This document shows, in pieces, positions 1 through 64,000 of a DNA stretch of 64,000 nucleotides. Each line of letters starts with the position of its first letter. The stretch's first letter is position 1. Below the pieces are notes generated by a model. The model saw only the letters and a list, made by a program, of their open reading frames with translations. It was not told the origin of the DNA and did not search any database. The position numbers and the translations under genes were made by a program. The DNA is from Alphaproteobacteria bacterium (GTDB lineage: Bacteria > Pseudomonadota > Alphaproteobacteria > Micavibrionales > Micavibrionaceae): positions 1 to 64,000 of the forward strand of contig NVUR01000019.1 of NCBI GenBank assembly GCA_002401965.1. The letters run 5' to 3'.

Positions 1-2
1 AT

Positions 3-92
3 AAAGACAAATCAAGCAAAGTCGGTATCAAAGCAAAACGCAAAAAAGCAGGCTGGAACAACGACTTCCTTAAACAAATCATTGCTCAATAA
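3..92 (+). CDS. C-terminal end of a protein cut by the window start
   Basis: An open frame enters from the left edge and ends at TAA after 29 residues. The piece is rich in lysine and ends in a short amphipathic stretch (GWNNDFLKQIIAQ). No family can be recognised from so little. In many alphaproteobacteria argH and lysA precede the DUF4175 gene that follows here, but this tail does not clearly match either. A GTG-started frame on the opposite strand (12-290, 92 codons, hydrophobic) competes for the same DNA, so even the strand is not certain. Confidence 0.35.
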   Translation, partial: KDKSSKVGIKAKRKKAGWNNDFLKQIIAQ

Positions 93-389
93 GCCAAATA
101 CAATTGCCATGCATAACACCGCCACCCGGTCATAAAGACCGAGAAACGGCATCTTGATGTAAAAAAAACACCAATAACGACCGATGCCAGCCGCACTGTT
201 TAAGAGGTTACTAAGCCCCAGCACTGCATGTACAGCACTGCGATCACTATGCATAATGGTATATGACTTGTCCAGAACAAATCTATCCACTCCACGTTCG
301 AACTTCGAAATGATATTGGGTACAATGACACGGGGAGAACCTAAAAAAAATTATGGGTTCATACGGCAAAACAAGATACTCTCTTATTC
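93..389. other. Intergenic stretch with no clear gene
   Basis: About 300 bases lie between the partial left-edge frame and the DUF4175 gene. The only long frame is the minus-strand GTG frame mentioned at the left edge, which encodes a hydrophobic 92-residue polypeptide without a visible ribosome-binding site. A palindrome TTCGAA-C-TTCGAA lies near 294-307 and a possible -10 box TACAAT near 319-325, but no good -35 accompanies it. I see nothing else that can be supported. Confidence 0.4.
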
Positions 390-3050
390 ATGCTTGACCC
401 GTTGGATTTTGAAAACCGTCCGTTTCTTGATGCTCTGTCTAAAAAACGGAAAAGAGCCGCTCTGGTACTGACTCTGGAAAATATAACGCTGCACTTTTGG
501 CGGTTATTCTTTTGGGTGCTGTTGTTCTGTGGCTTATGGATGCTGGATGTTCCTGCCTTTTTCGGCTCAATCATCACTATTCCGACGACAATATGCTTTT
601 TCGCAGGACTCATTTATCTTATCCAAAAAGATGTGCTGACCTTCACATTTCCAAAACGAAACACAATAGACAAAGCATTAGAATCACAAAGCAATCTGCC
701 CCAAGGGCACATCGCAATCCTTGATGATACATTGGCAAACCCCAAAACACATGAGACTCGTAATTTATGGGACAGCGCGCAAAAACACATATTGCACTCC
801 CTCTCTGCGCTGAAAACACCACGGAAACGCGCGATTTTATCACGCAAAGACCCGTCCGCGCTTCGTTTCATTGCTGTTCTTGTTTTCCTCTCAGGTCTTA
901 TGGTTTCTGGCACACAATGGCAAAATAAGATCACAAATGGTCTGTTCCCGATCAATCCTTCCTATGTGATTTCACAGGGCAAAAGCACCAACCTCTGGAT
1001 AAAACCACCCCTTTATACGGGCATCGGACAAACACATTTGGTTGGTCATGGCGCATATAAGGGTATTTTGGATATCCCCGAAGGCAGTAAAATCAGAATT
1101 CGCACCCACAGTATGTTCGGGGAATATATCCCGCCCTATCTGCAACATGGTGGAAAAACCACTGAAATGGACTATCTGGGTACTGGTCTCTATGGCATTG
1201 AAACCACGATAGAAAACGGTGAACAGATTTCTATCGTGCAAGCCTATATTCCACGTGCAAGCTGGCGTTATAATTTCATCATTGATACCCCGCCCGAAAT
1301 ATCGAACGCCCTGCCAAAAGCTGAGACATCAGACACTGAAGAACAGGAAGAACAGGAAGAACAGGAAGAACAAAAAGAAACACTCCCCTACGAATTCTTA
1401 AGCAACGATCAAATCCGTTTTCCCCTTATGGTCAAGGATGATTACGGCGTCAAAGAGCTACATATGCATATGGATATTGATGACATGGTGGAAGATCGTC
1501 CGCTTGGCATGCCCACCGAAGAAACGCGCCTTGTGATGTCTCAAGCCAATACTGATTTCAAAATATCCCCCGTGTTCAATATGACATGGCATACATGGGC
1601 GGGGCTGCCTGTTACCTTTGAATACACAGTTACAGACCATAAGGGGCAAACTGCGCGACTGGAAAAAATACACCTAATTCTGCCCGAACGTGAATTTGAA
1701 CACCCAATGGCAAAATCCCTTATCGCGATGCGTAAACGTTTGGCATGGGACTATAAAGATAGTTTTATTGGTATAGCACTCAATCTGAAATCATTGCTCA
1801 ACGCGCCTGATTACTTACAAAACAACCCTGTCATTTACCTTGCGATAAAAACAGCCAGCGCGCGCCTTACTCTTGTAAATAACCAGAAAGAATCAGTCAG
1901 ACTAAAAGCCGCGCAAGACGTTATTAAGCTATTGTGGAACGCCGCTCTGGTGGTGGAAGACGGAAACTTATCACTGGCGATGAGGGAACTTCACGAAGCT
2001 CAACGCGCACTTGAAGACGCCATGCGCGATCCTAATGCCAGTGAAGACAAGATTTCGAGATTAATGGATAATTTGCGCGAAAAAATGGCAAATTATTTTG
2101 CTGAAATGCAACGCGACATGCAAAAACGCATGGCCAATGGTGAGGAATTCCCCGAACTTTCCCCCGATAATTTTTCGCAAATCATTTCTCCCGATGCCCT
2201 TTCCAAACTGATGGAAGACATAGAAACCGCCCTGCGTGAGGGTGATGAGCAAAAAGCGCAAGAGCTGATGTCAAAGTTACAGCGCATGATGGAGATGATG
2301 GATGGCACGATGTCGCCGCAACTGCCCGCAGATATGCAGGCCATGCGCGAAGGGATTAACGAACTGCAAGAATTGGTCGAGCGTCAGGAAAAATTGCTGA
2401 ACCAAACCCAAAAACAGGCCAAAATCAAACGCCTTTTAGACGGACGACAGAATATTGCACCACGCTCTGCCCCTTCTATTGAAAAAATGTTCAAGGATTT
2501 CGGCATGAATGGTGTGCCACCCGCGCCCAAGCAACAAAATAAAACAAACGAACTTGCCATAGACACCTTGCCCAACAAAACGGAACAAGAGGCTCTGCGT
2601 TATATTCTTGGGCAATTGATGTTGGACACCGCAGAAAAACTGGATGAAATCCCTGAAACCATGGGACTTGCCGAACAGGAGATGCGGGGCTCTGAAAATG
2701 CTTTGGAGAATAACAGCCCACAAACATCAACCCCATATCAGGAAAAAGCCCTTGAGTACCTAAAAGATTCACAAGAGCAGCTTAATCAACAGCTAAGACA
2801 GCGAATGCAGCAAATGATCGGCATCGGGATGAGCGGTGGCAGTGGACAAAAATACGATCCTCTTGGTCGTCCCTATGGCGGTGAAGAAGATCAGGACGGC
2901 AGATCTAATGACTCTCGTGTGAAGGTGCCTGATGCGATGCAGAAGAAGCGGGTTGATGAGATTTTGAAGACTCTGCGTGATCGCTCTGGCGATTTGGAGC
3001 GTCCTGATGATGAACGGAATTATTTTCGTCGTCTTCTTCGTCAATTTTAG
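390..3050 (+). CDS. DUF4175 (TIGR02302 family) large membrane-anchored protein
   Basis: An 886-residue protein of the alphaproteobacterial TIGR02302/DUF4175 family, whose function is not established. Visible features: two adjacent membrane segments near residues 29-76, a third near 160-180, a long periplasmic-looking middle, then from about residue 560 a Met/Glu/Gln-rich, coiled-coil-like region. The C-terminus has the family's typical basic ending (VKVPDAMQKKR, then a DERNYFRRLLRQF tail). Residues about 317-328 are a pure EEQ repeat made of a perfect 9-base tandem repeat. Length is normal for the family. No strong Shine-Dalgarno sequence precedes the ATG. Its last 146 bases overlap, tail to tail, the minus-strand zinc-ribbon gene. 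Neighbouring ftsEX suggests an envelope or division role, which is inference only. Confidence 0.88.
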   Translation: MLDPLDFENRPFLDALSKKRKRAALVLTLENITLHFWRLFFWVLLFCGLWMLDVPAFFGSIITIPTTICFFAGLIYLIQKDVLTFTFPKRNTIDKALESQSNLPQGHIAILDDTLANPKTHETRNLWDSAQKHILHSLSALKTPRKRAILSRKDPSALRFIAVLVFLSGLMVSGTQWQNKITNGLFPINPSYVISQGKSTNLWIKPPLYTGIGQTHLVGHGAYKGILDIPEGSKIRIRTHSMFGEYIPPYLQHGGKTTEMDYLGTGLYGIETTIENGEQISIVQAYIPRASWRYNFIIDTPPEISNALPKAETSDTEEQEEQEEQEEQKETLPYEFLSNDQIRFPLMVKDDYGVKELHMHMDIDDMVEDRPLGMPTEETRLVMSQANTDFKISPVFNMTWHTWAGLPVTFEYTVTDHKGQTARLEKIHLILPEREFEHPMAKSLIAMRKRLAWDYKDSFIGIALNLKSLLNAPDYLQNNPVIYLAIKTASARLTLVNNQKESVRLKAAQDVIKLLWNAALVVEDGNLSLAMRELHEAQRALEDAMRDPNASEDKISRLMDNLREKMANYFAEMQRDMQKRMANGEEFPELSPDNFSQIISPDALSKLMEDIETALREGDEQKAQELMSKLQRMMEMMDGTMSPQLPADMQAMREGINELQELVERQEKLLNQTQKQAKIKRLLDGRQNIAPRSAPSIEKMFKDFGMNGVPPAPKQQNKTNELAIDTLPNKTEQEALRYILGQLMLDTAEKLDEIPETMGLAEQEMRGSENALENNSPQTSTPYQEKALEYLKDSQEQLNQQLRQRMQQMIGIGMSGGSGQKYDPLGRPYGGEEDQDGRSNDSRVKVPDAMQKKRVDEILKTLRDRSGDLERPDDERNYFRRLLRQF
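1338..1373 (+). repeat. Four-copy 9-base tandem repeat in the DUF4175 gene
   Basis: Four in-frame copies of GAAGAACAG (the last ends in CAA) encode EEQ four times. Copy-number change would lengthen or shorten an acidic linker without shifting the frame. It sits between the periplasmic-looking N-terminal part and the next folded section. Confidence 0.9.
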
Positions 3051-3906
3051 CCAATAGAGCAAAACGTATCTGCACATGTTGCGTGCTGTCCTTATGCACC
3101 TCTTCGCCATGCCCGTTTTCTTCATTATGCTCTGTCTTATGTTTCGCCGCAAAATCTTTATCATCATCGGGATGCGCGCTTTTATAATACACAGAATGAA
3201 AAGATACATTATCTTCCCCCTCCAAAATATCCGCAGGGGGCTGGATATACCATTGTGTTATCGATTTACCTGTCGCGTCCATCAAAGACGCCTCAATCAT
3301 AGGCACATTTACAGGTATAGATTCTAAATTAATAATACGACCATCCACCGTAATCGTTTCGCCATTATCCGCGACAACCAATTGATCGAACACCAACCCC
3401 TTACCTGGAATGTCCCTGTAAATACCAAACACCCCGTAAAATGCCTGCATAGACGGATATTTTTTCATAGTCGCGGTACTGCTGCCCAACAAATATGAAA
3501 AAATCATACAAAATACACAGGCCGCGATACCATAACCAAGGCGCGTTCCCTTGTTATCTTTCCGCGCATTAACAGCATGATTATCGACTGCGCGTTTTAT
3601 ATGCTCTAATGATATTTCCTTATGTGGACTCTCCACTATCGGCTGTTCTTCGGCGATATCCTCCTCGATCTCATCTTCTTCAGAATCAACAAAATCCACT
3701 TCAAAATCATCGACAGCCTCTTCAATGGGCGTGTCCTCAATTTCGGCTAGTACCTCTTCTATCTCCTCTTCTTCAGGTTCGACATGCTCTGGTTCTTGAA
3801 ACCAGATCTCAGTACATGACGAACACTTAACCTTGCGACCTTTATCGCCGATAAGCGTATCATCGACATTAAATTGACCATTACAATTGGGACAAGTCAG
3901 AATCAT
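2905..3906 (-). CDS. MJ0042-type zinc-ribbon membrane protein (DUF3426-like)
   Basis: A 333-residue protein if it starts at the ATG giving MILTCPNC; longer upstream starts exist but would put residues in front of the zinc ribbon. Cysteines 5, 8, 28 and 31 form the CxxC...CxxC zinc ribbon of the MJ0042 (TIGR02098) family. Next come a very acidic linker (residues about 40-95), one membrane segment (about 124-143) and a DUF3426-like beta-rich domain (about 170-240). The tail is rich in His, Ser, Asp and Glu. The zinc ribbon is cytoplasmic and the C-terminal domain probably periplasmic. Such a gene next to ftsEX is common in alphaproteobacteria. The His-rich tail is encoded antisense to the end of the DUF4175 gene, so the last about 48 residues lie in DNA that codes on both strands. 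Confidence 0.8.
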   Translation of the reverse strand: MILTCPNCNGQFNVDDTLIGDKGRKVKCSSCTEIWFQEPEHVEPEEEEIEEVLAEIEDTPIEEAVDDFEVDFVDSEEDEIEEDIAEEQPIVESPHKEISLEHIKRAVDNHAVNARKDNKGTRLGYGIAACVFCMIFSYLLGSSTATMKKYPSMQAFYGVFGIYRDIPGKGLVFDQLVVADNGETITVDGRIINLESIPVNVPMIEASLMDATGKSITQWYIQPPADILEGEDNVSFHSVYYKSAHPDDDKDFAAKHKTEHNEENGHGEEVHKDSTQHVQIRFALLAKIDEEDDENNSVHHQDAPNRQSDHAESSKSHQPASSASHQAPSHESH

Positions 3907-3988
3907 TGCAATCCAGTTCTTCTCTTTCATAGACGAGTTTAGTACATATATAGATAGGTTGAACAAGCCAACAACGCAGGAACGTTAT

Positions 3989-4738
3989 ATGTACCACAAA
4001 ACTACATGCTTTTTGCCGCTTTTTTTGCTTTTTATTATTTTAAGCACAAACCTAAGCGCGCAAGAAACCAACCAAAACACGATTTGCCCTGTGAAAGACA
4101 GAGCATGCATTCTGAAGCAAGTTATAGAAGGTACGGCGTTGATAAATAACACCGCGTGGCGCGATCAAACCTATCGTGAGATTGCAAAGACCTATGCCTT
4201 TGATAAAAAATTCAACCTCGCCGTTAATATTATCACGAAAATACAAACCCCTGACACCAAAGCAATGACCATACGCGGTATCGGCATGGCATTAGCACCA
4301 CAAGGCTATAATCCAAAAGATCTGGATACAATGTTCTCAACCCTGCGCGCAGAAGCCGAAAAAATTTCTCACCCCGCCTCTTACGCCATTGCCCTAACCT
4401 ATATCGCAATGGCACAAGCCTTTGCGGGTGATAATGAAGGCGCGTGGAAAACCGCCTCAGACATGCAAAATGATGCTTTACGCCATAAAGCCTATGGTGA
4501 GACCGCCGAAATACAAGCCGAAAAAGGGGATTTCAAATCCGCGCAAATCAGCATTGAAAAAATCGAAAGTCTATCATTCCGAAACAAAGCCTATAATATC
4601 GTTTCCAGAATCCTTTCAGACCATGATTTATTCCAAGATGCCTATACTGCGGCAAATGCCATTACCAACCCTTATAAAAAAGCGCAAGCAACGCAATATA
4701 TGCTGGATAAGCAAAGCCCCCGAGAGATAAAACACTGA
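3989..4738 (+). CDS. Exported helical-repeat protein upstream of ftsE
   Basis: A 249-residue protein from the ATG that gives MYHKTTCF; upstream in-frame codons would spoil the signal peptide. Residues 1-25 are a clear Sec signal (hydrophobic core LPLFLLFIILS, cleavage after LSAQ). The mature part is made of short alpha-helical units of the TPR/SEL type (repeated A..AY and YA.A pattern), giving a periplasmic scaffold-like protein. It ends one base before the ftsE start codon, so it probably belongs to the ftsEX transcript. It is divergent from the zinc-ribbon gene, with 82 bases between start codons. No named family is recognised; a role with FtsEX is inferred from position. Confidence 0.72.
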   Translation: MYHKTTCFLPLFLLFIILSTNLSAQETNQNTICPVKDRACILKQVIEGTALINNTAWRDQTYREIAKTYAFDKKFNLAVNIITKIQTPDTKAMTIRGIGMALAPQGYNPKDLDTMFSTLRAEAEKISHPASYAIALTYIAMAQAFAGDNEGAWKTASDMQNDALRHKAYGETAEIQAEKGDFKSAQISIEKIESLSFRNKAYNIVSRILSDHDLFQDAYTAANAITNPYKKAQATQYMLDKQSPREIKH

Positions 4739-4739
4739 G

Positions 4740-5444
4740 ATGATAAAATTCGAAAATATAGGGTTTAAGTATAAAGAAAGTGGAGAAGAGATTCTCCATG
4801 ACATCAACTTTACACTTGAGTCGGGATCATACCACTTTCTAACCGGCCCCAGTGGATCGGGGAAAACGTCGCTCATGAACTTAATGTCCCTTGGCAATAT
4901 GCCAACAGAGGGACAAATGACCATGTTCGGTAAGAAAATATCATCTCTTAAACGTGAAGATTTATTTGAATTACGCCAGCGAATCGGCGTTGTTTTCCAA
5001 GATTTCCGCCTACTGAAACATCTTTCAATTTTTGATAATGTCGCCCTCCCCTTGCGTATTATGGGCGAAAGCGATGAAAACATCAAAAATTATGTCAGTG
5101 AGCTTCTCGATTGGGTTGGATTGGAAAAGCATAAAAACAACCTTCCGCCAACCCTGTCAGGCGGCCAGCAACAACGTGTTGCCATTGCCCGCGCGGTGAT
5201 TGGCAGACCAAAACTGTTGCTCGCGGATGAACCAACAGGAAATCTGGATGATGAAATTGGCTTTCGCCTTATGGGGCTGTTCGAACAGCTAAACCGTATG
5301 GGCACAACCATTGTCATCGCAACACATAATGCCAATATCATAGAACAATTCGGGCATCCTCGCCTTATTCTTGGTAATGGAAAATTACACTCTTCACAAT
5401 CCTCCAACGCCCCCATAGCACAAAAGATTCGCAATGTTTTCTAA
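4740..5444 (+). CDS. ftsE: Cell division ATP-binding protein FtsE
   Basis: A 234-residue ABC ATPase. Walker A is GPSGSGKT at residues 36-43, the signature LSGGQQQ is near 139, Walker B LLLADEP near 158, and the switch histidine is in IATHN near 195. With FtsX it forms the type VII ABC complex that controls septal peptidoglycan hydrolases from the inner membrane. Length is normal. It overlaps ftsX by 11 bases, as expected for the pair, and starts one base after the preceding helical-repeat gene. FtsE, rather than LolD or another small ABC ATPase, is supported by the adjacent FtsX. Confidence 0.95.
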
Positions 5445-6429
5445 AATCAAAAAACAATTACAACCGAAAATAAAAACACTGGGCAGTGTATTGGCAAAAA
5501 CCCCTTTGGTTATGCGCATGCTCGAAAATTTGGGCTTTCGTGATTACGACCTGCCTTTGGCACAAAGTGAAGATTCCAGATTTCTGGTGCTCCTCATCGC
5601 TTTAATGAGCTTCCTCAGCGTTCTGGCATGCAGCGGCACATTCGCCCTGAATGATATGGCCGCGCGATGGTCTTCAGGGTTAGAAAACAAAGTCACAATC
5701 GAAATTGCCGTTGAAACCAAAGACGGGCATTTGCTGTCAAATAAGACCGTACGCAAAGAAACCAAGAAGCTTGCCAAGGGCTTAAAAAATAATCCAATGA
5801 TAAAATCCTTGGCCGTTCTAAGCAATGCAGAGATACAAGAACTTATATCGCCTTGGATTGGCGACAGCCTGACGCTGAACGATATTCCCCTACCTGGCTT
5901 AATCGCCATTGAACTGCGTAATACAAATCAGAAAAGCCTCAACACCCTGAAAAGTGATATGTTGAAACTGTCCAAATATGCACGCCTTGAAACACACCAT
6001 GAATGGCTGGGCGATCTGATAAATTTCACAAGAACATTGAAAAACCTGTCTTTATTCATCACCCTAATCATTGCAAGCGTAACAATCATCGCAATCACAG
6101 CAGGTATTCGCACCCGCCTTGCCATCCATCAAAAGGAAGTGTGCTTGCTCCACGCCATGGGCGCAACCGACCACTATATCGCGCGCCAATTCCAACGCCA
6201 CGCCATGATTTTATCCCTAAAGGGCGGTCTGGTCGGCACAGTATTCGGCTTGGTTACAACCGCAATCATCATCTTCTTATCATCGCATTCCGGCACAACA
6301 CTGATCCCCACCATAAAAATCAGCAGCGCAGGTCTAGCCCTCTTATGCTTAATCCCGATAATTGCATCCACCATCGCCACCATCACATCACGATTTACAG
6401 TCTTGCGTAACCTGTCAAAAATACCGTAA
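5434..6429 (+). CDS. ftsX: Cell division protein FtsX
   Basis: A 331-residue inner-membrane protein with the FtsX plan: a cytoplasmic N-terminus, a first membrane segment near residues 48-70, a periplasmic loop of about 130 residues, then three C-terminal membrane segments (about 205-225, 255-282, 295-320). A cytoplasmic piece with the conserved charge pattern ([19 protein letters not shown]) lies between segments two and three. It is the membrane partner of FtsE and passes ATP-driven movement to periplasmic cell-wall hydrolases or their activators. Its start lies inside the end of ftsE, indicating translational coupling. A DUF218 gene follows 12 bases later. Confidence 0.93.
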
Positions 6430-6441
6430 AATATACTCATC

Positions 6442-6996
6442 ATGTTGAAAAAAATGTTGCGATTCTTTGTGCTTATAATGCTGATCCTATGGATTGGCGG
6501 TTACGCTCTGTTTATCGCAAACGTCATATCAAAACCCATCACGCAGCCCGCAACAAAAACTGACGCAATCATCGTTTTAACTGGTGGGCATAACCGTATT
6601 CAAACCGGCCTATCCTTGTTTTCTGACGGTCTTTCTAAAAACCTGTTCATTACAGGCGTGCATGAGGCAGTCACAAAAGCCGATATAACAAAAATTTCAG
6701 ATTGCTGTATTATTTTGGGGCACAAAGCCACAACAACGCTGGAAAATGCCTATGAGACCAAAGAGTGGATTGAAGCACAAAACGTTAAAACAATTCGTCT
6801 TGTGACATCTGCTTACCATATGGATCGCGCCCTTTTGGAATTCAGACATGCTATCCCGAATATCAAAATAATCCCCCATCCTGTCCATGATAATCACGAC
6901 ACATTACAGGATATAAATTTCTGGAAAATAACATTTAGTGAATATAATAAAATACTGTTCCGCGTTGTTATCTTAACGCTGGTAAACCAAGGTTAA
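6442..6996 (+). CDS. YdcF-like DUF218 membrane-anchored protein
   Basis: A 184-residue protein with one N-terminal membrane segment (residues about 7-28) and a DUF218/YdcF domain. Family marks are DAIIVLTGG near residue 42, ENAYET near 109 and the SAYHMDRAL region near 130. DUF218 proteins (SanA, ElyC, YdcF) are linked to envelope integrity and lipid-carrier metabolism, but their chemistry is unsettled. The gene sits 12 bases after ftsX and 8 before the acyltransferase fusion, an order (ftsE, ftsX, DUF218, plsC) I know from alphaproteobacteria. Confidence 0.85.
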   Translation: MLKKMLRFFVLIMLILWIGGYALFIANVISKPITQPATKTDAIIVLTGGHNRIQTGLSLFSDGLSKNLFITGVHEAVTKADITKISDCCIILGHKATTTLENAYETKEWIEAQNVKTIRLVTSAYHMDRALLEFRHAIPNIKIIPHPVHDNHDTLQDINFWKITFSEYNKILFRVVILTLVNQG

Positions 6997-7004
6997 TCCC
7001 GACT

Positions 7005-8438
7005 ATGCAGCCCTATTTCATACGCTCAACCATCTTTAATATTTGTTTTTATATCCTAACCGCGATCAGCTGCGTTGTCCTACTGCCAACTTTATTTTTA
7101 CCCCGTAATATATTTTTGGGTGTTGTCACAGGGTTCTGCCGCAGCACAGCCTTTCTGGAAAAATATATCCTTGGCCTGACATATGAAATCAGAGGACAAG
7201 AACACCTGCCAATCAGCGGTTCTTACATCGTTGCCGCAAAACACCAATCCGCTTATGAGACGCTGAAGCTGCATTTATTATTTCATGACCCCGCCGTTGT
7301 TTTGAAAAAAGAACTACTCAAAATTCCGCTATGGGGAAAATATCTGGCTAAGAGTGATGTTATTGCAATAGACCGCTCCAGCCCAAAGGCCGCGATTAAA
7401 TCGATCCAAGATGGCGCAAAGCACATTGCCGCCCAAGGTCGTCCAATCGTTATATTCCCACAAGGCACGCGCGTTGCCACGCACATATCAGCAAAAGATA
7501 AGCCCTATAAAATTGGTATTATCCGCATGCAGGACGCAACGGCTTTACCAATTATCCCTATGGCATTAAACACAGGTGTATTTTACCCCCGCCAAAAATG
7601 GTGTAAAAAACCGGGGCGCGTCATATTCGAATTTATGCCGCCAATAATGCCCTCCGACAATAGATCAGAGACCCTAAAGAAAATCGAAATGAGCGTTGAA
7701 ACAAAATCCAGTTTACTGATGGAAGAAGGCATAAAGAGCATCCCAAGCAAGCCTAAAGCAATAAAAATGCTGGCTGCTTTAATTCTAATACTCTGCATCG
7801 CCTATACAGTTATTTGGTTTGGCGCGGCGCATTTTACCAAGAAAGCCATCACAGGTTTTTTAAACGATATTGCAAAAAACCCGTCCATCACCCAATTCCA
7901 AATCAGCCCGCCAAAAATCACGGGCTTCCCGATGAAAATGCATCTATCACTGCCCGCCCAAACACTTAAAACCACCGCGCATGAAGAAATTACAATCGAA
8001 TTTATTCACGCACAAAGCTGGCCAATGATGGGCGTACCTATTGATATTCAAACGGGTACGATCAGTATCGCTCAATCACGTTGGTCACAACCGCTCGCCT
8101 TTGATTCTCTTGATGCACAAATTATCTTTAAAAATGATATTCTAACCATCAAACACGCCACGCTGATCGCAAAGCAAACGCAAGGGCATGTATCGGGGCA
8201 AGTTGATTTCAATGCCTCCCCCTATCCTGTAATCAATCTGGGTTTAGGGCTTGAAAACTTTGAATCGTTCCTCACAGAACTCACCCAAAGAAAAATCGTA
8301 AAGCCCAAAGCCGCCATGTTCGCCGCAGTTGCGCTAAAATCTCTGGAAAAAGATGGCATGGTACGCACAACACTGACCAGTGATAAACACAAAATCTATC
8401 TTGGCCCGATAAAGATTGCGGAACTCCCGCCCCAATAA
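7005..8438 (+). CDS. PlsC-type acyltransferase fused to a DUF2125 domain
   Basis: A 477-residue protein in two parts. Residues 1-250 are a 1-acyl-glycerol-3-phosphate acyltransferase: N-terminal membrane segments, the catalytic-histidine motif written KHQSAYET near residue 76 (the alphaproteobacterial form of HX4D), and FPQGTR near 151 for FPEGTR. It should acylate lysophosphatidic acid at the inner membrane. Residues about 255-477 begin with a membrane segment (LAALILILCIAYTVIWF) and continue with a DUF2125-like beta-rich domain (glycine/proline opening SPPKITGFPMKM). In many alphaproteobacteria these are two adjacent genes; here one unbroken frame covers both, with a short linker near 235-255. 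A real fusion is more likely than an error, since no stop or start remnant is seen at the junction. Confidence 0.82.
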   Translation: MQPYFIRSTIFNICFYILTAISCVVLLPTLFLPRNIFLGVVTGFCRSTAFLEKYILGLTYEIRGQEHLPISGSYIVAAKHQSAYETLKLHLLFHDPAVVLKKELLKIPLWGKYLAKSDVIAIDRSSPKAAIKSIQDGAKHIAAQGRPIVIFPQGTRVATHISAKDKPYKIGIIRMQDATALPIIPMALNTGVFYPRQKWCKKPGRVIFEFMPPIMPSDNRSETLKKIEMSVETKSSLLMEEGIKSIPSKPKAIKMLAALILILCIAYTVIWFGAAHFTKKAITGFLNDIAKNPSITQFQISPPKITGFPMKMHLSLPAQTLKTTAHEEITIEFIHAQSWPMMGVPIDIQTGTISIAQSRWSQPLAFDSLDAQIIFKNDILTIKHATLIAKQTQGHVSGQVDFNASPYPVINLGLGLENFESFLTELTQRKIVKPKAAMFAAVALKSLEKDGMVRTTLTSDKHKIYLGPIKIAELPPQ

Positions 8439-8604
8439 TTTATGACAGTGTATCACACGTTTAATTCCGTTTGAAAAACTTGCGACAGGCTTTATTTGCG
8501 GCCACTCTTATTGATATTCACACGATAAAAACTTACGGTTATGACTAAAGGCTTTACGAAAGAATTTTTTTATAGGCAATATGTCTTAAAATGCCCTAAA
8601 ATCT

Positions 8605-9636
8605 ATGAGAATAAGTCAAAACGCGATGAATGAAGATACTGAAAAAAGCAGCAATAGCGGTGATAAACCGCCGAAAACAAGACTAAGCCCCATCTCCGTT
8701 GCCCCGATGATGGATTGGACAGATCGTCATTGTCGATATTTCCACCGTCTTATATCCCCAAATGCGTTGCTCTATACCGAAATGGTAACAACAGGCGCGC
8801 TGATACATGGCGATAAAGAGCGGTTTTTGCGCTTTGATAATACTGAGCATCCAATCGCGCTTCAGCTTGGTGGATCGGATGCTGAAGATTTGGCAACTTG
8901 TGCAAAGATGGGCGAAGATCAGGGCTATGATGAGATTAACCTCAATTGCGGTTGTCCTGGCGATCGTGTGCAAAAAGGTAAAATCGGCGCAATCCTAATG
9001 AAAGAGCCTGACACCGTTGCAAAAGCGGTTGAAGCCATGATAAAGGCCGTCAACATTCCCATCACAATCAAATGCCGTATTGGCATTGATGAGCATGATT
9101 CATACGAATTTCTGAACACATTCATAGAAACCATTCAAAATGCAGGGTGCGAAACATTTATCATTCACGCCCGCAAAGCATGGCTGCAAGGTCTGAGCCC
9201 CAAAGAAAATCGCACTGTCCCCGTAATCAATTATGAGCGTGTTACAACAATTAAAGCCGCCCACCCTGAATTGAACATCGCAGTGAACGGCGATATTAAA
9301 ACCGTTGAAGATGTGCAAGGACATTTAAGAATACTCGATAGTGCAATGTTGGGGCGCGAAGCCTATCAAAACCCATATATTTTGGCAGAACTAGAAAAAG
9401 CGATTTTTGATAACACAAATGTTAAAGAGCGCATCGATATTGCCCACGCCATGGTTCCTTATATAGAACAGCAAATGGCAGATTTTAACACACCTGTGAA
9501 ATCTATAACGCGGCACATGGTTGGGTTATTCCAAGGATTACCGGGCGCTAAAAAATGGCGACAGCGTCTATCCACCCTTCCTCATGAAGAAGGCGCGGAT
9601 GCAAGCGTTATTGAAAAATCACTTAAGGCTTTCTAA
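8605..9636 (+). CDS. dusA: tRNA-dihydrouridine synthase A
   Basis: A 343-residue FMN TIM-barrel enzyme that reduces uridines in the tRNA D-loop. Visible marks: the phosphate/FMN opening VAPMMDWTDRHCR, the catalytic cysteine in NCGCPGDRVQ, the lysine in IKCRIG, and the DusA-type loop HARKAWLQGLSPKENR. These favour DusA over DusB or DusC. An inner ATG at 8626 would remove seven residues and is equally possible, since the conserved core begins after residue 28. The preceding 166 bases hold no supported gene. The stop overlaps by four bases the end of a convergent minus-strand gene. Confidence 0.93.
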   Translation: MRISQNAMNEDTEKSSNSGDKPPKTRLSPISVAPMMDWTDRHCRYFHRLISPNALLYTEMVTTGALIHGDKERFLRFDNTEHPIALQLGGSDAEDLATCAKMGEDQGYDEINLNCGCPGDRVQKGKIGAILMKEPDTVAKAVEAMIKAVNIPITIKCRIGIDEHDSYEFLNTFIETIQNAGCETFIIHARKAWLQGLSPKENRTVPVINYERVTTIKAAHPELNIAVNGDIKTVEDVQGHLRILDSAMLGREAYQNPYILAELEKAIFDNTNVKERIDIAHAMVPYIEQQMADFNTPVKSITRHMVGLFQGLPGAKKWRQRLSTLPHEEGADASVIEKSLKAF

Positions 9637-10265
9637 ACAGAGCCCACCCAATTGTCTTCTTTCATTTCGACAAAGCCATCACGCGTAACATCGAAGTCGC
9701 AATCATATAAAGTCCCATCGCATAAAACACGTGTGTTAATTGTATAAACGCCCAACTCGCTTGCATCATCAATCTTAGAGCCAGTAAATTTCCGCAAATA
9801 ACGTGAGACTTCATATGCGCTATAACTTTTAAAAAGTTCACTATTCTGCCCTTCAATAACGTAAAAAGAATTGCCTTCATCATTGCTTGTAAACAAATTA
9901 AAGAATTTTAGATAATCAAACACAGTATCCAATGTGATATTCAGCTCACTTTCCTCATTTACTTCATGAATAACATCGCTCTGCCCCTTAAGTTGAACAT
10001 ACTGCGTCCCCTGTGCGCCATATTTAAGGAAAAAACAGAACTGAGGCTCAGCTTGCTCATCCAAAGAACGCATTTGCACTATCTTAACATCTACATAGAA
10101 CGGTAAATCTTTAACATAGACATCCGCATTACCCTGCTCATACGTTACACCATCCATTGGGCTAATAAATGCAAGAAAACCTTTCTCATTTTCATATCTT
10201 TTCCAACTACCGTCATCCGGATCAAAAAATGAAAGAAGTGACTTTGTATAAATATCTTGTGGCAT
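9633..10265 (-). CDS. Hypothetical acidic protein, last gene after the suf cluster
   Basis: A 210-residue acidic protein without signal peptide or membrane segment. It is rich in aromatic residues and Asp/Glu and looks like a compact cytoplasmic alpha/beta protein; the end (TLYDCDFDVTRDGFVEMKED) resembles a small beta sandwich. I recognise no family. It lies 44 bases downstream of sufA in the same direction and may be the tail of the suf transcript or a separate gene. Its stop overlaps the dusA stop by four bases. Confidence 0.6.
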   Translation of the reverse strand: MPQDIYTKSLLSFFDPDDGSWKRYENEKGFLAFISPMDGVTYEQGNADVYVKDLPFYVDVKIVQMRSLDEQAEPQFCFFLKYGAQGTQYVQLKGQSDVIHEVNEESELNITLDTVFDYLKFFNLFTSNDEGNSFYVIEGQNSELFKSYSAYEVSRYLRKFTGSKIDDASELGVYTINTRVLCDGTLYDCDFDVTRDGFVEMKEDNWVGSV

Positions 10266-10309
10266 AAATTTTCCTTATATTTAGTTGAGGATATTATTGT
10301 TAATTTTAA

Positions 10310-10669
10310 CTATTTCGGTAACTCTCCGCCAACATGAAAACTCTCGCCACAACCACAGCGTCCAGTTTCATTGGGATTTATAAAATCAAAGCGCGTGTTG
10401 CCAAGCTCATCCGTGATGTAGTCAATTTCTGTACCGAATAACATCCATGAATATATTTTCGGGATGTAGATGCTCGCGCCGTTTTCTTCGAATTTCTCGT
10501 CTTTAGATAAATCATCATCCGCACCGACATATTCCATCTGATAACTATTACCAGAACACCCCGTCGATTTTACGGTTAAGCGAACACCAACCGTGCCTTC
10601 TGGTGCTTTATCCAAAAGGGCTTGTATCTGCACGGCGGCTTTTTCTGTGATTTGTATTGGTGCTTGCAT
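10310..10669 (-). CDS. sufA: A-type iron-sulfur carrier SufA/IscA
   Basis: A 119-residue A-type Fe-S assembly protein. The three conserved cysteines are present: C38 in STGCSG, and C105 and C107 in GRCGCGESF. It takes Fe-S clusters from the SufBCD scaffold and passes them to apoproteins. Position downstream of sufT in the suf cluster argues for SufA, though sequence alone does not separate SufA, IscA and ErpA. It ends 44 bases before a hypothetical gene and begins 13 bases after sufT. Confidence 0.88.
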   Translation of the reverse strand: MQAPIQITEKAAVQIQALLDKAPEGTVGVRLTVKSTGCSGNSYQMEYVGADDDLSKDEKFEENGASIYIPKIYSWMLFGTEIDYITDELGNTRFDFINPNETGRCGCGESFHVGGELPK

Positions 10670-10682
10670 AATATATTACCTC

Positions 10683-11075
10683 TTACGTGAACATATTCAG
10701 TTGCATTTTTGCTGTTTCAGCCATCATTGATGGATTCCATTGTGGCTCCCAGATAATTTCAACATCACACCCACGAACGCCCTCAATCGGCAAAATCGCA
10801 CCCTGAACCCAGCTTGGCATTTCCTGTGCAACGGGACAGGCAGGCGAGGTCAGGGACATTTTAACCTCAACATCACATAAACCGTTTTCTAGTTTCGGTA
10901 AAATTTCTACCTTATAAATCAGGCCAAGCTCATAAATATTCACAGGAATTTCGGGATCATAAATCTCCCTCAACCCCTTTAATATCAAAGGCCACAAGGC
11001 ATGGTCACGTGCTGCTTCCACATGTGGTGGCTCAGCCAAGTTATCCAGGTTATCGTCTGCTTTATTTTCCATCAT
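10683..11075 (-). CDS. sufT: SUF-associated DUF59 protein SufT
   Basis: A 130-residue protein with an acidic N-terminal tail (about 25 residues) and a DUF59/MIP18 domain. The family signature is IYDPEIPVNIYELGLIY followed by SLTSPACPVA, with the conserved cysteine. DUF59 proteins help deliver or mature Fe-S clusters; SufT is the version kept in suf operons. It overlaps the upstream Cys-rich gene by 14 bases, so the two are likely translated together. Confidence 0.9.
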   Translation of the reverse strand: MMENKADDNLDNLAEPPHVEAARDHALWPLILKGLREIYDPEIPVNIYELGLIYKVEILPKLENGLCDVEVKMSLTSPACPVAQEMPSWVQGAILPIEGVRGCDVEIIWEPQWNPSMMAETAKMQLNMFT

Positions 11076-11691
11076 ATTCGTCCACCTTTATACACGACGT
11101 TACAACCCCTTGAGGTATCACATAAGTGCCTTTGCGATCACTACCACGATCAATAGCCAATTTGGCTTTTATGCTATCAAGCCCCTTGCCCATGGTTTTA
11201 GGATCAAGAGCATCCATGGAAACGCTTACCTGCATTTCCATATCAAAATCATTTACAATAGTATAAGATAATAAAGAGTTCACTTTACCTACAAAACAAC
11301 CACAAACCAGCCTACTTTTTTTCTTAGCCTTACGAAGCATATTGTTAATTTTTTGACACTCCGTCGCAAAAGATGCCTTATAGAAAACATCAATACACAT
11401 TGAGGTGAAGTCTAGCTCCGACAAAGACTCGCCCGATTCCTTACTTTGGCTTATCGCATCCCGACCATCATCCAGACAATCACAAAACCCTGACGGTGTT
11501 TTTATCTTAAAATATTTATTACCCACATAATTTTGAGGTAAACAATCTTCCTTAGACTTTTCCCATTCACTAGACACCGTTGATTTAGCATAGGAAAAGA
11601 ATGCAGCGTCTCCATAAAGATTAACAAAAACACTTGCCCCGATACCAACAACAGCAACCAAAATCAAAGTTTTAATGAGTAATGTGTTCAT
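11062..11691 (-). CDS. Membrane-anchored cysteine-rich protein within the suf cluster
   Basis: A 209-residue protein of unknown family. Residues about 6-27 form one membrane segment or uncleaved signal (LLIKTLILVAVVGIGASVFV). The rest has eight cysteines, among them CDC and CGC pairs; if the domain is outside the cytoplasm they could make four disulfides. It sits between sufS and sufT, overlaps sufT by 14 bases, and is preceded by about 200 bases of decayed coding sequence. Position suggests co-expression with Fe-S assembly; whether the cysteines bind metal or form disulfides cannot be read from sequence. Confidence 0.68.
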   Translation of the reverse strand: MNTLLIKTLILVAVVGIGASVFVNLYGDAAFFSYAKSTVSSEWEKSKEDCLPQNYVGNKYFKIKTPSGFCDCLDDGRDAISQSKESGESLSELDFTSMCIDVFYKASFATECQKINNMLRKAKKKSRLVCGCFVGKVNSLLSYTIVNDFDMEMQVSVSMDALDPKTMGKGLDSIKAKLAIDRGSDRKGTYVIPQGVVTSCIKVDEYDGK

Positions 11692-11694
11692 ATT

Positions 11695-11895
11695 CTATTC
11701 CCTACAAAATTCTTTCATCTTATATTCTATTTTATACAATGATTTAAAACATTGGTCTTTAACAGTTTTATGGTCGCCCTCTGCAACACAGCTCATCATT
11801 ATTCATAGTGAACATATCATTTCCCGAAACCGCAGCAACATATTTTTGCTCAATCAACGCGACGAGATAATCAAAAACCACTTCATAAATATAAC
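11695..11895 (-). pseudogene. Possible decayed small gene between sufS and the Cys-rich gene
   Basis: The 204 bases between genes contain coding-like pieces in different frames on the minus strand. After sufS, a GTAGG followed nine bases later by an ATG opens a frame that stops after ten residues (MKWFLIISSR). A second frame is open over 11768-11895 (VVFDYLVALIEQKY...). A third, 11695-11799, starts ATGATG and encodes 34 residues with three cysteines. Together they resemble one short exported Cys-containing protein broken by frameshifts, or separate micro-proteins. No family is recognised. Confidence 0.25.
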
Positions 11896-13131
11896 CTACC
11901 CGAACAGCACATTAACTTTGTTCAATCCATTGATAAGCGCATCAACATCGCTCTGCTCACTATACATTGCAAGAGAAGCGCGCGCCGTCGCATTCAGCCC
12001 CAACATCTCCATCAAAGGCATCGCGCAATGATGGCCTGTACGTACCGCAACACCGCATTGATCCAACACCATACCAATATCACTGGGATGAGCATTATCC
12101 ATCGTGAAGCTGAGTATACCTGCCTTTTGCGTCAAATCCGCAGTGCCATGCAAGGTTAAACCTGCCACATTCTGTATCGCCTCTGTCGCATATTCAAGTA
12201 ACCGCGCCTCATGCGCCGCAATCTTATCCATAGAGTTATCCACAAGGTAATCCACCGCCGCGCCAAGACCAATAACCTCAACAATGGCTGGTGTGCCTGC
12301 CTCAAACTTATACGGTGCTTCGCGATATGTGATGCCAGATTTAAAGCTCACCCGCTCTATCATGTCGCCGCCACCTTGATAAGGCGGCATAGAATCCAGC
12401 ACATCATATTTGCCGTAAAGCACGCCAATCCCGCTCGGTGCGTACAATTTATGACCTGTAAACACATAAAAATCCACGTCCATAGCGGTAACATCCACCG
12501 CGCGATGAACAACGCCTTGTGAACCATCAACAAGGATTTTGATATCAGCGTTATATTTCCGAACCATTCGAACAATACCCGCAACAGGGTTTATCGTTCC
12601 CAAAGCGTTCGATATTTCAACAAAGGCCACCAATTTTGTTTTATCCGACAGCAAAGATTGAAATGCATCAAGATCAAGCAAGCCATCACCCGTCACAGGC
12701 ACAACTTTAACAACAACCCCAATTTGATCGGCCAGAATTTGCCACGGCACGATATTGGCGTGATGCTCCATCTCGGTGATAATAATTTCATCACCAGCTT
12801 TCAAATAAGCACGCCCCCAACTCTGCGCGACAAGGTTTATTCCCTCGGTCGCATTACGAGTAAAGATGATATTCTTCTCACTCTGCGCCCCGATAAATTG
12901 CGCGATTTTCTTACGCACATCTTCAAAGCTCTGTGTCAGGTTTTGTGAAATCTCGTAAAGACCGCGATGAATATTCGAATAGCCACCCGTCAAAACATCA
13001 TTCATCGCATCAATAACGCATTGCGGCTTTTGCGCACTCGCGGCACTATCAAGAAAAGCCAACGGCTTGCCGTTCATTGTTTTTGATAGTGCGGGAAAAT
13101 CACTGCGCCATGGCGATTGAATATTAGTCAT
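11896..13131 (-). CDS. sufS: Cysteine desulfurase SufS
   Basis: A 411-residue class II (SufS/CsdA) PLP-dependent desulfurase that takes sulfur from cysteine and hands it to SufE. The PLP lysine is K228 in FTGHKLYAPSGIG; the catalytic cysteine is C369 in RTGHHCAMPLM. The histidine stretch EMEHHANIVPW is the SufS type. Length is normal. Its start overlaps the sufD end by eight bases. The partner SufE is encoded about 18 kb away (31505-31909). Confidence 0.95.
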   Translation of the reverse strand: MTNIQSPWRSDFPALSKTMNGKPLAFLDSAASAQKPQCVIDAMNDVLTGGYSNIHRGLYEISQNLTQSFEDVRKKIAQFIGAQSEKNIIFTRNATEGINLVAQSWGRAYLKAGDEIIITEMEHHANIVPWQILADQIGVVVKVVPVTGDGLLDLDAFQSLLSDKTKLVAFVEISNALGTINPVAGIVRMVRKYNADIKILVDGSQGVVHRAVDVTAMDVDFYVFTGHKLYAPSGIGVLYGKYDVLDSMPPYQGGGDMIERVSFKSGITYREAPYKFEAGTPAIVEVIGLGAAVDYLVDNSMDKIAAHEARLLEYATEAIQNVAGLTLHGTADLTQKAGILSFTMDNAHPSDIGMVLDQCGVAVRTGHHCAMPLMEMLGLNATARASLAMYSEQSDVDALINGLNKVNVLFG

Positions 13132-14089
13132 CTGATTTCAAAGCCGCTTCTAACCAACGCCCTGCCTTTTCTTTAATCTCATCATGTAGCGCGGAGTCTG
13201 AAACCTTATCCACAACTTCATCCACAAAAGCTTGCACAAGTAACATACGTGCCTGCGCCTCACTTAAACCGCGAGAGCGTAGGTAAAACAACGGTGCTTC
13301 ATCCAGCTGCCCTGTCGTTGCACCGTGTGAACATTTCACATCATCGGCGTAAATCTCCAGCTCTGGCTTCGTATCCATCTCCGCTTTCGGGGAGAGTAAC
13401 AACGTGTTGGAGAGCTGATACCCATCGGTTTTCTGTGCCGCTTGATGCACATGGACTTTACCTTGAAATACGCCACGCGCCGCGTCATCTAATATAGTGC
13501 GATAAAACTGGTTAGATAAGCAATGCGGGGCAGTATGCTCCATCAAGATGGTCGTGTCGCCATGCTGCTTGTCCTTTAACAAAGTCACTCCATTGAGCGA
13601 GCAGTCAATATTACTGCCATTCAACACCACGTGAATATCGTGACGGGTCAGCTTACCGCCCATATTTAGAGAAAAACTATTAAGATAAGCATCGCGCTCC
13701 ATCGTGATATGCACCATGTTGGTTTGGATGGCTTGCGTGCTGTCTTCTTGGATGCGGATATGGTTTAGTCGCGCATTCGCACCAAGGGTGATTTCAGTAC
13801 TCATATTCTTCCAATATGCACCGCTGCCTTCATGTCGTTCAATTAAGGTAAGCTGCGCGCCCTCCTCCAGAACGATCTTCAGGCGCAGACTCTGGTGCTG
13901 TCCCTCAACACCTGTCCACAGGATATCCTCAATTTGCTCACAGACTTCTCCACTGGTTTTGTGGATAAGTATTTCCCGTACATCCTGAGCAGGAATATTC
14001 TTCAAATCACCAAGCGCACGCGAAAGATTGGTGTATTTCCAATCCTCATCTTTTGGCGTGGGTAAATCATTAATATCAAGCATTCTCAT
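13124..14089 (-). CDS. sufD: Fe-S scaffold component SufD
   Basis: A 321-residue SufD, somewhat shorter than the roughly 420 residues of the enterobacterial protein, as usual in alphaproteobacteria. Family marks are the opening PTPKDEDWKYTNL and, near the C-terminus, the SufB/SufD core KCSHGATTGQLDEAPLFYLRSRGLS-type stretch (conserved SHGATTGQ and YLRSRG). It forms the SufBC2D scaffold on which clusters are built. Its ATG overlaps the stop of the 44-residue membrane ORF (ATGA) and its end overlaps sufS by eight bases. Confidence 0.93.
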   Translation of the reverse strand: MRMLDINDLPTPKDEDWKYTNLSRALGDLKNIPAQDVREILIHKTSGEVCEQIEDILWTGVEGQHQSLRLKIVLEEGAQLTLIERHEGSGAYWKNMSTEITLGANARLNHIRIQEDSTQAIQTNMVHITMERDAYLNSFSLNMGGKLTRHDIHVVLNGSNIDCSLNGVTLLKDKQHGDTTILMEHTAPHCLSNQFYRTILDDAARGVFQGKVHVHQAAQKTDGYQLSNTLLLSPKAEMDTKPELEIYADDVKCSHGATTGQLDEAPLFYLRSRGLSEAQARMLLVQAFVDEVVDKVSDSALHDEIKEKAGRWLEAALKSDD

Positions 14090-14220
14090 CCTTTTTCCAA
14101 CACAATAGTAACACCATAAGCAATAGTAAGAATCGTAACAAAAATCGCAATATACTTAAAGTGTTTTGGCTTTAAAGCCCATACAATCAACATAACTAGA
14201 AATGATTTTACGAAAAACAT
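14086..14220 (-). CDS. 44-residue membrane protein between sufC and sufD
   Basis: A small gene fills the gap between sufC and sufD exactly. Its ATG overlaps the sufC stop (TAATG) and its TGA overlaps the sufD start (ATGA). The 44 codons read as a protein with two hydrophobic stretches (residues about 2-16 and 23-41) separated by KPKHFK, so it is a one- or two-pass membrane micro-protein. The double overlap, with no stops and suitable composition, argues that it is translated. No family is recognised. With the two small membrane genes on the other side of sufC it could tie SufC or the scaffold to the membrane, which is inference. Confidence 0.72.
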   Translation of the reverse strand: MFFVKSFLVMLIVWALKPKHFKYIAIFVTILTIAYGVTIVLEKG

Positions 14221-14987
14221 TAAGCCGCTGCTTCCCCGATAAATCCGGCATAGCCTTTTTCTTCCAATTCCAAGGCAAGTTCAGCCCCACCGCTTTTGAT
14301 AATCTTACCATCCGCCATAATATGCACAACATCAGGTTTAATATAATCCAGCAAGCGTTGATAATGCGTAATCACAAGGAATGATTTATCATCACCGCGC
14401 AGGCGATTAACGCCCTCCGCCACGACTTTAAGCGCATCAATATCCAGACCGCTATCCGTTTCATCAAGAACACAAAATTTCGGCTCCAGCATCGCCATTT
14501 GTAAAACTTCGTTACGCTTTTTCTCACCACCAGAAAAGCCAACATTAACCGCACGTTTCATCATATCATCAGCAATGCCCAGCTCTTTGGTTTTTGCTTT
14601 AATCAATTTCAACATACCAAGCGCATCCAGCTCATCCTCGCCGCGTTGCTTGCGGATCGCATTGATTGAGGTTTTCAGGAACATGCTCATATTCACACCT
14701 GGAATTTCAACAGGGTATTGGAAGGCAAGAAATAATCCTGCTGCTGCGCGTTCCTCTGGTGCAAGATCAAGCAAGTCTTGCCCGTCCAACGTTGCCGAGC
14801 CACTGGTCACATCATAATCATCACGCCCCGCCAAAACATAGGCCAGCGTAGATTTACCCGCGCCGTTCGGCCCCATTATGGCATGCACCTCACCCGCAGG
14901 AATAGACAGGTTCAGCCCCTTAATAATTTCCTTCGCTTCCCCGTCATCTGTTTCAATGGAAGCATGTAAATCTTTAATCTCAATCAT
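14220..14987 (-). CDS. sufC: Fe-S assembly ATPase SufC
   Basis: A 255-residue ABC-type ATPase of the SufBC2D scaffold. Walker A is GPNGAGKST at 39-47; the signature is the SufC form FSGGEKKRNE; Walker B is CVLDETDSGLD. Soluble, not a transporter. Its start overlaps the end of the 79-residue membrane gene by four bases (ATGA) and its stop overlaps the start of the 44-residue membrane gene by one base. Confidence 0.96.
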   Translation of the reverse strand: MIEIKDLHASIETDDGEAKEIIKGLNLSIPAGEVHAIMGPNGAGKSTLAYVLAGRDDYDVTSGSATLDGQDLLDLAPEERAAAGLFLAFQYPVEIPGVNMSMFLKTSINAIRKQRGEDELDALGMLKLIKAKTKELGIADDMMKRAVNVGFSGGEKKRNEVLQMAMLEPKFCVLDETDSGLDIDALKVVAEGVNRLRGDDKSFLVITHYQRLLDYIKPDVVHIMADGKIIKSGGAELALELEEKGYAGFIGEAAA

Positions 14988-15223
14988 GGTTTTAATTGTC
15001 CCAATTCATCTGGTTTCATTTTATCAACTATAAAGTCCGGCAATTGTTTCGCCGCACCTTTTTTATCCTTATTTTCACGCTCCGCCATCGCGGCAACATC
15101 TGTGGCTGGTTTAATCATCGCCTTATAGGCAAATAAAAGACCAAAAACCATCAGCGCAATTGTGAATATCATGACAACGTAATGGATACCACGATCAATT
15201 AGAAACCCTGTGTCCTTAGCCAT
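14984..15223 (-). CDS. 79-residue single-pass membrane protein in the suf operon
   Basis: The start at 15223 is chosen for the strong GGGGAGAGA just upstream; longer reading would enter the previous gene. The protein has a short N-terminus (MAKDTGFLIDRG), one membrane segment (residues about 13-34) and a charged tail with a Lys/Glu cluster and KMKPDELG. No family is recognised. It overlaps the preceding small membrane gene by eight bases and sufC by four, so it is translated as part of the suf transcript. Confidence 0.65.
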   Translation of the reverse strand: MAKDTGFLIDRGIHYVVMIFTIALMVFGLLFAYKAMIKPATDVAAMAERENKDKKGAAKQLPDFIVDKMKPDELGQLKP

Positions 15224-15473
15224 TCTCTCCCCCTCTTTTTCGCGCCTTAAGCACACCGTAAATTGAAATAATAATCCAACATATCTCAACCAACAGCCCG
15301 CCCGTATCACCAACATCATATTCCGCCGCAATAGAGATCAACAAAAACACCCCGCCAATACCATTCAACGCGCAATACACCACGCCCTTAACATCAATCC
15401 GCTCAACAATAATCAGCATATACGCAACCACGCATATCACCGCCCCGACTATACCAACGATCATCATGAACAT
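15216..15473 (-). CDS. CBU_0592-like small multi-pass membrane protein
   Basis: An 85-residue hydrophobic protein with about three membrane segments (residues 2-23, 30-50, 57-76) and a basic C-terminal end (KARKRGG), which puts the C-terminus in the cytoplasm. The pattern (short helix, YCALNGIGG turn, LVEICWIIISIYG helix) resembles the CBU_0592 family of small membrane proteins, whose function is unknown. It lies two bases after the VOC gene and overlaps the next small membrane gene by eight bases. The second Met may be the true start. Confidence 0.62.
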   Translation of the reverse strand: MFMMIVGIVGAVICVVAYMLIIVERIDVKGVVYCALNGIGGVFLLISIAAEYDVGDTGGLLVEICWIIISIYGVLKARKRGGENG

Positions 15474-15475
15474 AC

Positions 15476-15847
15476 TTATTCCTTACCGACTTGTTCATTT
15501 GAAATTTCAATTAAGTTTCCATCTGGATCTCTTAAATATACAGAATGTAATATATTTACAGCACCAGTCCTAACAACTGGTCCTAGCTCAATATCAAAAA
15601 GCTCTGCTATTTTATCAATGGTTACATCGGTTAAAAAACAAAAGTCAGAGCTTCCCATAACTGCATTTTTTGCATTTGGCTTAAATTCCTCACCAGCCTC
15701 ATGCAAATTTATTTTTTGAGTGCCAAATTTCAAAGCTACACGTCCTGCTCCAAAAATTTCAGTCTTCATACCTAAACGCTCATAAAACGCACAGCTCCGC
15801 TCTATATTTTCAACAGTCAAAACTAAATGGTCGATTGATTTAATCAC
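15476..15847 (-). CDS. VOC/glyoxalase-fold protein inside the suf operon
   Basis: A 123-residue vicinal-oxygen-chelate protein: opening [22 protein letters not shown] and ending [14 protein letters not shown] are typical of glyoxalase/bleomycin-resistance-like proteins. Candidate metal ligands H7 and the late Glu in NLIEIS are present. Substrate unknown. It overlaps the sufB end by four bases, so it is translationally coupled to an Fe-S scaffold gene, an unusual place for this family. Its DNA looks more AT-rich than sufB, perhaps a later insertion. Confidence 0.82.
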
Positions 15848-17319
15848 CCAACGCTCCCCTCCAGACTAATCGCAATTAACTTCTGCGCTTCCACAGCGAA
15901 TTCCATGGGTAAGTGTTGCATCACTTCGCGGGCAAAGCCGTTTACGATCAGGGCGATCGCATCTTCTTCGCTTAAGCCGCGCTGCATGCAGTAAAATAGC
16001 TGGTCTTCGGAGATTTTCGAGGTTGTGGCTTCATGCCCTAAACTTGCGCTTTGATTACGGCTTTCGATATAAGGCACGGTATGCGCGCCGCACTGATCGC
16101 CGATCAGCAAGCTGTCACACACTGTAAAATTCTTTGCGCCATCCGCATTGGGCATAATTTTAACAACGCCACGATAGGTATTATTGCTGCGCCCTGCACT
16201 GATCCCTTTAGAGATAATACGGCTGGTGGTATTTTTGCCGATATGGATCATTTTCGTGCCTGTATCGGCCTGCTGCCTGCCATTTGTGATAGCAACGGAG
16301 TAAAACTCACCTACCGAATTATCACCCTTTAGGATACAAGACGGATATTTCCACGTAATTGCGGAGCCTGTCTCCACCTGTGTCCAACTGATCTTAGAAT
16401 TACGACCTTCGCATAAGCCACGCTTGGTTACGAAATTATAAATCCCGCCCTTACCGGTTTCAGGATCGCCCGGATACCAATTTTGCACGGTAGAATATTT
16501 AATCTCCGCATCTTCATGGGCGACCAGTTCAACAATGGCGGCGTGGAGTTGATTTTCATCACGCATCGGCGCGGTGCAACCCTCCAGATACGACACGTAA
16601 GAGCCCTTATCCGCGATAATCAACGTGCGTTCAAACTGCCCTGTATTCAGCTCATTAATGCGGAAATAGGTCGACAGCTCCATCGGGCAACGCACACCTG
16701 GTGGAATGTAAACGAAGCTGCCATCTGTGAAAACGGCGCTGTTCAGGCAGGCATGCTTGTTATCTGAATGCGGGACGACACTCCCCATATATTTCTTCAC
16801 AAGTTCAGGATGTTCTTTTATCGCTTCAGAAATTGAGCAAAAGATAACGCCATGTTTTCTAAGTTCTTTCTTAAATGTCGTGGCAACGGACACGGAGTCA
16901 AACACCACATCCACCGCAACGGGTGTACGGTTTTTGACGCCCGCAAGAATTTCCTGTTCGCGCAATGGAATGCCCAGTTTTGAATAAGTTTCCAACAAAA
17001 TCGGGTCAACATCATCCAGAGTTTCCGGCGCATTTTCCATTGATTTTGGCGCGGCGTAATAATAGGAATCTTGGTAATTTATTGGCTTGAAATCAACCTT
17101 TGCCCATGTTGGCTCAGGCATTTTCAGCCAATGTGCATAAGCCTTTAAACGGCGATCAAGCATCCATTGCGGCTCGTCCTTCTTCGCAGAAATAAAGCGT
17201 ACAATATCCTCATTCAACCCCTTAGGTGCTTTATCCGTTTCAATATCCGTAACAAAGCCCGCCTCGTAAACACCAGACAACGCATTAACTTGTGCAATTG
17301 TTTCATCAGTAGCTGCCAT
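15844..17319 (-). CDS. sufB: Fe-S scaffold protein SufB
   Basis: A 491-residue SufB, the main scaffold subunit. Family marks include the N-terminal [14 protein letters not shown], the central [16 protein letters not shown] and [20 protein letters not shown], and the C-terminal core [19 protein letters not shown] with the cluster/partner-binding residues. Length is normal. It starts directly at the end of the 92-residue membrane gene (the codons share position 17319) and overlaps the VOC gene by four bases. With SufC and SufD it builds clusters from SufS/SufE sulfur. Confidence 0.96.
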
Positions 17320-17597
17320 TATTTTGCACCTTCATTTTCAGCTTGCTTATCGCCGTTTTTCATTAACATTCTGTTAGTCGCCTCTATATCGCCACCATAA
17401 TATTTACAGACCCTATAATCACCCGTTACTTGATAACACTGATATATAGAATACTGATATACGAGAAAAACAGCTAAAATAATCAACACAATAACGGCCA
17501 TAAATTTTTCGCGTTTTCTTTTATATTTTGCAGGCTCGTTATAATTCATCTTCTGATAGGGTTCTTTCAAATCCCACGCTGCAAACCATCCCCACAT
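17319..17597 (-). CDS. 92-residue membrane protein between iscR and sufB
   Basis: The ATG at 17597 overlaps the iscR stop (TAATG), which supports this start over the inner Met at residue 17. The protein has a cytoplasmic-looking basic N-terminus (KYKRKREK), one membrane segment (about residues 33-52) and an outer part with cysteines in [18 protein letters not shown]. No family recognised. It is co-translated with iscR and sufB. In many alphaproteobacteria this position holds a cysteine desulfurase gene or nothing. Confidence 0.68.
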
Positions 17598-18022
17598 TAG
17601 CCAACCCTCTTCAAAGAGCTGTGGTTAGTCGCCATATCTGCCAACGTGACATCACTCAACACCTCGCGAATGGCGGTGTTCACACCATCCCATCGCCCGC
17701 GTATAGAGCAAGCATCGCTTAAAATACAATCAGGTTCATTTCCATTGGCGCAATCTGTAATCGCAATTGGCCCATCAATCGCTTTAATGATTTGCTCAAT
17801 AGAGATATCCTGCGGTGTAGCAGCCAAAGAATATCCACCATTTGTACCACGGGTTGAGATAACGATTCCCGCCTGCACCAAAGCCTTCAACACTTTAGAG
17901 GTAGTTGGCTCGGTCAATCTTGTATGTTGGGCTAAATTAGAGACGCTCACAAAAGAATCAGCTTGCATCAGCTCTACCAACACAACCACAGCATAATCAG
18001 ACATTCTTGTAATCTTGAGCAT
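17597..18022 (-). CDS. iscR: Rrf2-family Fe-S regulator IscR (SUF type)
   Basis: A 141-residue winged-helix regulator of the Rrf2 family. The N-terminal opening MLKITRMSDYAVVVLVEL is that of the SUF-system regulator. Cysteines 91, 99 and 105 are placed as in IscR to bind a [2Fe-2S] cluster. It likely senses Fe-S supply and represses its own operon when clusters are plentiful. It is the first gene of the long suf transcript; a short inverted repeat lies between candidate -35 and -10 boxes just upstream (18031-18060). The stop overlaps the next gene's start. Confidence 0.93.
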   Translation of the reverse strand: MLKITRMSDYAVVVLVELMQADSFVSVSNLAQHTRLTEPTTSKVLKALVQAGIVISTRGTNGGYSLAATPQDISIEQIIKAIDGPIAITDCANGNEPDCILSDACSIRGRWDGVNTAIREVLSDVTLADMATNHSSLKRVG

Positions 18023-18030
18023 AAAACACC

Positions 18031-18060
18031 ATATAGGACTAATTTCATCCTTTTTGTCAC
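18031..18060 (-). promoter_or_regulatory. Candidate suf operon promoter with operator-like inverted repeat
   Basis: Reading toward iscR: a GTGACA box (18055-18060), an 18-base spacer, and CTATAT (18031-18036). The spacer contains AGGA(N9)TCCT (18035-18051), an imperfect inverted repeat ideally placed for a repressor such as IscR. The boxes are only moderate matches to sigma-70, and the operator assignment is inference. Confidence 0.4.
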
Positions 18061-18099
18061 TTTATTCGAAATAATTCAAGAGGAAATTCGAAAAAACAA

Positions 18100-19677
18100 C
18101 TATTTAGTCGCATCAAATTTGATCTCTTTATATTTTTCTTCTGCGTCACTTAAGTGCCACGCATTACGTGCGAGGAAAACAGGGTCACCATCATGATCTT
18201 TGGCAATGGCCACTTGGTTCGCATCAATGAATTTTTTCAGCATAGAACTATCTTCGCATGAAATCCAGCGGGCCGTATAAAGGCTGGTGACCTCGAATTT
18301 TACGGGAATATCATATTCACTGCGAATACGATCGCGTAGTACTTCAAACTGTAGGGGGCCAACAACGCCGACGACCCAATCAGGATCGCTATAGGGTTTG
18401 AAGACGCGCGCTGCGCCCTCTTCGGCCAGTTGTTCTAACGCTTTGCCCAGATGTTTCGCCTTTAGCGGATCTTCGGCGCGGGCGCGTTGCATATATTCAG
18501 GCGCGAAGCTCGGTATGCCTGTGAAGACCAATTCTTCACCCTCGGTCAAGGCGTCACCGATACGCAAGCCACCATAATTTGGCAAGCCGATGATATCCCC
18601 TGCATAAGCCTCTTCCGCGACTTCACGGTCTTGCGCCAAGAATAATTGCGGCGAATGCATGGTCAGCATTTTTCCCGAACGTATATGTTTCAACTTCATC
18701 CCTTTGCGGAACTTACCCGAACATATGCGTGTAAAGGCAATACGGTCACGATGCTTTGGATCCATATTCGCCTGAATTTTAAACACAAAGCCAGTGACTT
18801 TGGCTTCATCGGGTTTAATTTCTCTGGATTTGGTTGTTTGAGAACAGGGCGATGGCGCAAATTTTTCTAAGCCATTCAGCAATTCACGCACGCCGAAATT
18901 ATTCACCGCACTGCCAAAAAATACTGGCGTCATCCCACCTTTAAGAAAACGCTCAACATCAAAGGCCGGAAAAACACCGCGCACCATTTCAACTTCTTCA
19001 CGTAATGTCGCTACGGCATCCGCAGGCAGCAATTCATCAATCCTCGGATCATCTAGACCTGAACATTCAATCGCCTCGCTTAACGCCTCACCTTTGCTGC
19101 GCTCAAACAAGACCAGCTTATCTTCCAACAGGTTGTAACAGCCCTTGAAATCGCGCCCCATACCAATTGACCAACTCGCGGGCACAATTTCCAACGCCAG
19201 CTTTTCCTCAATTTCGTCAAGAAGATCAAATGGGTCTTGCCCGTCTCTGTCCATTTTATTGATGAAGGTGATAATCGGAATATCACGGAGGCGACACACT
19301 TCGAATAATTTCAGTGTTTGCTTCTCAATCCCCTTGGCACAATCCAGCACCATAATCGCGCTATCCACTGCGGTTAGGGTTCTGTAGGTATCCTCGGAAA
19401 AATCCTCATGCCCTGGTGTATCCAACAGGTTATAGGTAATACCACCATTCACAAACGTCATAACAGAGGACGCAACGGAAATCCCGCGCTCCTGCTCGAC
19501 CTTCATCCAGTCAGAACGCGCACGACGACGCGCACCCTTTGCCTTAACCATACCCGCCATTTGGATCGCACCACCAAACAGCAACAGCTTTTCAGTCAAC
19601 GTCGTTTTACCCGCATCAGGATGCGAGATAATGGCGAACGTTCTGCGACTTTTAATAATTTCAGATAATTGAGGCAT
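18100..19677 (-). CDS. prfC: Peptide chain release factor 3
   Basis: A 525-residue translational GTPase. G1 is ISHPDAGKTTLTEKLL near residue 18, G3 is DTPGHEDFSEDTYRTL near 88, G4 is FINKMDRDG near 142. It matches RF3, which removes RF1/RF2 from the ribosome after termination, in both length and the domain following the G domain (KMLTMHSPQLFLAQDRE). A candidate sigma-70 promoter lies just upstream (19713-19741). Confidence 0.95.
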   Translation of the reverse strand: MPQLSEIIKSRRTFAIISHPDAGKTTLTEKLLLFGGAIQMAGMVKAKGARRRARSDWMKVEQERGISVASSVMTFVNGGITYNLLDTPGHEDFSEDTYRTLTAVDSAIMVLDCAKGIEKQTLKLFEVCRLRDIPIITFINKMDRDGQDPFDLLDEIEEKLALEIVPASWSIGMGRDFKGCYNLLEDKLVLFERSKGEALSEAIECSGLDDPRIDELLPADAVATLREEVEMVRGVFPAFDVERFLKGGMTPVFFGSAVNNFGVRELLNGLEKFAPSPCSQTTKSREIKPDEAKVTGFVFKIQANMDPKHRDRIAFTRICSGKFRKGMKLKHIRSGKMLTMHSPQLFLAQDREVAEEAYAGDIIGLPNYGGLRIGDALTEGEELVFTGIPSFAPEYMQRARAEDPLKAKHLGKALEQLAEEGAARVFKPYSDPDWVVGVVGPLQFEVLRDRIRSEYDIPVKFEVTSLYTARWISCEDSSMLKKFIDANQVAIAKDHDGDPVFLARNAWHLSDAEEKYKEIKFDATK

Positions 19678-19712
19678 AACTTACTTTTTTAAGAACAACA
19701 TCGACTGCTGAG

Positions 19713-19741
19713 AATTAAGTAAATTTCAGTGATAAAGTCAA
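19713..19741 (-). promoter_or_regulatory. Candidate promoter of prfC
   Basis: TTGACT (19736-19741), a 17-base spacer, and TTAATT (19713-19718) read toward prfC. The -35 is good, the -10 weak. It lies 35 bases from the start codon in the only non-coding gap upstream. Confidence 0.38.
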
Positions 19742-19774
19742 ATGATTTCCACACAAGTCAGAACATCAAAACAT

Positions 19775-20320
19775 TTAAGGTTCTTCAGGTGAAGCCCAAG
19801 AATCAGCATCCACATGGTCAGGATCAGGCTTAAAACTCCCTTCATCAGGATCAGGAAGAAAAGATTGATAACCTTTATTCGCTTCATTTTGTATCATTTC
19901 CCAATCTTGATCGCCATCAGACGCCGCCATAGTCAAAAAATCTATAACATCCTGTGCGCCTTCAATATTTCCTGCTGCCCCATACATAACTTCAGCAAAA
20001 CGACCATCTTCCCCTGCACCAAAAACTTCAAAAACCTCTTTAGCCTTTGTTTTGGTTTCCGCAGTTCCATGCATTATTAAATCTTCAAGGCTTGTCTCTA
20101 CCTGCTTATACAAAGCCTCAAAATCACCAGCCACAGTCATAAATTCTGAAGAAGCCCCCTGCGATGGAGAAAGACCGTCCTGCACACTCTCCAACGCACG
20201 GTTTTTGGCAATGCACGTATCCGCACGTTCAATCAATTCAGCAGCCCGATTATTATCAAGCCGCAATCGCTCATCCATATCCTCAATTATTTTTTTCGAA
20301 AATGAATTATCATCAGACAT
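19775..20320 (-). CDS. Hypothetical acidic, mostly helical protein
   Basis: A 181-residue strongly acidic protein with no signal or membrane segment. The first 130 residues look alpha-helical (heptad-like IIEDMDERLRLDNNRAAELIERAD); the last 30 are Asp/Pro/Ser-rich and probably disordered. Single cysteine near residue 33. No family recognised. It stands alone between prfC and a small lipoprotein gene. Confidence 0.55.
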   Translation of the reverse strand: MSDDNSFSKKIIEDMDERLRLDNNRAAELIERADTCIAKNRALESVQDGLSPSQGASSEFMTVAGDFEALYKQVETSLEDLIMHGTAETKTKAKEVFEVFGAGEDGRFAEVMYGAAGNIEGAQDVIDFLTMAASDGDQDWEMIQNEANKGYQSFLPDPDEGSFKPDPDHVDADSWASPEEP

Positions 20321-20379
20321 CTAAACATCACCCATGTTATTTACGTAACGCATTATACATATAAAAAGTCAAAAACAAC

Positions 20380-20508
20380 TTAAAAAGTATCTGAAATTTT
20401 ATCACCAACTTTAGATATGTCACGCCCTGCACCATCAAGTGTGGATGAACACGCATTAAGAGCCGCACCGGCAATAAGTAAAACCATCAATCTAAAAATA
20501 TTTTTCAT
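20380..20508 (-). CDS. Entericidin-like small lipoprotein
   Basis: A 42-residue gene: hydrophobic signal (MKNIFRLMVLLIAGAAL), lipobox LNAC with lipidated cysteine at residue 20, then a short mature part SSTLDGAGRDISKVGDKI. This is the entericidin A/B pattern (N-terminal Cys, then GAG.DI...G..I). Entericidin-like lipoproteins are common small envelope lipoproteins; the toxin-antitoxin role is known only in enterobacteria. No partner gene is seen next to it. Confidence 0.78.
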   Translation of the reverse strand: MKNIFRLMVLLIAGAALNACSSTLDGAGRDISKVGDKISDTF

Positions 20509-20534
20509 CTTAAATTCTTTCTATTATTATTCTC

Positions 20535-20882
20535 TCAGGACACAATATCACCTTCAAAAGGATTATTCATGTCCCGATCTTCAATTTCAATCACCCATAA
20601 ATCAGGATCACGAGAGATTGCGCGCTGAATATACTGGTCTGCATCGCGTTCTTCAACCTGTTCTTTTCGTAAAGCATGCATCCACCCCAATTTACCATCC
20701 AAATCACGTTGCTGAATTAATAAATTACAGTGACCACGCAGCCCGTTAATCTTCAAAAGAACAGTGCCTGTGTTTTGCTCTCCACGTTGCTGGATATAAT
20801 AGAATACACCGCGATCATTCAACGGCCTTAACTGTGCCTCGACCCATAAATGGACAGGTAAACGTGCATCTTCTTCATACAT
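20535..20882 (-). CDS. DUF1491 family protein
   Basis: A 115-residue protein of the alphaproteobacterial DUF1491 family. Start chosen at 20882, two bases after the previous stop; an upstream ATG would overlap that gene by about 30 bases. Family marks are LPVHLWVEAQLR and the RG...TGTVLLKINGL stretch. Function unknown. Third gene of a likely fur operon. Confidence 0.8.
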   Translation of the reverse strand: MYEEDARLPVHLWVEAQLRPLNDRGVFYYIQQRGEQNTGTVLLKINGLRGHCNLLIQQRDLDGKLGWMHALRKEQVEERDADQYIQRAISRDPDLWVIEIEDRDMNNPFEGDIVS

Positions 20883-20884
20883 GA

Positions 20885-21109
20885 TTAATGAAGGCTTTTC
20901 TCGTTCGTCCAACACTCAACCGTTAAGGTTTGCGTTAAAGCGGAGTCTTCAGGGTGATGATATCCATAAATAATCTTAGCCGCTTCCAGAGCAGTACTTT
21001 CAGGCTCGCCCGCATCAATAAGGTCACCATACGCACGCATAACCGCGCCGTAACATTTACAGTCCGATGCTTTTTTAACACCCTTTTGTACTGGTATATT
21101 ACAAGACAT
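20885..21109 (-). CDS. Small Cys-containing protein downstream of fur
   Basis: A 74-residue protein. The start is the inner ATG giving MSCNIPVQKG; an earlier one would overlap fur deeply. It has cysteines at residue 3 and in DCKCYG, then a helix (YGDLIDAGEPESTALEAAKIIYGYHHP). No signal peptide. No family recognised. It lies four bases after fur and two before DUF1491. Close linkage to fur hints at iron-linked expression, which is inference. Confidence 0.68.
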   Translation of the reverse strand: MSCNIPVQKGVKKASDCKCYGAVMRAYGDLIDAGEPESTALEAAKIIYGYHHPEDSALTQTLTVECWTNEKSLH

Positions 21110-21113
21110 AGCA

Positions 21114-21524
21114 TTACTTCTCGCTTTTAAGTTTTTTTCCATACAGCTCAAGACGATGGTCAATCAATTCATAACCAAGATCATGGGCAATTTTTTCTTT
21201 TAGTTTCTCAAGTTCTTCATTCTGAAATTCAATAACCTGCCCTGTTTCAAGATCAACAAGGTGGTGGTGGTGCTCTGAATTTACTTCATAACGGGAATAG
21301 CCCTCTTGAAATTCATGGCGTACAACCAGCTCCATCTCATCCAGAAGGCTAAGCGTTCTGTAAACCGTGGCGATACTAATGGACGAATCCAACGCTTTTG
21401 CACGATCATAAACATCCTCGACAGAGGGATGATCCTCCGCAATACCCAAAACGCGCAAAATAACACGGCGTTGCCCCGTCATTTTTAATCCAGCTTCTAC
21501 ACAACGTTGCTCAAGATTAGACAT
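21114..21524 (-). CDS. fur: Ferric uptake regulator family protein (Fur/Mur type)
   Basis: A 136-residue Fur-family repressor: DNA-binding helix region ISIATVYRTLSLLDEM (residues about 49-64) and metal-site histidines HHHH at 85-88. The structural CxxC pairs of gammaproteobacterial Fur are absent; the loop reads HHLVDLETGQVIEF, the usual alphaproteobacterial Fur/Mur form. Whether it answers iron or manganese cannot be decided. Normal length. A good promoter (21559-21587) lies upstream. Confidence 0.92.
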   Translation of the reverse strand: MSNLEQRCVEAGLKMTGQRRVILRVLGIAEDHPSVEDVYDRAKALDSSISIATVYRTLSLLDEMELVVRHEFQEGYSRYEVNSEHHHHLVDLETGQVIEFQNEELEKLKEKIAHDLGYELIDHRLELYGKKLKSEK

Positions 21525-21558
21525 ATCATGATTTCCTATTCAATATTTATGAACAAAC

Positions 21559-21587
21559 ATCATAAAAGTGATACGAAGATCGTGCAA
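21559..21587 (-). promoter_or_regulatory. Candidate sigma-70 promoter of fur
   Basis: Reading toward fur: TTGCAC (21582-21587), exactly 17 bases, then TATGAT (21559-21564). Both boxes are close to consensus and the -10 is 35 bases from the start codon. Confidence 0.6.
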
Positions 21588-21614
21588 GATAATTTGTTAT
21601 GTATTGGGTTTTAG

Positions 21615-23132
21615 TCAGGGCTTAACTCTGATAGCTGGTATTGTGAAACGCACAATCGTACCCACGCCAAGCTCAGACTCTAATTCGAAAGAACCACCAT
21701 GTAATTCAACCATAGCCTTGGCCAAGGGCAACCCCAGCCCTGTTCCTTGTTGACCAACAACACGTTTTTCGGGGGTATCATTCACCTGACCGAAAGGCTC
21801 TAAAGCCGTGCTTATTTTTTCCTCTGAAATCCCCACGCCCTCATCTTCAATGGCTATTTGCAGATCGCCATTATCCAAAAACATGGTGGAAACCCGAATT
21901 TTCGCGCCTTGAGAAGAAAATTTAATCGCATTTGACATCAGGTTAATAACAATCTGCCTAATCAGCCTGTAATCCGCATTCACAACCAAAACATCGTCAC
22001 TGATATCCCGTACAATTTCAATATTACTGGAAAAAACACGAGAGCTGAGCATACGTGAAACAGAGACGATCATATCATGGACATCAAAATCATCCTCAAG
22101 CAACTCAATACGTCCTGCCTCGATCTTGGACATATCCAAAACCTCATTGATAATGTCCAGTAAATGCTCGGCGCTCATATGGATATCACCTAGATACTCC
22201 TTGTACTTATCATTACCAATCGCGCCGAAAGTCTCGTCCTTCATTAATTCAGAAAATCCGATGATCGCATTAAGCGGCGTCCGTAGTTCATGGCTCATAT
22301 TCGCCAAAAACGTCGATTTCGCGTGATTGGCGGTATCTGCCTGATCCTTCGCAAAGCGTAATGATTGCTCCATCTGTTTACGCAACGTGATATCCATCAT
22401 TGTCGTAACAAGGAATTTTCTATTCTGGCTAAGTTTTAGAGTTGCAGAGGTAAACAGAACATTGGCAACACCACCATCCTTACGCAAAATTTTTGACTCA
22501 CCTGTACTACGCACCCCGACGCTGATAAATTTCTTATGGTTTATGCGTGTGCGCTCTTTTTCATCATCCGTGACCAGCGTCGTAAACTCTGTGCCAATAA
22601 TTTTATCCCTCGCCCAACCATATGTCCGTATAAAACTGTCATTAACACGGACGATACTGCCAGTGTCATCTGTTACAATAATGCCCACTTCACTGACTTC
22701 AAAAATAGAGGCCAGCAAAGAAATTGCGTCATCGCGCTCCCTTTGCAATATTGATTGGTCACGCCCATCAAGCTGCCCCATTATTTCTAGATACATAACC
22801 TCATTATCATCATCTAGAATCGGTGTAACCCAAAACCCATAGACCTTTAGCCTCCCTGGTATTGTCGGCAAAGACTGTATTATTACAGTATCTTTTCTTG
22901 AAAGGCACACTTCAAAAGACTGTTCAAAATGGCGTGCATTATCCGTATCCATAAAACCTTGAATATGGTGACCTATAACGGCTTCTTTATTACAGTGAAA
23001 ATACTCCAAAGCCAACGCGTTAACGTACAAAACACAAGACGGTTTACCCCCCTCAACCATAACAACAACCCTTGGAATAGGCGAAGCATTAAAGAGCTTT
23101 TCAAAATCAAAATTTTCGTCACTGATTGCCAT
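21615..23132 (-). CDS. PAS-domain sensor histidine kinase (cytoplasmic)
   Basis: A 505-residue histidine kinase without membrane segments. Order: PAS-like domain (about 12-125), second PAS with PAC (about 138-255), HisKA with phosphorylated H281 in NMSHELRTPLNAIIGF, HATPase_c (about 385-500) with N box INLMSNAIKF, G1 DEGVGIS and G2 GTGLGLPLA. No receiver domain is attached and no response regulator lies near, so it is an orphan. It senses a cytoplasmic signal, perhaps redox or a small ligand through PAS. The next downstream gene shares the direction but starts about 90 bases past the stop. Confidence 0.9.
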   Translation of the reverse strand: MAISDENFDFEKLFNASPIPRVVVMVEGGKPSCVLYVNALALEYFHCNKEAVIGHHIQGFMDTDNARHFEQSFEVCLSRKDTVIIQSLPTIPGRLKVYGFWVTPILDDDNEVMYLEIMGQLDGRDQSILQRERDDAISLLASIFEVSEVGIIVTDDTGSIVRVNDSFIRTYGWARDKIIGTEFTTLVTDDEKERTRINHKKFISVGVRSTGESKILRKDGGVANVLFTSATLKLSQNRKFLVTTMMDITLRKQMEQSLRFAKDQADTANHAKSTFLANMSHELRTPLNAIIGFSELMKDETFGAIGNDKYKEYLGDIHMSAEHLLDIINEVLDMSKIEAGRIELLEDDFDVHDMIVSVSRMLSSRVFSSNIEIVRDISDDVLVVNADYRLIRQIVINLMSNAIKFSSQGAKIRVSTMFLDNGDLQIAIEDEGVGISEEKISTALEPFGQVNDTPEKRVVGQQGTGLGLPLAKAMVELHGGSFELESELGVGTIVRFTIPAIRVKP

Positions 23133-23181
23133 ACATTCACTTTACATTCATCAGTAAGTTATCCCGCACCGCCCACGCAAT

Positions 23182-24099
23182 TTATGCGTCACCCTGAACA
23201 TAACGCTGTAACGGGCTAAGTTCATGATACTCCAAAACGGTATCTGTTTTTTTATGTGTTGTATTTTTCAAATCTGCACGCAGGTTTCGAATCAAATCAT
23301 GCACATCATCACCGCCAACCGGCTCAGCAATACAGCAAGACATACTAAGAAGACTCTCCTCAAGCCCACATTCAGAACGAAGCATAACCTTTTGCTGTTC
23401 CAACTCCCGCCTTAAACGTTCCAACGCAGTCACACCGCCCGAAACATCGGTTTGCTTCAAACTCAGAACAAATTCATCTTCTCCTACATAATAGGCGTCA
23501 TCAAAAGAACGAATACTCAACTTAATCAAACTAGCAATCAACTTTATGTACCCATTACGCTCATCATGTGGAGAATCTTTGCAAATACTCTCAAAGTCAT
23601 CAATTTTCATAAGCGCAACACAAAAATTCTTTCCCTGACGCTCTAAACGCTCTAATTCTCGTTGAATATCTGTGAACAGCATATTTTTACTGCGTAGGCC
23701 AGTTTGTGAATCATAGCCACTGCCTTCTTGAAGCAAATCTTTTTCCAAACGGCGAACATAAAACAAAAATTCTTCATAATTGGTTAGAAATTTCTGAAAA
23801 TCTTTATGAGAGGGCTTCGCACGCGTCTCTTTGGTATTATAGATAAGACCATCCACAATTTTGAACATATCCGCATGAACGGCGCTTAACTTTTCAACAA
23901 TTTCAGGCTGAATACCCTTCTCACGATTGGCATATACGACCCACTGGGCAAAGGATGTCGGCTTTTTAAGCTGATGCATCATATCCATATTTTCAGGATA
24001 AAAAAGGCACTGAACCAACACATGATACCATGCGGTGTGGTCTTCCAATATCGGCAACAATTTTGCCCAATGCTCGTTCTCTTTATACTTCAATGCCAT
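23182..24099 (-). CDS. Degenerate GGDEF protein with CZB-like sensor domain
   Basis: A 305-residue protein from the ATG giving MALKYKEN, which has AGAGGA ten bases upstream. Residues about 10-75 are helical with spaced histidines (DHTAWYHVL, LSAVHADM) as in CZB zinc-sensing domains, but the usual cysteine position reads SFAQWV. A linker follows, then a GGDEF-type domain (about 135-290) opening DSQTGLRSKNMLFTDIQREL. The active loop reads VGEDEF rather than GGDEF/GGEEF, and the following residues are diverged. It is likely a weak or inactive cyclase, or a GTP/c-di-GMP sensor. The layout recalls the zinc-regulated cyclase DgcZ. Confidence 0.72.
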   Translation of the reverse strand: MALKYKENEHWAKLLPILEDHTAWYHVLVQCLFYPENMDMMHQLKKPTSFAQWVVYANREKGIQPEIVEKLSAVHADMFKIVDGLIYNTKETRAKPSHKDFQKFLTNYEEFLFYVRRLEKDLLQEGSGYDSQTGLRSKNMLFTDIQRELERLERQGKNFCVALMKIDDFESICKDSPHDERNGYIKLIASLIKLSIRSFDDAYYVGEDEFVLSLKQTDVSGGVTALERLRRELEQQKVMLRSECGLEESLLSMSCCIAEPVGGDDVHDLIRNLRADLKNTTHKKTDTVLEYHELSPLQRYVQGDA

Positions 24100-24177
24100 T
24101 ACCGTCAAATCCTCTGGGTATGAACAGGAACACAATGATACAATAAATTCGTTAATTCTCTTTAAAAAATTTTATAT

Positions 24178-25371
24178 TTATTTCAAATTCCCAAGCCATT
24201 CTTTTTCTAAAGAATCCAAGGTCGAATCAGAGATCGCAGAACGCACTTCACGCATCAACATATTCATCGTAGCAATATTATGCTGTGCCAGAATTTGTGT
24301 GGCAAGTAATTCGTTCGCTTTTAACAAATGATGGATGTACGCTTTTGAGAAATTTTGAGAGGCAGGAATGCCAATACGCTCGTCCAAGGGGCTTTCATCC
24401 TCACTGTAACGCGCGTTTTTAAGGTTAATCGTTTCCTTTGCCTCACCTTTCACAAAGGCCGCGCCATGACGCGCCAAACGCGTTGGAATAACACAATCGA
24501 ATGTATCAACGCCAAGGCGTACAAAGGTAAACACATCCTTTATTTTACCGATACCAAGAAAATGAACGGGACGATCAGGATGCACATGCGACATAGAAAC
24601 AGAGGCAACGTCATACATTTCCGCATCACTGCCGCCCAAACATCCGCCAATTGCCGTCCCAAAAAAGGGTCTATCTTTCGTATATTCTGCGGAGAATTTC
24701 CGTAAATCTTCATACACACCACCTTGTACAATCCCATAGACCGCCTGCGCGCCATTATCATGACGTTCAAACTCGGCCAAGCACCGATCACCCCACCGCA
24801 GTGACATCTCCATAGAGCGCGCAGTATAGGATTTATCCACATGGTACGGCGTACATTCATCAAATTGCATCAAAAGATCCGCCCCTAATTTACGCTGGAT
24901 CTCCATTGAATATTCAGGCGTTAGCTTAATGGTTTGACCATTCACATAGGATTTAAAAACGCAGCCCTCTTCAGTGATCGAAACAAGGTTTCTGTTATGA
25001 TGTCCCTTGCTGTTCTTGCCTTTAATCTCATTGGCCATTGTTCCCTCACCTAAGGAGAACACCTGAAACCCGCCACTATCGGTCAGCATAGGACCGTTCC
25101 AATTCATAAATTTATGCAGCCCCCCCATCTTTTCAACCAAATCAGCACCAGGTTGCAACATAAGATGATAGGTATTGGAGAGAATAATATCGGTTTTTGC
25201 CTCTTTCAATTGACACGGAGAAACATTTTTGACCGTGGCCTTCGTCCCACAAAATATATAATTCGGTGTTTGAATCGTGCCGTGCGGAGTCTTTAATGAG
25301 CCGATCCGCGCCCGCGATTTTTCATCACGCGCGGTAATATCAAACGAAAAATTAGGGTAATCAAGCATCAA
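24178..25371 (-). CDS. tgt: tRNA-guanine transglycosylase lacking the zinc cysteines
   Basis: A 397-residue TIM-barrel enzyme that exchanges guanine 34 of certain tRNAs for preQ1 or queuine. The catalytic acid is D98 (TDSGGFQ), the pocket has DEC at 171-173, and the nucleophile is D292 (TFDCVIPTR). Two oddities. First, the CxCxxC zinc site of normal Tgt is replaced: after SPLD the sequence is ERIGIPASQNFSKAYIHH, so the three cysteines are I, I and S while the histidine stays. Second, about 15 extra residues (GEGTMANEIKGKNSKGHH) follow SGGFQVFSL. I recall a similar insert in chlamydial Tgt. It is probably active but structurally different. Confidence 0.9.
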   Translation of the reverse strand: MMLDYPNFSFDITARDEKSRARIGSLKTPHGTIQTPNYIFCGTKATVKNVSPCQLKEAKTDIILSNTYHLMLQPGADLVEKMGGLHKFMNWNGPMLTDSGGFQVFSLGEGTMANEIKGKNSKGHHNRNLVSITEEGCVFKSYVNGQTIKLTPEYSMEIQRKLGADLLMQFDECTPYHVDKSYTARSMEMSLRWGDRCLAEFERHDNGAQAVYGIVQGGVYEDLRKFSAEYTKDRPFFGTAIGGCLGGSDAEMYDVASVSMSHVHPDRPVHFLGIGKIKDVFTFVRLGVDTFDCVIPTRLARHGAAFVKGEAKETINLKNARYSEDESPLDERIGIPASQNFSKAYIHHLLKANELLATQILAQHNIATMNMLMREVRSAISDSTLDSLEKEWLGNLK

Positions 25372-25394
25372 AATATGTCCAACTTATCTAAAAC

Positions 25395-25423
25395 GTAAAA
25401 AAACCCGCCAGTAACAGCGGGTT
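25395..25423 (-). terminator. Rho-independent terminator after rpmB
   Basis: On the minus strand AACCCGC, an eight-base loop and GCGGGTT form a perfect 7-bp stem, directly followed by a run of T. It lies between the rpmB stop and the tgt start and ends the rpmB transcript. Confidence 0.85.
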
Positions 25424-25486
25424 ATCTTCTCTATTTATAATATGCCAAAGCCAAAACGAACGACACCAACATATTAAAAACCATAC

Positions 25487-25771
25487 TTAAGCCGCCAAAG
25501 CTGCTTCGACTTGTGCTTTGATCGGACGAAGAACAGGGTCAAGTTTTGTTGGTGCTGTGCTTTGCAAAAATGCATCAAATCCACCTTTATGCTCAACAGT
25601 ACGGATGCCAGCCGCAGTCGCGCGTACCTTAACCCAACGATCAAGTACTTCGCTATACAGACCAATGTCCTGAATATTAGGGCGAAACTTACGTCTTGTT
25701 CTGTTTAGTGCGTGGGAAACGTTGTTTCCGCTCATCACGCCTTTTCCTGTAATCATGCAACGACGGCTCAT
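25487..25771 (-). CDS. rpmB: 50S ribosomal protein L28
   Basis: A 94-residue L28. The start is the ATG at 25771 with AAGGAA seven bases upstream; a TTG two codons earlier is less likely. The family opening [21 protein letters not shown] and the RTRRKFRPN stretch are clear. Length with the alphaproteobacterial C-terminal part ([10 protein letters not shown]) is normal. It is a single-gene unit with its own promoter and terminator. Confidence 0.96.
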
Positions 25772-25818
25772 AGCCAAATTCCTTATATTATTCTTTTAGT
25801 CTTTAAGACAGATGCGGA

Positions 25819-25848
25819 AAAATAGTCGAAATCTACCTATAAAGTCAA
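25819..25848 (-). promoter_or_regulatory. Candidate sigma-70 promoter of rpmB
   Basis: TTGACT (25843-25848), an 18-base spacer and TATTTT (25819-25824) read toward rpmB. The 5' leader would be about 45 bases with a clear AAGGAA. Confidence 0.55.
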
Positions 25849-25880
25849 GCATTTCTACATAAAAACTACAAAAAACTTTA

Positions 25881-26909
25881 TCAGAGCATTTTTCCCGCAT
25901 ATATATACGCAACCAACAGAGCCAAAACAAACAACACATGCGCGATGACATTCATGAAGATTCCGCGCTGTAAATGCTTATGATCCAGCTGCGCGGTTGC
26001 GCCCTCTGCCCCAATCCATACCTTCTTTAGGCTGCTGCCTGATATATCCTGAACAGCACCGCCCAAGCTGACCCCCAAGGGCCATGCAATCGCACTTAAG
26101 ACAGTGCCGCCTTCCTCATAAGGGGCGCGGTTTTTCCTGCCCCACCATGATAAGATTGCCTGATGCATTTTTGCCGTTGGCGTTACCGCCGAAGCAGCAG
26201 AAAATAAAAACCCTGCAAATAAAGACGGGATAAAGCCCATCATTTTCTCCAACGCCAGCGGAACAGAGCCGAATCCTTTGGTAAACCCGCATTTACCATA
26301 TCGCCATGCGGTAAAGGACAATACAACATAAATCAATAACATCGGCATTCCGCCAATCAGATACCAAAGGCTGGGCGCTACCAAGCCCTTATCAAAGCTG
26401 ATCGCGGCATAGGCAAGACCTGTACGCGTAATGCCGTAATCATCCGTACTGTTTAGGTCAACGCGGCTGGAACGTGATAAACCATAAAAAGCGCCATCGA
26501 CGCTGCCATGCTGATCCAACGCAAAATATAGTTTCAGGATAATATACCAAACACTGCCCGACGTCAGGCACGCCGCCACCATAACAACCTCAAGGAAAGG
26601 CATATTATGACCTTCCAAAACTCTGCTCAATAACAACACCAAGAACAAAAGAACCGTCGTAAATAAAAACCCGCGAAACATAAGGTCAGAGCGCGAGCGC
26701 GAACGCCGATCCATACGATCCCCGATGCGCCCGAATAAAACATCACACACCCCCCATAAAAATGAATTTGCATTTCCTGACACAGGTCCTGTAACCATGC
26801 CCGCAATCATCGTCAGGAAAATTGCGCCAACCAAATACGGAATACGATCCACATCCATAATCTGCGCGTGGATATCAACAATCATTTGAAACAAGCTATC
26901 TATATCCAC
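25881..26909 (-). CDS. CbiB/CobD-like integral membrane protein, diverged
   Basis: A 342-residue protein with about six membrane segments. The middle matches the adenosylcobinamide-phosphate synthase (CbiB/CobD) family: the KGLVAPSLWYLIGG stretch corresponds to the family's DGVVAPLFW...GG, a YGKCGFTKGFGSVPLALEKMMGFIP stretch (two conserved Gly/Pro points) follows, and ALGV.LGG appears as PLGVSLGG. The usual N-terminal GDP...HPVR motif and the Glu-Asn pair before DGVVAP are not kept, so it may be a paralogue with another role. The divergent cobT gene 0.6 kb away makes a cobamide link tempting but unproven. Confidence 0.6.
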   Translation of the reverse strand: MDIDSLFQMIVDIHAQIMDVDRIPYLVGAIFLTMIAGMVTGPVSGNANSFLWGVCDVLFGRIGDRMDRRSRSRSDLMFRGFLFTTVLLFLVLLLSRVLEGHNMPFLEVVMVAACLTSGSVWYIILKLYFALDQHGSVDGAFYGLSRSSRVDLNSTDDYGITRTGLAYAAISFDKGLVAPSLWYLIGGMPMLLIYVVLSFTAWRYGKCGFTKGFGSVPLALEKMMGFIPSLFAGFLFSAASAVTPTAKMHQAILSWWGRKNRAPYEEGGTVLSAIAWPLGVSLGGAVQDISGSSLKKVWIGAEGATAQLDHKHLQRGIFMNVIAHVLFVLALLVAYIYAGKML

Positions 26910-26944
26910 ACTCCTATTTCTATATTCTCCTATAAAATCAGAGC

Positions 26945-27361
26945 CTATTGAGACGGCTCCGAATATTCTTCTGGAAAAGAAAAATCTGCATTAGGATCAA
27001 GGAAAGGGTTTTTATCCGTTGGAGTTTTCAACGCATTTTCAAAGGTGCTGGACACACCGCCAAAATCTTCTGATGCACGCTCAATCAAACGCTCACCAAA
27101 ACGGGATGCACCCCCACCAACGGCTTTACCACCATCATAAACAGCGTCCGCAGCAGATTCGGGCGTTAAACCATCCGCAGCATCAATGATGCCAAAACTT
27201 GCACCCTCTTTGAACTGCCCCCAATTACTGACACCTTGCGGGTTATCCTTTGCCATCTCTTCAACGCCGTTATAGACACTAACAATCGGTGTAACAATAA
27301 CAGCAGCTGCAAAAGTAAGAGCCCCAAGACCACCACTCCAAACATTTTTAAACCAAGACAT
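26945..27361 (-). CDS. Hypothetical protein with N-terminal membrane segment
   Basis: A 138-residue protein with one hydrophobic segment (residues about 10-30, GGLGALTFAAAVIVTPIVSVY) and an acidic, Gly/Ala/Ser-rich remainder that looks weakly folded, ending in FPEEYSEPSQ. No family recognised. It precedes the CbiB-like gene by 35 bases in the same direction. Confidence 0.5.
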   Translation of the reverse strand: MSWFKNVWSGGLGALTFAAAVIVTPIVSVYNGVEEMAKDNPQGVSNWGQFKEGASFGIIDAADGLTPESAADAVYDGGKAVGGGASRFGERLIERASEDFGGVSSTFENALKTPTDKNPFLDPNADFSFPEEYSEPSQ

Positions 27362-27513
27362 GTGCGTATTTCCCTATATAAATTATCACCAATAATATTA
27401 TCCATTTATTTTGAGACTTTGTAACATTATTCAACACCACCCGTCAAATAATGGCACAACCAATGACATAGCCATTGCACCTTAAACAAGAAATGCGATA
27501 CGATCCCAATATC

Positions 27514-29355
27514 ATGAGCACAAAAAATCCGGAACAGTTCAAAACCAATACCTCATCTGTCATGCGCGCAATGTCGCGCAAAGCTGATCTGGAGGTCACA
27601 TATTCCGAAACCGAGATGCCAACAGGTGAAATCAAAGATTTAGACTATCCCCGCATCCCTGCCCCCACGCCCGATATGCCTGCGGAAAAACGCGCATTGA
27701 TTCGTGGGTGCGCCGATACATATGCCTTAAAAATCGCCCATCACGACAGACAACTACACCGCCATAACGGTCAAAGCAACCTGCAAGCACAAGCCGCACT
27801 GGACGCATTGGAACAGGCGCGCTGTGATTCTATCGGTATATTAAGTATGGATGGCGTTGCCGATAATCTTGATGCGGTGTTAGAGGCCAAAGCCATCAGA
27901 CGCGGATTCGGCGATATCAGAGAACGTGAAGACGTTGCCCTCGCCGATGCGCTGCATATTATTGCGCGCTGTGCGATGACGGGGCGTACGCCACCGCCCA
28001 CGACGACAAAACTGGTTAAACTCTGGAAACCTTGGATCACCGAGCAATTACAGCAAGTAAATTTCGATCACCTGAAAAACCTGATCCACGATCAAAAATC
28101 CTACACCCAAGCGGCGCGAAAGCTGCTCTTTGCTCTCAACTTGAAAATCGACCCCGATGGTGATGAAGAACACGACATGCAAACCCAAAAGGACGGTGAA
28201 GAAAACACGCCTGATGACGCACAAGAATCCCCCGACAGTGACGCGCAAGATCAACAGGAACAAGAACAATCCCCCGCAGGTGAAGCCTCAGAAAGCACAG
28301 AGACAGACGAATCTTTTGATATGGATTTGGATGACATTATGGATGATATAGAGTCCGATGACATGATGATGGAGGAGGAAAACATCCCTCTGCCGCCCAA
28401 CAGATCACAAGATTTAGTTAATTTCACAGAGGGACAATATCGCGTTTATACCACGCAATTCGATGAAGAAATTAAAGCCGAAGACCTTGCCGATTCGTTT
28501 GAACTTGAACGTCTGCGCGAACTGCTGGATAACCAACTCTCCAACCATCAAAACATCATCACAAAATTAGCCAATCGCCTGCAACGTAAATTAATGGCGC
28601 GCCAACGCCGCAGTTGGCAATTTGATCTTGAGGAAGGCATCCTTGACGCCGCCCGCCTCGCCCGTGTGATTGCAAACCCTAATGTCCCACTGACCTTTAA
28701 ACAGGAAAAGGAAATGCCGTTCAAAGATACGGTTGTTACGCTGCTGATTGATAATTCCGGTTCTATGCGCGGACGCCCCATCACCATTGCCGCGACCAGC
28801 ACCGATATCATCGCCCAGACGTTGGAGCGTTGCGGCATAAAGACAGAAATCCTCGGCTTCACGACACGCACATGGAAAGGCGGCAAATCGCGGGAGCTTT
28901 GGATGGCGAATGATCGCCCTGAAAAACCTGGTCGCCTGAATGACATCCGCCACATTATATATAAGAGCGCAAACGCCCCCATCCGCCGCGCCCGTAAAAA
29001 TCTTGGTCTTATGCTGAAGGAAGGCTTGCTCAAGGAAAATATTGATGGCGAAGCATTGGTTTGGGCGTATAATCGCATTTCCCGCAGACCCGAAGAACGC
29101 AAAATCCTGCTGGTTATTTCTGACGGTGCGCCTGTTGATGATTCAACCCTGTCGGTTAATCCCCACAATATTCTGGAGATGGATTTACGCGGGGTGATTA
29201 AATGGATAGAGGCAAAATCAAATGTAGAACTAACCGCGATTGGTATCGGGCATGACGTGACGAAATACTACGAAAAGGCGATCACAATTTCAGATGCAGA
29301 AGAACTTGCCGAAGCGTTAACAACGCAACTAACAGAATTATTTGACGAGCAATAA
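27514..29355 (+). CDS. cobT: CobT-type cobaltochelatase subunit with VWA domain
   Basis: A 613-residue CobT. The start is set at the ATG giving MSTKNPEQF; upstream in-frame codons are not typical of the family. Order: N-terminal CobT domain (residues about 1-215) with the [15 protein letters not shown] region, a very acidic Gln/Glu/Asp linker (about 220-305), and a C-terminal VWA domain (about 400-610) with the metal-site motif [11 protein letters not shown]. In the aerobic pathway CobT joins CobS (AAA+) and CobN to insert cobalt into hydrogenobyrinic acid diamide. CobS and CobN are not in this window. CobT homologues also occur without cobalamin synthesis. Confidence 0.9.
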
Positions 29356-29401
29356 GGGCTTTCCCCTTGCGCCAACCACAATCATCCAGTAACAAAGTCT
29401 C

Positions 29402-30835
29402 ATGAGTGAAAAGAAAAAAATATACAAACCAAAGCCAATCAGCGGATTCCCTGAATGGCTTCCCGAAACCAGACGCGCAGAACAACAATGGTTCGACCAT
29501 ATTCGCCGCGTGTTTGAAAGCTATGGTTTTTGCTCCATCGAAACGCCGAGCGTTGAGGCATTAGATGCCATAAACGCCAAGGGCGGCGATGGTGGTGCGG
29601 ACACAGATAAAGAGATGTATGTCCTTAATCGTCTTCTCAGTGAATTGTCATATGAAATTATACACAAAGATGAAACTGTTCCAGAACACTACAGCCTTAT
29701 CCCTATCAGAGACCACAAATTTCCAGAACATAAGCTATACGAAACAGGCAATGAGCCTCGCCTCGCTTTGCACTTTGACCAAACAGTGCCCCTCGCCCGT
29801 TATACCGCGCAACATTTTAACGAGCTGGTCTTCCCGTTCAAACGATATCAAATGCAACGTGTCTGGCGCGGCGAACGACCGCAAGCTGGACGTTTTCGTG
29901 AATTTTATCAATGTGATATTGACGTGATTAATGTTGATACGCTGCCCCTGCATTTTGACGCAGAAATGCCCGCCATCATCTGGGAAATCCTCTCCAGTCT
30001 GCCGGGTATGGAAGATGAGAAAATTCAAATCCAGATTTCAAACCGCAAAATCCTGATTGGCCTGCTTGAAGGTCTCGGGATTGAGAATATTACGGAGGTC
30101 ACACGCTGGATCGATAAGCTGGATAAGATGGATAAGAACGCTGTCGCAAGTGAACTTATAGGCATTGGTCTGAGTGATGATAATATCGATACCATTCTGT
30201 CACTGGCTTTAATCAAAGCATCTACATCGAAAGAACTCATCGCTGGCATATCAACAACAAATCAAAATGACACCATGAAAGAAGGCATCGAAGAGCTGTC
30301 CTTCGTTCTGGATCAATTACAACACCTGCCCGATAATGCCGTTGTTGCAGATTTATCAATCGTACGCGGCCTCGATTATTATACCGGCACCGTCTACGAA
30401 ACGCGTTTTCTGGATGATCCATCCTATGGCTCTATCTGTTCAGGTGGGCGTTACGATGATTTAGCGGGAAATTATATTAACAAACATCTACCGGGCGTTG
30501 GCATATCCATCGGCTTTTCACGTTTGTTTGACCGTATCCGCATCAAAAACCAACTGCCTGTGTCTGGCGTATCCCCCGCTGATATTCTGGTCATCCTGCC
30601 CAATGAAGAATCCCGCAACTTGATGATGGCAACGGCGCAGACATTACGCAAGCGTGGCTATAACGTTGAAACCTTTCACGGCGCATCCAAAATCAAAAGA
30701 CAACTTGCCTATGCACAGAAAAAAGGCATACCCTATGTTTGGTTTCCGCCCTTCGAAGACGGACAAAGCCACGAAGTTAAAAACATGGAAACAGGCGCGC
30801 AAGAGAACGCATCCCCTGAAGAATGGACAAAATAA
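29402..30835 (+). CDS. hisS: Histidyl-tRNA synthetase
   Basis: A 477-residue class II synthetase. Motif 1 opening SGFPEWLPE, motif 2 RVWRGERPQAGRFREFYQCDID, histidine loop GLDYYTGTVYE near residue 321, motif 3 GVGISIGFSRLFDR and a C-terminal anticodon-binding domain are all present. It differs from E. coli HisRS in having about 25 extra residues between motif 1 and LALHFDQTVPLARY. The motif 2 wording is like that of eukaryotic and many alphaproteobacterial enzymes. A full-length enzyme rather than HisZ, since both active loops and the anticodon domain are kept. One base separates it from the next gene. Confidence 0.93.
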   Translation: MSEKKKIYKPKPISGFPEWLPETRRAEQQWFDHIRRVFESYGFCSIETPSVEALDAINAKGGDGGADTDKEMYVLNRLLSELSYEIIHKDETVPEHYSLIPIRDHKFPEHKLYETGNEPRLALHFDQTVPLARYTAQHFNELVFPFKRYQMQRVWRGERPQAGRFREFYQCDIDVINVDTLPLHFDAEMPAIIWEILSSLPGMEDEKIQIQISNRKILIGLLEGLGIENITEVTRWIDKLDKMDKNAVASELIGIGLSDDNIDTILSLALIKASTSKELIAGISTTNQNDTMKEGIEELSFVLDQLQHLPDNAVVADLSIVRGLDYYTGTVYETRFLDDPSYGSICSGGRYDDLAGNYINKHLPGVGISIGFSRLFDRIRIKNQLPVSGVSPADILVILPNEESRNLMMATAQTLRKRGYNVETFHGASKIKRQLAYAQKKGIPYVWFPPFEDGQSHEVKNMETGAQENASPEEWTK

Positions 30836-30836
30836 C

Positions 30837-31502
30837 ATGATGAAATTATTGCGCGTATTATGCCTGACTTTACTGTTTTCTGCCCCCGTTATGGCGCAAG
30901 AAACAGCGGGTAAAGCACCTGCCGCCGCTCCTGAAGCAACAGAAGAAGCACAAATCGATACACCCAAATACTCACCCGATTATTGCCAGTTCACCGCTCA
31001 ATTCCCTGAAAAACCTTACATCACCCATAAATGTGAAGGCGACACCGCAGATACATGTTTTAACTTAATCTCCTACACTAAGGTGTTTGACCTATCCACA
31101 ACGATCACTGTGGAGATAATATGTAACCCCTCCACTCCTGCTATGTATAAAGAATTCACGCCTGAAACGATGGAATCTACTGTACGCGCAATGACCAAAG
31201 ACACCGTCATCGAAGCCTATGAAATCAAAAGCCGTCAGGAAGAAGGATATCGCCAAAGCGGTCTTTTAGGACGCGGACGCAAAGGATTAGAGGATACCAT
31301 ATATATTGCCCAGCTTTGGATCGCGGATCATTCCATCATGTCTGTTGAGGCGCAGTTAATCGGCGAGCAATCCGCACAATCCGATCAGGCTTTCGCAGAA
31401 ATCCTCCGCAATATTGGATTCACCAAAGATTTAGAAGAAACTGGCGCAATTGATTCTTCAGCAAAGCCTGAAACAACAACCGAATCTGAAGAAACAAAAT
31501 AA
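30837..31502 (+). CDS. Exported hypothetical protein downstream of hisS
   Basis: A 221-residue protein starting one base after the hisS stop. Residues 1-21 are a signal peptide (LLRVLCLTLLFSAPVMAQ). An Ala/Pro/Glu-rich spacer follows, then a domain with paired cysteines (YCQFTAQFPEKPYITHKCEG, TCFN, ICNPS), probably disulfide-bonded in the periplasm. The last 30 residues are Thr/Glu-rich. No named family recognised. Confidence 0.68.
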   Translation: MMKLLRVLCLTLLFSAPVMAQETAGKAPAAAPEATEEAQIDTPKYSPDYCQFTAQFPEKPYITHKCEGDTADTCFNLISYTKVFDLSTTITVEIICNPSTPAMYKEFTPETMESTVRAMTKDTVIEAYEIKSRQEEGYRQSGLLGRGRKGLEDTIYIAQLWIADHSIMSVEAQLIGEQSAQSDQAFAEILRNIGFTKDLEETGAIDSSAKPETTTESEETK

Positions 31503-31504
31503 TT

Positions 31505-31909
31505 TTATTGGGCAGCAAAGGATTTTATACGCTCAACCATTGCGAAGAACCCACTGCGGCGATTCGCGCTTAAATGTTGATCCAAGCCAATATCTTTAAA
31601 CATCGCATCAATATCAATGCCGCGCACGTCATCCAATGTGCAGTCTTGATACGCAGAAAATAACAACGCCACCAGCCCACGCACAATATGTGCATCGCTG
31701 TCGGCTTCAAAGATGAACTTACCATCCTTAACAGCCGCGACCAGCCAAACACGCGACGTACACCCGCGCACTAAGCTCTCCTCCGTTTTAAGGGCATCAT
31801 CCATCTGCGGCAATGACCGCCCAAGGTCGATCAGGTAGCGGTAACGCTCTTCCCAATCATCAAACAGAGAGAAATTCTCAACCACTTCTTTTACTGATTC
31901 TAACGACAT
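31505..31909 (-). CDS. sufE: Cysteine desulfuration protein SufE
   Basis: A 134-residue SufE that takes persulfide sulfur from SufS. The start is the ATG giving MSLESVKEVV; a longer frame would add a hydrophobic piece foreign to the family. Catalytic C50 lies in VRGCTSRVW. Other marks are YLIDLGRSLP and the ending RRSGFFAMVERIK. Encoded away from the suf operon, convergent with the previous exported-protein gene (two bases between stops) and divergent from clpX. Confidence 0.92.
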   Translation of the reverse strand: MSLESVKEVVENFSLFDDWEERYRYLIDLGRSLPQMDDALKTEESLVRGCTSRVWLVAAVKDGKFIFEADSDAHIVRGLVALLFSAYQDCTLDDVRGIDIDAMFKDIGLDQHLSANRRSGFFAMVERIKSFAAQ

Positions 31910-32058
31910 AAATCCAAAACCTAATATTTGTTTGAAAAGAAACTTAGGGATATTCTGAATAAAAATCAACAATCCTTAATATAGGGGCTTGCACATGGGC
32001 GCGCTAATTGGCAGATTAAAGATGCAAAGATTCATAAAGGGATAGAAAGCCGCACATC

Positions 32059-33387
32059 ATGAGTAAAACATCCGGTTCATCCGATACAAAAAATCCACTA
32101 TACTGTTCTTTCTGCGGAAAGAGCCAACATGAGGTACGCAAACTTATTGCGGGGCCGAATGTATTCATTTGTAACGAATGTGTTGAGCTGTGCATGGATA
32201 TCATCCGTGATGAAGACAGCAACCAATTGGTACGCACAGGTGAAGGTGTCCCCGCGCCAAGCGAAATCAAAGGCGTTCTTGATGATTACGTTATCGGACA
32301 AGAAGGCGCAAAACGCGTTCTGTCTGTTGCTGTTCACAATCACTATAAGCGTTTGGAACACACGGAAGAAAATCCAGATGTTGAGCTGGCAAAATCAAAT
32401 ATCCTTCTGGTTGGACCAACAGGTTGTGGTAAGACACTTCTTGCCCAAACACTTGCCCGTATTCTTGATGTACCCTTCACAATGGCTGACGCAACAACAT
32501 TAACCGAAGCAGGTTACGTTGGTGAAGATGTTGAAAACATTGTTCTGAAGCTGTTACAAGCCTCTGACTATAATGTAGAGCGCGCGCAAAAAGGGATCGT
32601 CTATATTGATGAAATAGACAAAATTTCACGTAAATCTGACAACCCGTCCATCACCCGCGATGTATCTGGCGAAGGCGTACAGCAAGCCTTGCTTAAGTTA
32701 ATGGAAGGCACTGTTGCATCTGTTCCTCCACAAGGTGGACGTAAACATCCACAGCAAGAATTTTTGCAAGTTGATACCTCCAACATTCTGTTTATTTGTG
32801 GTGGTGCGTTCTCTGGACTGGAAAAAGTCATTGCCGAACGTGGTAAAGGCACAACAATTGGCTTCGGCGCAGAAGTTCAAGGCCCTGATGAGCGCGGCAT
32901 TGGCGAATTGCTGCAAGACCTGCAACCAGAAGATTTGCACAAATACGGTCTTATTCCTGAATTTATCGGGCGTCTGCCTGTTATCGCAACATTGGAAGAT
33001 CTGGATGAAGATGCACTTGTCACCATCCTAACACAGCCTAAAAATGCACTGGTCAAGCAGTACCAAAAACTGTTTGAAATGGAAGATGCGGAGCTTAAAT
33101 TCTCTGAAGATGCGCTATCTGCTATTGCAAAAAGAGCGATCAAAAGAAAATCGGGCGCACGTGGGTTACGCTCCATTATCGAAGAGATCCTCCTCAATTC
33201 TATGTTCGATGTTCCAGATATGGATGATGTAACTGAAATTCTTGTTGAAGAATCAACAGTTGAAAACAAAGGTGAGCCACCAAAATATAAAAAATCAAAG
33301 ACTAAGAAGAAAAAGAAGAAAAAATCTTCAACCCTTCTAAAAGAAGCAGAAAAGACTGCTGACTCAGAAGAAAAAGAGGCTAGTTAA
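32059..33387 (+). CDS. clpX: ATP-dependent protease specificity subunit ClpX
   Basis: A 442-residue AAA+ unfoldase. The N-terminal zinc-binding domain has CSFC near residue 16 and CNECVELC near 38. Walker A is [10 protein letters not shown] near 116, Walker B VYIDEIDK near 183; the GYVGEDVEN pore region and the arginine finger stretch are present. The C-terminal tail after residue 410 is an unusual Lys/Ser/Glu extension (a run of seven lysines). clpP and lon, which often flank clpX, are not here; two large membrane proteins follow 22 bases later. Confidence 0.93.
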
Positions 33388-33409
33388 CGCTATCTGGCGG
33401 GTAAATACC

Positions 33410-35020
33410 ATGGATGATAGAAAGAAATTTATCTTTAATATCTATTTATGGGCTTTATCCGCGCTTTTACTTATTCCATGGCTGTCTATACAATACGAAC
33501 AAAGCGTTAACAGCGATGTTGCGTGGCTTATGATTTGTGCGGAACGCGTGATATCGGGCATAGCACTCTCGCAAGGGTGCTTTGATACGAATCCCCCCTT
33601 AAGCATTATGATCTATATTCCCTTTATTTTCATAGGGGAACTGCTGTCAATCAAAACATATGATGCCATATTCTGGGGTACACTTTCCATCATATTCCTT
33701 TTTGTAACAATCACGTACAGAACCCTTAAATATTTTAACAGCTTCAGCGATAATGAACGACTTGTTATTTCTTTGACATTTTTATGTTCATTAACGATCA
33801 TACCAGCATTCTCTTTTGCCGAACGAGATCACTTCATCGCCATTGCCCTGCTGCCCTTTATCCTGACGCAACTCTGTATCACCTATAAGCATCATCTTCC
33901 ACAAAGAATGAAGTACTTTACCCTTATCATCGGGGCAATAGCCCTCTTAATTAAGCCGCATTTCGGCTTGATTCCAGCATTCATATTCATTCACCGCGCC
34001 ATCAAAGATAAAAGCATAATTAAGGTTATAAAATCCCCCGACTTTCTGATCCTATCCCTGTTATCTATCGGATATATATGCATTATTTGGATATTCTTCC
34101 AAGACTTCATCACGGTTATACTGCCCGATGTCTTGCGTTTTTACATAGGCTATACCAACCCACAACCAGTGTACCTCCACGCAAAAATATACATAATAAT
34201 CACAAGCGCGTGCCTTGCAGCCACTTTTTTTATTCCACAAGACGGAAAAAGAAAACCATTAATCGTCCTTGGTTTTTGCGCTCTATTGGCGCTGGCAGTT
34301 TTTGTTATTCAAATGAAGGGGTTTAGCTATCACAGATTCCCATTCTACACCTTGATCTTTCCACTCGTAAGCCTCTTACTTTACGATATTGCACAACGCA
34401 CAAGGAACGTTAGAACACGCCTTCACAGAAAAATACTGATCCATATATTTATTATACTGATATTTATTTTGACCTATATATTCTCTCCTTTGCGACCTGA
34501 CTATCCCACACATAGAGATTATGAAAACAACAAGCTGTCAGACTATATAAATCAAAACTGCGCGCAGCCATGCTCCTATTTCATAACATACGAAAACATG
34601 GATATAATCAGCCAACAAGCCTTTTATTCTGGCCATACTTATGCAACACGCTTTCCCGCATTTTGGTTTCAACCAGCATTTGAAGGTCTTGTCTCAACAA
34701 CTCTGACAAATAGATATAAAGAACCAATAGACCAAGCCAAAGCACGCTACGCCAGTTATATTACAAATGACATAAAACAAATGAACCCTTCTCTTTTGCT
34801 AATAATACGCAATAAGGATGGCTCTAGAACAGATTTTGCAGCGCGCTTTACTCAAAATTATCCAGAGTTAGTCAATATCCTTCTAGACTACAAACCTATT
34901 GGCAGCTTCAGCCTAGACCGTGCATTTTTCTATCAAGATACAAAATATGATTTCAAACATATAATAACATGGGATGTCTATAAAAAAGACACGACAATAA
35001 AAGAGAACAACCAACAATGA
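33410..35020 (+). CDS. Multi-pass membrane protein, GT39/ArnT-like fold, first of a tandem pair
   Basis: A 536-residue protein with about ten membrane segments. The opening loop DVAWLMICAERVISG...DTNPPLSI carries an acidic residue before NPPL, the typical place of the catalytic Asp in GT-C glycosyltransferases. A second acidic site is ERDHFIA. The C-terminal 140 residues are soluble, probably periplasmic, with CAQPCSYF. It is a paralogue of the next gene (shared SWLL/AWLM..AER..SG, T.NPPLSI, SER(E/D)H, FPDVL.FY, QMKG motifs). It most likely transfers a sugar from a polyprenyl carrier, consistent with the gtrA and GtrB-like genes nearby. No exact family name is claimed. Confidence 0.72.
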   Translation: MDDRKKFIFNIYLWALSALLLIPWLSIQYEQSVNSDVAWLMICAERVISGIALSQGCFDTNPPLSIMIYIPFIFIGELLSIKTYDAIFWGTLSIIFLFVTITYRTLKYFNSFSDNERLVISLTFLCSLTIIPAFSFAERDHFIAIALLPFILTQLCITYKHHLPQRMKYFTLIIGAIALLIKPHFGLIPAFIFIHRAIKDKSIIKVIKSPDFLILSLLSIGYICIIWIFFQDFITVILPDVLRFYIGYTNPQPVYLHAKIYIIITSACLAATFFIPQDGKRKPLIVLGFCALLALAVFVIQMKGFSYHRFPFYTLIFPLVSLLLYDIAQRTRNVRTRLHRKILIHIFIILIFILTYIFSPLRPDYPTHRDYENNKLSDYINQNCAQPCSYFITYENMDIISQQAFYSGHTYATRFPAFWFQPAFEGLVSTTLTNRYKEPIDQAKARYASYITNDIKQMNPSLLLIIRNKDGSRTDFAARFTQNYPELVNILLDYKPIGSFSLDRAFFYQDTKYDFKHIITWDVYKKDTTIKENNQQ

Positions 35021-36615
35021 ACCTGAAATCCGCGCCTTTATTTACATTCCTCATCGCAATAATGTTTATCATTGTGCCATGCCTGAGTATTCAGGGGCAA
35101 AACCTTGTAAACGGTAATATTTCATGGCTGTTAATCGCCGCCGAGCGTTTATTAAGCGGACAAAAACTGACTGAACATATATACGAGACCAACCCACCGC
35201 TCAGTATATTCCTCTATATACCGCATATTTTATTCTCAAAAGCTATCGGCCTCCCCATAACGGTAGGGTCATTTTATTTCACCCTTATGCTTACAATTTT
35301 ATCAACTTTTGTTACCCACCATATTATAAAGCCTTTTTCATTCCTCTCTAACACCGATAAAAAAATGTTTGTCCTAGGCTATTTCATCGCCGTAACCATC
35401 TCCACAACCATGTTTTTCTCTGAAAGAGAACATGTGATGATATTGGCATTAATACCTTTTGTTTTATGCCAATACGCCATGACAAGGCACATTAAAATCC
35501 GCAAAAATATCTTGATGCCTGTCATGATTATCGGAGCAATCTGTATCTTGATAAAACCGCATTACGGCCTTTTACCGACTGTATTTCTAATAGATCGTAT
35601 GATTCGTCAAAAAAGATTTAATATTTTCTTTGATATCGATTTTCTAACATTGAGCGTAATGACACTGGCTTATATTGGGATTATATTCACGTTCTTTTAT
35701 GATTATATAGAGGTAATATTTCCCGATGTCCTAACCTTGTACGCAACAAGCATGCAACCAACCAAAGTCATAAGGTTAGTCCAGACATACATGTTTGCCA
35801 CTATTATATTATCTATTATGGAGGTCTTTCTTGAAGATTTAAACAAAGAAAAGAAAAGTTTCCTGCTCTTCTTATATGTCTGCGCCTTGTTATGTCTCAT
35901 CCCTTATTTCGTACAAATGAAAGGCTATTTCAATCATATCATACCGGTCTATGCCTTTCTTATTTGCGCGCTGACTCTCTCTATAGAGTTTCGTGTCGCA
36001 AATTTCTACAAACGATTAAAGGCAGTATATTTGGAAATCTTATGTATCGTCATCCCATTATCATGCCTTCTACTCATAATCAGCATACAAAGCCCGCTAA
36101 ACCCGAAATTCCCAAAGCAAACAGACATTCCGAATTTGCCCGTTGCCAAATTTCTTGAAAAAGAATGCTCAAAGCCCTGCACATTTTTTGCCTTTCACGG
36201 CAATATAGAAATCATAAACCCAACCATCGCCTATATGGGGTACACGCATGCGACGCGGTTTCCAACTCTATGGTTCATTCCGAAAATATTAAAACATACA
36301 AATAACAATGCCGATACAGAAGAAAAAACCTTCTACCAAGGCCTGAAAAACAAGTACACACAGTTTGTTGCCGATGATATAGAGTATTATAAACCCTCAA
36401 TCATGCTGATTGCCTCAGAGTTAAAGATCGCCTCACCAGCCCCTTTTGATTTTTTTGAGTTTTTTAATGAAAATAAAAAATTCAGGGATATCATCAACGA
36501 ACACTATGAAAAAGGTGAGCAGTTCCAATTCGATCAAGCCGATTATTTTAAAGGCACATCCTTCGACTACCCTGCGATCTTAACATATGACATATACCGA
36601 CGTAAAAAACATTAA
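35017..36615 (+). CDS. Multi-pass membrane protein, second of the tandem GT-C-like pair
   Basis: A 532-residue paralogue of the preceding gene, which it overlaps by four bases (ATGA). Same layout: a first outer loop with ISWLLIAAERLLSG and ETNPPLSIFLYIP, SEREHVMI, FPDVLTLYA, QMKGYFNH, and a soluble C-terminal end with CSKPCTFFAFHG. The Asp of the first copy's DTNPPL is Glu here. The copies have diverged well below close identity, so the duplication is old. Ends convergent with gtrA (4-base overlap). Confidence 0.72.
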   Translation: MNLKSAPLFTFLIAIMFIIVPCLSIQGQNLVNGNISWLLIAAERLLSGQKLTEHIYETNPPLSIFLYIPHILFSKAIGLPITVGSFYFTLMLTILSTFVTHHIIKPFSFLSNTDKKMFVLGYFIAVTISTTMFFSEREHVMILALIPFVLCQYAMTRHIKIRKNILMPVMIIGAICILIKPHYGLLPTVFLIDRMIRQKRFNIFFDIDFLTLSVMTLAYIGIIFTFFYDYIEVIFPDVLTLYATSMQPTKVIRLVQTYMFATIILSIMEVFLEDLNKEKKSFLLFLYVCALLCLIPYFVQMKGYFNHIIPVYAFLICALTLSIEFRVANFYKRLKAVYLEILCIVIPLSCLLLIISIQSPLNPKFPKQTDIPNLPVAKFLEKECSKPCTFFAFHGNIEIINPTIAYMGYTHATRFPTLWFIPKILKHTNNNADTEEKTFYQGLKNKYTQFVADDIEYYKPSIMLIASELKIASPAPFDFFEFFNENKKFRDIINEHYEKGEQFQFDQADYFKGTSFDYPAILTYDIYRRKKH

Positions 36616-37007
36616 TCTTTAAACACAAACAACCAAGAACCAGTATAATTCCACGCAAAAGAAACCAGCATCGCCAATATTTTAGCAGGATAAACACCGA
36701 TATATAGACTGGCCATATAAATACAGCACGTGCTAAGAGCTAAACCAATTAAACCTATGATAATGAATGCGGAAACTTGTCTAACAAGTTTATCACGCTT
36801 TAGATTCTTAAACGTCCAAAGCGCATTGAAAATAAAGCTGTTCACCAAGGCAATAAAAAAAGCACAAACATGCGCCACAACGAAATTTACGTCATAAATA
36901 TCATGCAAAATATAAAACACTGAAAAATCAATCAGCGTATTCACAATTCCTACGATTGTGAACTTGCTCAGGTTTTTATAATGACTTTTCAAAACATCTA
37001 ACATCAC
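36612..37007 (-). CDS. GtrA-family membrane protein
   Basis: A 131-residue protein with four membrane segments. GtrA marks are FTIVGIVNTLIDFSVFYILHD near residue 16, FIFNALWTFK near 58 and YTGSWLFVFKD at the end. GtrA-type proteins are thought to flip polyprenyl-phosphate-linked sugars. It faces the tandem pair tail to tail and is divergent from the GtrB-like glycosyltransferase, about 100 bases away. Confidence 0.88.
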   Translation of the reverse strand: MMLDVLKSHYKNLSKFTIVGIVNTLIDFSVFYILHDIYDVNFVVAHVCAFFIALVNSFIFNALWTFKNLKRDKLVRQVSAFIIIGLIGLALSTCCIYMASLYIGVYPAKILAMLVSFAWNYTGSWLFVFKD

Positions 37008-37108
37008 CGTGATTTTTATTCTATTTACATACCTATGGTCAATACTTTATCTTATGGCTTAGATGGCCTGAACCTATAAAAGCAGGTCGACATTCAAGAG
37101 AGTTATTC

Positions 37109-38059
37109 ATGACAAAAACAAAAGAATTAATATCTATCGTTATCCCTTGTTACAATGAAGAAGAGGTTGTCGATATATGCAACAAGGCTGTAACCGATGT
37201 TATTGACGACATGACCTATAATTTTGAAATTATTTATATCAATGACGGCAGCACAGATGCAACATTAGAATTACTCGAAAAAATACATGCAAAAGATAAA
37301 AGAGTCGTCATCATAAATCTTTCCCGCAACTTCGGTAAAGAAGCCGCCATGACCGCGGGAATCGATAATGCGAAGGGTGATGCTCTGATTCTTCTGGATG
37401 CGGATTTACAAGATCCACCGTCCCTTATCCCCGATATCATAAAGATGTGGAAAGACACGGGCGCCGATGTCGTTTATGGCCAAAGGATAGAGCGAAAAGG
37501 CGAAACATGGTTTAAAAAATTCACCGCCAATGGATTCTACAACATCATTAATTTTATCGCAGCTAATGTTGATATTCCGAAGAATACAGGGGATTTCCGT
37601 TTAATGAACAGACGCTCTATTGATGCGCTTGTACAGCTACGCGAAAAGCATCGCTTTATGAAGGGTCTGTTCGCGTGGATTGGTTTTAAACAAGTCGCCT
37701 TCGAATATAATCGCGAGCCGAGGGTTGCCGGCGAAACAAAATGGGGATATTGGAAGCTGTGGAATTTTGCAATGGAAGGCATAGCGGGATTCAGCACCAC
37801 TCCCTTAAGAATAGCCAGTTTCTGTGGTCTTATCATTTCAATCGCCTCTTTCCTGTTTGGCGCATTTATTATTTTCAAAACCATATTCTTCGGCATTGAT
37901 ATTGAGGGTTGGGCATCACTTTCCGTTATGATTTTATTCTTGAGCGGTATACAGCTCCTCAGCATCGGTATTTTAGGCGAATATATAGGCCGCATTTTCG
38001 GTGAAGCTAAAAAACGCCCTCTATATTTCATAGAGACGACATACAAATCAGATAAATAG
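37109..38059 (+). CDS. GtrB-like polyprenyl-phosphate glycosyltransferase (GT2)
   Basis: A 316-residue GT2 enzyme: N-terminal domain with SIVIPCYNEEEVV, INDGSTDATLE, metal motif LLDADLQDPP near residue 92 and GDFRLMNRR near 161, then two C-terminal membrane segments (about 231-252 and 265-290). This is the dolichol-phosphate-mannose-synthase/GtrB plan: it charges polyprenyl phosphate with a sugar on the cytoplasmic side. With GtrA and the two GT-C-like proteins it makes a plausible surface-glycosylation module. Confidence 0.9.
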   Translation: MTKTKELISIVIPCYNEEEVVDICNKAVTDVIDDMTYNFEIIYINDGSTDATLELLEKIHAKDKRVVIINLSRNFGKEAAMTAGIDNAKGDALILLDADLQDPPSLIPDIIKMWKDTGADVVYGQRIERKGETWFKKFTANGFYNIINFIAANVDIPKNTGDFRLMNRRSIDALVQLREKHRFMKGLFAWIGFKQVAFEYNREPRVAGETKWGYWKLWNFAMEGIAGFSTTPLRIASFCGLIISIASFLFGAFIIFKTIFFGIDIEGWASLSVMILFLSGIQLLSIGILGEYIGRIFGEAKKRPLYFIETTYKSDK

Positions 38060-38192
38060 GCATGTTTCACAAGAAAAAGCACCTAAAGCAACACAAGACT
38101 CTTTCCCTAAACTGGTTTAGACGCTATCATGTTCCCATCTATTCTGCGTTTTTACTATCTTGAACATACACAGCTCGGGGAGAGAGTATTCC

Positions 38193-39155
38193 ATGTCACA
38201 AAACAACAAAATCATGCCTGAAACCGGTAAAAAATACCGCCTGATAACACGCAGCGATATGGATGGTCTTGTCTGTGGTATATTACTCAAGGAACTTGGT
38301 GTCATTGATGATATCATGTTTGCACATCCGAAAGACATGCAAGATGGTCTTATTGATGTCGGCTCTGATGATATTACGACGAACCTGCCCTTTGTGGAGG
38401 GCGTTCATATTGCGTTCGATCACCATGCCAGCGAAGCAGAACGCGTTGAGGGCAACCCTGAAAACCATGTTATCGATATTAATGCACCATCCGCGGCACG
38501 TGTCGTTTATGATTATTTCGGCGGCGCAGAAGCATTTCCACGCGTTTCCAACGAAATGATGGTCGCCGTTGATAAGGCAGATTCTGCTGACTTTTCAAAG
38601 GAAGAAATTCTATCTTCTTCTGGTTGGGGGTTATTGAGCTTTATTATGGATGCGCGCACAGGTCTGGGGCGTTTCCGTGACTTTAACATCTCCAATTATC
38701 AATTAATGATGAAGCTGATTGACTTTTGTCGTGACCATAATGACATTAATGAAATCCTTGACCTGCCCGATGTTAAAGAACGCGTGGACACTTATTTTGA
38801 ACATCAGGTAAAATGTAGAGAGCAAATAGAGCGTTGCAGCTCCGTTCATAACAACCTCGTCATACTGGACTTACGCAAAGAAGAAACAATTTGGGCGGGC
38901 AACCGTTTCATTATATACGCCCTCTTCCCGCAATGTAATATTTCTATCCATGTCCTTTGGGGTAAGAACAAGCAAAACACCGTTTTTGCAACAGGCAAAT
39001 CCATCATGGATCGCTCCAGTAGAACCGACATTGGTACACTTATGCTTGAATATGGCGGTGGTGGACATCACGCAGCAGGCACATGTCAGGTCGCAAACTT
39101 GCAATCAGAAGAAGTCAAACAAGAGCTGATCTCCCGCATTAATGCAGATGGTTAG
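38193..39155 (+). CDS. DHH-family phosphoesterase
   Basis: A 320-residue protein from the ATG preceded by GGGGAGAGAG. The N-terminal DHH domain has the metal site TRSDMDGLVCG near residue 22, FDHHAS near 82, and a later acidic site AVDKADSADF. The C-terminal DHHA1-like end has GGGGHHAAGTC. The family includes oligoribonuclease/pAp phosphatases, exopolyphosphatases and c-di-AMP hydrolases; the substrate is not clear here. A 130-base gap before it contains no gene. Confidence 0.83.
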   Translation: MSQNNKIMPETGKKYRLITRSDMDGLVCGILLKELGVIDDIMFAHPKDMQDGLIDVGSDDITTNLPFVEGVHIAFDHHASEAERVEGNPENHVIDINAPSAARVVYDYFGGAEAFPRVSNEMMVAVDKADSADFSKEEILSSSGWGLLSFIMDARTGLGRFRDFNISNYQLMMKLIDFCRDHNDINEILDLPDVKERVDTYFEHQVKCREQIERCSSVHNNLVILDLRKEETIWAGNRFIIYALFPQCNISIHVLWGKNKQNTVFATGKSIMDRSSRTDIGTLMLEYGGGGHHAAGTCQVANLQSEEVKQELISRINADG

Positions 39156-39167
39156 TCATACGCGCAC

Positions 39168-40079
39168 ATGAATATCACCCCACCAGCATTTCAGGCTGGC
39201 GATACAGTCGGTGTTTTTGCGCCATCCAGTTGGGTGGAACGTGATGATATCGAAAAGTCGAAAGCCCTGCTCGAATCTCGTGGCTTTCAAGTCTTCGTCC
39301 ACCCGCAAACCTATGAGCGTGAGAATCAATCCGCAGGCAACCACCTGCAAAAATCACTCGCCTTTCAGGGATTGTGGCAACGCAAAGATATCAAAGCGAT
39401 ATGGGCGGCGGGCGGCGGCAATCGCTGCACGCACCTGCTCGAAACCATAAATTTCGCACGCCTCGATAAAACACCTAAAATACTGATTGGCTTTAGTGAT
39501 GTGACATCTTTATTAAACGCAATCACTGCCCACACGAATATCACAACATTCCATGGTCCTGTATTTAAGAACCTATACAAATATAAACAGCTCGACCATC
39601 TTATTGATCTTCTAGGCGGCGCACTGACCACTTACCCGATGACAAAAGATAATGTCTTACGCGAGGGCAAAGCCGAGGGTCGCCTCATCGGTGGTAATTT
39701 AAGCCTGTTTCAATATCTTCCCCAAACACTGCCCGATGATTTCTACAAAGACAGCATCCTGTTTCTGGAAGATTGCAACGAAGAGCTGAGCAGTATTGAT
39801 CGCATGCTCTTACATCTAAAGCGTCTCGGCGTATTGAATGAGATCAATGCGCTGGTTTTCGGGCAATTCACCGATATACTGGAAACAGGCACACCCTTCG
39901 GCTATACTTTAGATGATATTATACAAGAACACATAGGCGACGCGCAGTATCCGGTTCTGCATAATATGCCTTTTGGCCATGGCAAAGACATCTATACATT
40001 TCCAATCGGAACGCGTGCAAGCATAGATACACAAACAAATGAATTTACTTTATTAGACGCTGCAACGGCAAAACTCTAA
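39168..40079 (+). CDS. LD-carboxypeptidase (peptidase S66)
   Basis: A 303-residue serine peptidase of the S66/LdcA family, which removes the terminal D-alanine from recycled muropeptide tetrapeptides. Nucleophile S110 is in GFSDVTSL; the AAGGGNRC loop precedes it; the catalytic Glu is in LFLEDCNEE and the His in FGHGKD near residue 265. Cytoplasmic, no signal. It follows the DHH gene by 12 bases and may be co-transcribed. Confidence 0.9.
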   Translation: MNITPPAFQAGDTVGVFAPSSWVERDDIEKSKALLESRGFQVFVHPQTYERENQSAGNHLQKSLAFQGLWQRKDIKAIWAAGGGNRCTHLLETINFARLDKTPKILIGFSDVTSLLNAITAHTNITTFHGPVFKNLYKYKQLDHLIDLLGGALTTYPMTKDNVLREGKAEGRLIGGNLSLFQYLPQTLPDDFYKDSILFLEDCNEELSSIDRMLLHLKRLGVLNEINALVFGQFTDILETGTPFGYTLDDIIQEHIGDAQYPVLHNMPFGHGKDIYTFPIGTRASIDTQTNEFTLLDAATAKL

Positions 40080-40089
40080 CATTCCAATA

Positions 40090-40533
40090 TTATTTTTCCA
40101 ACGGCTTTTGATAGGTCTTCACGTCAAACGCATCATGCCCGCCCCAAAACTCAACATGAGACAATATTTTGCCATCAGGCGCAAAAACAACTTCACTCAC
40201 GCCGGAAAAGTCATACGTCTCGGACTCCTTCTTTCCCAAAAATTTTCGTTTTTCAACCTTATAAAAGAAGCTCCAATAAATATAAGCTGTCGCGCTGCGC
40301 CGCCCCCATGCAAAATCATGCACTCTGTAACGCCCAAAAGGGTATATTTCAAGTCGCCGCGCCAATATTTTTTGCGCGGCACCCATACCATTTACGGTAT
40401 GATATGGATCTTGAAACGAAAATAATGGCTCAGACATCGTTTCCAACAACGGAAGAGAGCGAATATTCATCTTTTCGATATATTCGACATAATCTTCTAA
40501 TGGTTTTTGTAAACTTAAATCAGGTTCGATCAT
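40090..40533 (-). CDS. NTF2-like/SnoaL-like domain protein
   Basis: A 147-residue protein from the inner ATG (MIEPDLSLQK); the longer frame lacks a ribosome-binding site. Pattern: two N-terminal helices (DYVEYIEKMN, SLPLLETM), then DPYHTVNGMGAAQKIL, and a curved beta sheet ending in HVEFWGG. This is the NTF2-like fold, used by binding or small-molecule enzyme proteins; no specific function. Stop is ten bases from the convergent LD-carboxypeptidase. Confidence 0.65.
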   Translation of the reverse strand: MIEPDLSLQKPLEDYVEYIEKMNIRSLPLLETMSEPLFSFQDPYHTVNGMGAAQKILARRLEIYPFGRYRVHDFAWGRRSATAYIYWSFFYKVEKRKFLGKKESETYDFSGVSEVVFAPDGKILSHVEFWGGHDAFDVKTYQKPLEK

Positions 40534-40666
40534 ATAACGTCCGTTTATTGCCAAATAACAACAAAGAATCACTTAAAGGAATCCTAACTTTAGCGACCTA
40601 AGCACGGCATTAAAACAGTAATTCGTTAAAAATATGTAAAATATTGATAAAATCCAATTAATTTAG

Positions 40667-40695
40667 TTGAAAAAAGTGCATTTTTTTGATACTAT
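40667..40695 (+). promoter_or_regulatory. Sigma-70-like promoter of carD
   Basis: TTGAAA (40667-40672), exactly 17 bases, TACTAT (40690-40695) in an AT-rich 300-base intergenic region. Transcription would start near 40702, leaving a leader of about 130 bases before carD. Confidence 0.65.
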
Positions 40696-40736
40696 ACCAA
40701 TTATGTTGAGTTGATAGATACCGCCGAGAGGCACTG

Positions 40737-40774
40737 TGAGAAACACTTACCTATAGTAAGGCAGTTGTTTCTCA
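40737..40774 (+). promoter_or_regulatory. Structured hairpin in the carD 5' leader
   Basis: TGAGAAACA pairs perfectly with TGTTTCTCA (9 bp); directly inside, CTTAC pairs with GTAAG around a CTATA loop, with GCAGT bulged on the 3' side only. No T run follows, so it is not a terminator. It lies 57 bases upstream of the carD start, within the predicted leader. It could be a protein-binding or stability element. Confidence 0.6.
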
Positions 40775-40830
40775 AAGCTATTTGATATGAGATATATATA
40801 ATTATTAATTAAAGAAAAGGTGATAATAAA

Positions 40831-41391
40831 ATGGCACATAACGATAATTATGATTTTAAAGCAGGTGATGACGTTGTATATCCGGCACATGGTGTTGGAC
40901 ATGTTGAAGGTGTTGAAACACAAACAATTGCAGGTATGGAACTGGCACTATATGTCGTGAGTTTTGAAAAAGACCGTATGCGTCTGAAAATACCAGTTAC
41001 GAAAGCCGAAATTTCCGGTCTACGAAAGCTAAGCTCTAACGAGCGTTTAGACAGCGCAATGGAAACATTAAAGGGACGTTCACGTGTTCGTCGTACAATG
41101 TGGAGCCGCCGCGCACAGGAATACGCAACAAAGATTAATTCTGGCGACCCTGTTGCCATCGCAGAGGTACTTCGTGACCTGAAGCGCAGCAACGATGATA
41201 CAGAGCAATCCTACAGCGAACGTCAAATTTACCAATCCGCGCTTGAGCGTTTGGCACGTGAAGTTGCCGCAGTTGATGATATTACAGAAATCAAAGCGAC
41301 TGAAAAGTTGGAAGATATCATGGGCAAAATCAAGGCTGTCCCTGCGAATGAAGACAACGATAACAAAGATGATACACAAGCAGCCGCTTAG
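40831..41391 (+). CDS. carD: CarD-family transcription regulator
   Basis: A 186-residue CarD/CdnL-type protein. The N-terminal Tudor-like RNA-polymerase-interacting domain (residues about 8-70) has FKAGDDVVYPAHGVGHVEGVE; the C-terminal helical DNA-binding part follows (RRTMWSRRAQEY, DLKRSND, SERQIYQSALERLARE). CarD proteins stabilise open promoter complexes, especially at rRNA promoters. AAAGGTGA is a good ribosome site. The last 20 residues are acidic and probably disordered. Own promoter, structured leader and a following hairpin make it a single-gene unit. Confidence 0.93.
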   Translation: MAHNDNYDFKAGDDVVYPAHGVGHVEGVETQTIAGMELALYVVSFEKDRMRLKIPVTKAEISGLRKLSSNERLDSAMETLKGRSRVRRTMWSRRAQEYATKINSGDPVAIAEVLRDLKRSNDDTEQSYSERQIYQSALERLAREVAAVDDITEIKATEKLEDIMGKIKAVPANEDNDNKDDTQAAA

Positions 41392-41416
41392 AAACATCAT
41401 TTTATAAAATAATTCT

Positions 41417-41453
41417 ATCAAGCACATAAGGTTTTACTTCCTATGTGCTTGAT
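41417..41453 (+). terminator. Strong hairpin after carD
   Basis: A perfect 12-bp stem (ATCAAGCACATA with TATGTGCTTGAT) around a 13-base loop, followed only by TTTGT. Stem strength and place (26 bases after the carD stop) favour termination or 3' end protection, although the T tract is poor. Confidence 0.55.
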
Positions 41454-41477
41454 TTGTATGTACTATAAATACATCTT

Positions 41478-42347
41478 ATGGAAATTTTTCTATTCCCCCA
41501 CCCTATACATTTTACGAAGATTATTTTGACACAGATAAAAGAGTCAGACATTCGCTTTACCTCGCTTGGACATGCCCGCAATATATGGGCTGTTTCTGCT
41601 ATCCATGGGAATATAGATAGGCTCGTCACGTTACATGACACCCTGTTTCCGCATATTTCTGCGGGTGATCGCATTATCTATACGGGAAATTATACGGGCT
41701 ATGGCGAAAACTCCAACGATGTGATTAGTGAGCTACTCACCTTTCGTCGCGCCGTCCTCGCCAAACAAAGCATGATACCGACTGACTTAATCTATCTTCG
41801 CGGCGCGCAGGAAGAAATGTGGCAAAAGCTGCTGCAACTACAATTCTCGCCTGATCCTATGAATACGTTCTTGTGGATGCTTGGAAATGGTCTGGGTAAG
41901 ACGCTCTACGCTTATGGCTTATCCCCGCATGACGGTATTGAGGCCTGTAACCAAGGCATGGTCGGTATTTCACAATGGACAAACCGCGTCAGAGAAACTT
42001 TGACCAAAAACACAGGACACCGCACACTTTCGATGCAACTTGTGCGCGCCGCCTACAGCCCCGAAGACTCTGAATACCCGATGCTGTTCGTTAATGCAGG
42101 TATAGATACGCAAAAGCCCCTACAAGAACAAGGTGATAATTTCTGGTGGGGACATCGTAAGTTCAACCAAATCGACGCAGCCTACGCGCCTTTCCAAAAA
42201 GTAATCCGCGGTTATGATCCTGACCATAACGGCATTGATTTCAACTGCGTTAAGGCCACGATTGATGGCGGATGTGGCTTTGGTGGGTCGCTTGTGTGTG
42301 CAGGGTTCGGTCAAGACGGTAAAGTACTTGATACTTTGGAATGCTAA
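41478..42347 (+). CDS. PPP-type metallophosphatase fold with lost metal ligands
   Basis: A 289-residue protein laid out like bacterial serine/threonine or ApaH-like phosphatases, but each metal motif is changed. GDIHG is SAIHG (residues about 41-45), GDxxDRG is GNYTGYG (about 69-75), and GNHE is GAQEE (about 109-113). The surrounding hydrophobic pattern (ISAGDRIIYTGNY, TDLIYLRGAQEEM) is intact, so the fold is kept. It is likely a pseudophosphatase or binding protein. Closely follows the carD terminator. The C-terminal part has GIDFNCVKATIDGGCGFGG, comparable to the family's last motif. Confidence 0.72.
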   Translation: MEIFLFPHPIHFTKIILTQIKESDIRFTSLGHARNIWAVSAIHGNIDRLVTLHDTLFPHISAGDRIIYTGNYTGYGENSNDVISELLTFRRAVLAKQSMIPTDLIYLRGAQEEMWQKLLQLQFSPDPMNTFLWMLGNGLGKTLYAYGLSPHDGIEACNQGMVGISQWTNRVRETLTKNTGHRTLSMQLVRAAYSPEDSEYPMLFVNAGIDTQKPLQEQGDNFWWGHRKFNQIDAAYAPFQKVIRGYDPDHNGIDFNCVKATIDGGCGFGGSLVCAGFGQDGKVLDTLEC

Positions 42348-42359
42348 TGCACGCGCAAT

Positions 42360-43811
42360 CTAATTCGTTACAATTTTATAAAGCCTGTTCGCCACAATCT
42401 TATCATGCGGCTTCAAACCATTAAGAACGCGAAAGCGTTGTTCCTTATGATCTTTTTGCGCCATTCGCGATGCCACAGAGGCAACACTATCCCCTGCTTT
42501 GCTGGTTATCAGTTTGATACGATATGGTTTCAAGCGTGACTTATCACTCTTGCTCATCCGATTAAAACTATATGTTGATGCTTTCAAAGCCTTCATCTGC
42601 GGCGCAGAAAGATTAGAAGGCACAGCAATTTGAAAACGCGCAAATTGCTTGTCACTCCAACGAATAGCAATCAAACGAACATTCATCGCCTTCCCATTTA
42701 ACGATCCTTTAATCGAAGCCGTCGCCGCAGCCATGCCATTAATGGTGATATTTTGAGCAGACGAGACAGCCTGATCCTTCATCCATGTATGCTTGATAAA
42801 GCTGGCTGGCGTAGCGTGCTCCTTATTATTCGCAAAATCAAAAATAATCGTCGCACCATTTTTCGCCGATGCCATAATATGCGAAGGCTGGTTCTTCAGC
42901 TTATACCCCTCTGGCACAGAAAACTTAAAGCCCAACTCAGGGTGATAGAAACTATTCCCCCGCACAAAGCCCTGCGCCGCACTATCGCCATACGCCATCC
43001 CGTCCAACATCCGTAGATATGGCGCATGTTTTACAATACCCTGCTGTGCATATTGGCGCGCTTCACTGATTGTCTTGCTGACACGCTCCGCCGTTGCAGG
43101 GTGCGTAGAGAAATAATTCGTCGCATTAGAGCTGCTTTTATCATCGATCTTTGCCTGCAATGCTGTTTCAGCCTGTAGATTTGTCAAAAAAGCAGACATT
43201 CCCGTCGGCGTATAACCAGAGCGACTGAGATATCTGATACCAAGACTATCCGCTTGGCTCTCTTGCCCACGGGAATAAGAGCTTAAATACAGATTAGACC
43301 CAACACCCAAAGCCTCCGACACGCCCGCACTGCCCACCGCACTGGATAAAATCATCGCACCCAAAGACGTCACGACACTGCGTGAATAACGTTCCGCCGA
43401 ATGACGACCAGTGATATGCCCTGTCTCATGCGCCAAAACAGAGGCCATCTCCGCCTCACTATTGGCCAACGCCAACAACCCGCGTGTCATATAAATATAC
43501 CCCCCCGGCAACGCGAACGCATTCACAACAGGGCTATCCAGCAAGAAAAACTTATAATCGACTTCTGGTCTCTCCGTATATTGCACAACCTTCTTGCCGA
43601 CATTGCTCACATAGTTTTGCAGCTCTTTATCCTTATAAACACCGAATTGCTTCAGAATTTTCGCATGTTCCTGCGCGCCGACCTGCACCTCTTGTTGTGG
43701 TGACATCAGTGCGGTGAATTGATTATCACCAGTTGCGGGGTTCGTGCTACACCCCGTAACGGCTTGCATTGATAAAAAAACAATAAATATATAAAAGAAA
43801 CGCTTGCTCAT
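42360..43811 (-). CDS. M48-family zinc metalloprotease lipoprotein
   Basis: A 483-residue lipoprotein: signal peptide with lipobox ending VTGC (C21), then the M48 peptidase domain with LAHETGH (H128, E129, H132) and the third ligand in QESQADSLG (about residue 190). A mixed domain follows (about 270-425), and the last 50 residues look LysM-like (SKAGDSVASVASRMAQ). It resembles BepA/YfgC-type periplasmic proteases that act on outer-membrane protein assembly. Its start codon is only 27 bases from the start of the divergent nuclease-like gene, so the two promoters must lie inside each other's coding sequence or overlap. Confidence 0.88.
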   Translation of the reverse strand: MSKRFFYIFIVFLSMQAVTGCSTNPATGDNQFTALMSPQQEVQVGAQEHAKILKQFGVYKDKELQNYVSNVGKKVVQYTERPEVDYKFFLLDSPVVNAFALPGGYIYMTRGLLALANSEAEMASVLAHETGHITGRHSAERYSRSVVTSLGAMILSSAVGSAGVSEALGVGSNLYLSSYSRGQESQADSLGIRYLSRSGYTPTGMSAFLTNLQAETALQAKIDDKSSSNATNYFSTHPATAERVSKTISEARQYAQQGIVKHAPYLRMLDGMAYGDSAAQGFVRGNSFYHPELGFKFSVPEGYKLKNQPSHIMASAKNGATIIFDFANNKEHATPASFIKHTWMKDQAVSSAQNITINGMAAATASIKGSLNGKAMNVRLIAIRWSDKQFARFQIAVPSNLSAPQMKALKASTYSFNRMSKSDKSRLKPYRIKLITSKAGDSVASVASRMAQKDHKEQRFRVLNGLKPHDKIVANRLYKIVTN

Positions 43812-43838
43812 AAGGCCTCAAACAGTTTTGATAGTCAT

Positions 43839-44774
43839 ATGCGATGGATTTTAACAACATTTTCTGTTCTGACCAGCTTATTTTTTTGCAACACCCTGTT
43901 TGCACAAGAACAAGTCATGCCAAGCGGTGATTTTGAAGGCATGAGACGAACGGGGATATTCACGGTTACAGAGGTTGTGAACCCTCTGACAGTTAAATTG
44001 GACGATGGACGATTCGTGCATTTAGCTGGATTAAATTTTGCCGATCTTGATTTCTATGATCCTGGAGATTTATCCATCACCGCAATGCACATCCTTGATG
44101 ACTTCCTAAAAGATAAAAAGGTCGCGCTCTATCAAACAAAGGATTCTTCAAAAGGACGCAAAAACCGAATGGAGCATCATATAGGACACCTTGTTCGCAC
44201 CGATAATGATATCTGGGTGCAGGGCATGTTGCTCTCGCTTGGTGTGGCACGGGTACGCACCACGCCCTATAACCCCGACATGGCCAAACAAATGCTGTCC
44301 CATGAAAACACAGCGCGCGAAGCCAAAGCGGGTATGTGGACTATCGAAGAACACCACGTTCTATCCCCCAAAGAAGCTGAAAAACATATTGGCAGTTACC
44401 AAATTGTTGAAGGGGTTGTAAACACGGTTTCCATGCGTAAGAACAGGCTGTATCTGAATTTCGGTAAAAATTGGCGCGATGATTTTACAATTTCCATTTC
44501 CGCGTTCAACCTCAAGAAATTCACAAAGCAAAAGCTGAACCCGCAACAATGGAACGGCAAGCGTTTACGTGTACGTGGCTGGATTGAATCTTACAATGGT
44601 CCTTATATGGATATAGACCACCCTGAAAGATTTGAAGCCATATTCGAACAGAAAAGCAGTATGCAAACATCCACTTCAACCCCCGCGAAACCTGTATCAA
44701 AAAAGCAAAAACAGAAAAGTAAAAAACCACGTAAAAAAGACACCGGAAGCGCCCTTCCCGTGTTCAACGATTAA
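43839..44774 (+). CDS. Exported SNase-like (thermonuclease fold) protein
   Basis: A 311-residue protein with a signal peptide (residues 1-22, ending LFAQ) and a staphylococcal-nuclease-like domain (about 35-165). The opening GIFTVTEVVNPLTVKLDDGRFVHLAGL is typical; WVQGMLLSLGVARVR and HENTAREAKAGMW are later family marks. The catalytic arginines and calcium acids of true nuclease are not obvious (no IDTPE). A second OB-like stretch follows, and the tail is Lys-rich (KKQKQKSKKPRKK). Likely a periplasmic nucleic-acid or cell-wall-related protein; activity uncertain. Confidence 0.75.
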   Translation: MRWILTTFSVLTSLFFCNTLFAQEQVMPSGDFEGMRRTGIFTVTEVVNPLTVKLDDGRFVHLAGLNFADLDFYDPGDLSITAMHILDDFLKDKKVALYQTKDSSKGRKNRMEHHIGHLVRTDNDIWVQGMLLSLGVARVRTTPYNPDMAKQMLSHENTAREAKAGMWTIEEHHVLSPKEAEKHIGSYQIVEGVVNTVSMRKNRLYLNFGKNWRDDFTISISAFNLKKFTKQKLNPQQWNGKRLRVRGWIESYNGPYMDIDHPERFEAIFEQKSSMQTSTSTPAKPVSKKQKQKSKKPRKKDTGSALPVFND

Positions 44775-44779
44775 TCGCC

Positions 44780-45793
44780 ATGCCCAAGAAAAAACAAAAC
44801 AACACCGATACAACCAGCGCGCCCCCAGAGCATAAGCGCACGCCATTGCTTGACCTGTTCCCGCCAATAACACCTTATTCCAGCGGGTTTCTTGCCGTTG
44901 ACGACACCCATAATTTATATTGGGAGCAAAGCGGTAATATGGACGGCGTGCCGATCGTCTTGCTGCATGGCGGTCCTGGCGCGGGTGCAACACCCATACA
45001 TCGACGCTTTTTTGACCCTGACCATTACCGTATCATCATATTCGACCAACGCGGCGCGGGACGCTCTGCCCCGCTCGGTTGCTTGGAGAACAACACAACG
45101 CAAAATTTAGTGAATGATATTGAGGTCTTACGTAAACATCTTAAAATCAAGGATTGGCATTTATTTGGTGGGTCATGGGGCAGTACACTGGCACTTGCCT
45201 ATGCAAACCAACATAAAGAACGCTGTATCAGCATGATTTTACGCGGTATATTCCTGTGTGAACAGCCTGAAATTGATTGGTTCTTATACGGGATGCAAAC
45301 CATATTCCCCGAAGCATGGAAGCAATTCTCGAACTTCATCCCCAAAAATGAACGCGATGATTTACTCTCCGCCTACTATAAACGCCTGACCAATGAGGAT
45401 GATCCCGAAACGCAAATACAGGCATCCGTACATTGGAGTTTATACGAGGGTGCATGCTCATCTTTACTGCCGAATTACGAGACAATCACGACGGATGAGC
45501 AGAAACACCAAGCCCTTGCTCTGGCGCGAATAGAGGCACATTACTTCACCCATGAAATTATTTCAGAGGAAAAAAGTCTATTCCATAACATTGAACACTT
45601 GCGCTTTATTCCAACAACCATTATTCAGGGGCGGTACGATGTTATATGCCCGATAAAAACGGCCAATAAATTACATCAATTATGGCCAGAAGCCGATTAT
45701 GTTGTCGTTCCAGATGCGGGGCACTCTGCGTTGGACGCGCCATTACGATCACGTTTGATCGAGGCAACAGAAGCCGCAAAAACAATATCCTGA
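44780..45793 (+). CDS. pip: Proline iminopeptidase
   Basis: A 337-residue alpha/beta hydrolase of peptidase family S33. Oxyanion loop HGGPGAG near residue 63, DQRGAGRS near 89, nucleophile S132 in GGSWGSTLA, catalytic Asp in QGRYDVICP and His in DAGHSA. It cleaves N-terminal proline from peptides in the cytoplasm. It begins six bases after the nuclease-like gene and is followed by pgk, so a transcript of three genes is possible. Confidence 0.92.
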   Translation: MPKKKQNNTDTTSAPPEHKRTPLLDLFPPITPYSSGFLAVDDTHNLYWEQSGNMDGVPIVLLHGGPGAGATPIHRRFFDPDHYRIIIFDQRGAGRSAPLGCLENNTTQNLVNDIEVLRKHLKIKDWHLFGGSWGSTLALAYANQHKERCISMILRGIFLCEQPEIDWFLYGMQTIFPEAWKQFSNFIPKNERDDLLSAYYKRLTNEDDPETQIQASVHWSLYEGACSSLLPNYETITTDEQKHQALALARIEAHYFTHEIISEEKSLFHNIEHLRFIPTTIIQGRYDVICPIKTANKLHQLWPEADYVVVPDAGHSALDAPLRSRLIEATEAAKTIS

Positions 45794-45820
45794 TATAAAA
45801 CAGGGTTGGAGCAAGGAAAT

Positions 45821-47011
45821 ATGGATTTTCAAACGATCACAGAAATAGACGTTAAAAGCAAAACAATTTTATTACGCGTTGATTTAAACGTCCCAAGACA
45901 AAATAACACGGTGACCGACACAACGCGCATTGAACGCTTGCTGCCCACCATTACATATTTACGTGAACAAGGTGCGAAGATCCTGATCCTCTCACATTTC
46001 GGTCGTCCCGATGGTGAACAAAACCCCGAAATGTCCCTCGCCTTTCTAACACCTATTTTGGAAAAATGCTGGGGTTGTTCGGTAAAATTCTCACCAGAAT
46101 GCATTGGTGAAACCGCACAAGGCATCGCAAGCTCTGCCAAAGCTGGTGATATCGTATTGCTGGAAAACCTCCGTTTTCATAAGGGCGAAAGAGACAACGA
46201 TCCTGACTTCGCAAAATCCCTTGCCGCATTGGGCGATATCTATGTAAATGATGCCTTTTCTGCCTCTCACCGCGCGCATGCCTCCACCACAGGGATCACA
46301 GAACACCTGCCAAGTGCCGCAGGATTGCTGATGAAAGAAGAACTTAGCACCCTAAGTAAAGCTCTGGATGCCCCCGAAACACCCGTTCTTGCCGTTGCAG
46401 GGGGATCAAAGATCTCTACCAAACTTGATATCCTCAAAAACCTGAGCAAAAAAGTTGACTACCTTGTTCTTGGCGGCGGCATGGCGAACACATTCCTCTA
46501 CGCACAGGGCATTTCTATGGGACGTTCCCTGTGTGAAAAAGATATGGCCGATACCGCGCGCGACATCATGTATACAGCTGCGCGCGTTGGGTGCGAGATT
46601 ATCCTGCCTAAAGATGTGGTTACGGTCAGTGAGCTGAAAGAAAATGCCGCGCATGAAATTGTTGACATCAATAATATCGCCAACGACCACATGGCCATTG
46701 ATATAGGCCCTAAAAGCATCGCCTATATTTCAGAGAAAATAAAAGACTCCAAAACTGTTGTCTGGAACGGCCCGATGGGCGTATTCGAAATTAAACCTTT
46801 TGATAACGGCACAAACGAAATTGCAAAAATCGTCGCCGCGCAAACGCGGGATGGAAATTGCGTCAGCATCGCAGGCGGTGGAGACACAATTGCCGCACTG
46901 GAAAATGCAGGTGCAGCCGCAGACTTTTCCTATATCTCAACGGCTGGTGGAGCATTCCTAGAATGGCTGGAAGGTAAGAAACTGCCTGGTATTGCAGCTC
47001 TCATAAAGTAA
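45821..47011 (+). CDS. pgk: Phosphoglycerate kinase
   Basis: A 396-residue glycolytic enzyme moving phosphate from 1,3-bisphosphoglycerate to ADP. The start at 45821 has AAGGA just upstream; a TTG five codons earlier is unlikely. Family marks: LLRVDLNVPRQ, LSHFGRPDG, LLENLRFHKGE, NDAFSASHRAHAST, and the C-terminal nucleotide loop CVSIAGGGDTIAALE. Normal length and full domain set. gap and other glycolytic genes are not adjacent. Confidence 0.96.
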   Translation: MDFQTITEIDVKSKTILLRVDLNVPRQNNTVTDTTRIERLLPTITYLREQGAKILILSHFGRPDGEQNPEMSLAFLTPILEKCWGCSVKFSPECIGETAQGIASSAKAGDIVLLENLRFHKGERDNDPDFAKSLAALGDIYVNDAFSASHRAHASTTGITEHLPSAAGLLMKEELSTLSKALDAPETPVLAVAGGSKISTKLDILKNLSKKVDYLVLGGGMANTFLYAQGISMGRSLCEKDMADTARDIMYTAARVGCEIILPKDVVTVSELKENAAHEIVDINNIANDHMAIDIGPKSIAYISEKIKDSKTVVWNGPMGVFEIKPFDNGTNEIAKIVAAQTRDGNCVSIAGGGDTIAALENAGAAADFSYISTAGGAFLEWLEGKKLPGIAALIK

Positions 47012-47045
47012 CACTATATAATAAATAAAACGATATCATTCTGGC

Positions 47046-47078
47046 AAAAAAATGCCGGCACTTGAAAAACAAGGCCGG
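47046..47078 (-). terminator. Rho-independent terminator of the DUF2336 gene
   Basis: On the minus strand GCCGGC and GCCGGC enclose an inner CTTG/CAAG stem and an A/T loop, and a run of seven T follows. It lies 55 bases downstream of the DUF2336 stop. The + strand lacks a T run, so pgk is not clearly served by it. Confidence 0.75.
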
Positions 47079-47133
47079 CTAAAGTTAATTGGAGGATATC
47101 AATACTAAAAAAACTCTACTTTTTCTAATTCGT

Positions 47134-48249
47134 TTAATGCTTCCCCTTCAGAATACTCCGCGCCATTTCAGGCGTTGCACGGTTATAATAGCCAATCGCT
47201 GACTTAATATCATGCGGATCAACCAAGCGACCATGGTTCCATATTTTATTGGTTAGCATAAAGATGGAAAGAAAATCCTGTTTTTCAAGACCACTCGCCT
47301 TGGCTGCAATCGCAAGCCCTTGACCATGTGTTTGAGACAAAATTTGCCCTATAATTTCAGTCGGCACATCAACATAAACAGAAAACTGCGCTACAAAAGA
47401 ACGCATATGACCGCGACGTAACGTACTAAGCATTAACGGAACATTCAAAGTGCCCTGCTGTTTAAAGCCTTGCGCGGCATTAATCATATACTCATCTGGC
47501 ATAAAGCTATCTGGTGTAACTGGCGTGGAAAACTCATCAACCGAGCGATCAAGCACCTCAGATACAGCATTTTGTGTATCCAGATCATAATTATCGCTGA
47601 TAAATGCTTTTATTTCTTGCCCTACATATTGGTAGAGACGCGCGGCGACATCACCCGCCACATCATCACGGCGTAACAACGGCAGTGCCAAAATTTCGCT
47701 ATTCTGTGCAATATCGGATAAGGCCACTAAAGCATGCTCAGTTAAAGTGATATTCATATTATCAACCATAACCAAGGCTGTATCCAGATCATTCGTATCC
47801 GCCAAAACATCAATCAGACCATCGCTGATACTCTCACGCGTTGCAATCGCCTGCCAATATTCGGAGGTTTTTGCCTTTACGATATACATTAAGTCGATAT
47901 CACCCAAAACCTGACTATTCTTCAACATTGGCTTCGCAATTTCGATGTCATCATTCGCCAATTGCAAAACAAGGCGCAATGGCACATTATTAAGAAGTGA
48001 AATTTGTTCGGATACCGCCTGACGCAGGTCGCACTCTGCTTGACGCATCAGCTTGATAAGAACATCGGCAACCAATTCGCCTTCGCGTGTTGTTACATCG
48101 GCCTCTAAAATACATCCAATAGTGTGCGACAGTTCAAGACGTGCCTCGGGACTTTTATCCCGTGCTAACTCATATAATTCACGTGTGTCCCCAAGTAATG
48201 CACCCATAGGCACACACTCGTATCCACTTTCTACTCTGCTCTTATTCAT
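47134..48249 (-). CDS. DUF2336 protein
   Basis: A 371-residue, all-helical protein of the alphaproteobacterial DUF2336 family, function unknown. It is built of HEAT-like helical pairs: LPLLRRDDVAGDVAARLYQYVG, VLQLANDDIEIAKPMLKNS and similar units in which a residue pair at the turn (DD or ND) precedes I/V. No signal or membrane segment. Alone, with its own terminator; about 290 bases upstream are non-coding. Confidence 0.85.
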   Translation of the reverse strand: MNKSRVESGYECVPMGALLGDTRELYELARDKSPEARLELSHTIGCILEADVTTREGELVADVLIKLMRQAECDLRQAVSEQISLLNNVPLRLVLQLANDDIEIAKPMLKNSQVLGDIDLMYIVKAKTSEYWQAIATRESISDGLIDVLADTNDLDTALVMVDNMNITLTEHALVALSDIAQNSEILALPLLRRDDVAGDVAARLYQYVGQEIKAFISDNYDLDTQNAVSEVLDRSVDEFSTPVTPDSFMPDEYMINAAQGFKQQGTLNVPLMLSTLRRGHMRSFVAQFSVYVDVPTEIIGQILSQTHGQGLAIAAKASGLEKQDFLSIFMLTNKIWNHGRLVDPHDIKSAIGYYNRATPEMARSILKGKH

Positions 48250-48537
48250 GATTTTTGCCCCACAATTATCATGTTATATTTCAACTAATTAACTACCTGT
48301 TACACGCGGTGTGTGCTTTTGGTAGAAAGACAAGGCGTTTAATCCTTCTTCCCTATTATATATATTGAAAGTCTTATGATTCAGTTAACAGAATTACTAA
48401 TCAGTATAAAAATGTATATTTTTTTTAGGAATTTGCACTTTTATTTATTTCGTGCCACAATCAGAGGTGAAACGATTTATTAATAGTTTCTATGTTAGAG
48501 TATATAAGGGTTTACTCACTAAACAAGGACTTAAAAA
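48250..48537. other. Divergent intergenic region
   Basis: About 290 AT-rich bases separate the DUF2336 gene from the 74-residue gene. They should hold promoters for both. On the + side TTGCAC and CACAAT stand 17 bases apart (48433-48461). I see no further gene or repeat. Confidence 0.4.
48433..48461 (+). promoter_or_regulatory. Weak candidate promoter of the 74-residue gene
   Basis: TTGCAC (48433-48438), 17 bases, CACAAT (48456-48461). The -10 matches four of six positions, so this is only a candidate. Confidence 0.3.
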
Positions 48538-48762
48538 ATGGCAGCACCATTATCAGGCATAGGGCAACACGCAGCACCACCAATCTCTCAACCTTTTCAA
48601 CCAGGTGGAAATGATCAAACGCGCGAAATAAGACAAGCGAACCAAGAAGCACGCGAAAATGAATTGCAAGCAACAGATGCGCCCTTGGCTCAATCGCAAA
48701 ATTCTGCACCACAAAAAAATGCACAAAGCGAACGCGGCTCTATTGTTGATCTAGTTATCTAG
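48538..48762 (+). CDS. Small Gln/Asn/Ala-rich protein of unknown function
   Basis: A 74-residue protein with AAGGA eight bases before the ATG and a terminator 27 bases after the stop, so it looks like a real single-gene unit. It is hydrophilic and low-complexity (Gln, Asn, Ala, Pro, Glu) and probably disordered, ending in an ordered-looking ERGSIVDLVI. No signal peptide, no family recognised. Confidence 0.6.
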   Translation: MAAPLSGIGQHAAPPISQPFQPGGNDQTREIRQANQEARENELQATDAPLAQSQNSAPQKNAQSERGSIVDLVI

Positions 48763-48789
48763 TTATCGATTTAGATAAGATATAAAATG

Positions 48790-48817
48790 AAGGCGTCTAT
48801 GCGGCGCCTTTTATTTT
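48790..48817 (+). terminator. Rho-independent terminator after the 74-residue gene
   Basis: AAGGCG and CGCCTT form a 6-bp stem with a nine-base loop, followed by TTATTTT. It lies between the small + gene and the convergent amn gene. Confidence 0.72.
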
Positions 48818-48831
48818 GGGTGGATTACATA

Positions 48832-50343
48832 TCACTGAAACGCAGGTTCATCAAAGGATCGCAACTTACGGCTATGGAGTTTTTCAGGCGAAAGGTCACG
48901 CAATAACGTCATAGTCAGCAAACCGATTTTCAAATGCTGCTCCACGCGCTCCCGATAAAAACTATCCGCCATGCCGGGTAATTTCAGTTGGCCATGCAGC
49001 GGCTTATCAGACACACATAACAACGTTCCATAAGGTACACGAAAACGGAAACCATTGGCCGCAATCGTGCCGGACTCCATATCCAGTGCAATCGCCCTGC
49101 TCTGGCTAAGGCGTTTATTCTGGGTTAAATAAGATTTCAGCTCCCAATTCCGGTCATCTGTCGTCGCGACCGTTCCTGTGCGCATAACCTTCTTCAAATC
49201 ATATCCTTCATGCCCCGTCACCTGAGACACCGCCTTTTCCAAAGCTTGCTGTATCTCCGCAAGGGCGGGAATAGGAATGCTGGGCGGCAGAAACTCATCC
49301 AAAATCTGATCCTCGCGCAAATATCCATGCGCCAAAACATAATCCCCCAAATGTTGAGAGCTTCTAAGCCCCGCACAATGCCCCAGCATCAGCCAAGCAT
49401 GCGGGCGTAAAACAGCGACATGATCGGTAATGGTCTTGGCATTAGACGGGCCAACACCAATATTAATCATCGTAATGCCTGAACCATCGGCACGTTTCAA
49501 ATGATAGGCCGGCATTTGCGGTAAACGTTTCAGGTTCACACCCTCATTCGCGCTATCATCATGGTTTTCGATATTTTGATTCAACATCACATTATCGCCT
49601 GGCTGGACAAAGGCGATATATTCCATGCGCTGACGCTTCAGTTCAGGATCATCTGTCTTTGTCATCATGTCCTGACAAAGCGTAATAAACTCATCGATAT
49701 AGAACTGATAATTGGTGAATAATATATAATTCTGAAAATGTGATGCCCGCGTCCCGCAATAATGTTTCAAACGTTGCAAACTAAGATCAACACGCGGCGC
49801 AATAAACAGAGCCAACGGATCAGCCTCATCATCAGATTTCGGCACATGCGTGAAATTCGCAATATCATCATCCAGAATATCCAAATCAGGTACATCAAAG
49901 AACTGCGGCAAGATGCTGACTTGCTCTTCCGACAGCTCGCTTTCAAGATGAAAATCATCCCCCAAAGCAAAATGCAGCGGAATAGGTATATCACTCACCC
50001 CAACCTCAATTCGAATATCATGGTTCTTGATAATCAAGCGGAACTGCTCGCGGTAATATTCATCGAAGATATCAGGGCTGGTCAACGTCGTCATATATGT
50101 GCCCGGACGAGAGGCGAACCCATATGACAAACGAATATCCGAACGGCGCGCAAATTTTGTCTTAATACGCACATAAGGATAGAATGCCCGCACCCTTTTC
50201 GCTTGCGTGCTGTCTTCGCAATAATCATTAAATGCATCGCGCAGATGTTGCGTGTGCGCTTCATAAATACGCCTTACAGCCTCAAAAGTCTGATCCGCAT
50301 CTTTATATTTTTTCGCTTTAAACGTCTCTAATTTTTTAACCAT
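48832..50343 (-). CDS. amn: AMP nucleosidase
   Basis: A 503-residue enzyme that splits AMP to adenine and ribose 5-phosphate. The C-terminal half is a nucleoside-phosphorylase-like fold: NIGVGPSNAKTITDHVAVLRP, MLGHCAGLR and, near residue 430, ALDMESGTIAANGFRF with the catalytic Asp/Glu region. The N-terminal regulatory half (about 1-190) is the Amn type, which argues against a plain phosphorylase. Normal length. ftsY lies upstream in the same direction with a 62-base gap. Confidence 0.92.
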   Translation of the reverse strand: MVKKLETFKAKKYKDADQTFEAVRRIYEAHTQHLRDAFNDYCEDSTQAKRVRAFYPYVRIKTKFARRSDIRLSYGFASRPGTYMTTLTSPDIFDEYYREQFRLIIKNHDIRIEVGVSDIPIPLHFALGDDFHLESELSEEQVSILPQFFDVPDLDILDDDIANFTHVPKSDDEADPLALFIAPRVDLSLQRLKHYCGTRASHFQNYILFTNYQFYIDEFITLCQDMMTKTDDPELKRQRMEYIAFVQPGDNVMLNQNIENHDDSANEGVNLKRLPQMPAYHLKRADGSGITMINIGVGPSNAKTITDHVAVLRPHAWLMLGHCAGLRSSQHLGDYVLAHGYLREDQILDEFLPPSIPIPALAEIQQALEKAVSQVTGHEGYDLKKVMRTGTVATTDDRNWELKSYLTQNKRLSQSRAIALDMESGTIAANGFRFRVPYGTLLCVSDKPLHGQLKLPGMADSFYRERVEQHLKIGLLTMTLLRDLSPEKLHSRKLRSFDEPAFQ

Positions 50344-50405
50344 AGGGTTATAATGCCAATTTTGTCTTAATATTCAGTGAATTACGCAGATAAAAGGAGA
50401 AAAAC

Positions 50406-51593
50406 TTACGACTCTAAGCCCATAAGAGAACGCGCATAATCACGCGCCGTGAAAGCCTTTAGGTCGTCAATAGATTCACCAACACCAATTGCATGCACAG
50501 GTACACCAAATTGATCCGCCAGCCCGATGAGAACACCGCCCTTGGCCGAGCCATCCAGCTTCGTCACGATTAAGCCCGTCACATCAACCATCTTCTTAAA
50601 AGTCTCAACTTGCGAATATGCATTTTGTCCCGTTGTAGAGTCTAAAACCAGCAACGTCGCATGCGGCACGTTTTCATTTTGTTTCTTCAAAACACGGATA
50701 ATTTTTTCCAACTCTGCCATCAGATTAGATTTATTCTGCAAACGCCCCGCCGTATCGATCAGCAATACGTCTATATTTTGCTTAACCGCCTCTTCATACG
50801 CCTCATACGCCACCGAAGCCGCATCCGAGCCGACATCCTTAGAGAACATCACCGCGCCACTACGCTTTGCCCAAACGCCCAGCTGTTCAATCGCCGCCGC
50901 GCGGAACGTATCCGCCGCCGCAATCATAACCGACTTACCTTCATCACGTTGTAGCTGCTGCGTATATTTACCGATTGTTGTGGTTTTACCCGCACCATTA
51001 ACACCGCAAACCAAAATCACATAAGGACCTTTCTCAGGTTTTTCTATTGTCAAAGGCTGTGCCACAGGTTCAAGAATTTCCGCAATATTTTCGGCCAATG
51101 CTTCCTTGATCTCGTCTTCGCTAATATCTTTGCCGAAACGATCTTTTGAGAATGTTTCAATCAACCGCGCCGCCGTTACAGGGCCTAAATCCGCCTCAAT
51201 CAACACATCTTCCAAACGATCCAGTGCATCCTGATCCAGCTTTGATTTTGTGATAATATCACTTAAGCCCTGCGTAATTTTCGAGGAAGACTTGCTCAAC
51301 CCCTTACTCATCCGAGAGAACCACCCACCCTCTTCCGTATGGTCTATATCTGGTTCTTCCGTCACCTCTTTTGAAATCTCAGGAACAGCGTCAGGTAGCG
51401 GCGTCACCACCAGCTCCTCAATCACATCATTATCTTTAACGTGAAGCTCCGCCTGAATATCATCATTGGCAAGGCTTGCCTCATAATCCGTGGAAGGCTC
51501 TAACTCTGGCTCATTCTCGGGATGCAAAAGCGCTTGATCGCGATCATCTTGCTCTTGCTGTACAGTGTTTTTCTTCTTGCGCCAAAAGACCAT
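50406..51593 (-). CDS. ftsY: Signal recognition particle receptor FtsY
   Basis: A 395-residue SRP GTPase. An acidic A domain (residues about 1-90, rich in Glu/Asp) precedes the NG domain. Walker A/G1 is GVNGAGKTTT near residue 196; DTFRAAAIEQL, DTAGRLQN and TKLDGSAKGG are the SRP-GTPase G2-G4 marks. It docks the Ffh-ribosome complex at the membrane. Its partner Ffh is about 2.3 kb away on the other strand; mtaB and dapF are upstream of ftsY in the same direction, an arrangement seen in alphaproteobacteria. Confidence 0.95.
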   Translation of the reverse strand: MVFWRKKKNTVQQEQDDRDQALLHPENEPELEPSTDYEASLANDDIQAELHVKDNDVIEELVVTPLPDAVPEISKEVTEEPDIDHTEEGGWFSRMSKGLSKSSSKITQGLSDIITKSKLDQDALDRLEDVLIEADLGPVTAARLIETFSKDRFGKDISEDEIKEALAENIAEILEPVAQPLTIEKPEKGPYVILVCGVNGAGKTTTIGKYTQQLQRDEGKSVMIAAADTFRAAAIEQLGVWAKRSGAVMFSKDVGSDAASVAYEAYEEAVKQNIDVLLIDTAGRLQNKSNLMAELEKIIRVLKKQNENVPHATLLVLDSTTGQNAYSQVETFKKMVDVTGLIVTKLDGSAKGGVLIGLADQFGVPVHAIGVGESIDDLKAFTARDYARSLMGLES

Positions 51594-51664
51594 AATTTTT
51601 GCTTTCTGTTTAGTAGGTCGATTATAAGCCTTTTATTGAGGAAACGCACCAACTTTCGGTATTT

Positions 51665-52936
51665 TTATCTCAAAATCGAGGTCAGGGATTTCTGTACCTG
51701 TCCCGTGGTTTTAACCTCAACAATACTGCCTATTTCCAGATCATTAGGGATAGCAACAGAGAGAAAATTTTCGGCGCGACCAATGCCACCTTTTTCAACC
51801 AAAACAGAGAAGTATTTACCAACGTTACGCTGCATCAATGCATCAATTTGTGCCTCGCCCAAGGCACGTAAACGCGCGGCACGTTCCTTACGCACAGGCA
51901 CATCAACCGCGGGCATACGCGCAGCAGGCGTGCCCTCACGCTCCGAATACGGAAAGACATGCAGATACGTAATGTCGCACTCTTCAACGATTTTCAACGA
52001 GTTTTGGAACATCTCTTCGCTCTCCGTTGGAAAGCCCGCAATAATATCTGCGCCAAACACCATATCAGGTCGTAAAGCCCGCGCCTTCGCGCAAACATCG
52101 ATAACATCTTGGCGTAAGTGACGACGCTTCATCCGCTTCAAAATCATGTCATCCCCCGCTTGCAAAGACAGATGCAAATGCGGCATTAAGCGCGGCTCAT
52201 TCTCGATCAAGTCCCATAAATCGTCATCAATCTCCACAGGGTCAAGTGAAGACAGGCGTAGACGCTGTAATTCTGGCACCATCGCCAATACGCGGCGGAT
52301 CATTTGCCCAAAGCTAGGCTTCCCTGGTAAATCTGCCCCATAAGACGTCACATCAACACCCGTAAATACAATTTCCTTATAGCCCTGATCGACCAAGTTA
52401 CGCACCTGTTCCGCAATCACGCCGATAGGCACACTGCGCGAATTTCCGCGCCCAAAAGGAATAATGCAGAAAGTACAACGATGGTCACAGCCATTTTGCA
52501 CCTGTAAAAACGCGCGAGATTTATCCTCGAACCCGTTAATCAAATGGCTGGCAGTTTCCTTCACCGACATAATATCATTGACCATGATCTTGGCGTGTTC
52601 ACCTTCCGCGCCCCAACCCCAACTATCCGCCTGCAATTTCAGGTCATTGCCGATCACTTGATCGACCTCCTCCATCTGTGCATAAGTCTGTGGATCAATC
52701 TGTGCGCTGCAACCTGTCACTATGATCTTCGCATCGGGATTTTCACGCCGCGCACGGCGGATAGACTGACGTGCCTGACGCTCCGCTTCCCTTGTCACCG
52801 CGCAAGTATTAAAAATAATCGCCTCACCCAGCCCCGCATTTTTGGCATGATCCCGCATCACCTCGGACTCATAAAAGTTCAGGCGACATCCAAAGGTCAC
52901 AAGTTTCGGCTCTTTTGCTGTATTATCCTTGGTCAT
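51665..52936 (-). CDS. mtaB: tRNA t6A37 methylthiotransferase MtaB
   Basis: A 423-residue radical-SAM methylthiotransferase. The N-terminal UPF0004 domain binds the auxiliary cluster with cysteines in FGCRLNF, FNTCAVT and VTGCSAQ. The radical SAM cluster is CDHRCTFC (near residue 147), followed by IPFGRGNSRS. A C-terminal TRAM-like part ends the protein. The opening FGCRLN points to MtaB, making ms2t6A, rather than MiaB. Depends on the Fe-S supply of the suf system. It starts nine bases after dapF. Confidence 0.92.
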   Translation of the reverse strand: MTKDNTAKEPKLVTFGCRLNFYESEVMRDHAKNAGLGEAIIFNTCAVTREAERQARQSIRRARRENPDAKIIVTGCSAQIDPQTYAQMEEVDQVIGNDLKLQADSWGWGAEGEHAKIMVNDIMSVKETASHLINGFEDKSRAFLQVQNGCDHRCTFCIIPFGRGNSRSVPIGVIAEQVRNLVDQGYKEIVFTGVDVTSYGADLPGKPSFGQMIRRVLAMVPELQRLRLSSLDPVEIDDDLWDLIENEPRLMPHLHLSLQAGDDMILKRMKRRHLRQDVIDVCAKARALRPDMVFGADIIAGFPTESEEMFQNSLKIVEECDITYLHVFPYSEREGTPAARMPAVDVPVRKERAARLRALGEAQIDALMQRNVGKYFSVLVEKGGIGRAENFLSVAIPNDLEIGSIVEVKTTGQVQKSLTSILR

Positions 52937-52945
52937 GCGCGGGTT

Positions 52946-53722
52946 TTACACAGTATTCAGCGTGCCGTCAAATACATACGCAACAGGACCAGTCATCAAA
53001 ACATGGTTATTATCATCCAACTCAATTTGTAAAACACCACCATCCAGCTCAATTTCAACACTACGATCGGTTAAGCCACGATGCACGGCTGCCACAGTCA
53101 CCGCGCACGCGCCAGAGCCACAGGCCTCGGTCACACCGCAACCACGCTCCCACGTTTTTTGACGTATATGAGTGCGATCAATGATTTGTACGAACTCGAC
53201 ATTTGTGCGCTCAGGAAATTTTTCATGGGTTTCAAAATGCGCCCCCAACTCTTCCACAGAAATACCCTCAAGGTTATCCACAAAAAATACAAGATGCGGA
53301 TTGCCCATATCAACACGAACGGGCTTAGACACCGCGCCATGCTCCAAATCCATATCGGTAACATCTTTCGCCGCGCCCATATTAGCCTCAACAGAAAGAT
53401 CACCTTTTTTACGACAATTTAAAACACCATATGTCACCTCAATCGTGCATTCGTCTTTGCCACTTTCAGACATAATTATATCCGCCACGCATCGCGTTGC
53501 ATTGCCGCATGCCCCGCTCTCGCTGCCATCCGCATTAAAGAAATACGCGAAGATATCGGCTTTTTCCGACTCATCCAATATAGTAATCAGGTCACACCCA
53601 ACCCCCCAATGACGATCAGCAACCAAAGCCATGTCATCAGGCGTTAAAATTATATTTTCTGTACGCGCATCAAAAATGACAAAATCATTCCCCAAACCGT
53701 GCATCTTTTTAAACTGTGTCAT
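52946..53722 (-). CDS. dapF: Diaminopimelate epimerase
   Basis: A 258-residue DapF that converts LL- to meso-diaminopimelate for lysine and peptidoglycan. The two catalytic cysteines are present: in GACGNATRCV near residue 77 and in ACGSGACAV near 200. The opening KMHGLGNDFVIFDAR is typical. Slightly short of the usual 270-280. First gene of the dapF-mtaB-ftsY run and divergent from ffh. Confidence 0.94.
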   Translation of the reverse strand: MTQFKKMHGLGNDFVIFDARTENIILTPDDMALVADRHWGVGCDLITILDESEKADIFAYFFNADGSESGACGNATRCVADIIMSESGKDECTIEVTYGVLNCRKKGDLSVEANMGAAKDVTDMDLEHGAVSKPVRVDMGNPHLVFFVDNLEGISVEELGAHFETHEKFPERTNVEFVQIIDRTHIRQKTWERGCGVTEACGSGACAVTVAAVHRGLTDRSVEIELDGGVLQIELDDNNHVLMTGPVAYVFDGTLNTV

Positions 53723-53737
53723 TTAGCAAACCTTTTC

Positions 53738-53766
53738 TTGACATACACCGTCAATAAGCATAGTTT
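53738..53766 (+). promoter_or_regulatory. Candidate sigma-70 promoter of ffh
   Basis: TTGACA (53738-53743), a 17-base spacer and TAGTTT (53761-53766). A perfect -35 with a weaker -10, about 95 bases before the ffh start. The leader would hold a GC-rich stretch near 53800-53840. Confidence 0.5.
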
Positions 53767-53859
53767 GGCGCAGATTTCCACTGAAAAGCTGTTTTTTCGG
53801 TGCTTAACGGTACACCGCGCTCGGCGAATTTACGCTCAGCGTGGATGATTAGGTTATAT

Positions 53860-55413
53860 ATGTTTGATAGTTTGAGCGAAAAATTAGGCACTGTATTTTC
53901 AAAGTTACGCGGTAAAGCGTCTTTGAGTGAAAATGATGTCATGGCGGTCAGCCGTGAAATCCGCATCGCTTTGTTGGAGGCAGACGTTGCCCTTCCAGTC
54001 GTTAAAGAATTTATCACAACTATCAAAGACAAAGCCGTTGGCCAAAACGTGGTTAAAGGCGTAAACCCCGCGCAACAAGTCATCAAGATCGTTCATGACG
54101 CACTTGTAGACATGCTGGGCTCGACGAATGCCGAACTTCAATTTACGACATCGCCCTGCGCCTATCTTATGGTTGGTTTACAAGGATCGGGTAAAACCAC
54201 CTCGACGGCAAAAATTGCACGGCTTATCACCCAGAAGAATAACAAAAAAGTTCTGATGGCCTCACTGGACGTTTACCGTCCTGCCGCGCAAGAACAGCTT
54301 AAAATCCTTGGCGAGCAAATAGAGGTCGCCACCCTGCCAATCGTTGAAGGGCAAAAGCCTTTAGACATCGCCAAACGCGCAATGGATACCGCCCGCAAAG
54401 AAGGCTATGACGTTGTTATGCTGGATACGGCGGGTCGCCTATCTATCGATGACGAGCTGATGCAGGAAATCGAAGACATCAAGAAATTCGCAAAACCTAT
54501 CGAGACCCTTTTGGTAGCCGATGCAATGACGGGACAAGATGCGGTTAACACAGCCAAAATATTCAACGAACGCGTAGAGATCAGCGGTATCATGCTGACC
54601 CGTGTTGACGGTGATGCACGCGGCGGCGCAGCGATGAGCATGAAAGCCGTCACAGGCAAGCCGATCAAATTGCTTGGTACAGGTGAAAAATGGACAGAAG
54701 TCGAAGCCTTTCACCCTGAACGTATTGCCGGACGTATTCTTGGCATGGGTGATATTGTTTCCTTGGTGGAAAAGGCCGCCGAAACAGTGGATCAAGAAGA
54801 AGCCGCCAGAATGGCGCAGAAATTCAAGAAAGGTCAATTCGACTTTAACGACCTACTCTCCCAAATGCAGCAAATGAATAAAATGGGCGGTATGGGCGCA
54901 ATGTTAAAAATGATGCCAGGCTTAAGCGGCATGGCTGGAAAACTTGAAGAAGCCGGTATGGATGACAGCCTGATTAAAAAGCAAGAAGCCATCATCCGCG
55001 CAATGACTCCGAAGGAACGCGCAAAGCCGGAACTGCTGAATGGGTCACGTAAAAAACGTATTGCCGCAGGTTCAGGGACAAGCGTTCAGGAAATCAACAT
55101 GATCGTGAAACAGCAAAAGCAAATGCAAATGATGATGAAGAAAATGCGTAAAATGGGCAAAGGCCAAATGATGGGCATGATGAAAAACATGATGGGCGGC
55201 AAAGCGGATGAGCTGGAGCTGATGGCGCAAAGCATGGATCCTGATTCCCTTGGCGCGGCAATGGCCGAATCTTCTGCGGAGGAGAATCCACTTGGCGCAA
55301 ATCCTTTTGCAGGTGGCAGTAATCCTCTTGCCGGTATGGGGGCAATGGGCGGCGCGGGCATGCCTGCGATGCGCGGTGGAACAAAGAAAAACAGAAAGAA
55401 AAAGAAAGGGTAA
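53860..55413 (+). CDS. ffh: Signal recognition particle protein Ffh
   Basis: A 517-residue SRP54 homologue from the ATG giving MFDSLSEKLG; a longer frame starts at 53800 but lacks family support. NG domain with GLQGSGKTTSTAK near residue 106, DVYRPAAQEQL, DTAGRLSIDDEL and TRVDGDARGGAAMS. The Met-rich M domain (about 315-430) has MMPGLSGMAGK and an RIAAGSGTSVQEIN RNA-binding stretch. The tail is Gly/Met/Ala-rich with a basic end. Binds 4.5S RNA and signal sequences; the RNA gene was not found here. It starts the ffh-rpsP-rimM-trmD-rplS run. Confidence 0.95.
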   Translation: MFDSLSEKLGTVFSKLRGKASLSENDVMAVSREIRIALLEADVALPVVKEFITTIKDKAVGQNVVKGVNPAQQVIKIVHDALVDMLGSTNAELQFTTSPCAYLMVGLQGSGKTTSTAKIARLITQKNNKKVLMASLDVYRPAAQEQLKILGEQIEVATLPIVEGQKPLDIAKRAMDTARKEGYDVVMLDTAGRLSIDDELMQEIEDIKKFAKPIETLLVADAMTGQDAVNTAKIFNERVEISGIMLTRVDGDARGGAAMSMKAVTGKPIKLLGTGEKWTEVEAFHPERIAGRILGMGDIVSLVEKAAETVDQEEAARMAQKFKKGQFDFNDLLSQMQQMNKMGGMGAMLKMMPGLSGMAGKLEEAGMDDSLIKKQEAIIRAMTPKERAKPELLNGSRKKRIAAGSGTSVQEINMIVKQQKQMQMMMKKMRKMGKGQMMGMMKNMMGGKADELELMAQSMDPDSLGAAMAESSAEENPLGANPFAGGSNPLAGMGAMGGAGMPAMRGGTKKNRKKKKG

Positions 55414-55419
55414 TAAATC

Positions 55420-55818
55420 ATGACAACTAAACTGAATGCTAAACATTTCAACGAGAAATCAGAAGGTGCACTACTTGGCTATAGCTATTCTGAAAACAGA
55501 GCAACACAAGAATACGAAAATGTTCTAATAACAACTGTCAATAATAATGAGCTAAGCGCAACTTATGAGCTAGACATAGTTAAGAGTTGCGCCAACCAGT
55601 TTAAAGGAGTGTTCGTAAAAACAGTTCATACAGAGGCTGCCGACGTTGGAACCACATCAGATAACACCCCTGAGCATGCATATTTATGTACCCAACAATT
55701 TTTAATACCAAGCAAAAATGCAGATAACTTTCGTGAAACTGCATTTAGAGGGCTTGATGAGTCTAGAAATCAACATCAATTCAGACCAGAAACAGTAGAA
55801 ACAATACTAACAAGATAA
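55420..55818 (+). CDS. Unknown protein inserted between ffh and rpsP
   Basis: A 132-residue soluble protein, six bases after the ffh stop. It has mixed alpha/beta composition (YSYSENRATQEYENVLITT, CANQFKGVFVKTVHTEA) and two well separated cysteines. It does not match any family I know. In most alphaproteobacteria ffh and rpsP are neighbours, so this is an insertion. Codon use looks more AT-rich than its neighbours. Confidence 0.6.
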   Translation: MTTKLNAKHFNEKSEGALLGYSYSENRATQEYENVLITTVNNNELSATYELDIVKSCANQFKGVFVKTVHTEAADVGTTSDNTPEHAYLCTQQFLIPSKNADNFRETAFRGLDESRNQHQFRPETVETILTR

Positions 55819-55853
55819 ATAACCATTCATTTTATTATTAAAGGAGAAAGACT

Positions 55854-56306
55854 ATGGCACTATCAATCAGACTATCTAGAGGCGGACGTAAAAAACGCCC
55901 ATTCTACCGCATCGTTGTTGCGGATAAACGCATGCCACGTGATGGGCGTTACATTGAAAAACTGGGCACATATAACCCGCTTTTAAATGATGATAACGAT
56001 CAACGCGTACAGCTTGTTGAAGAGCGCATCAAATATTGGCTTGGCGAAGGTGCACAACCATCAGAGCGTGTTGCAATTTTCTTGGGTAAAGCCGGTATCA
56101 TCGATATGCCTGCACAACCAAACCGCCCGAACAAAGCAGAGCCTTCCGAGAAGACGAAGCTAAAACTTGCGGATAAACAAGAAAAAGTTGCCGCAGCAAA
56201 AGAAGCAGCAGAAGCCGCTGAAGCAGAAGCCAAGGAAGCCGCAAAAGCCGCCACCGAAGCTCCAGCCGAGGAAACTAAAGCTGAAGAAGAAAAGGCTGCT
56301 GAATAA
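55854..56306 (+). CDS. rpsP: 30S ribosomal protein S16
   Basis: A 150-residue S16. The core (residues 1-85) opens [34 protein letters not shown]. After about residue 100 comes an Ala/Glu/Lys-rich helical extension ([18 protein letters not shown]), longer than in most bacteria but common in alphaproteobacteria. Strong AAGGAG site. A terminator follows the stop, so rimM downstream probably needs read-through or its own promoter. Confidence 0.95.
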
Positions 56307-56348
56307 GTTTATTCTTATTTGGATGCATAGAAATTATGACCAGCCCCT

Positions 56349-56379
56349 AAACACCTAAAAATAGTGTTTTTTCTTTTTG
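56349..56379 (+). terminator. Terminator-like hairpin after rpsP
   Basis: AAACAC and GTGTTT form a 6-bp stem with a nine-base loop, followed directly by TTTCTTTTT. It lies 43 bases after the rpsP stop and just before the structured repeat element upstream of rimM. The weak stem suggests partial termination. Confidence 0.6.
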
Positions 56380-56380
56380 A

Positions 56381-56463
56381 TTACACTAGGCAACCGAGGC
56401 GATTAAAATTTTAGCGTATTTATATACGTGAATTTTATGAGACCGAAGGATAACGAAGTGTAA
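56381..56463 (+). repeat. Structured intergenic element, copy 1 (before rimM)
   Basis: Copy 1 of a two-copy element (other copy 62891-62952). Outer stem: TTACAC (56381-56386) with GTGTAA (56458-56463). Inside it are the conserved GGCAACCGAGGC on the left and CCGAAGGATAACGAAG on the right. An inner hairpin holds the core GCGTATTTATATACG (56414-56428) on a TAAAATT/AATTTTA stem. It ends directly at the GTG/ATG start region of rimM. It could be a mobile MITE-like repeat, a regulatory RNA leader, or both. Confidence 0.7.
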
Positions 56464-56982
56464 GTGAAAATGGAAAATACTAAAAAGCGTATTTGCGTAG
56501 GCAAAATATCCTCTTCACATGGTGTTAGGGGGCTGGTTAAAATTATACCTTTTTGTGAGGATACCAGCCTTTTAAACGGCGTTCTCTATACGGATAAAAC
56601 GGGCAATGAAACGCTCGACATCACACTGAAAAACTCCATGGGTAAATCTATTCTGGCGCAAATTGATGGCGTCACCACACCAGAACAGGCCAAGTTACTC
56701 AAACACTCTCTATACATTTCGCGTGAAACATTACCTGAAATCAAAAGCAGTGATGAATTCTATATTGAGGATCTTGCCAATTTGGACGTACAAAATCCCA
56801 AAGGTGATAAAATCGGCACAGTGATTACAGTGCAAAATTACGGCGCTGGTGACTTACTGGAAATCAAACCAAAATCAGGCACATCATTCTTCGTCCCCTT
56901 TCAAGATGAATATGTTCGCGATATAAACCTTGATGAAAAATATGTTACCGTTGAGAACGCTGAACGTTTTATAATTGAGTGA
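56464..56982 (+). CDS. rimM: Ribosome maturation factor RimM
   Basis: A 172-residue RimM. Two starts are possible: GTG at 56464 or ATG at 56470, both placed against the structured element. N-terminal RimM beta barrel with CVGKISSSHGVRGLVKIIPF and C-terminal PRC domain with DEFYIEDLANLDV and FFVPFQDEYV. It helps 30S maturation and binds S19. Its stop is one base before the trmD start. Confidence 0.92.
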   Translation: MKMENTKKRICVGKISSSHGVRGLVKIIPFCEDTSLLNGVLYTDKTGNETLDITLKNSMGKSILAQIDGVTTPEQAKLLKHSLYISRETLPEIKSSDEFYIEDLANLDVQNPKGDKIGTVITVQNYGAGDLLEIKPKSGTSFFVPFQDEYVRDINLDEKYVTVENAERFIIE

Positions 56983-56983
56983 T

Positions 56984-57700
56984 ATGAGCAATTGGCACGT
57001 AAACCTACTCACCCTGTTTCCTGACATGTTTCCAGGCAGCCTTGGGCAATCCCTCAGCGGTAGAGCGTTGGAAAAAGACCTGTGGTCGTATTCTTGCGTT
57101 GATATTCGTGACTTCGGAACAGGCACGCATAAAAACGTCGATGACACGCCATTTGGCGGTGGAGCAGGCATGGTGATGCGCGCCGATATTATCGAAGCTG
57201 CATTGCTTTCAATCCCGAAGCCACAACAAGGGCGCATAATTTATATGAGCCCACGCGGAAAGCCTTTAACACAGGATCTGGTGCAAGAACTCTCCACGCA
57301 ACAAACGCTCACCATTCTATGCGGACGCTATGAAGGTGTCGATCAACGCGGTTTAGATGCACACGAGATAGAGGAAATCAGCATTGGTGACTATGTTCTA
57401 TCCGGCGGTGAGCCTGCCGCAATGATCTTGATGGATGCGTGTATCCGCCTACTGGACGGCGTTATGGGCAATAATGCAACACCGGATGATGAGAGCTTTT
57501 CCAACGGCCTTCTAGAGTATCCGCACTATACCCGTCCTGCGGATTGGACAGACAACGCAGGCACAAGGCATACCATTCCCGATATCCTGACATCTGGGCA
57601 TCATAAAAACATTAAGGAATGGCGATTAAAACAATCCGAAAGCCTGACACAGCAACGCCGCCCCGATCTTTGGGAATGTTACCAAAAGAGTAAAAAATAA
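56984..57700 (+). CDS. trmD: tRNA (guanine-N1)-methyltransferase TrmD
   Basis: A 238-residue SPOUT enzyme that makes m1G37. The start is the ATG one base after the rimM stop. Marks: LLTLFPDMFPG, DTPFGGGAGMVM, LCGRYEGVDQRGLD near residue 113 (SAM-binding trefoil knot) and YVLSGGEPAAM. Normal length. Precedes rplS by 116 bases. Confidence 0.95.
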   Translation: MSNWHVNLLTLFPDMFPGSLGQSLSGRALEKDLWSYSCVDIRDFGTGTHKNVDDTPFGGGAGMVMRADIIEAALLSIPKPQQGRIIYMSPRGKPLTQDLVQELSTQQTLTILCGRYEGVDQRGLDAHEIEEISIGDYVLSGGEPAAMILMDACIRLLDGVMGNNATPDDESFSNGLLEYPHYTRPADWTDNAGTRHTIPDILTSGHHKNIKEWRLKQSESLTQQRRPDLWECYQKSKK

Positions 57701-57816
57701 CTTGTTATTTACCAATGGATGCTATAAAAAGGGCGCGAATTGGAGTAATCCGCTAAAAAATATAATTGAGTCGCCAGAATAAATTCTGAAATCGGGCTCT
57801 GATAAAGGAAAATACA

Positions 57817-58242
57817 ATGAATATACTACAAAAATTCGAAGCAAAGCAGCTCGAAGAACTAAAATCTAAAAAAGAAATCCCGAATTTTGGTCCGGGTGAC
57901 ACTGTTAGAGTAAACGTGAAAATCAAAGAAGGTACGCGTGAGCGTATTCAGGCCTATGAAGGTGTTTGTATCTCTCGTGAAGGTGGCAGCATCAACGAAA
58001 ACTTCACAGTGCGTAAAATAAGTTACGGTGAAGGTGTTGAGCGTGTGTTCCCACTTTGGAGTACCCGTATCGATTCAATCGAACTTATTCGTCGCGGTTC
58101 TGTAAGACGCGCCAAGTTGTACTATCTTCGTGAACTTCGCGGTAAGAAAGCCCGTATTACCGAGCGTACAAGCGGACACGGTATTGACAAGACTGTCGAG
58201 AAAAAAGGTAAGAAAGCCAAAAAAGCAGCCGCTAAAAAATAG
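57817..58242 (+). CDS. rplS: 50S ribosomal protein L19
   Basis: A 141-residue L19: [26 protein letters not shown] and [20 protein letters not shown] are family marks, ending with [16 protein letters not shown] Lys/Ala-rich tail ([13 protein letters not shown]) is extra compared with E. coli. Clear AAGGA upstream. A strong terminator follows. Confidence 0.96.
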
Positions 58243-58272
58243 CTGCATTTCATTCTTTAAAGTTTTTAAATC

Positions 58273-58299
58273 AGAGCCCCGTTTTCGAGGGCTCTTTTT
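58273..58299 (+). terminator. Rho-independent terminator after rplS
   Basis: AGAGCCC and GGGCTCT form a 7-bp stem around a short loop, followed by TTTTT. Ends the rpsP-rplS group 31 bases after the stop. Confidence 0.9.
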
Positions 58300-58520
58300 G
58301 TATCGAATATCTCAATATTTATATAGTTTGTTTGTAGAATTTTTTGCACAAAGGCCACTTATTGCCAACTTAAGGAACTGTAGAGACAATTCACCTTATT
58401 ACCACCAATAAAATATCATTATATTCCTATAATATCAATAAATTAATGATAATGACAAAAGAATGGCGCTCCGTATATATAAAGCGCACCTCTATATTAT
58501 ATACCGAATAAGATCAAAAA

Positions 58521-59228
58521 TTACGGCTTAGCCGAAAAGCCAATTTCAGGCGTACTAATCAGAGCATTATCATTTCCTAATTCTTCAACAATAGCCCTCT
58601 TTTGATCCATTGTTAATTCCGCGCCTTGTAATCCCGCCTCTATAGAATTTAAGATACCCTCTGCATTTAACGCCATATCCACACTCACCAAAATCGCATT
58701 AATTGAATCGATACTGGCGCTGATCTCTTCCAAATTATCTTGTGGAGCCAACGGATCAAGCTCTCCTGAACCCGTGCAAACAGCCTCAGGCGCAGCATTA
58801 TTCATAAGATCTCCTCTTATCCTCTCAAGAGCGATTTTTATTTCCGGTAAATCTTCTGCTGTGATGCTGTAAGGCATTCCAAAATCAAATGGTAAATACC
58901 CGTACTCACCCACATTATAAGCGGCAAAATTCTCCATAATGACATTAGCACCATTACCTGCCGTCGCAGTAGCATTTGCGCCACTAGCGTCATTTCTCAA
59001 ATCAGATATATCCTTAAACACGATACCACCATCGGATTTTTGTGCGTCAATTTCCTTTTGTGGCATGTAGATATACTCACCAACACCATCTTTACTGACA
59101 AACAATAACACATCACCAGATACAGCGTGCGTTCCGACATCAAGTTCTACAACCACACCATAATCCTTAAGGTCTTCCCCTCCAAAAACCCCATTCGTCA
59201 AATCTGTAAGATATTCAATAGCACCCAT
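58521..59228 (-). CDS. Hypothetical acidic protein between rplS and leuC
   Basis: A 235-residue acidic protein, no signal. The first 110 residues look beta-rich (VVVELDVGTHAVSGDVLLFVS, YIYMPQKEID); the rest has helices (IDSINAILVSVDMALNAEGILNSIEAGLQ). One cysteine. No family recognised. It stands on the minus strand between two + operons, separated by about 220 AT-rich bases from the rplS terminator and 160 from leuC. Confidence 0.55.
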   Translation of the reverse strand: MGAIEYLTDLTNGVFGGEDLKDYGVVVELDVGTHAVSGDVLLFVSKDGVGEYIYMPQKEIDAQKSDGGIVFKDISDLRNDASGANATATAGNGANVIMENFAAYNVGEYGYLPFDFGMPYSITAEDLPEIKIALERIRGDLMNNAAPEAVCTGSGELDPLAPQDNLEEISASIDSINAILVSVDMALNAEGILNSIEAGLQGAELTMDQKRAIVEELGNDNALISTPEIGFSAKP

Positions 59229-59331
59229 TATTTATTACCTAATTTTTATATTCACCCAGAGCCTTTATGACTCCATTTATCTGCATTGTAAAACAAAGGC
59301 CCTCATATAAGTAACTTTTTTCACCTAAATC

Positions 59332-59360
59332 TCGACAAAATGCACATTTCAAATTATACC
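59332..59360 (+). promoter_or_regulatory. Candidate promoter of the leuC operon
   Basis: TCGACA (59332-59337), a 17-base spacer, TATACC (59355-59360). Moderate matches; about 30 bases from the first start codon. No leader peptide or leucine attenuator is visible in the short leader. Confidence 0.42.
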
Positions 59361-59388
59361 CTAACGTAAGCATAATTTAGAGTAGAGA

Positions 59389-60801
59389 ATGAGAAGTCAC
59401 ATGGAACCACGTACTTTATATCAAAAAATTTGGGACGATCACGTGATAGAGCAAAGCGATGATGGCACATGCCTGATTTATATAGACCGCCATTTGGTGC
59501 ATGAAGTGACCTCTCCGCAAGCGTTTGAAGGTCTGCGGATGGCTGGTCGTAAAGTACGCAAGGTCGAAAATACTCTGGCGGTTATGGATCATAATGTGCC
59601 AACGACTGATCGCTCTAAACCGATTGAAGAAAAGGATAGTCGTATCCAAATTGAGACACTGCGCCAAAACTGCGAAGAGTTCGGCGTGCAACTGTTTGAC
59701 CTGCTCGACAGCCGCCAAGGCATTGTCCATATAGTTGGGCCGGAGCAAGGCTTTACTCAGCCTGGTATGACCATTGTTTGTGGCGACAGCCATACCTCCA
59801 CCCATGGTGCGTTCGGTGCATTGGCCTTTGGTATTGGCACATCAGAAGTAGAACATGTTCTGGCAACCCAAACACTAATCCAAAGCCCTGCCAAAAACAT
59901 GCGTGTTACGGTCAATGGTGATTTGCCCGTTGGTGTAACAGCGAAGGATATGATCCTTGTTATTATTGGTAAAATGGGAACAGCGGGCGGTACAGGGCAT
60001 GTGATTGAATATCATGGCGACGCGTTTAAGGCTCTGTCCATGGATGGGCGAATGACGGTGTGCAATATGTCGATTGAAGGCGGCGCGCGCGCTGGCCTAA
60101 TTGCGCCAGACGAAACAACTTTCAAATATTTAAAAGGTCGCCCGATGGCACCACAAGGTGCGGATTGGGACAAAGCCATTGCATACTGGAAAACCCTGTT
60201 CTCTGATGAGGGCGCGGCATACGACAAAGAAATCGTTATTGATGCGTCGACTATTACCCCTACCGTTACATGGGGCACAACCCCTGAGGACGTGGTCTCC
60301 ATCACAGGCAAAGTCCCTGCCCCGTCCGATTTTGATGATCCGAACAAACAAGAATCGGTTAAGCGGATGCTGGACTATATGGGTTTAACCGCAGGTACTA
60401 AAATTCAAGATATCGCCATTGATAAAGTCTTCGTTGGGTCTTGCACCAATGCACGAATCGAAGATCTACGCGAAGTCGCCGCCATCGCCAAAGGCAAAAA
60501 AGTCGCCGATGGTGTGGGCGCAATGGTTGTCCCTGGCTCTGGTCTTGTAAAGGCACAAGCCGAAGCCGAAGGCATCGCCGATATTCTGATCGAAGCTGGC
60601 TTTGATTGGCGTGAACCGGGGTGCTCTATGTGTCTTGGCATGAATCCCGATCAATTAGAGCCAGGTGAACGTTGCGCCTCTACCTCCAACCGTAATTTCG
60701 AAGGTCGTCAAGGACGCGGAGGACGCACACATCTTCTAAGCCCCGCAATGGCAGCAGCAGCAGCAATCACAGGAAAGCTGACTGATGTTCGGGATCTCTA
60801 A
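59389..60801 (+). CDS. leuC: 3-isopropylmalate dehydratase large subunit
   Basis: A 470-residue aconitase-family enzyme. Fe-S cluster cysteines are in [13 protein letters not shown] near residue 348 and [10 protein letters not shown] near 408. Opening [13 protein letters not shown] and [24 protein letters not shown] are typical. The inner ATG at residue 5 is an equally good start. With LeuD it isomerises 2-isopropylmalate. It overlaps the HD-GYP-like gene by 17 bases, and leuD follows only after two foreign genes. Confidence 0.95.
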
Positions 60802-61474
60802 TACCAAAGACTGGCCAAGCTCATTTGATTTTGACACGGATGAAACCTGCCAAACGGTTTTCAAGCCCTTTATCGAAAACGAGATGACGCAGCTAAAAGC
60901 CTATGACGCAGAACGCCCCAACGATATAACTTACATTTTCCATGAACATGCACAGCGCGTTGCAGATAACATGAAAAAAACCTGCCTGCATATTGGACTG
61001 AGTGATGTGATCGCCAATAATATGTATTGGGCGATTCTACCGCATGATATCGGTAAGAAAAATATGCCTTTAGATATATGGGATACAGATGAAAAACCGC
61101 AAGACAGCCTCAAAAAATATCGCCGTACGCATACATTACTGGGCGCGCAGATTGTGCAAGAATATTTCCCCGATATCGTTCACCCGTTTAAAGACCTGAT
61201 GATTGATATTATGGCAAATCATCACGAACAACTGGACAGCAATGGCACACACGGCGTTGCAGGAGATAGCCTCTCTGCCATTGTAGAGGCCTATGACGGC
61301 TGGCGCATCTGGCGTCCGCATTTCGAAGATCGCGATATTTCAATTCCCGCCGTATTAGAACGCATGCGCGCAGAAAAAGGCGCAGAAATTTTTGATATGG
61401 ATTTGTTCGAATCCTTTGCAGAAATGAAAATGATGGAATATAAAAGTACCTCACAGCTTGGGGATCAAAAATAA
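60785..61474 (+). CDS. HD-GYP-like phosphohydrolase with altered signature
   Basis: A 229-residue HD-domain protein inside the leu operon. It follows the HD-GYP plan: HEHAQRV, then [12 protein letters not shown] near residue 85, [10 protein letters not shown] near 118, [13 protein letters not shown] near 143, AYDGW, and a helix [11 protein letters not shown]. The metal histidines/aspartate are kept, but the GYP triplet reads GTH. HD-GYP proteins hydrolyse cyclic di-GMP; this one may have changed substrate. Overlaps leuC by 17 bases and the next gene by one (TAATG). Confidence 0.72.
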
Positions 61475-62250
61475 TGAACGTTTTCACAAAACGAACAAAT
61501 TTTATTTGTCTATTTCTAGGCGCGCTGCTCTGTGTTTTTGCGGGCGCTCTATTCATAAGCAGCACATCTTACGCAAAGACAAAGAACGCGCCGACATCAA
61601 AAGAAAGTTTCCTGAAAGCATGGAAAGCGTATCAAAAAAACCTACCAACAACGGTTACGTTTGAAGAAACGGGTGAACCCAATACATACATATATGAAAC
61701 AACCCTGTTCCCATATAAAGGAAAAATGAAAATCTTAAATGTCGTGGTTGATAGAAACCTCAGCTATTACTACGATTATGATCTCAATTCGGACGATGTA
61801 CTCAAGGGTACTGTCGAAATAGAATTCCCTGACCTAGAGGAAGATTTCTTTCAAATACATTCCCACAGCTCCGCCCTTTGGGAAAGACAAAATTTTCTGT
61901 TTTTTATTGATAATCGCTGGATCGGCGCGGATCAATGGCGTGAATTCGAAGATGAAAACGAAATATCAACAGCACACGCACAATGTGCGCCCTCCAAATT
62001 CTGGTCTAAAGACAATAAAATTTTAACGGCATTTATCCCCCTTGGCGTCTTTGTCTTGGTTTTTATTTTCGTTATATCAAGATCAAATAAAATGCAGAAA
62101 AAGCAAATCGAGAAATATGACCTATCCATGCAACGTCAGGAAGACGCCATAAAACAGCAACAGCAAGCCTTCAAACTCGCCGAAGAGTCTCTTGCCCTTC
62201 AAAAAGAACAAACAGATTACCTCCGTCAATTACTTAAAGATAAAAAATAA
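61474..62250 (+). CDS. Signal-anchored membrane protein with C-terminal coiled coil
   Basis: A 258-residue protein between leuC and leuD. N-terminal hydrophobic signal (residues about 10-30, FICLFLGALLCVFAGALF), a domain outside the membrane (about 35-175) rich in Tyr/Asp, a membrane segment (about 188-207, ILTAFIPLGVFVLVFIFVIS), then a cytoplasmic Gln/Lys coiled coil to the end (QKKQIEKYDLS...LLKDKK). No family recognised. It starts on the stop of the HD-GYP-like gene and ends on the leuD start, so it is tightly coupled to both. It may be a receptor partner of the HD-GYP-like protein (inference). Confidence 0.7.
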   Translation: MNVFTKRTNFICLFLGALLCVFAGALFISSTSYAKTKNAPTSKESFLKAWKAYQKNLPTTVTFEETGEPNTYIYETTLFPYKGKMKILNVVVDRNLSYYYDYDLNSDDVLKGTVEIEFPDLEEDFFQIHSHSSALWERQNFLFFIDNRWIGADQWREFEDENEISTAHAQCAPSKFWSKDNKILTAFIPLGVFVLVFIFVISRSNKMQKKQIEKYDLSMQRQEDAIKQQQQAFKLAEESLALQKEQTDYLRQLLKDKK

Positions 62251-62855
62251 TGGAAGCCTTCACAAAATTAAGCGCCCGCGCCGCGCCTTTGAACATGATT
62301 AATATCGACACAGATATCATCATCCCCAAGCAATTTCTGAAAACGGTTAAACGTACAGGTCTTGGGGTAAGCGCATTTTATAACCTCCGCTATGACGATC
62401 AGGGCGCAGAAAACCCTGATTTTATTTTGAACAAGCCCGAATATAAAGGCGCGGAAATACTGATTACGGGCGAGAATTTCGGCTGTGGCTCATCTCGGGA
62501 ACATGCACCATGGGCGATTTTGGATATGGGTATCCGCTGTATTATCTCCAGCAGTTTTGCCGACATTTTCTTTAATAACAGCTTCAAAAATGGCATTCTG
62601 CCCATCGAATTACCACAGAAACAAGTTGATGCCTTAATGAAAGAGGTCAGCGACAACCCTGACGCCATCATCGAAGTTGATTTGAAAAAACAAACGATTA
62701 CACGTGGTAATAAATTCTCATACAGCTTTAATGTCGACCCCTTCCGCAAGCGTTGCTTACTGGGCGGGCTGGATGATATTGGCTTAACGATGCAGAAAAA
62801 TAACGTGATCTCTGAATTTGAAAAAAACCGTAATACTGACAAACCTTGGATATAA
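62250..62855 (+). CDS. leuD: 3-isopropylmalate dehydratase small subunit
   Basis: A 201-residue LeuD: opening NMINIDTDIIIPKQFLKT, then GENFGCGSSREHAPWAI near residue 72, GIRCIISSSFADIFFNN and the C-terminal FKKRCLLGGLDDIGLTMQ-type end (here FRKRCLLGGLDDIG). It completes the LeuCD enzyme. Starts at the stop of the coiled-coil gene (TAATG). The structured element lies just after. Confidence 0.95.
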   Translation: MEAFTKLSARAAPLNMINIDTDIIIPKQFLKTVKRTGLGVSAFYNLRYDDQGAENPDFILNKPEYKGAEILITGENFGCGSSREHAPWAILDMGIRCIISSSFADIFFNNSFKNGILPIELPQKQVDALMKEVSDNPDAIIEVDLKKQTITRGNKFSYSFNVDPFRKRCLLGGLDDIGLTMQKNNVISEFEKNRNTDKPWI

Positions 62856-62890
62856 AAAACTTAAATAGCCTAGTCACACAGATTTATTTT

Positions 62891-62952
62891 CCTACAAGGC
62901 ATGAGGCACGTAGGCGTATTTTAATACGGTAGTGACGAAATAACGATGTAGG
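62891..62952 (+). repeat. Structured intergenic element, copy 2 (before leuB)
   Basis: Copy 2 of the element also found at 56381-56463. Outer stem: CCTACA (62891-62896) with TGTAGG (62947-62952). Conserved inner strands are AAGGCATGAGGC and CGAAATAACGATG, and the core hairpin is GCGTATTTTAATACG (62914-62928) on a CACgTA/TAGTG stem. The closing stem differs from copy 1 in sequence but not in pairing. Its 3' arm overlaps TAGGAG, the ribosome-binding site of leuB, so folding would hide that site. Confidence 0.72.
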
Positions 62953-62961
62953 AGAAAAAAT

Positions 62962-64000
62962 ATGAAAGACTATATTTTACAAATTTTAGCTGGTGACGGA
63001 ATCGGCTCCGAAATCATGGCGGAAGCAAAAAAACTAATCGCATGGCTGAACAGCAATACAGACATCAATATTAAAACCCGTGATGGCTTAATTGGTGGTG
63101 CATCTATTGATGCGTACGGCGTGCCGTTCAGTGATGAAACATTGGAAGAATGCCGCGCGGCGGATGCGATATTACTCGGCGCGGTTGGGGGGCCGAAATG
63201 GGCGGATGTTGAATATACGCTGCGCCCTGAAGCTGGTCTGCTGAAAGCTCGTAAGGAATTGGAACTATTCGCGAATTTGCGCCCTGCCATCGTGTTTGAT
63301 GCGCTGGTTGATGCTTCATCCCTTAAGCCTGAAATTGTTAAAGGACTGGATATCCTCATCGTGCGGGAGCTAACGGGCGGTGTTTATTTCGGTGAGCCAC
63401 GCGGCATTGAAGATTTAGGGAACGGGCAAAGACGCGGCGTAAACACACAAGTCTACACCACCTCAGAAATTGAACGCGTCGCCCGCGTTGCCTTTGATTT
63501 GGCAAAAAAACGCGGCAACAAAGTGACCTCATGCGAGAAATCCAATGTCATGGAATCAGGGCTGTTATGGCGCGAAGATGTCACGGCTCTCCACGCCAAA
63601 GAGTTCAGCGATGTTGAATTAGAACATATGTACGCGGATAACTGCGCGATGCAATTGCTGCGTAATCCATCACAATTCGATGTGATTGTAACCGATAATT
63701 TGTTCGGGGATATTCTGTCTGATGAGGCGGCGATGCTGACTGGATCATTGGGCATGTTACCCTCTGCATCACTGGGCATACAAGGCACAACGGCGTTATA
63801 TGAACCCGTTCACGGCTCTGCCCCTGATATTGCAGGACAAGGCAAAGCCAACCCCCTCGCCACGATTTTGAGCTTCGCAATGTGCTTGCGTTACTCCTTC
63901 GAGCAAGGTGATTTGGCTGATAGAATCGAAACTGCCGTGCAAGATGTCCTCAATTCAGGCACACGTACACCTGATATTATGGCCAAGGGCTGCACAGAAA
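62962..64000 (+). CDS. leuB: 3-isopropylmalate dehydrogenase, 3' end cut by window
   Basis: 346 codons are open from the ATG ([17 protein letters not shown]) to the window edge. LeuB marks: AVGGPKW near residue 74, RPEAGLL.. substrate loop, [12 protein letters not shown] near 137, and [29 protein letters not shown] near 245 with the metal Asp residues, then [22 protein letters not shown]. The family is 350-370 residues, so only the last few are missing. Oxidatively decarboxylates 3-isopropylmalate. Its ribosome site TAGGAG is part of the structured element. Confidence 0.95.

Follow-up and report, generated by a model that had tools for sequence, protein, structure and literature searches.

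The stretch of DNA that was analyzed (the window, 64,000 nucleotides) comes from a Micavibrio-like alphaproteobacterial MAG (G000, 86% complete) and carries a suf operon on its minus strand. In the direction of transcription, the operon begins with a gene for an Rrf2-family SUF regulator (17597..18022; TIGR02944, 7.9e-41), followed by a 92-residue ORF with one hydrophobic stretch (17319..17597), which overlaps both the regulator gene and sufB by a single base, and by a sufB-like gene (15844..17319) that features the SufBD core and the SufBD N-terminal region. Next come a glyoxalase-fold (VOC) gene (15476..15847; PF00903, 1.5e-07) that overlaps the end of sufB as GTGA, a gene for a CBU_0592-family membrane protein (15216..15473; NF047864, 1.5e-15), and, directly before sufC, one for a 79-residue protein (14984..15223) that has one hydrophobic stretch as judged by eye and no family above cut-off. 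The remainder consists of sufC (14220..14987; TIGR01978, 5.5e-106), the small gene that is the subject of this study (ORF44, 14086..14220), sufD (13124..14089; TIGR01981, 2.1e-83), sufS, a 209-residue ORF, a SUF-associated protein (TIGR02945), and a SufA/IscA-like protein. All of the genes for which coordinates are given lie on the minus strand; sufS was assigned by eye, and several family scores in the operon fall under the curated cut-off of the best model. The usual genes of a SUF operon core (sufB, sufC, sufD, sufS, SufT-like, SufA-like) are present, and ORF44 is inserted inside them. The SufD encoded here has about 320 residues; the sufD frames at family loci L022-L026, L029 and L030 comprise 410-453 codons and apparently include an extended N-terminal part.

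The nearest relative of this genome is G003 (SufC 95% and SufD 93-94% identical). Its suf operon has no counterpart of the VOC gene between sufB and the next gene; the CBU_0592-family protein is kept, as is the 79-residue protein (83 residues in G003). An additional 151-residue ORF follows sufS in G003 (L045 8196-8651) and is matched by nothing at the corresponding position of the window; the content of other suf junctions therefore also differs between close relatives.

ORF44 encodes a hydrophobic protein of 44 residues (MFFVKSFLVMLIVWALKPKHFKYIAIFVTILTIAYGVTIVLEKG). Its start codon and the sufC stop codon have one base in common (TAATG), and its stop codon overlaps the first possible sufD ATG (14089) as ATGA. 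The description in the first-pass annotation of an ORF that fills the sufC-sufD gap with an overlap at each end was thereby confirmed, with a qualification at the downstream end, where a second in-frame sufD ATG is found 6 nt after the first, at 14083. Shine-Dalgarno pairing in the 20 nt upstream is stronger for this second ATG (-5.4 kcal/mol, compared to -3.3 kcal/mol for 14089), and the spacing of a Shine-Dalgarno-like AAGGA in the 3' end of ORF44 (14089..14093, minus strand) favors it as well. Given the better pairing at 14083, the actual start of sufD may lie 6 nt further downstream, and the overlap at ATGA is perhaps not used. At the upstream end, a Shine-Dalgarno-like GGGGAAG is located in the 3' end of sufC (14231..14237, minus strand), and the 20 nt before the ORF44 ATG pair at -5.7 kcal/mol. 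G003, G009 and G004 also have TAATG at their tight junctions, where it is sufD that starts there; the TAATG at the start of ORF44 may itself be old.

The 128-nt insert was subjected to 5000 dinucleotide shuffles, of which 3.0% stayed open and 1.5% ended exactly on ATGA. The double coupling of ORF44, taken alone, is modest evidence for a gene. The GRAVY value of ORF44 is 1.35, compared to 0.84 +/- 0.33 in the 149 open shuffles (p = 0.074), i.e. its hydrophobicity is only mildly above the expectation from a T-rich insert.

A search of the family genomes yielded an ORF44 homologue in one of the 103 others, G095, which belongs to another genus (E 3.4e-8). It is about 50% identical to ORF44 (49% over 41 residues in the search), and the alignment, which extends from the initial Met as far as residue 42 (of 44), contains 21 invariant residues and the common motif IVWALxPKxxK. 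The G095 protein has 43 residues, and its gene is also situated between sufC and sufD, where it fills the junction: it begins one base past the sufC stop, and its own stop overlaps sufD as ATGA. A conserved frame at the same sufC-sufD junction in relatives, on which the first-pass annotation had staked its proposal, was accordingly found in one relative. Sequence identity between G000 and G095 is 80% for SufC and 69% for SufD. The hydrophobicity of the homologue is well above that of its own open shuffles (p = 0.002), and among the sense frames through the insert, only that of ORF44 (1 of 3) is open in both genomes. At the three candidate ATGs of the G095 sufD there is no Shine-Dalgarno pairing (+0.3 to +0.4 kcal/mol), so a hand-over from the small ORF may be needed there. 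A SufC tree, which is based on this single gene, sets G000 and G095 apart; either loss or horizontal gain could account for the presence of ORF44 in two separate lineages.

The two coding sequences are 64% identical in nucleotides over 42 aligned codons. Their 45 differences are distributed over the three codon positions as 16/8/21, which amounts to a weak excess at the third position (21 of 45; p = 0.043). As a coding control, the same nucleotide changes were placed randomly 20000 times; 16388 of these controls acquired a stop, and the 3612 stop-free ones were kept. The observed BLOSUM62 sum of 116 was reached by none of the 3612 (61.9 +/- 13.7, maximum 106), and the observed amino-acid identity was reached by 60. 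The ratio of nonsynonymous to synonymous changes varies with the method (NG86: dN 0.355, dS 1.372, ratio 0.26; YN00: dN 0.455, dS 0.631, ratio 0.72), and this selection test is a small one with two sequences only. In this one pair, the BLOSUM62 sum points to selection at the amino-acid level. ORF44 is probably a real protein-coding gene, though a rare one, as the first-pass annotation had supposed; this reading is founded on the syntenic homologue and the conservative substitutions, not on the coupling.

The same annotation had noted two hydrophobic stretches in ORF44. These were found, and an AlphaFold2 model calculated from the two-row alignment features two helical segments (residues 2-16 and 18-43) with a break at residue 17, at a pLDDT of 80 and a pTM of only 0.38. 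The first hydrophobic segment is short and carries a Lys at position 5. In the membrane, the two segments would probably form a hairpin.

The distribution of ORF44 is narrow. In G003, the junction reads sufC-TAATG-sufD with nothing inserted. No significant match was found in the 11 other genomes of the same genus, G003 included, several of which are incomplete; matches at chance level (E 0.1-0.6) occur in 4 of the 11, and one member of the genus, G008, has no sufD match either. Of the 142 genomes searched in the order, two (G000 and G095) matched strongly and, besides these two members, 16 matched weakly (E 0.004-0.1). In a class sample of 385 genomes, the own genome matched strongly and four others weakly (E 8e-4 to 6e-3). 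Weak matches were followed up by segment alignments at ten loci and by ORF lists at three. Two of the latter, L068 and L077, are alternate frames within large genes and the third, L086, is a piece of a 179-residue membrane protein, and all three were rejected as relatives; inspection by eye revealed no suf gene at L068, L077 or L086. A phylum sample of 398 genomes produced, besides the own genome, matches in G664 and G573 (E 1.5e-5 and 1.7e-5), two genomes of one genus in another class. Their 75-residue protein has a hydrophobic layout like that of ORF44 but does not have its ALxPKxxK loop, and the respective 3-kb loci contain no suf gene by eye; a NUDIX-like gene, again by eye, adjoins. Although the match is nominally significant, we read the likeness as convergent, with remote homology possible. 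The CBU_0592-family protein is, like ORF44, a small membrane protein of the same operon; its model, NF047864, is not listed for ORF44, and it is kept in G003, whereas ORF44 is not.

Profile and structure libraries contained no significant match to ORF44. The best hit in Pfam was HupE_UreJ_2 (E 0.036; 14.2 bits, below the cut-off of 24.5), and the best E-values in PHROGs, NCBIfam and the PDB chains were 0.032, 0.3 and 4.5, respectively. Phages searched by tblastn gave no match for ORF44 or for the G095 protein, plasmids searched in the same manner gave none for ORF44, and a scan of IMG/VR based on the two-row alignment produced 105 pattern stretches, none of which was confirmed as a relative. 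With these phage, plasmid and viral searches empty, an origin of ORF44 from a phage or plasmid was rejected. The same applies to an origin as a repeat: no second copy of the insert was found in the own assembly (86% complete; next match E 0.30), Rfam had no match in 13900-14400 on either strand, and the insert folds weakly (raw energy -19.3 kcal/mol, as opposed to -32.4 to -60.9 kcal/mol for the four hairpin inserts described below). The Rfam scan also bears on a reading of ORF44 as a type I toxin-like hydrophobic peptide, which would have a cis antisense RNA or a known RNA partner: no described one was seen, and an undescribed antisense RNA may be present. A likeness, noticed by eye, of the ALKP of ORF44 to the N-terminus of the G003 SufD (ALALKPENLP) was ascribed to chance. 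A search of the full-text literature, which leaves preprints and most subscription journals outside, returned no paper on a small sufC-sufD gene or on a Micavibrio suf operon.

sufD was detected at E <= 1e-30 in 99 of 104 family genomes. A survey of the junction comprised 102 loci: those of the 99 family genomes, those of G037 and G042 from another family of the order, and G076, which was represented twice. Eight of the 102 were unusable: two were without sufC, four were without an alignable sufD downstream, and two were dropped (the second sufC copy of G076, which is frameshifted, and a G111 stretch that contains runs of N). A junction was considered occupied if at least 60 nt separated the sufC stop from the most upstream in-frame sufD start. 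By this definition, 25 of the 94 resolved junctions are occupied (24 of 92 in the family alone). A gap was taken to be filled end to end if an ORF started no more than 25 nt from the sufC stop and ended no more than 12 nt from a sufD start; a single ORF does so in 17 of the 25 occupied junctions and not in the other 8.

The slot is occupied by hairpin elements and by genes of roughly eight kinds. Besides the ORF44 kind (G000, G095), there are an exported two-Cys kind (G005, G018, G090, G092, G115 and G117; two of these were scanned, and neither matched Pfam), a kind of 204-207 residues (G016, G072 and G073; G016 was scanned and has no Pfam match), VOC proteins (G032 by Pfam; G024, G079 and G123 by resemblance), DUF559 proteins (G035 by Pfam, G083 by resemblance), a GIY-YIG protein (G081), a GNAT protein (G022), and a kind of 170/192 residues (G042, scanned with no Pfam match, and G087 by resemblance). 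The sufC-sufD junction is an insertion hot spot, i.e. a variable cargo slot. Target-site duplication was rejected as a general origin of the double coupling: in the 25 junctions, the longest exact match between the left and right ends averaged 5.28 nt for own pairs and 5.18 nt for swapped pairs. In the single case of G022 (L012), near-identical sequence of the sufC end and sufD start was seen by eye on both sides of the GNAT gene, which looks like a duplication of the junction and was missed by the sufD start chosen in this test.

The hairpin inserts (G010, G012, G120 and G074; L008, L016, L094 and L106) are 97-181 nt long. Three of them (those of G010, G120 and G074) make ORFs that are coupled at both ends and count among the 17 filled junctions; the G012 insert has no bridging ORF. 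Two of the inserts belong to dispersed repeats: that of G010 has 17 matches in its own genome and that of G120 has 6, self included. Since such repeats can be coupled at both ends, exact double coupling alone does not prove a gene, and the contention that it is hard to obtain by chance could not be upheld. Selection for bridging ORFs in the hairpin inserts was considered and rejected. It appeared strong when judged by the fraction of shuffles that stay open (0.164 for G010, 0.053 for G120, 0.048 for G074) but is weak given that precisely one sense frame is open in each of the four inserts; bridging is then expected in about one of three insertions, so that three out of four is no strong argument.

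The exported kind consists of exported-looking proteins of 108-146 residues in which two Cys are invariant, as is a Trp located close to where the shared region ends. Its occurrences at sufC-sufD, in six genomes, are at loci L010, L011, L090, L093, L101 and L104. Nine matches to it were found in the family at E <= 0.001, six of which are those at sufC-sufD; the other three lie on contigs without the sufD (G111, 1.1e-21; G011, 1.2e-7; G080, 6.8e-4). For the 92-residue ORF of the window, the sole other family match at E <= 0.01 is in G090 (E 1.2e-5, 35% over 52 residues), and it, too, resides in a suf operon, albeit shortly before sufC and not before sufB (L164 2944-3171). Three patchy small-gene families (ORF44, the 92-residue ORF and the exported two-Cys proteins) are thus found mostly or only in suf operons. 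This pattern could reflect a functional linkage to SUF or an exchange of suf segments between lineages; the SufC tree, as a single-gene tree, does not decide between the two. A bolder version, in which a largely suf-confined pool of small proteins, located in the membrane or exported, moves between the suf junctions of various genera and tunes or localizes Fe-S assembly at the envelope, with ORF44 acting as a membrane adaptor of SufBCD, strikes us as rather improbable.

The explanation that we favor, with a probability of roughly 0.6, is that ORF44 is a genuine optional cargo gene for a small inner-membrane protein that has its own lineage-specific role and would not be part of the SufBCD scaffold. 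The presence of other small genes at the same spot in relatives makes ORF44 more likely to be an optional extra than a core part. Ribosomes finishing sufC would re-start at TAATG on ORF44, aided by GGGGAAG. The product would insert into the inner membrane as two short helices, probably as a hairpin, and by the positive-inside rule the KPKHFK loop would be on the cytoplasmic side. Ribosomes finishing ORF44 would then start sufD at ATGA or at the ATG six bases on, and the insert would thus leave the sufC-to-sufD hand-over intact. ORF44 would be dispensable, as close relatives have their SUF genes without it and other lineages have other genes in the slot, and it probably serves some membrane function specific to its lineage that is co-expressed with Fe-S assembly.

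A dedicated SUF accessory, which would bring SufBCD (or a client) to the inner membrane or anchor it there for the delivery of Fe-S clusters to membrane enzymes, is less likely than optional cargo, and we consider it doubtful. The SufBCD complex is soluble, and KdpF and AcrZ are examples of small membrane subunits encoded in the operons of their partners. ORF44 is likewise very short, hydrophobic and operon-encoded; unlike such subunits, it adjoins the genes of a soluble complex. A further precedent is CydX, a very short hydrophobic protein whose gene accompanies those of its complex (PMC4325964). A dedicated role would also be consistent with both strong ORF44 members occupying one and the same suf junction, while the 142 order genomes contain no other strong match, and with the suf-operon location of the sole other match to the 92-residue ORF. 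Shared descent at one junction, however, accounts for this synteny without a functional link. Co-occurrence with the partner, as in subunits of the CydX/KdpF type, is not seen, with sufD in 99 and ORF44 in 2 of the 104 family genomes, and ORF44 is absent from most suf operons of the clade, where a core SUF component would be expected. The suggestion that ORF44 belongs to SUF as such was therefore not sustained: G003, despite SufC and SufD that are 93-95% identical, the other 10 genomes of the genus and nearly all of the family are without a significant match, and different genes occupy the same slot elsewhere.

It is more improbable still that the peptide is irrelevant and that only an open frame carrying ribosomes from sufC to sufD was selected. 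Such a bridge would fit the 17 of 25 occupied junctions that a single ORF fills end to end, the coupled ORFs in three of the four hairpin inserts, and the G095 sufD, with its missing Shine-Dalgarno pairing; the hairpin figure carries little weight when about one insertion in three would bridge anyway, and the fourth insert, that of G012, does not. A pure bridge, moreover, has no need of a peptide that is conserved across genera with conservative changes. That conservation also speaks against a mere chance ORF in non-coding filler DNA, which we hold to be very improbable. The shuffles that stay open (3.0%) or end exactly on ATGA (1.5%), a hydrophobicity near that of the T-rich insert and the absence of ORF44 from its nearest relative could all be explained in this way, but a homologue at the same junction of another genus, whose substitutions look protein-like and whose hydrophobicity is well above that of its own open shuffles, could not readily be.

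Small membrane proteins encoded in operons are already known, and ORF44 would be one of this kind, in an unusually changeable slot. As optional cargo, ORF44 represents a 44-residue gene that is absent from the searched family libraries and is backed by synteny and substitutions across two genera. The sufC-sufD slot offers a testable point on operon gene gain, and it demonstrates that start-stop overlaps at both ends are not proof of function. In this family, a tightly coupled suf operon repeatedly takes in genes, and the hand-over of ribosomes is often apparently preserved.
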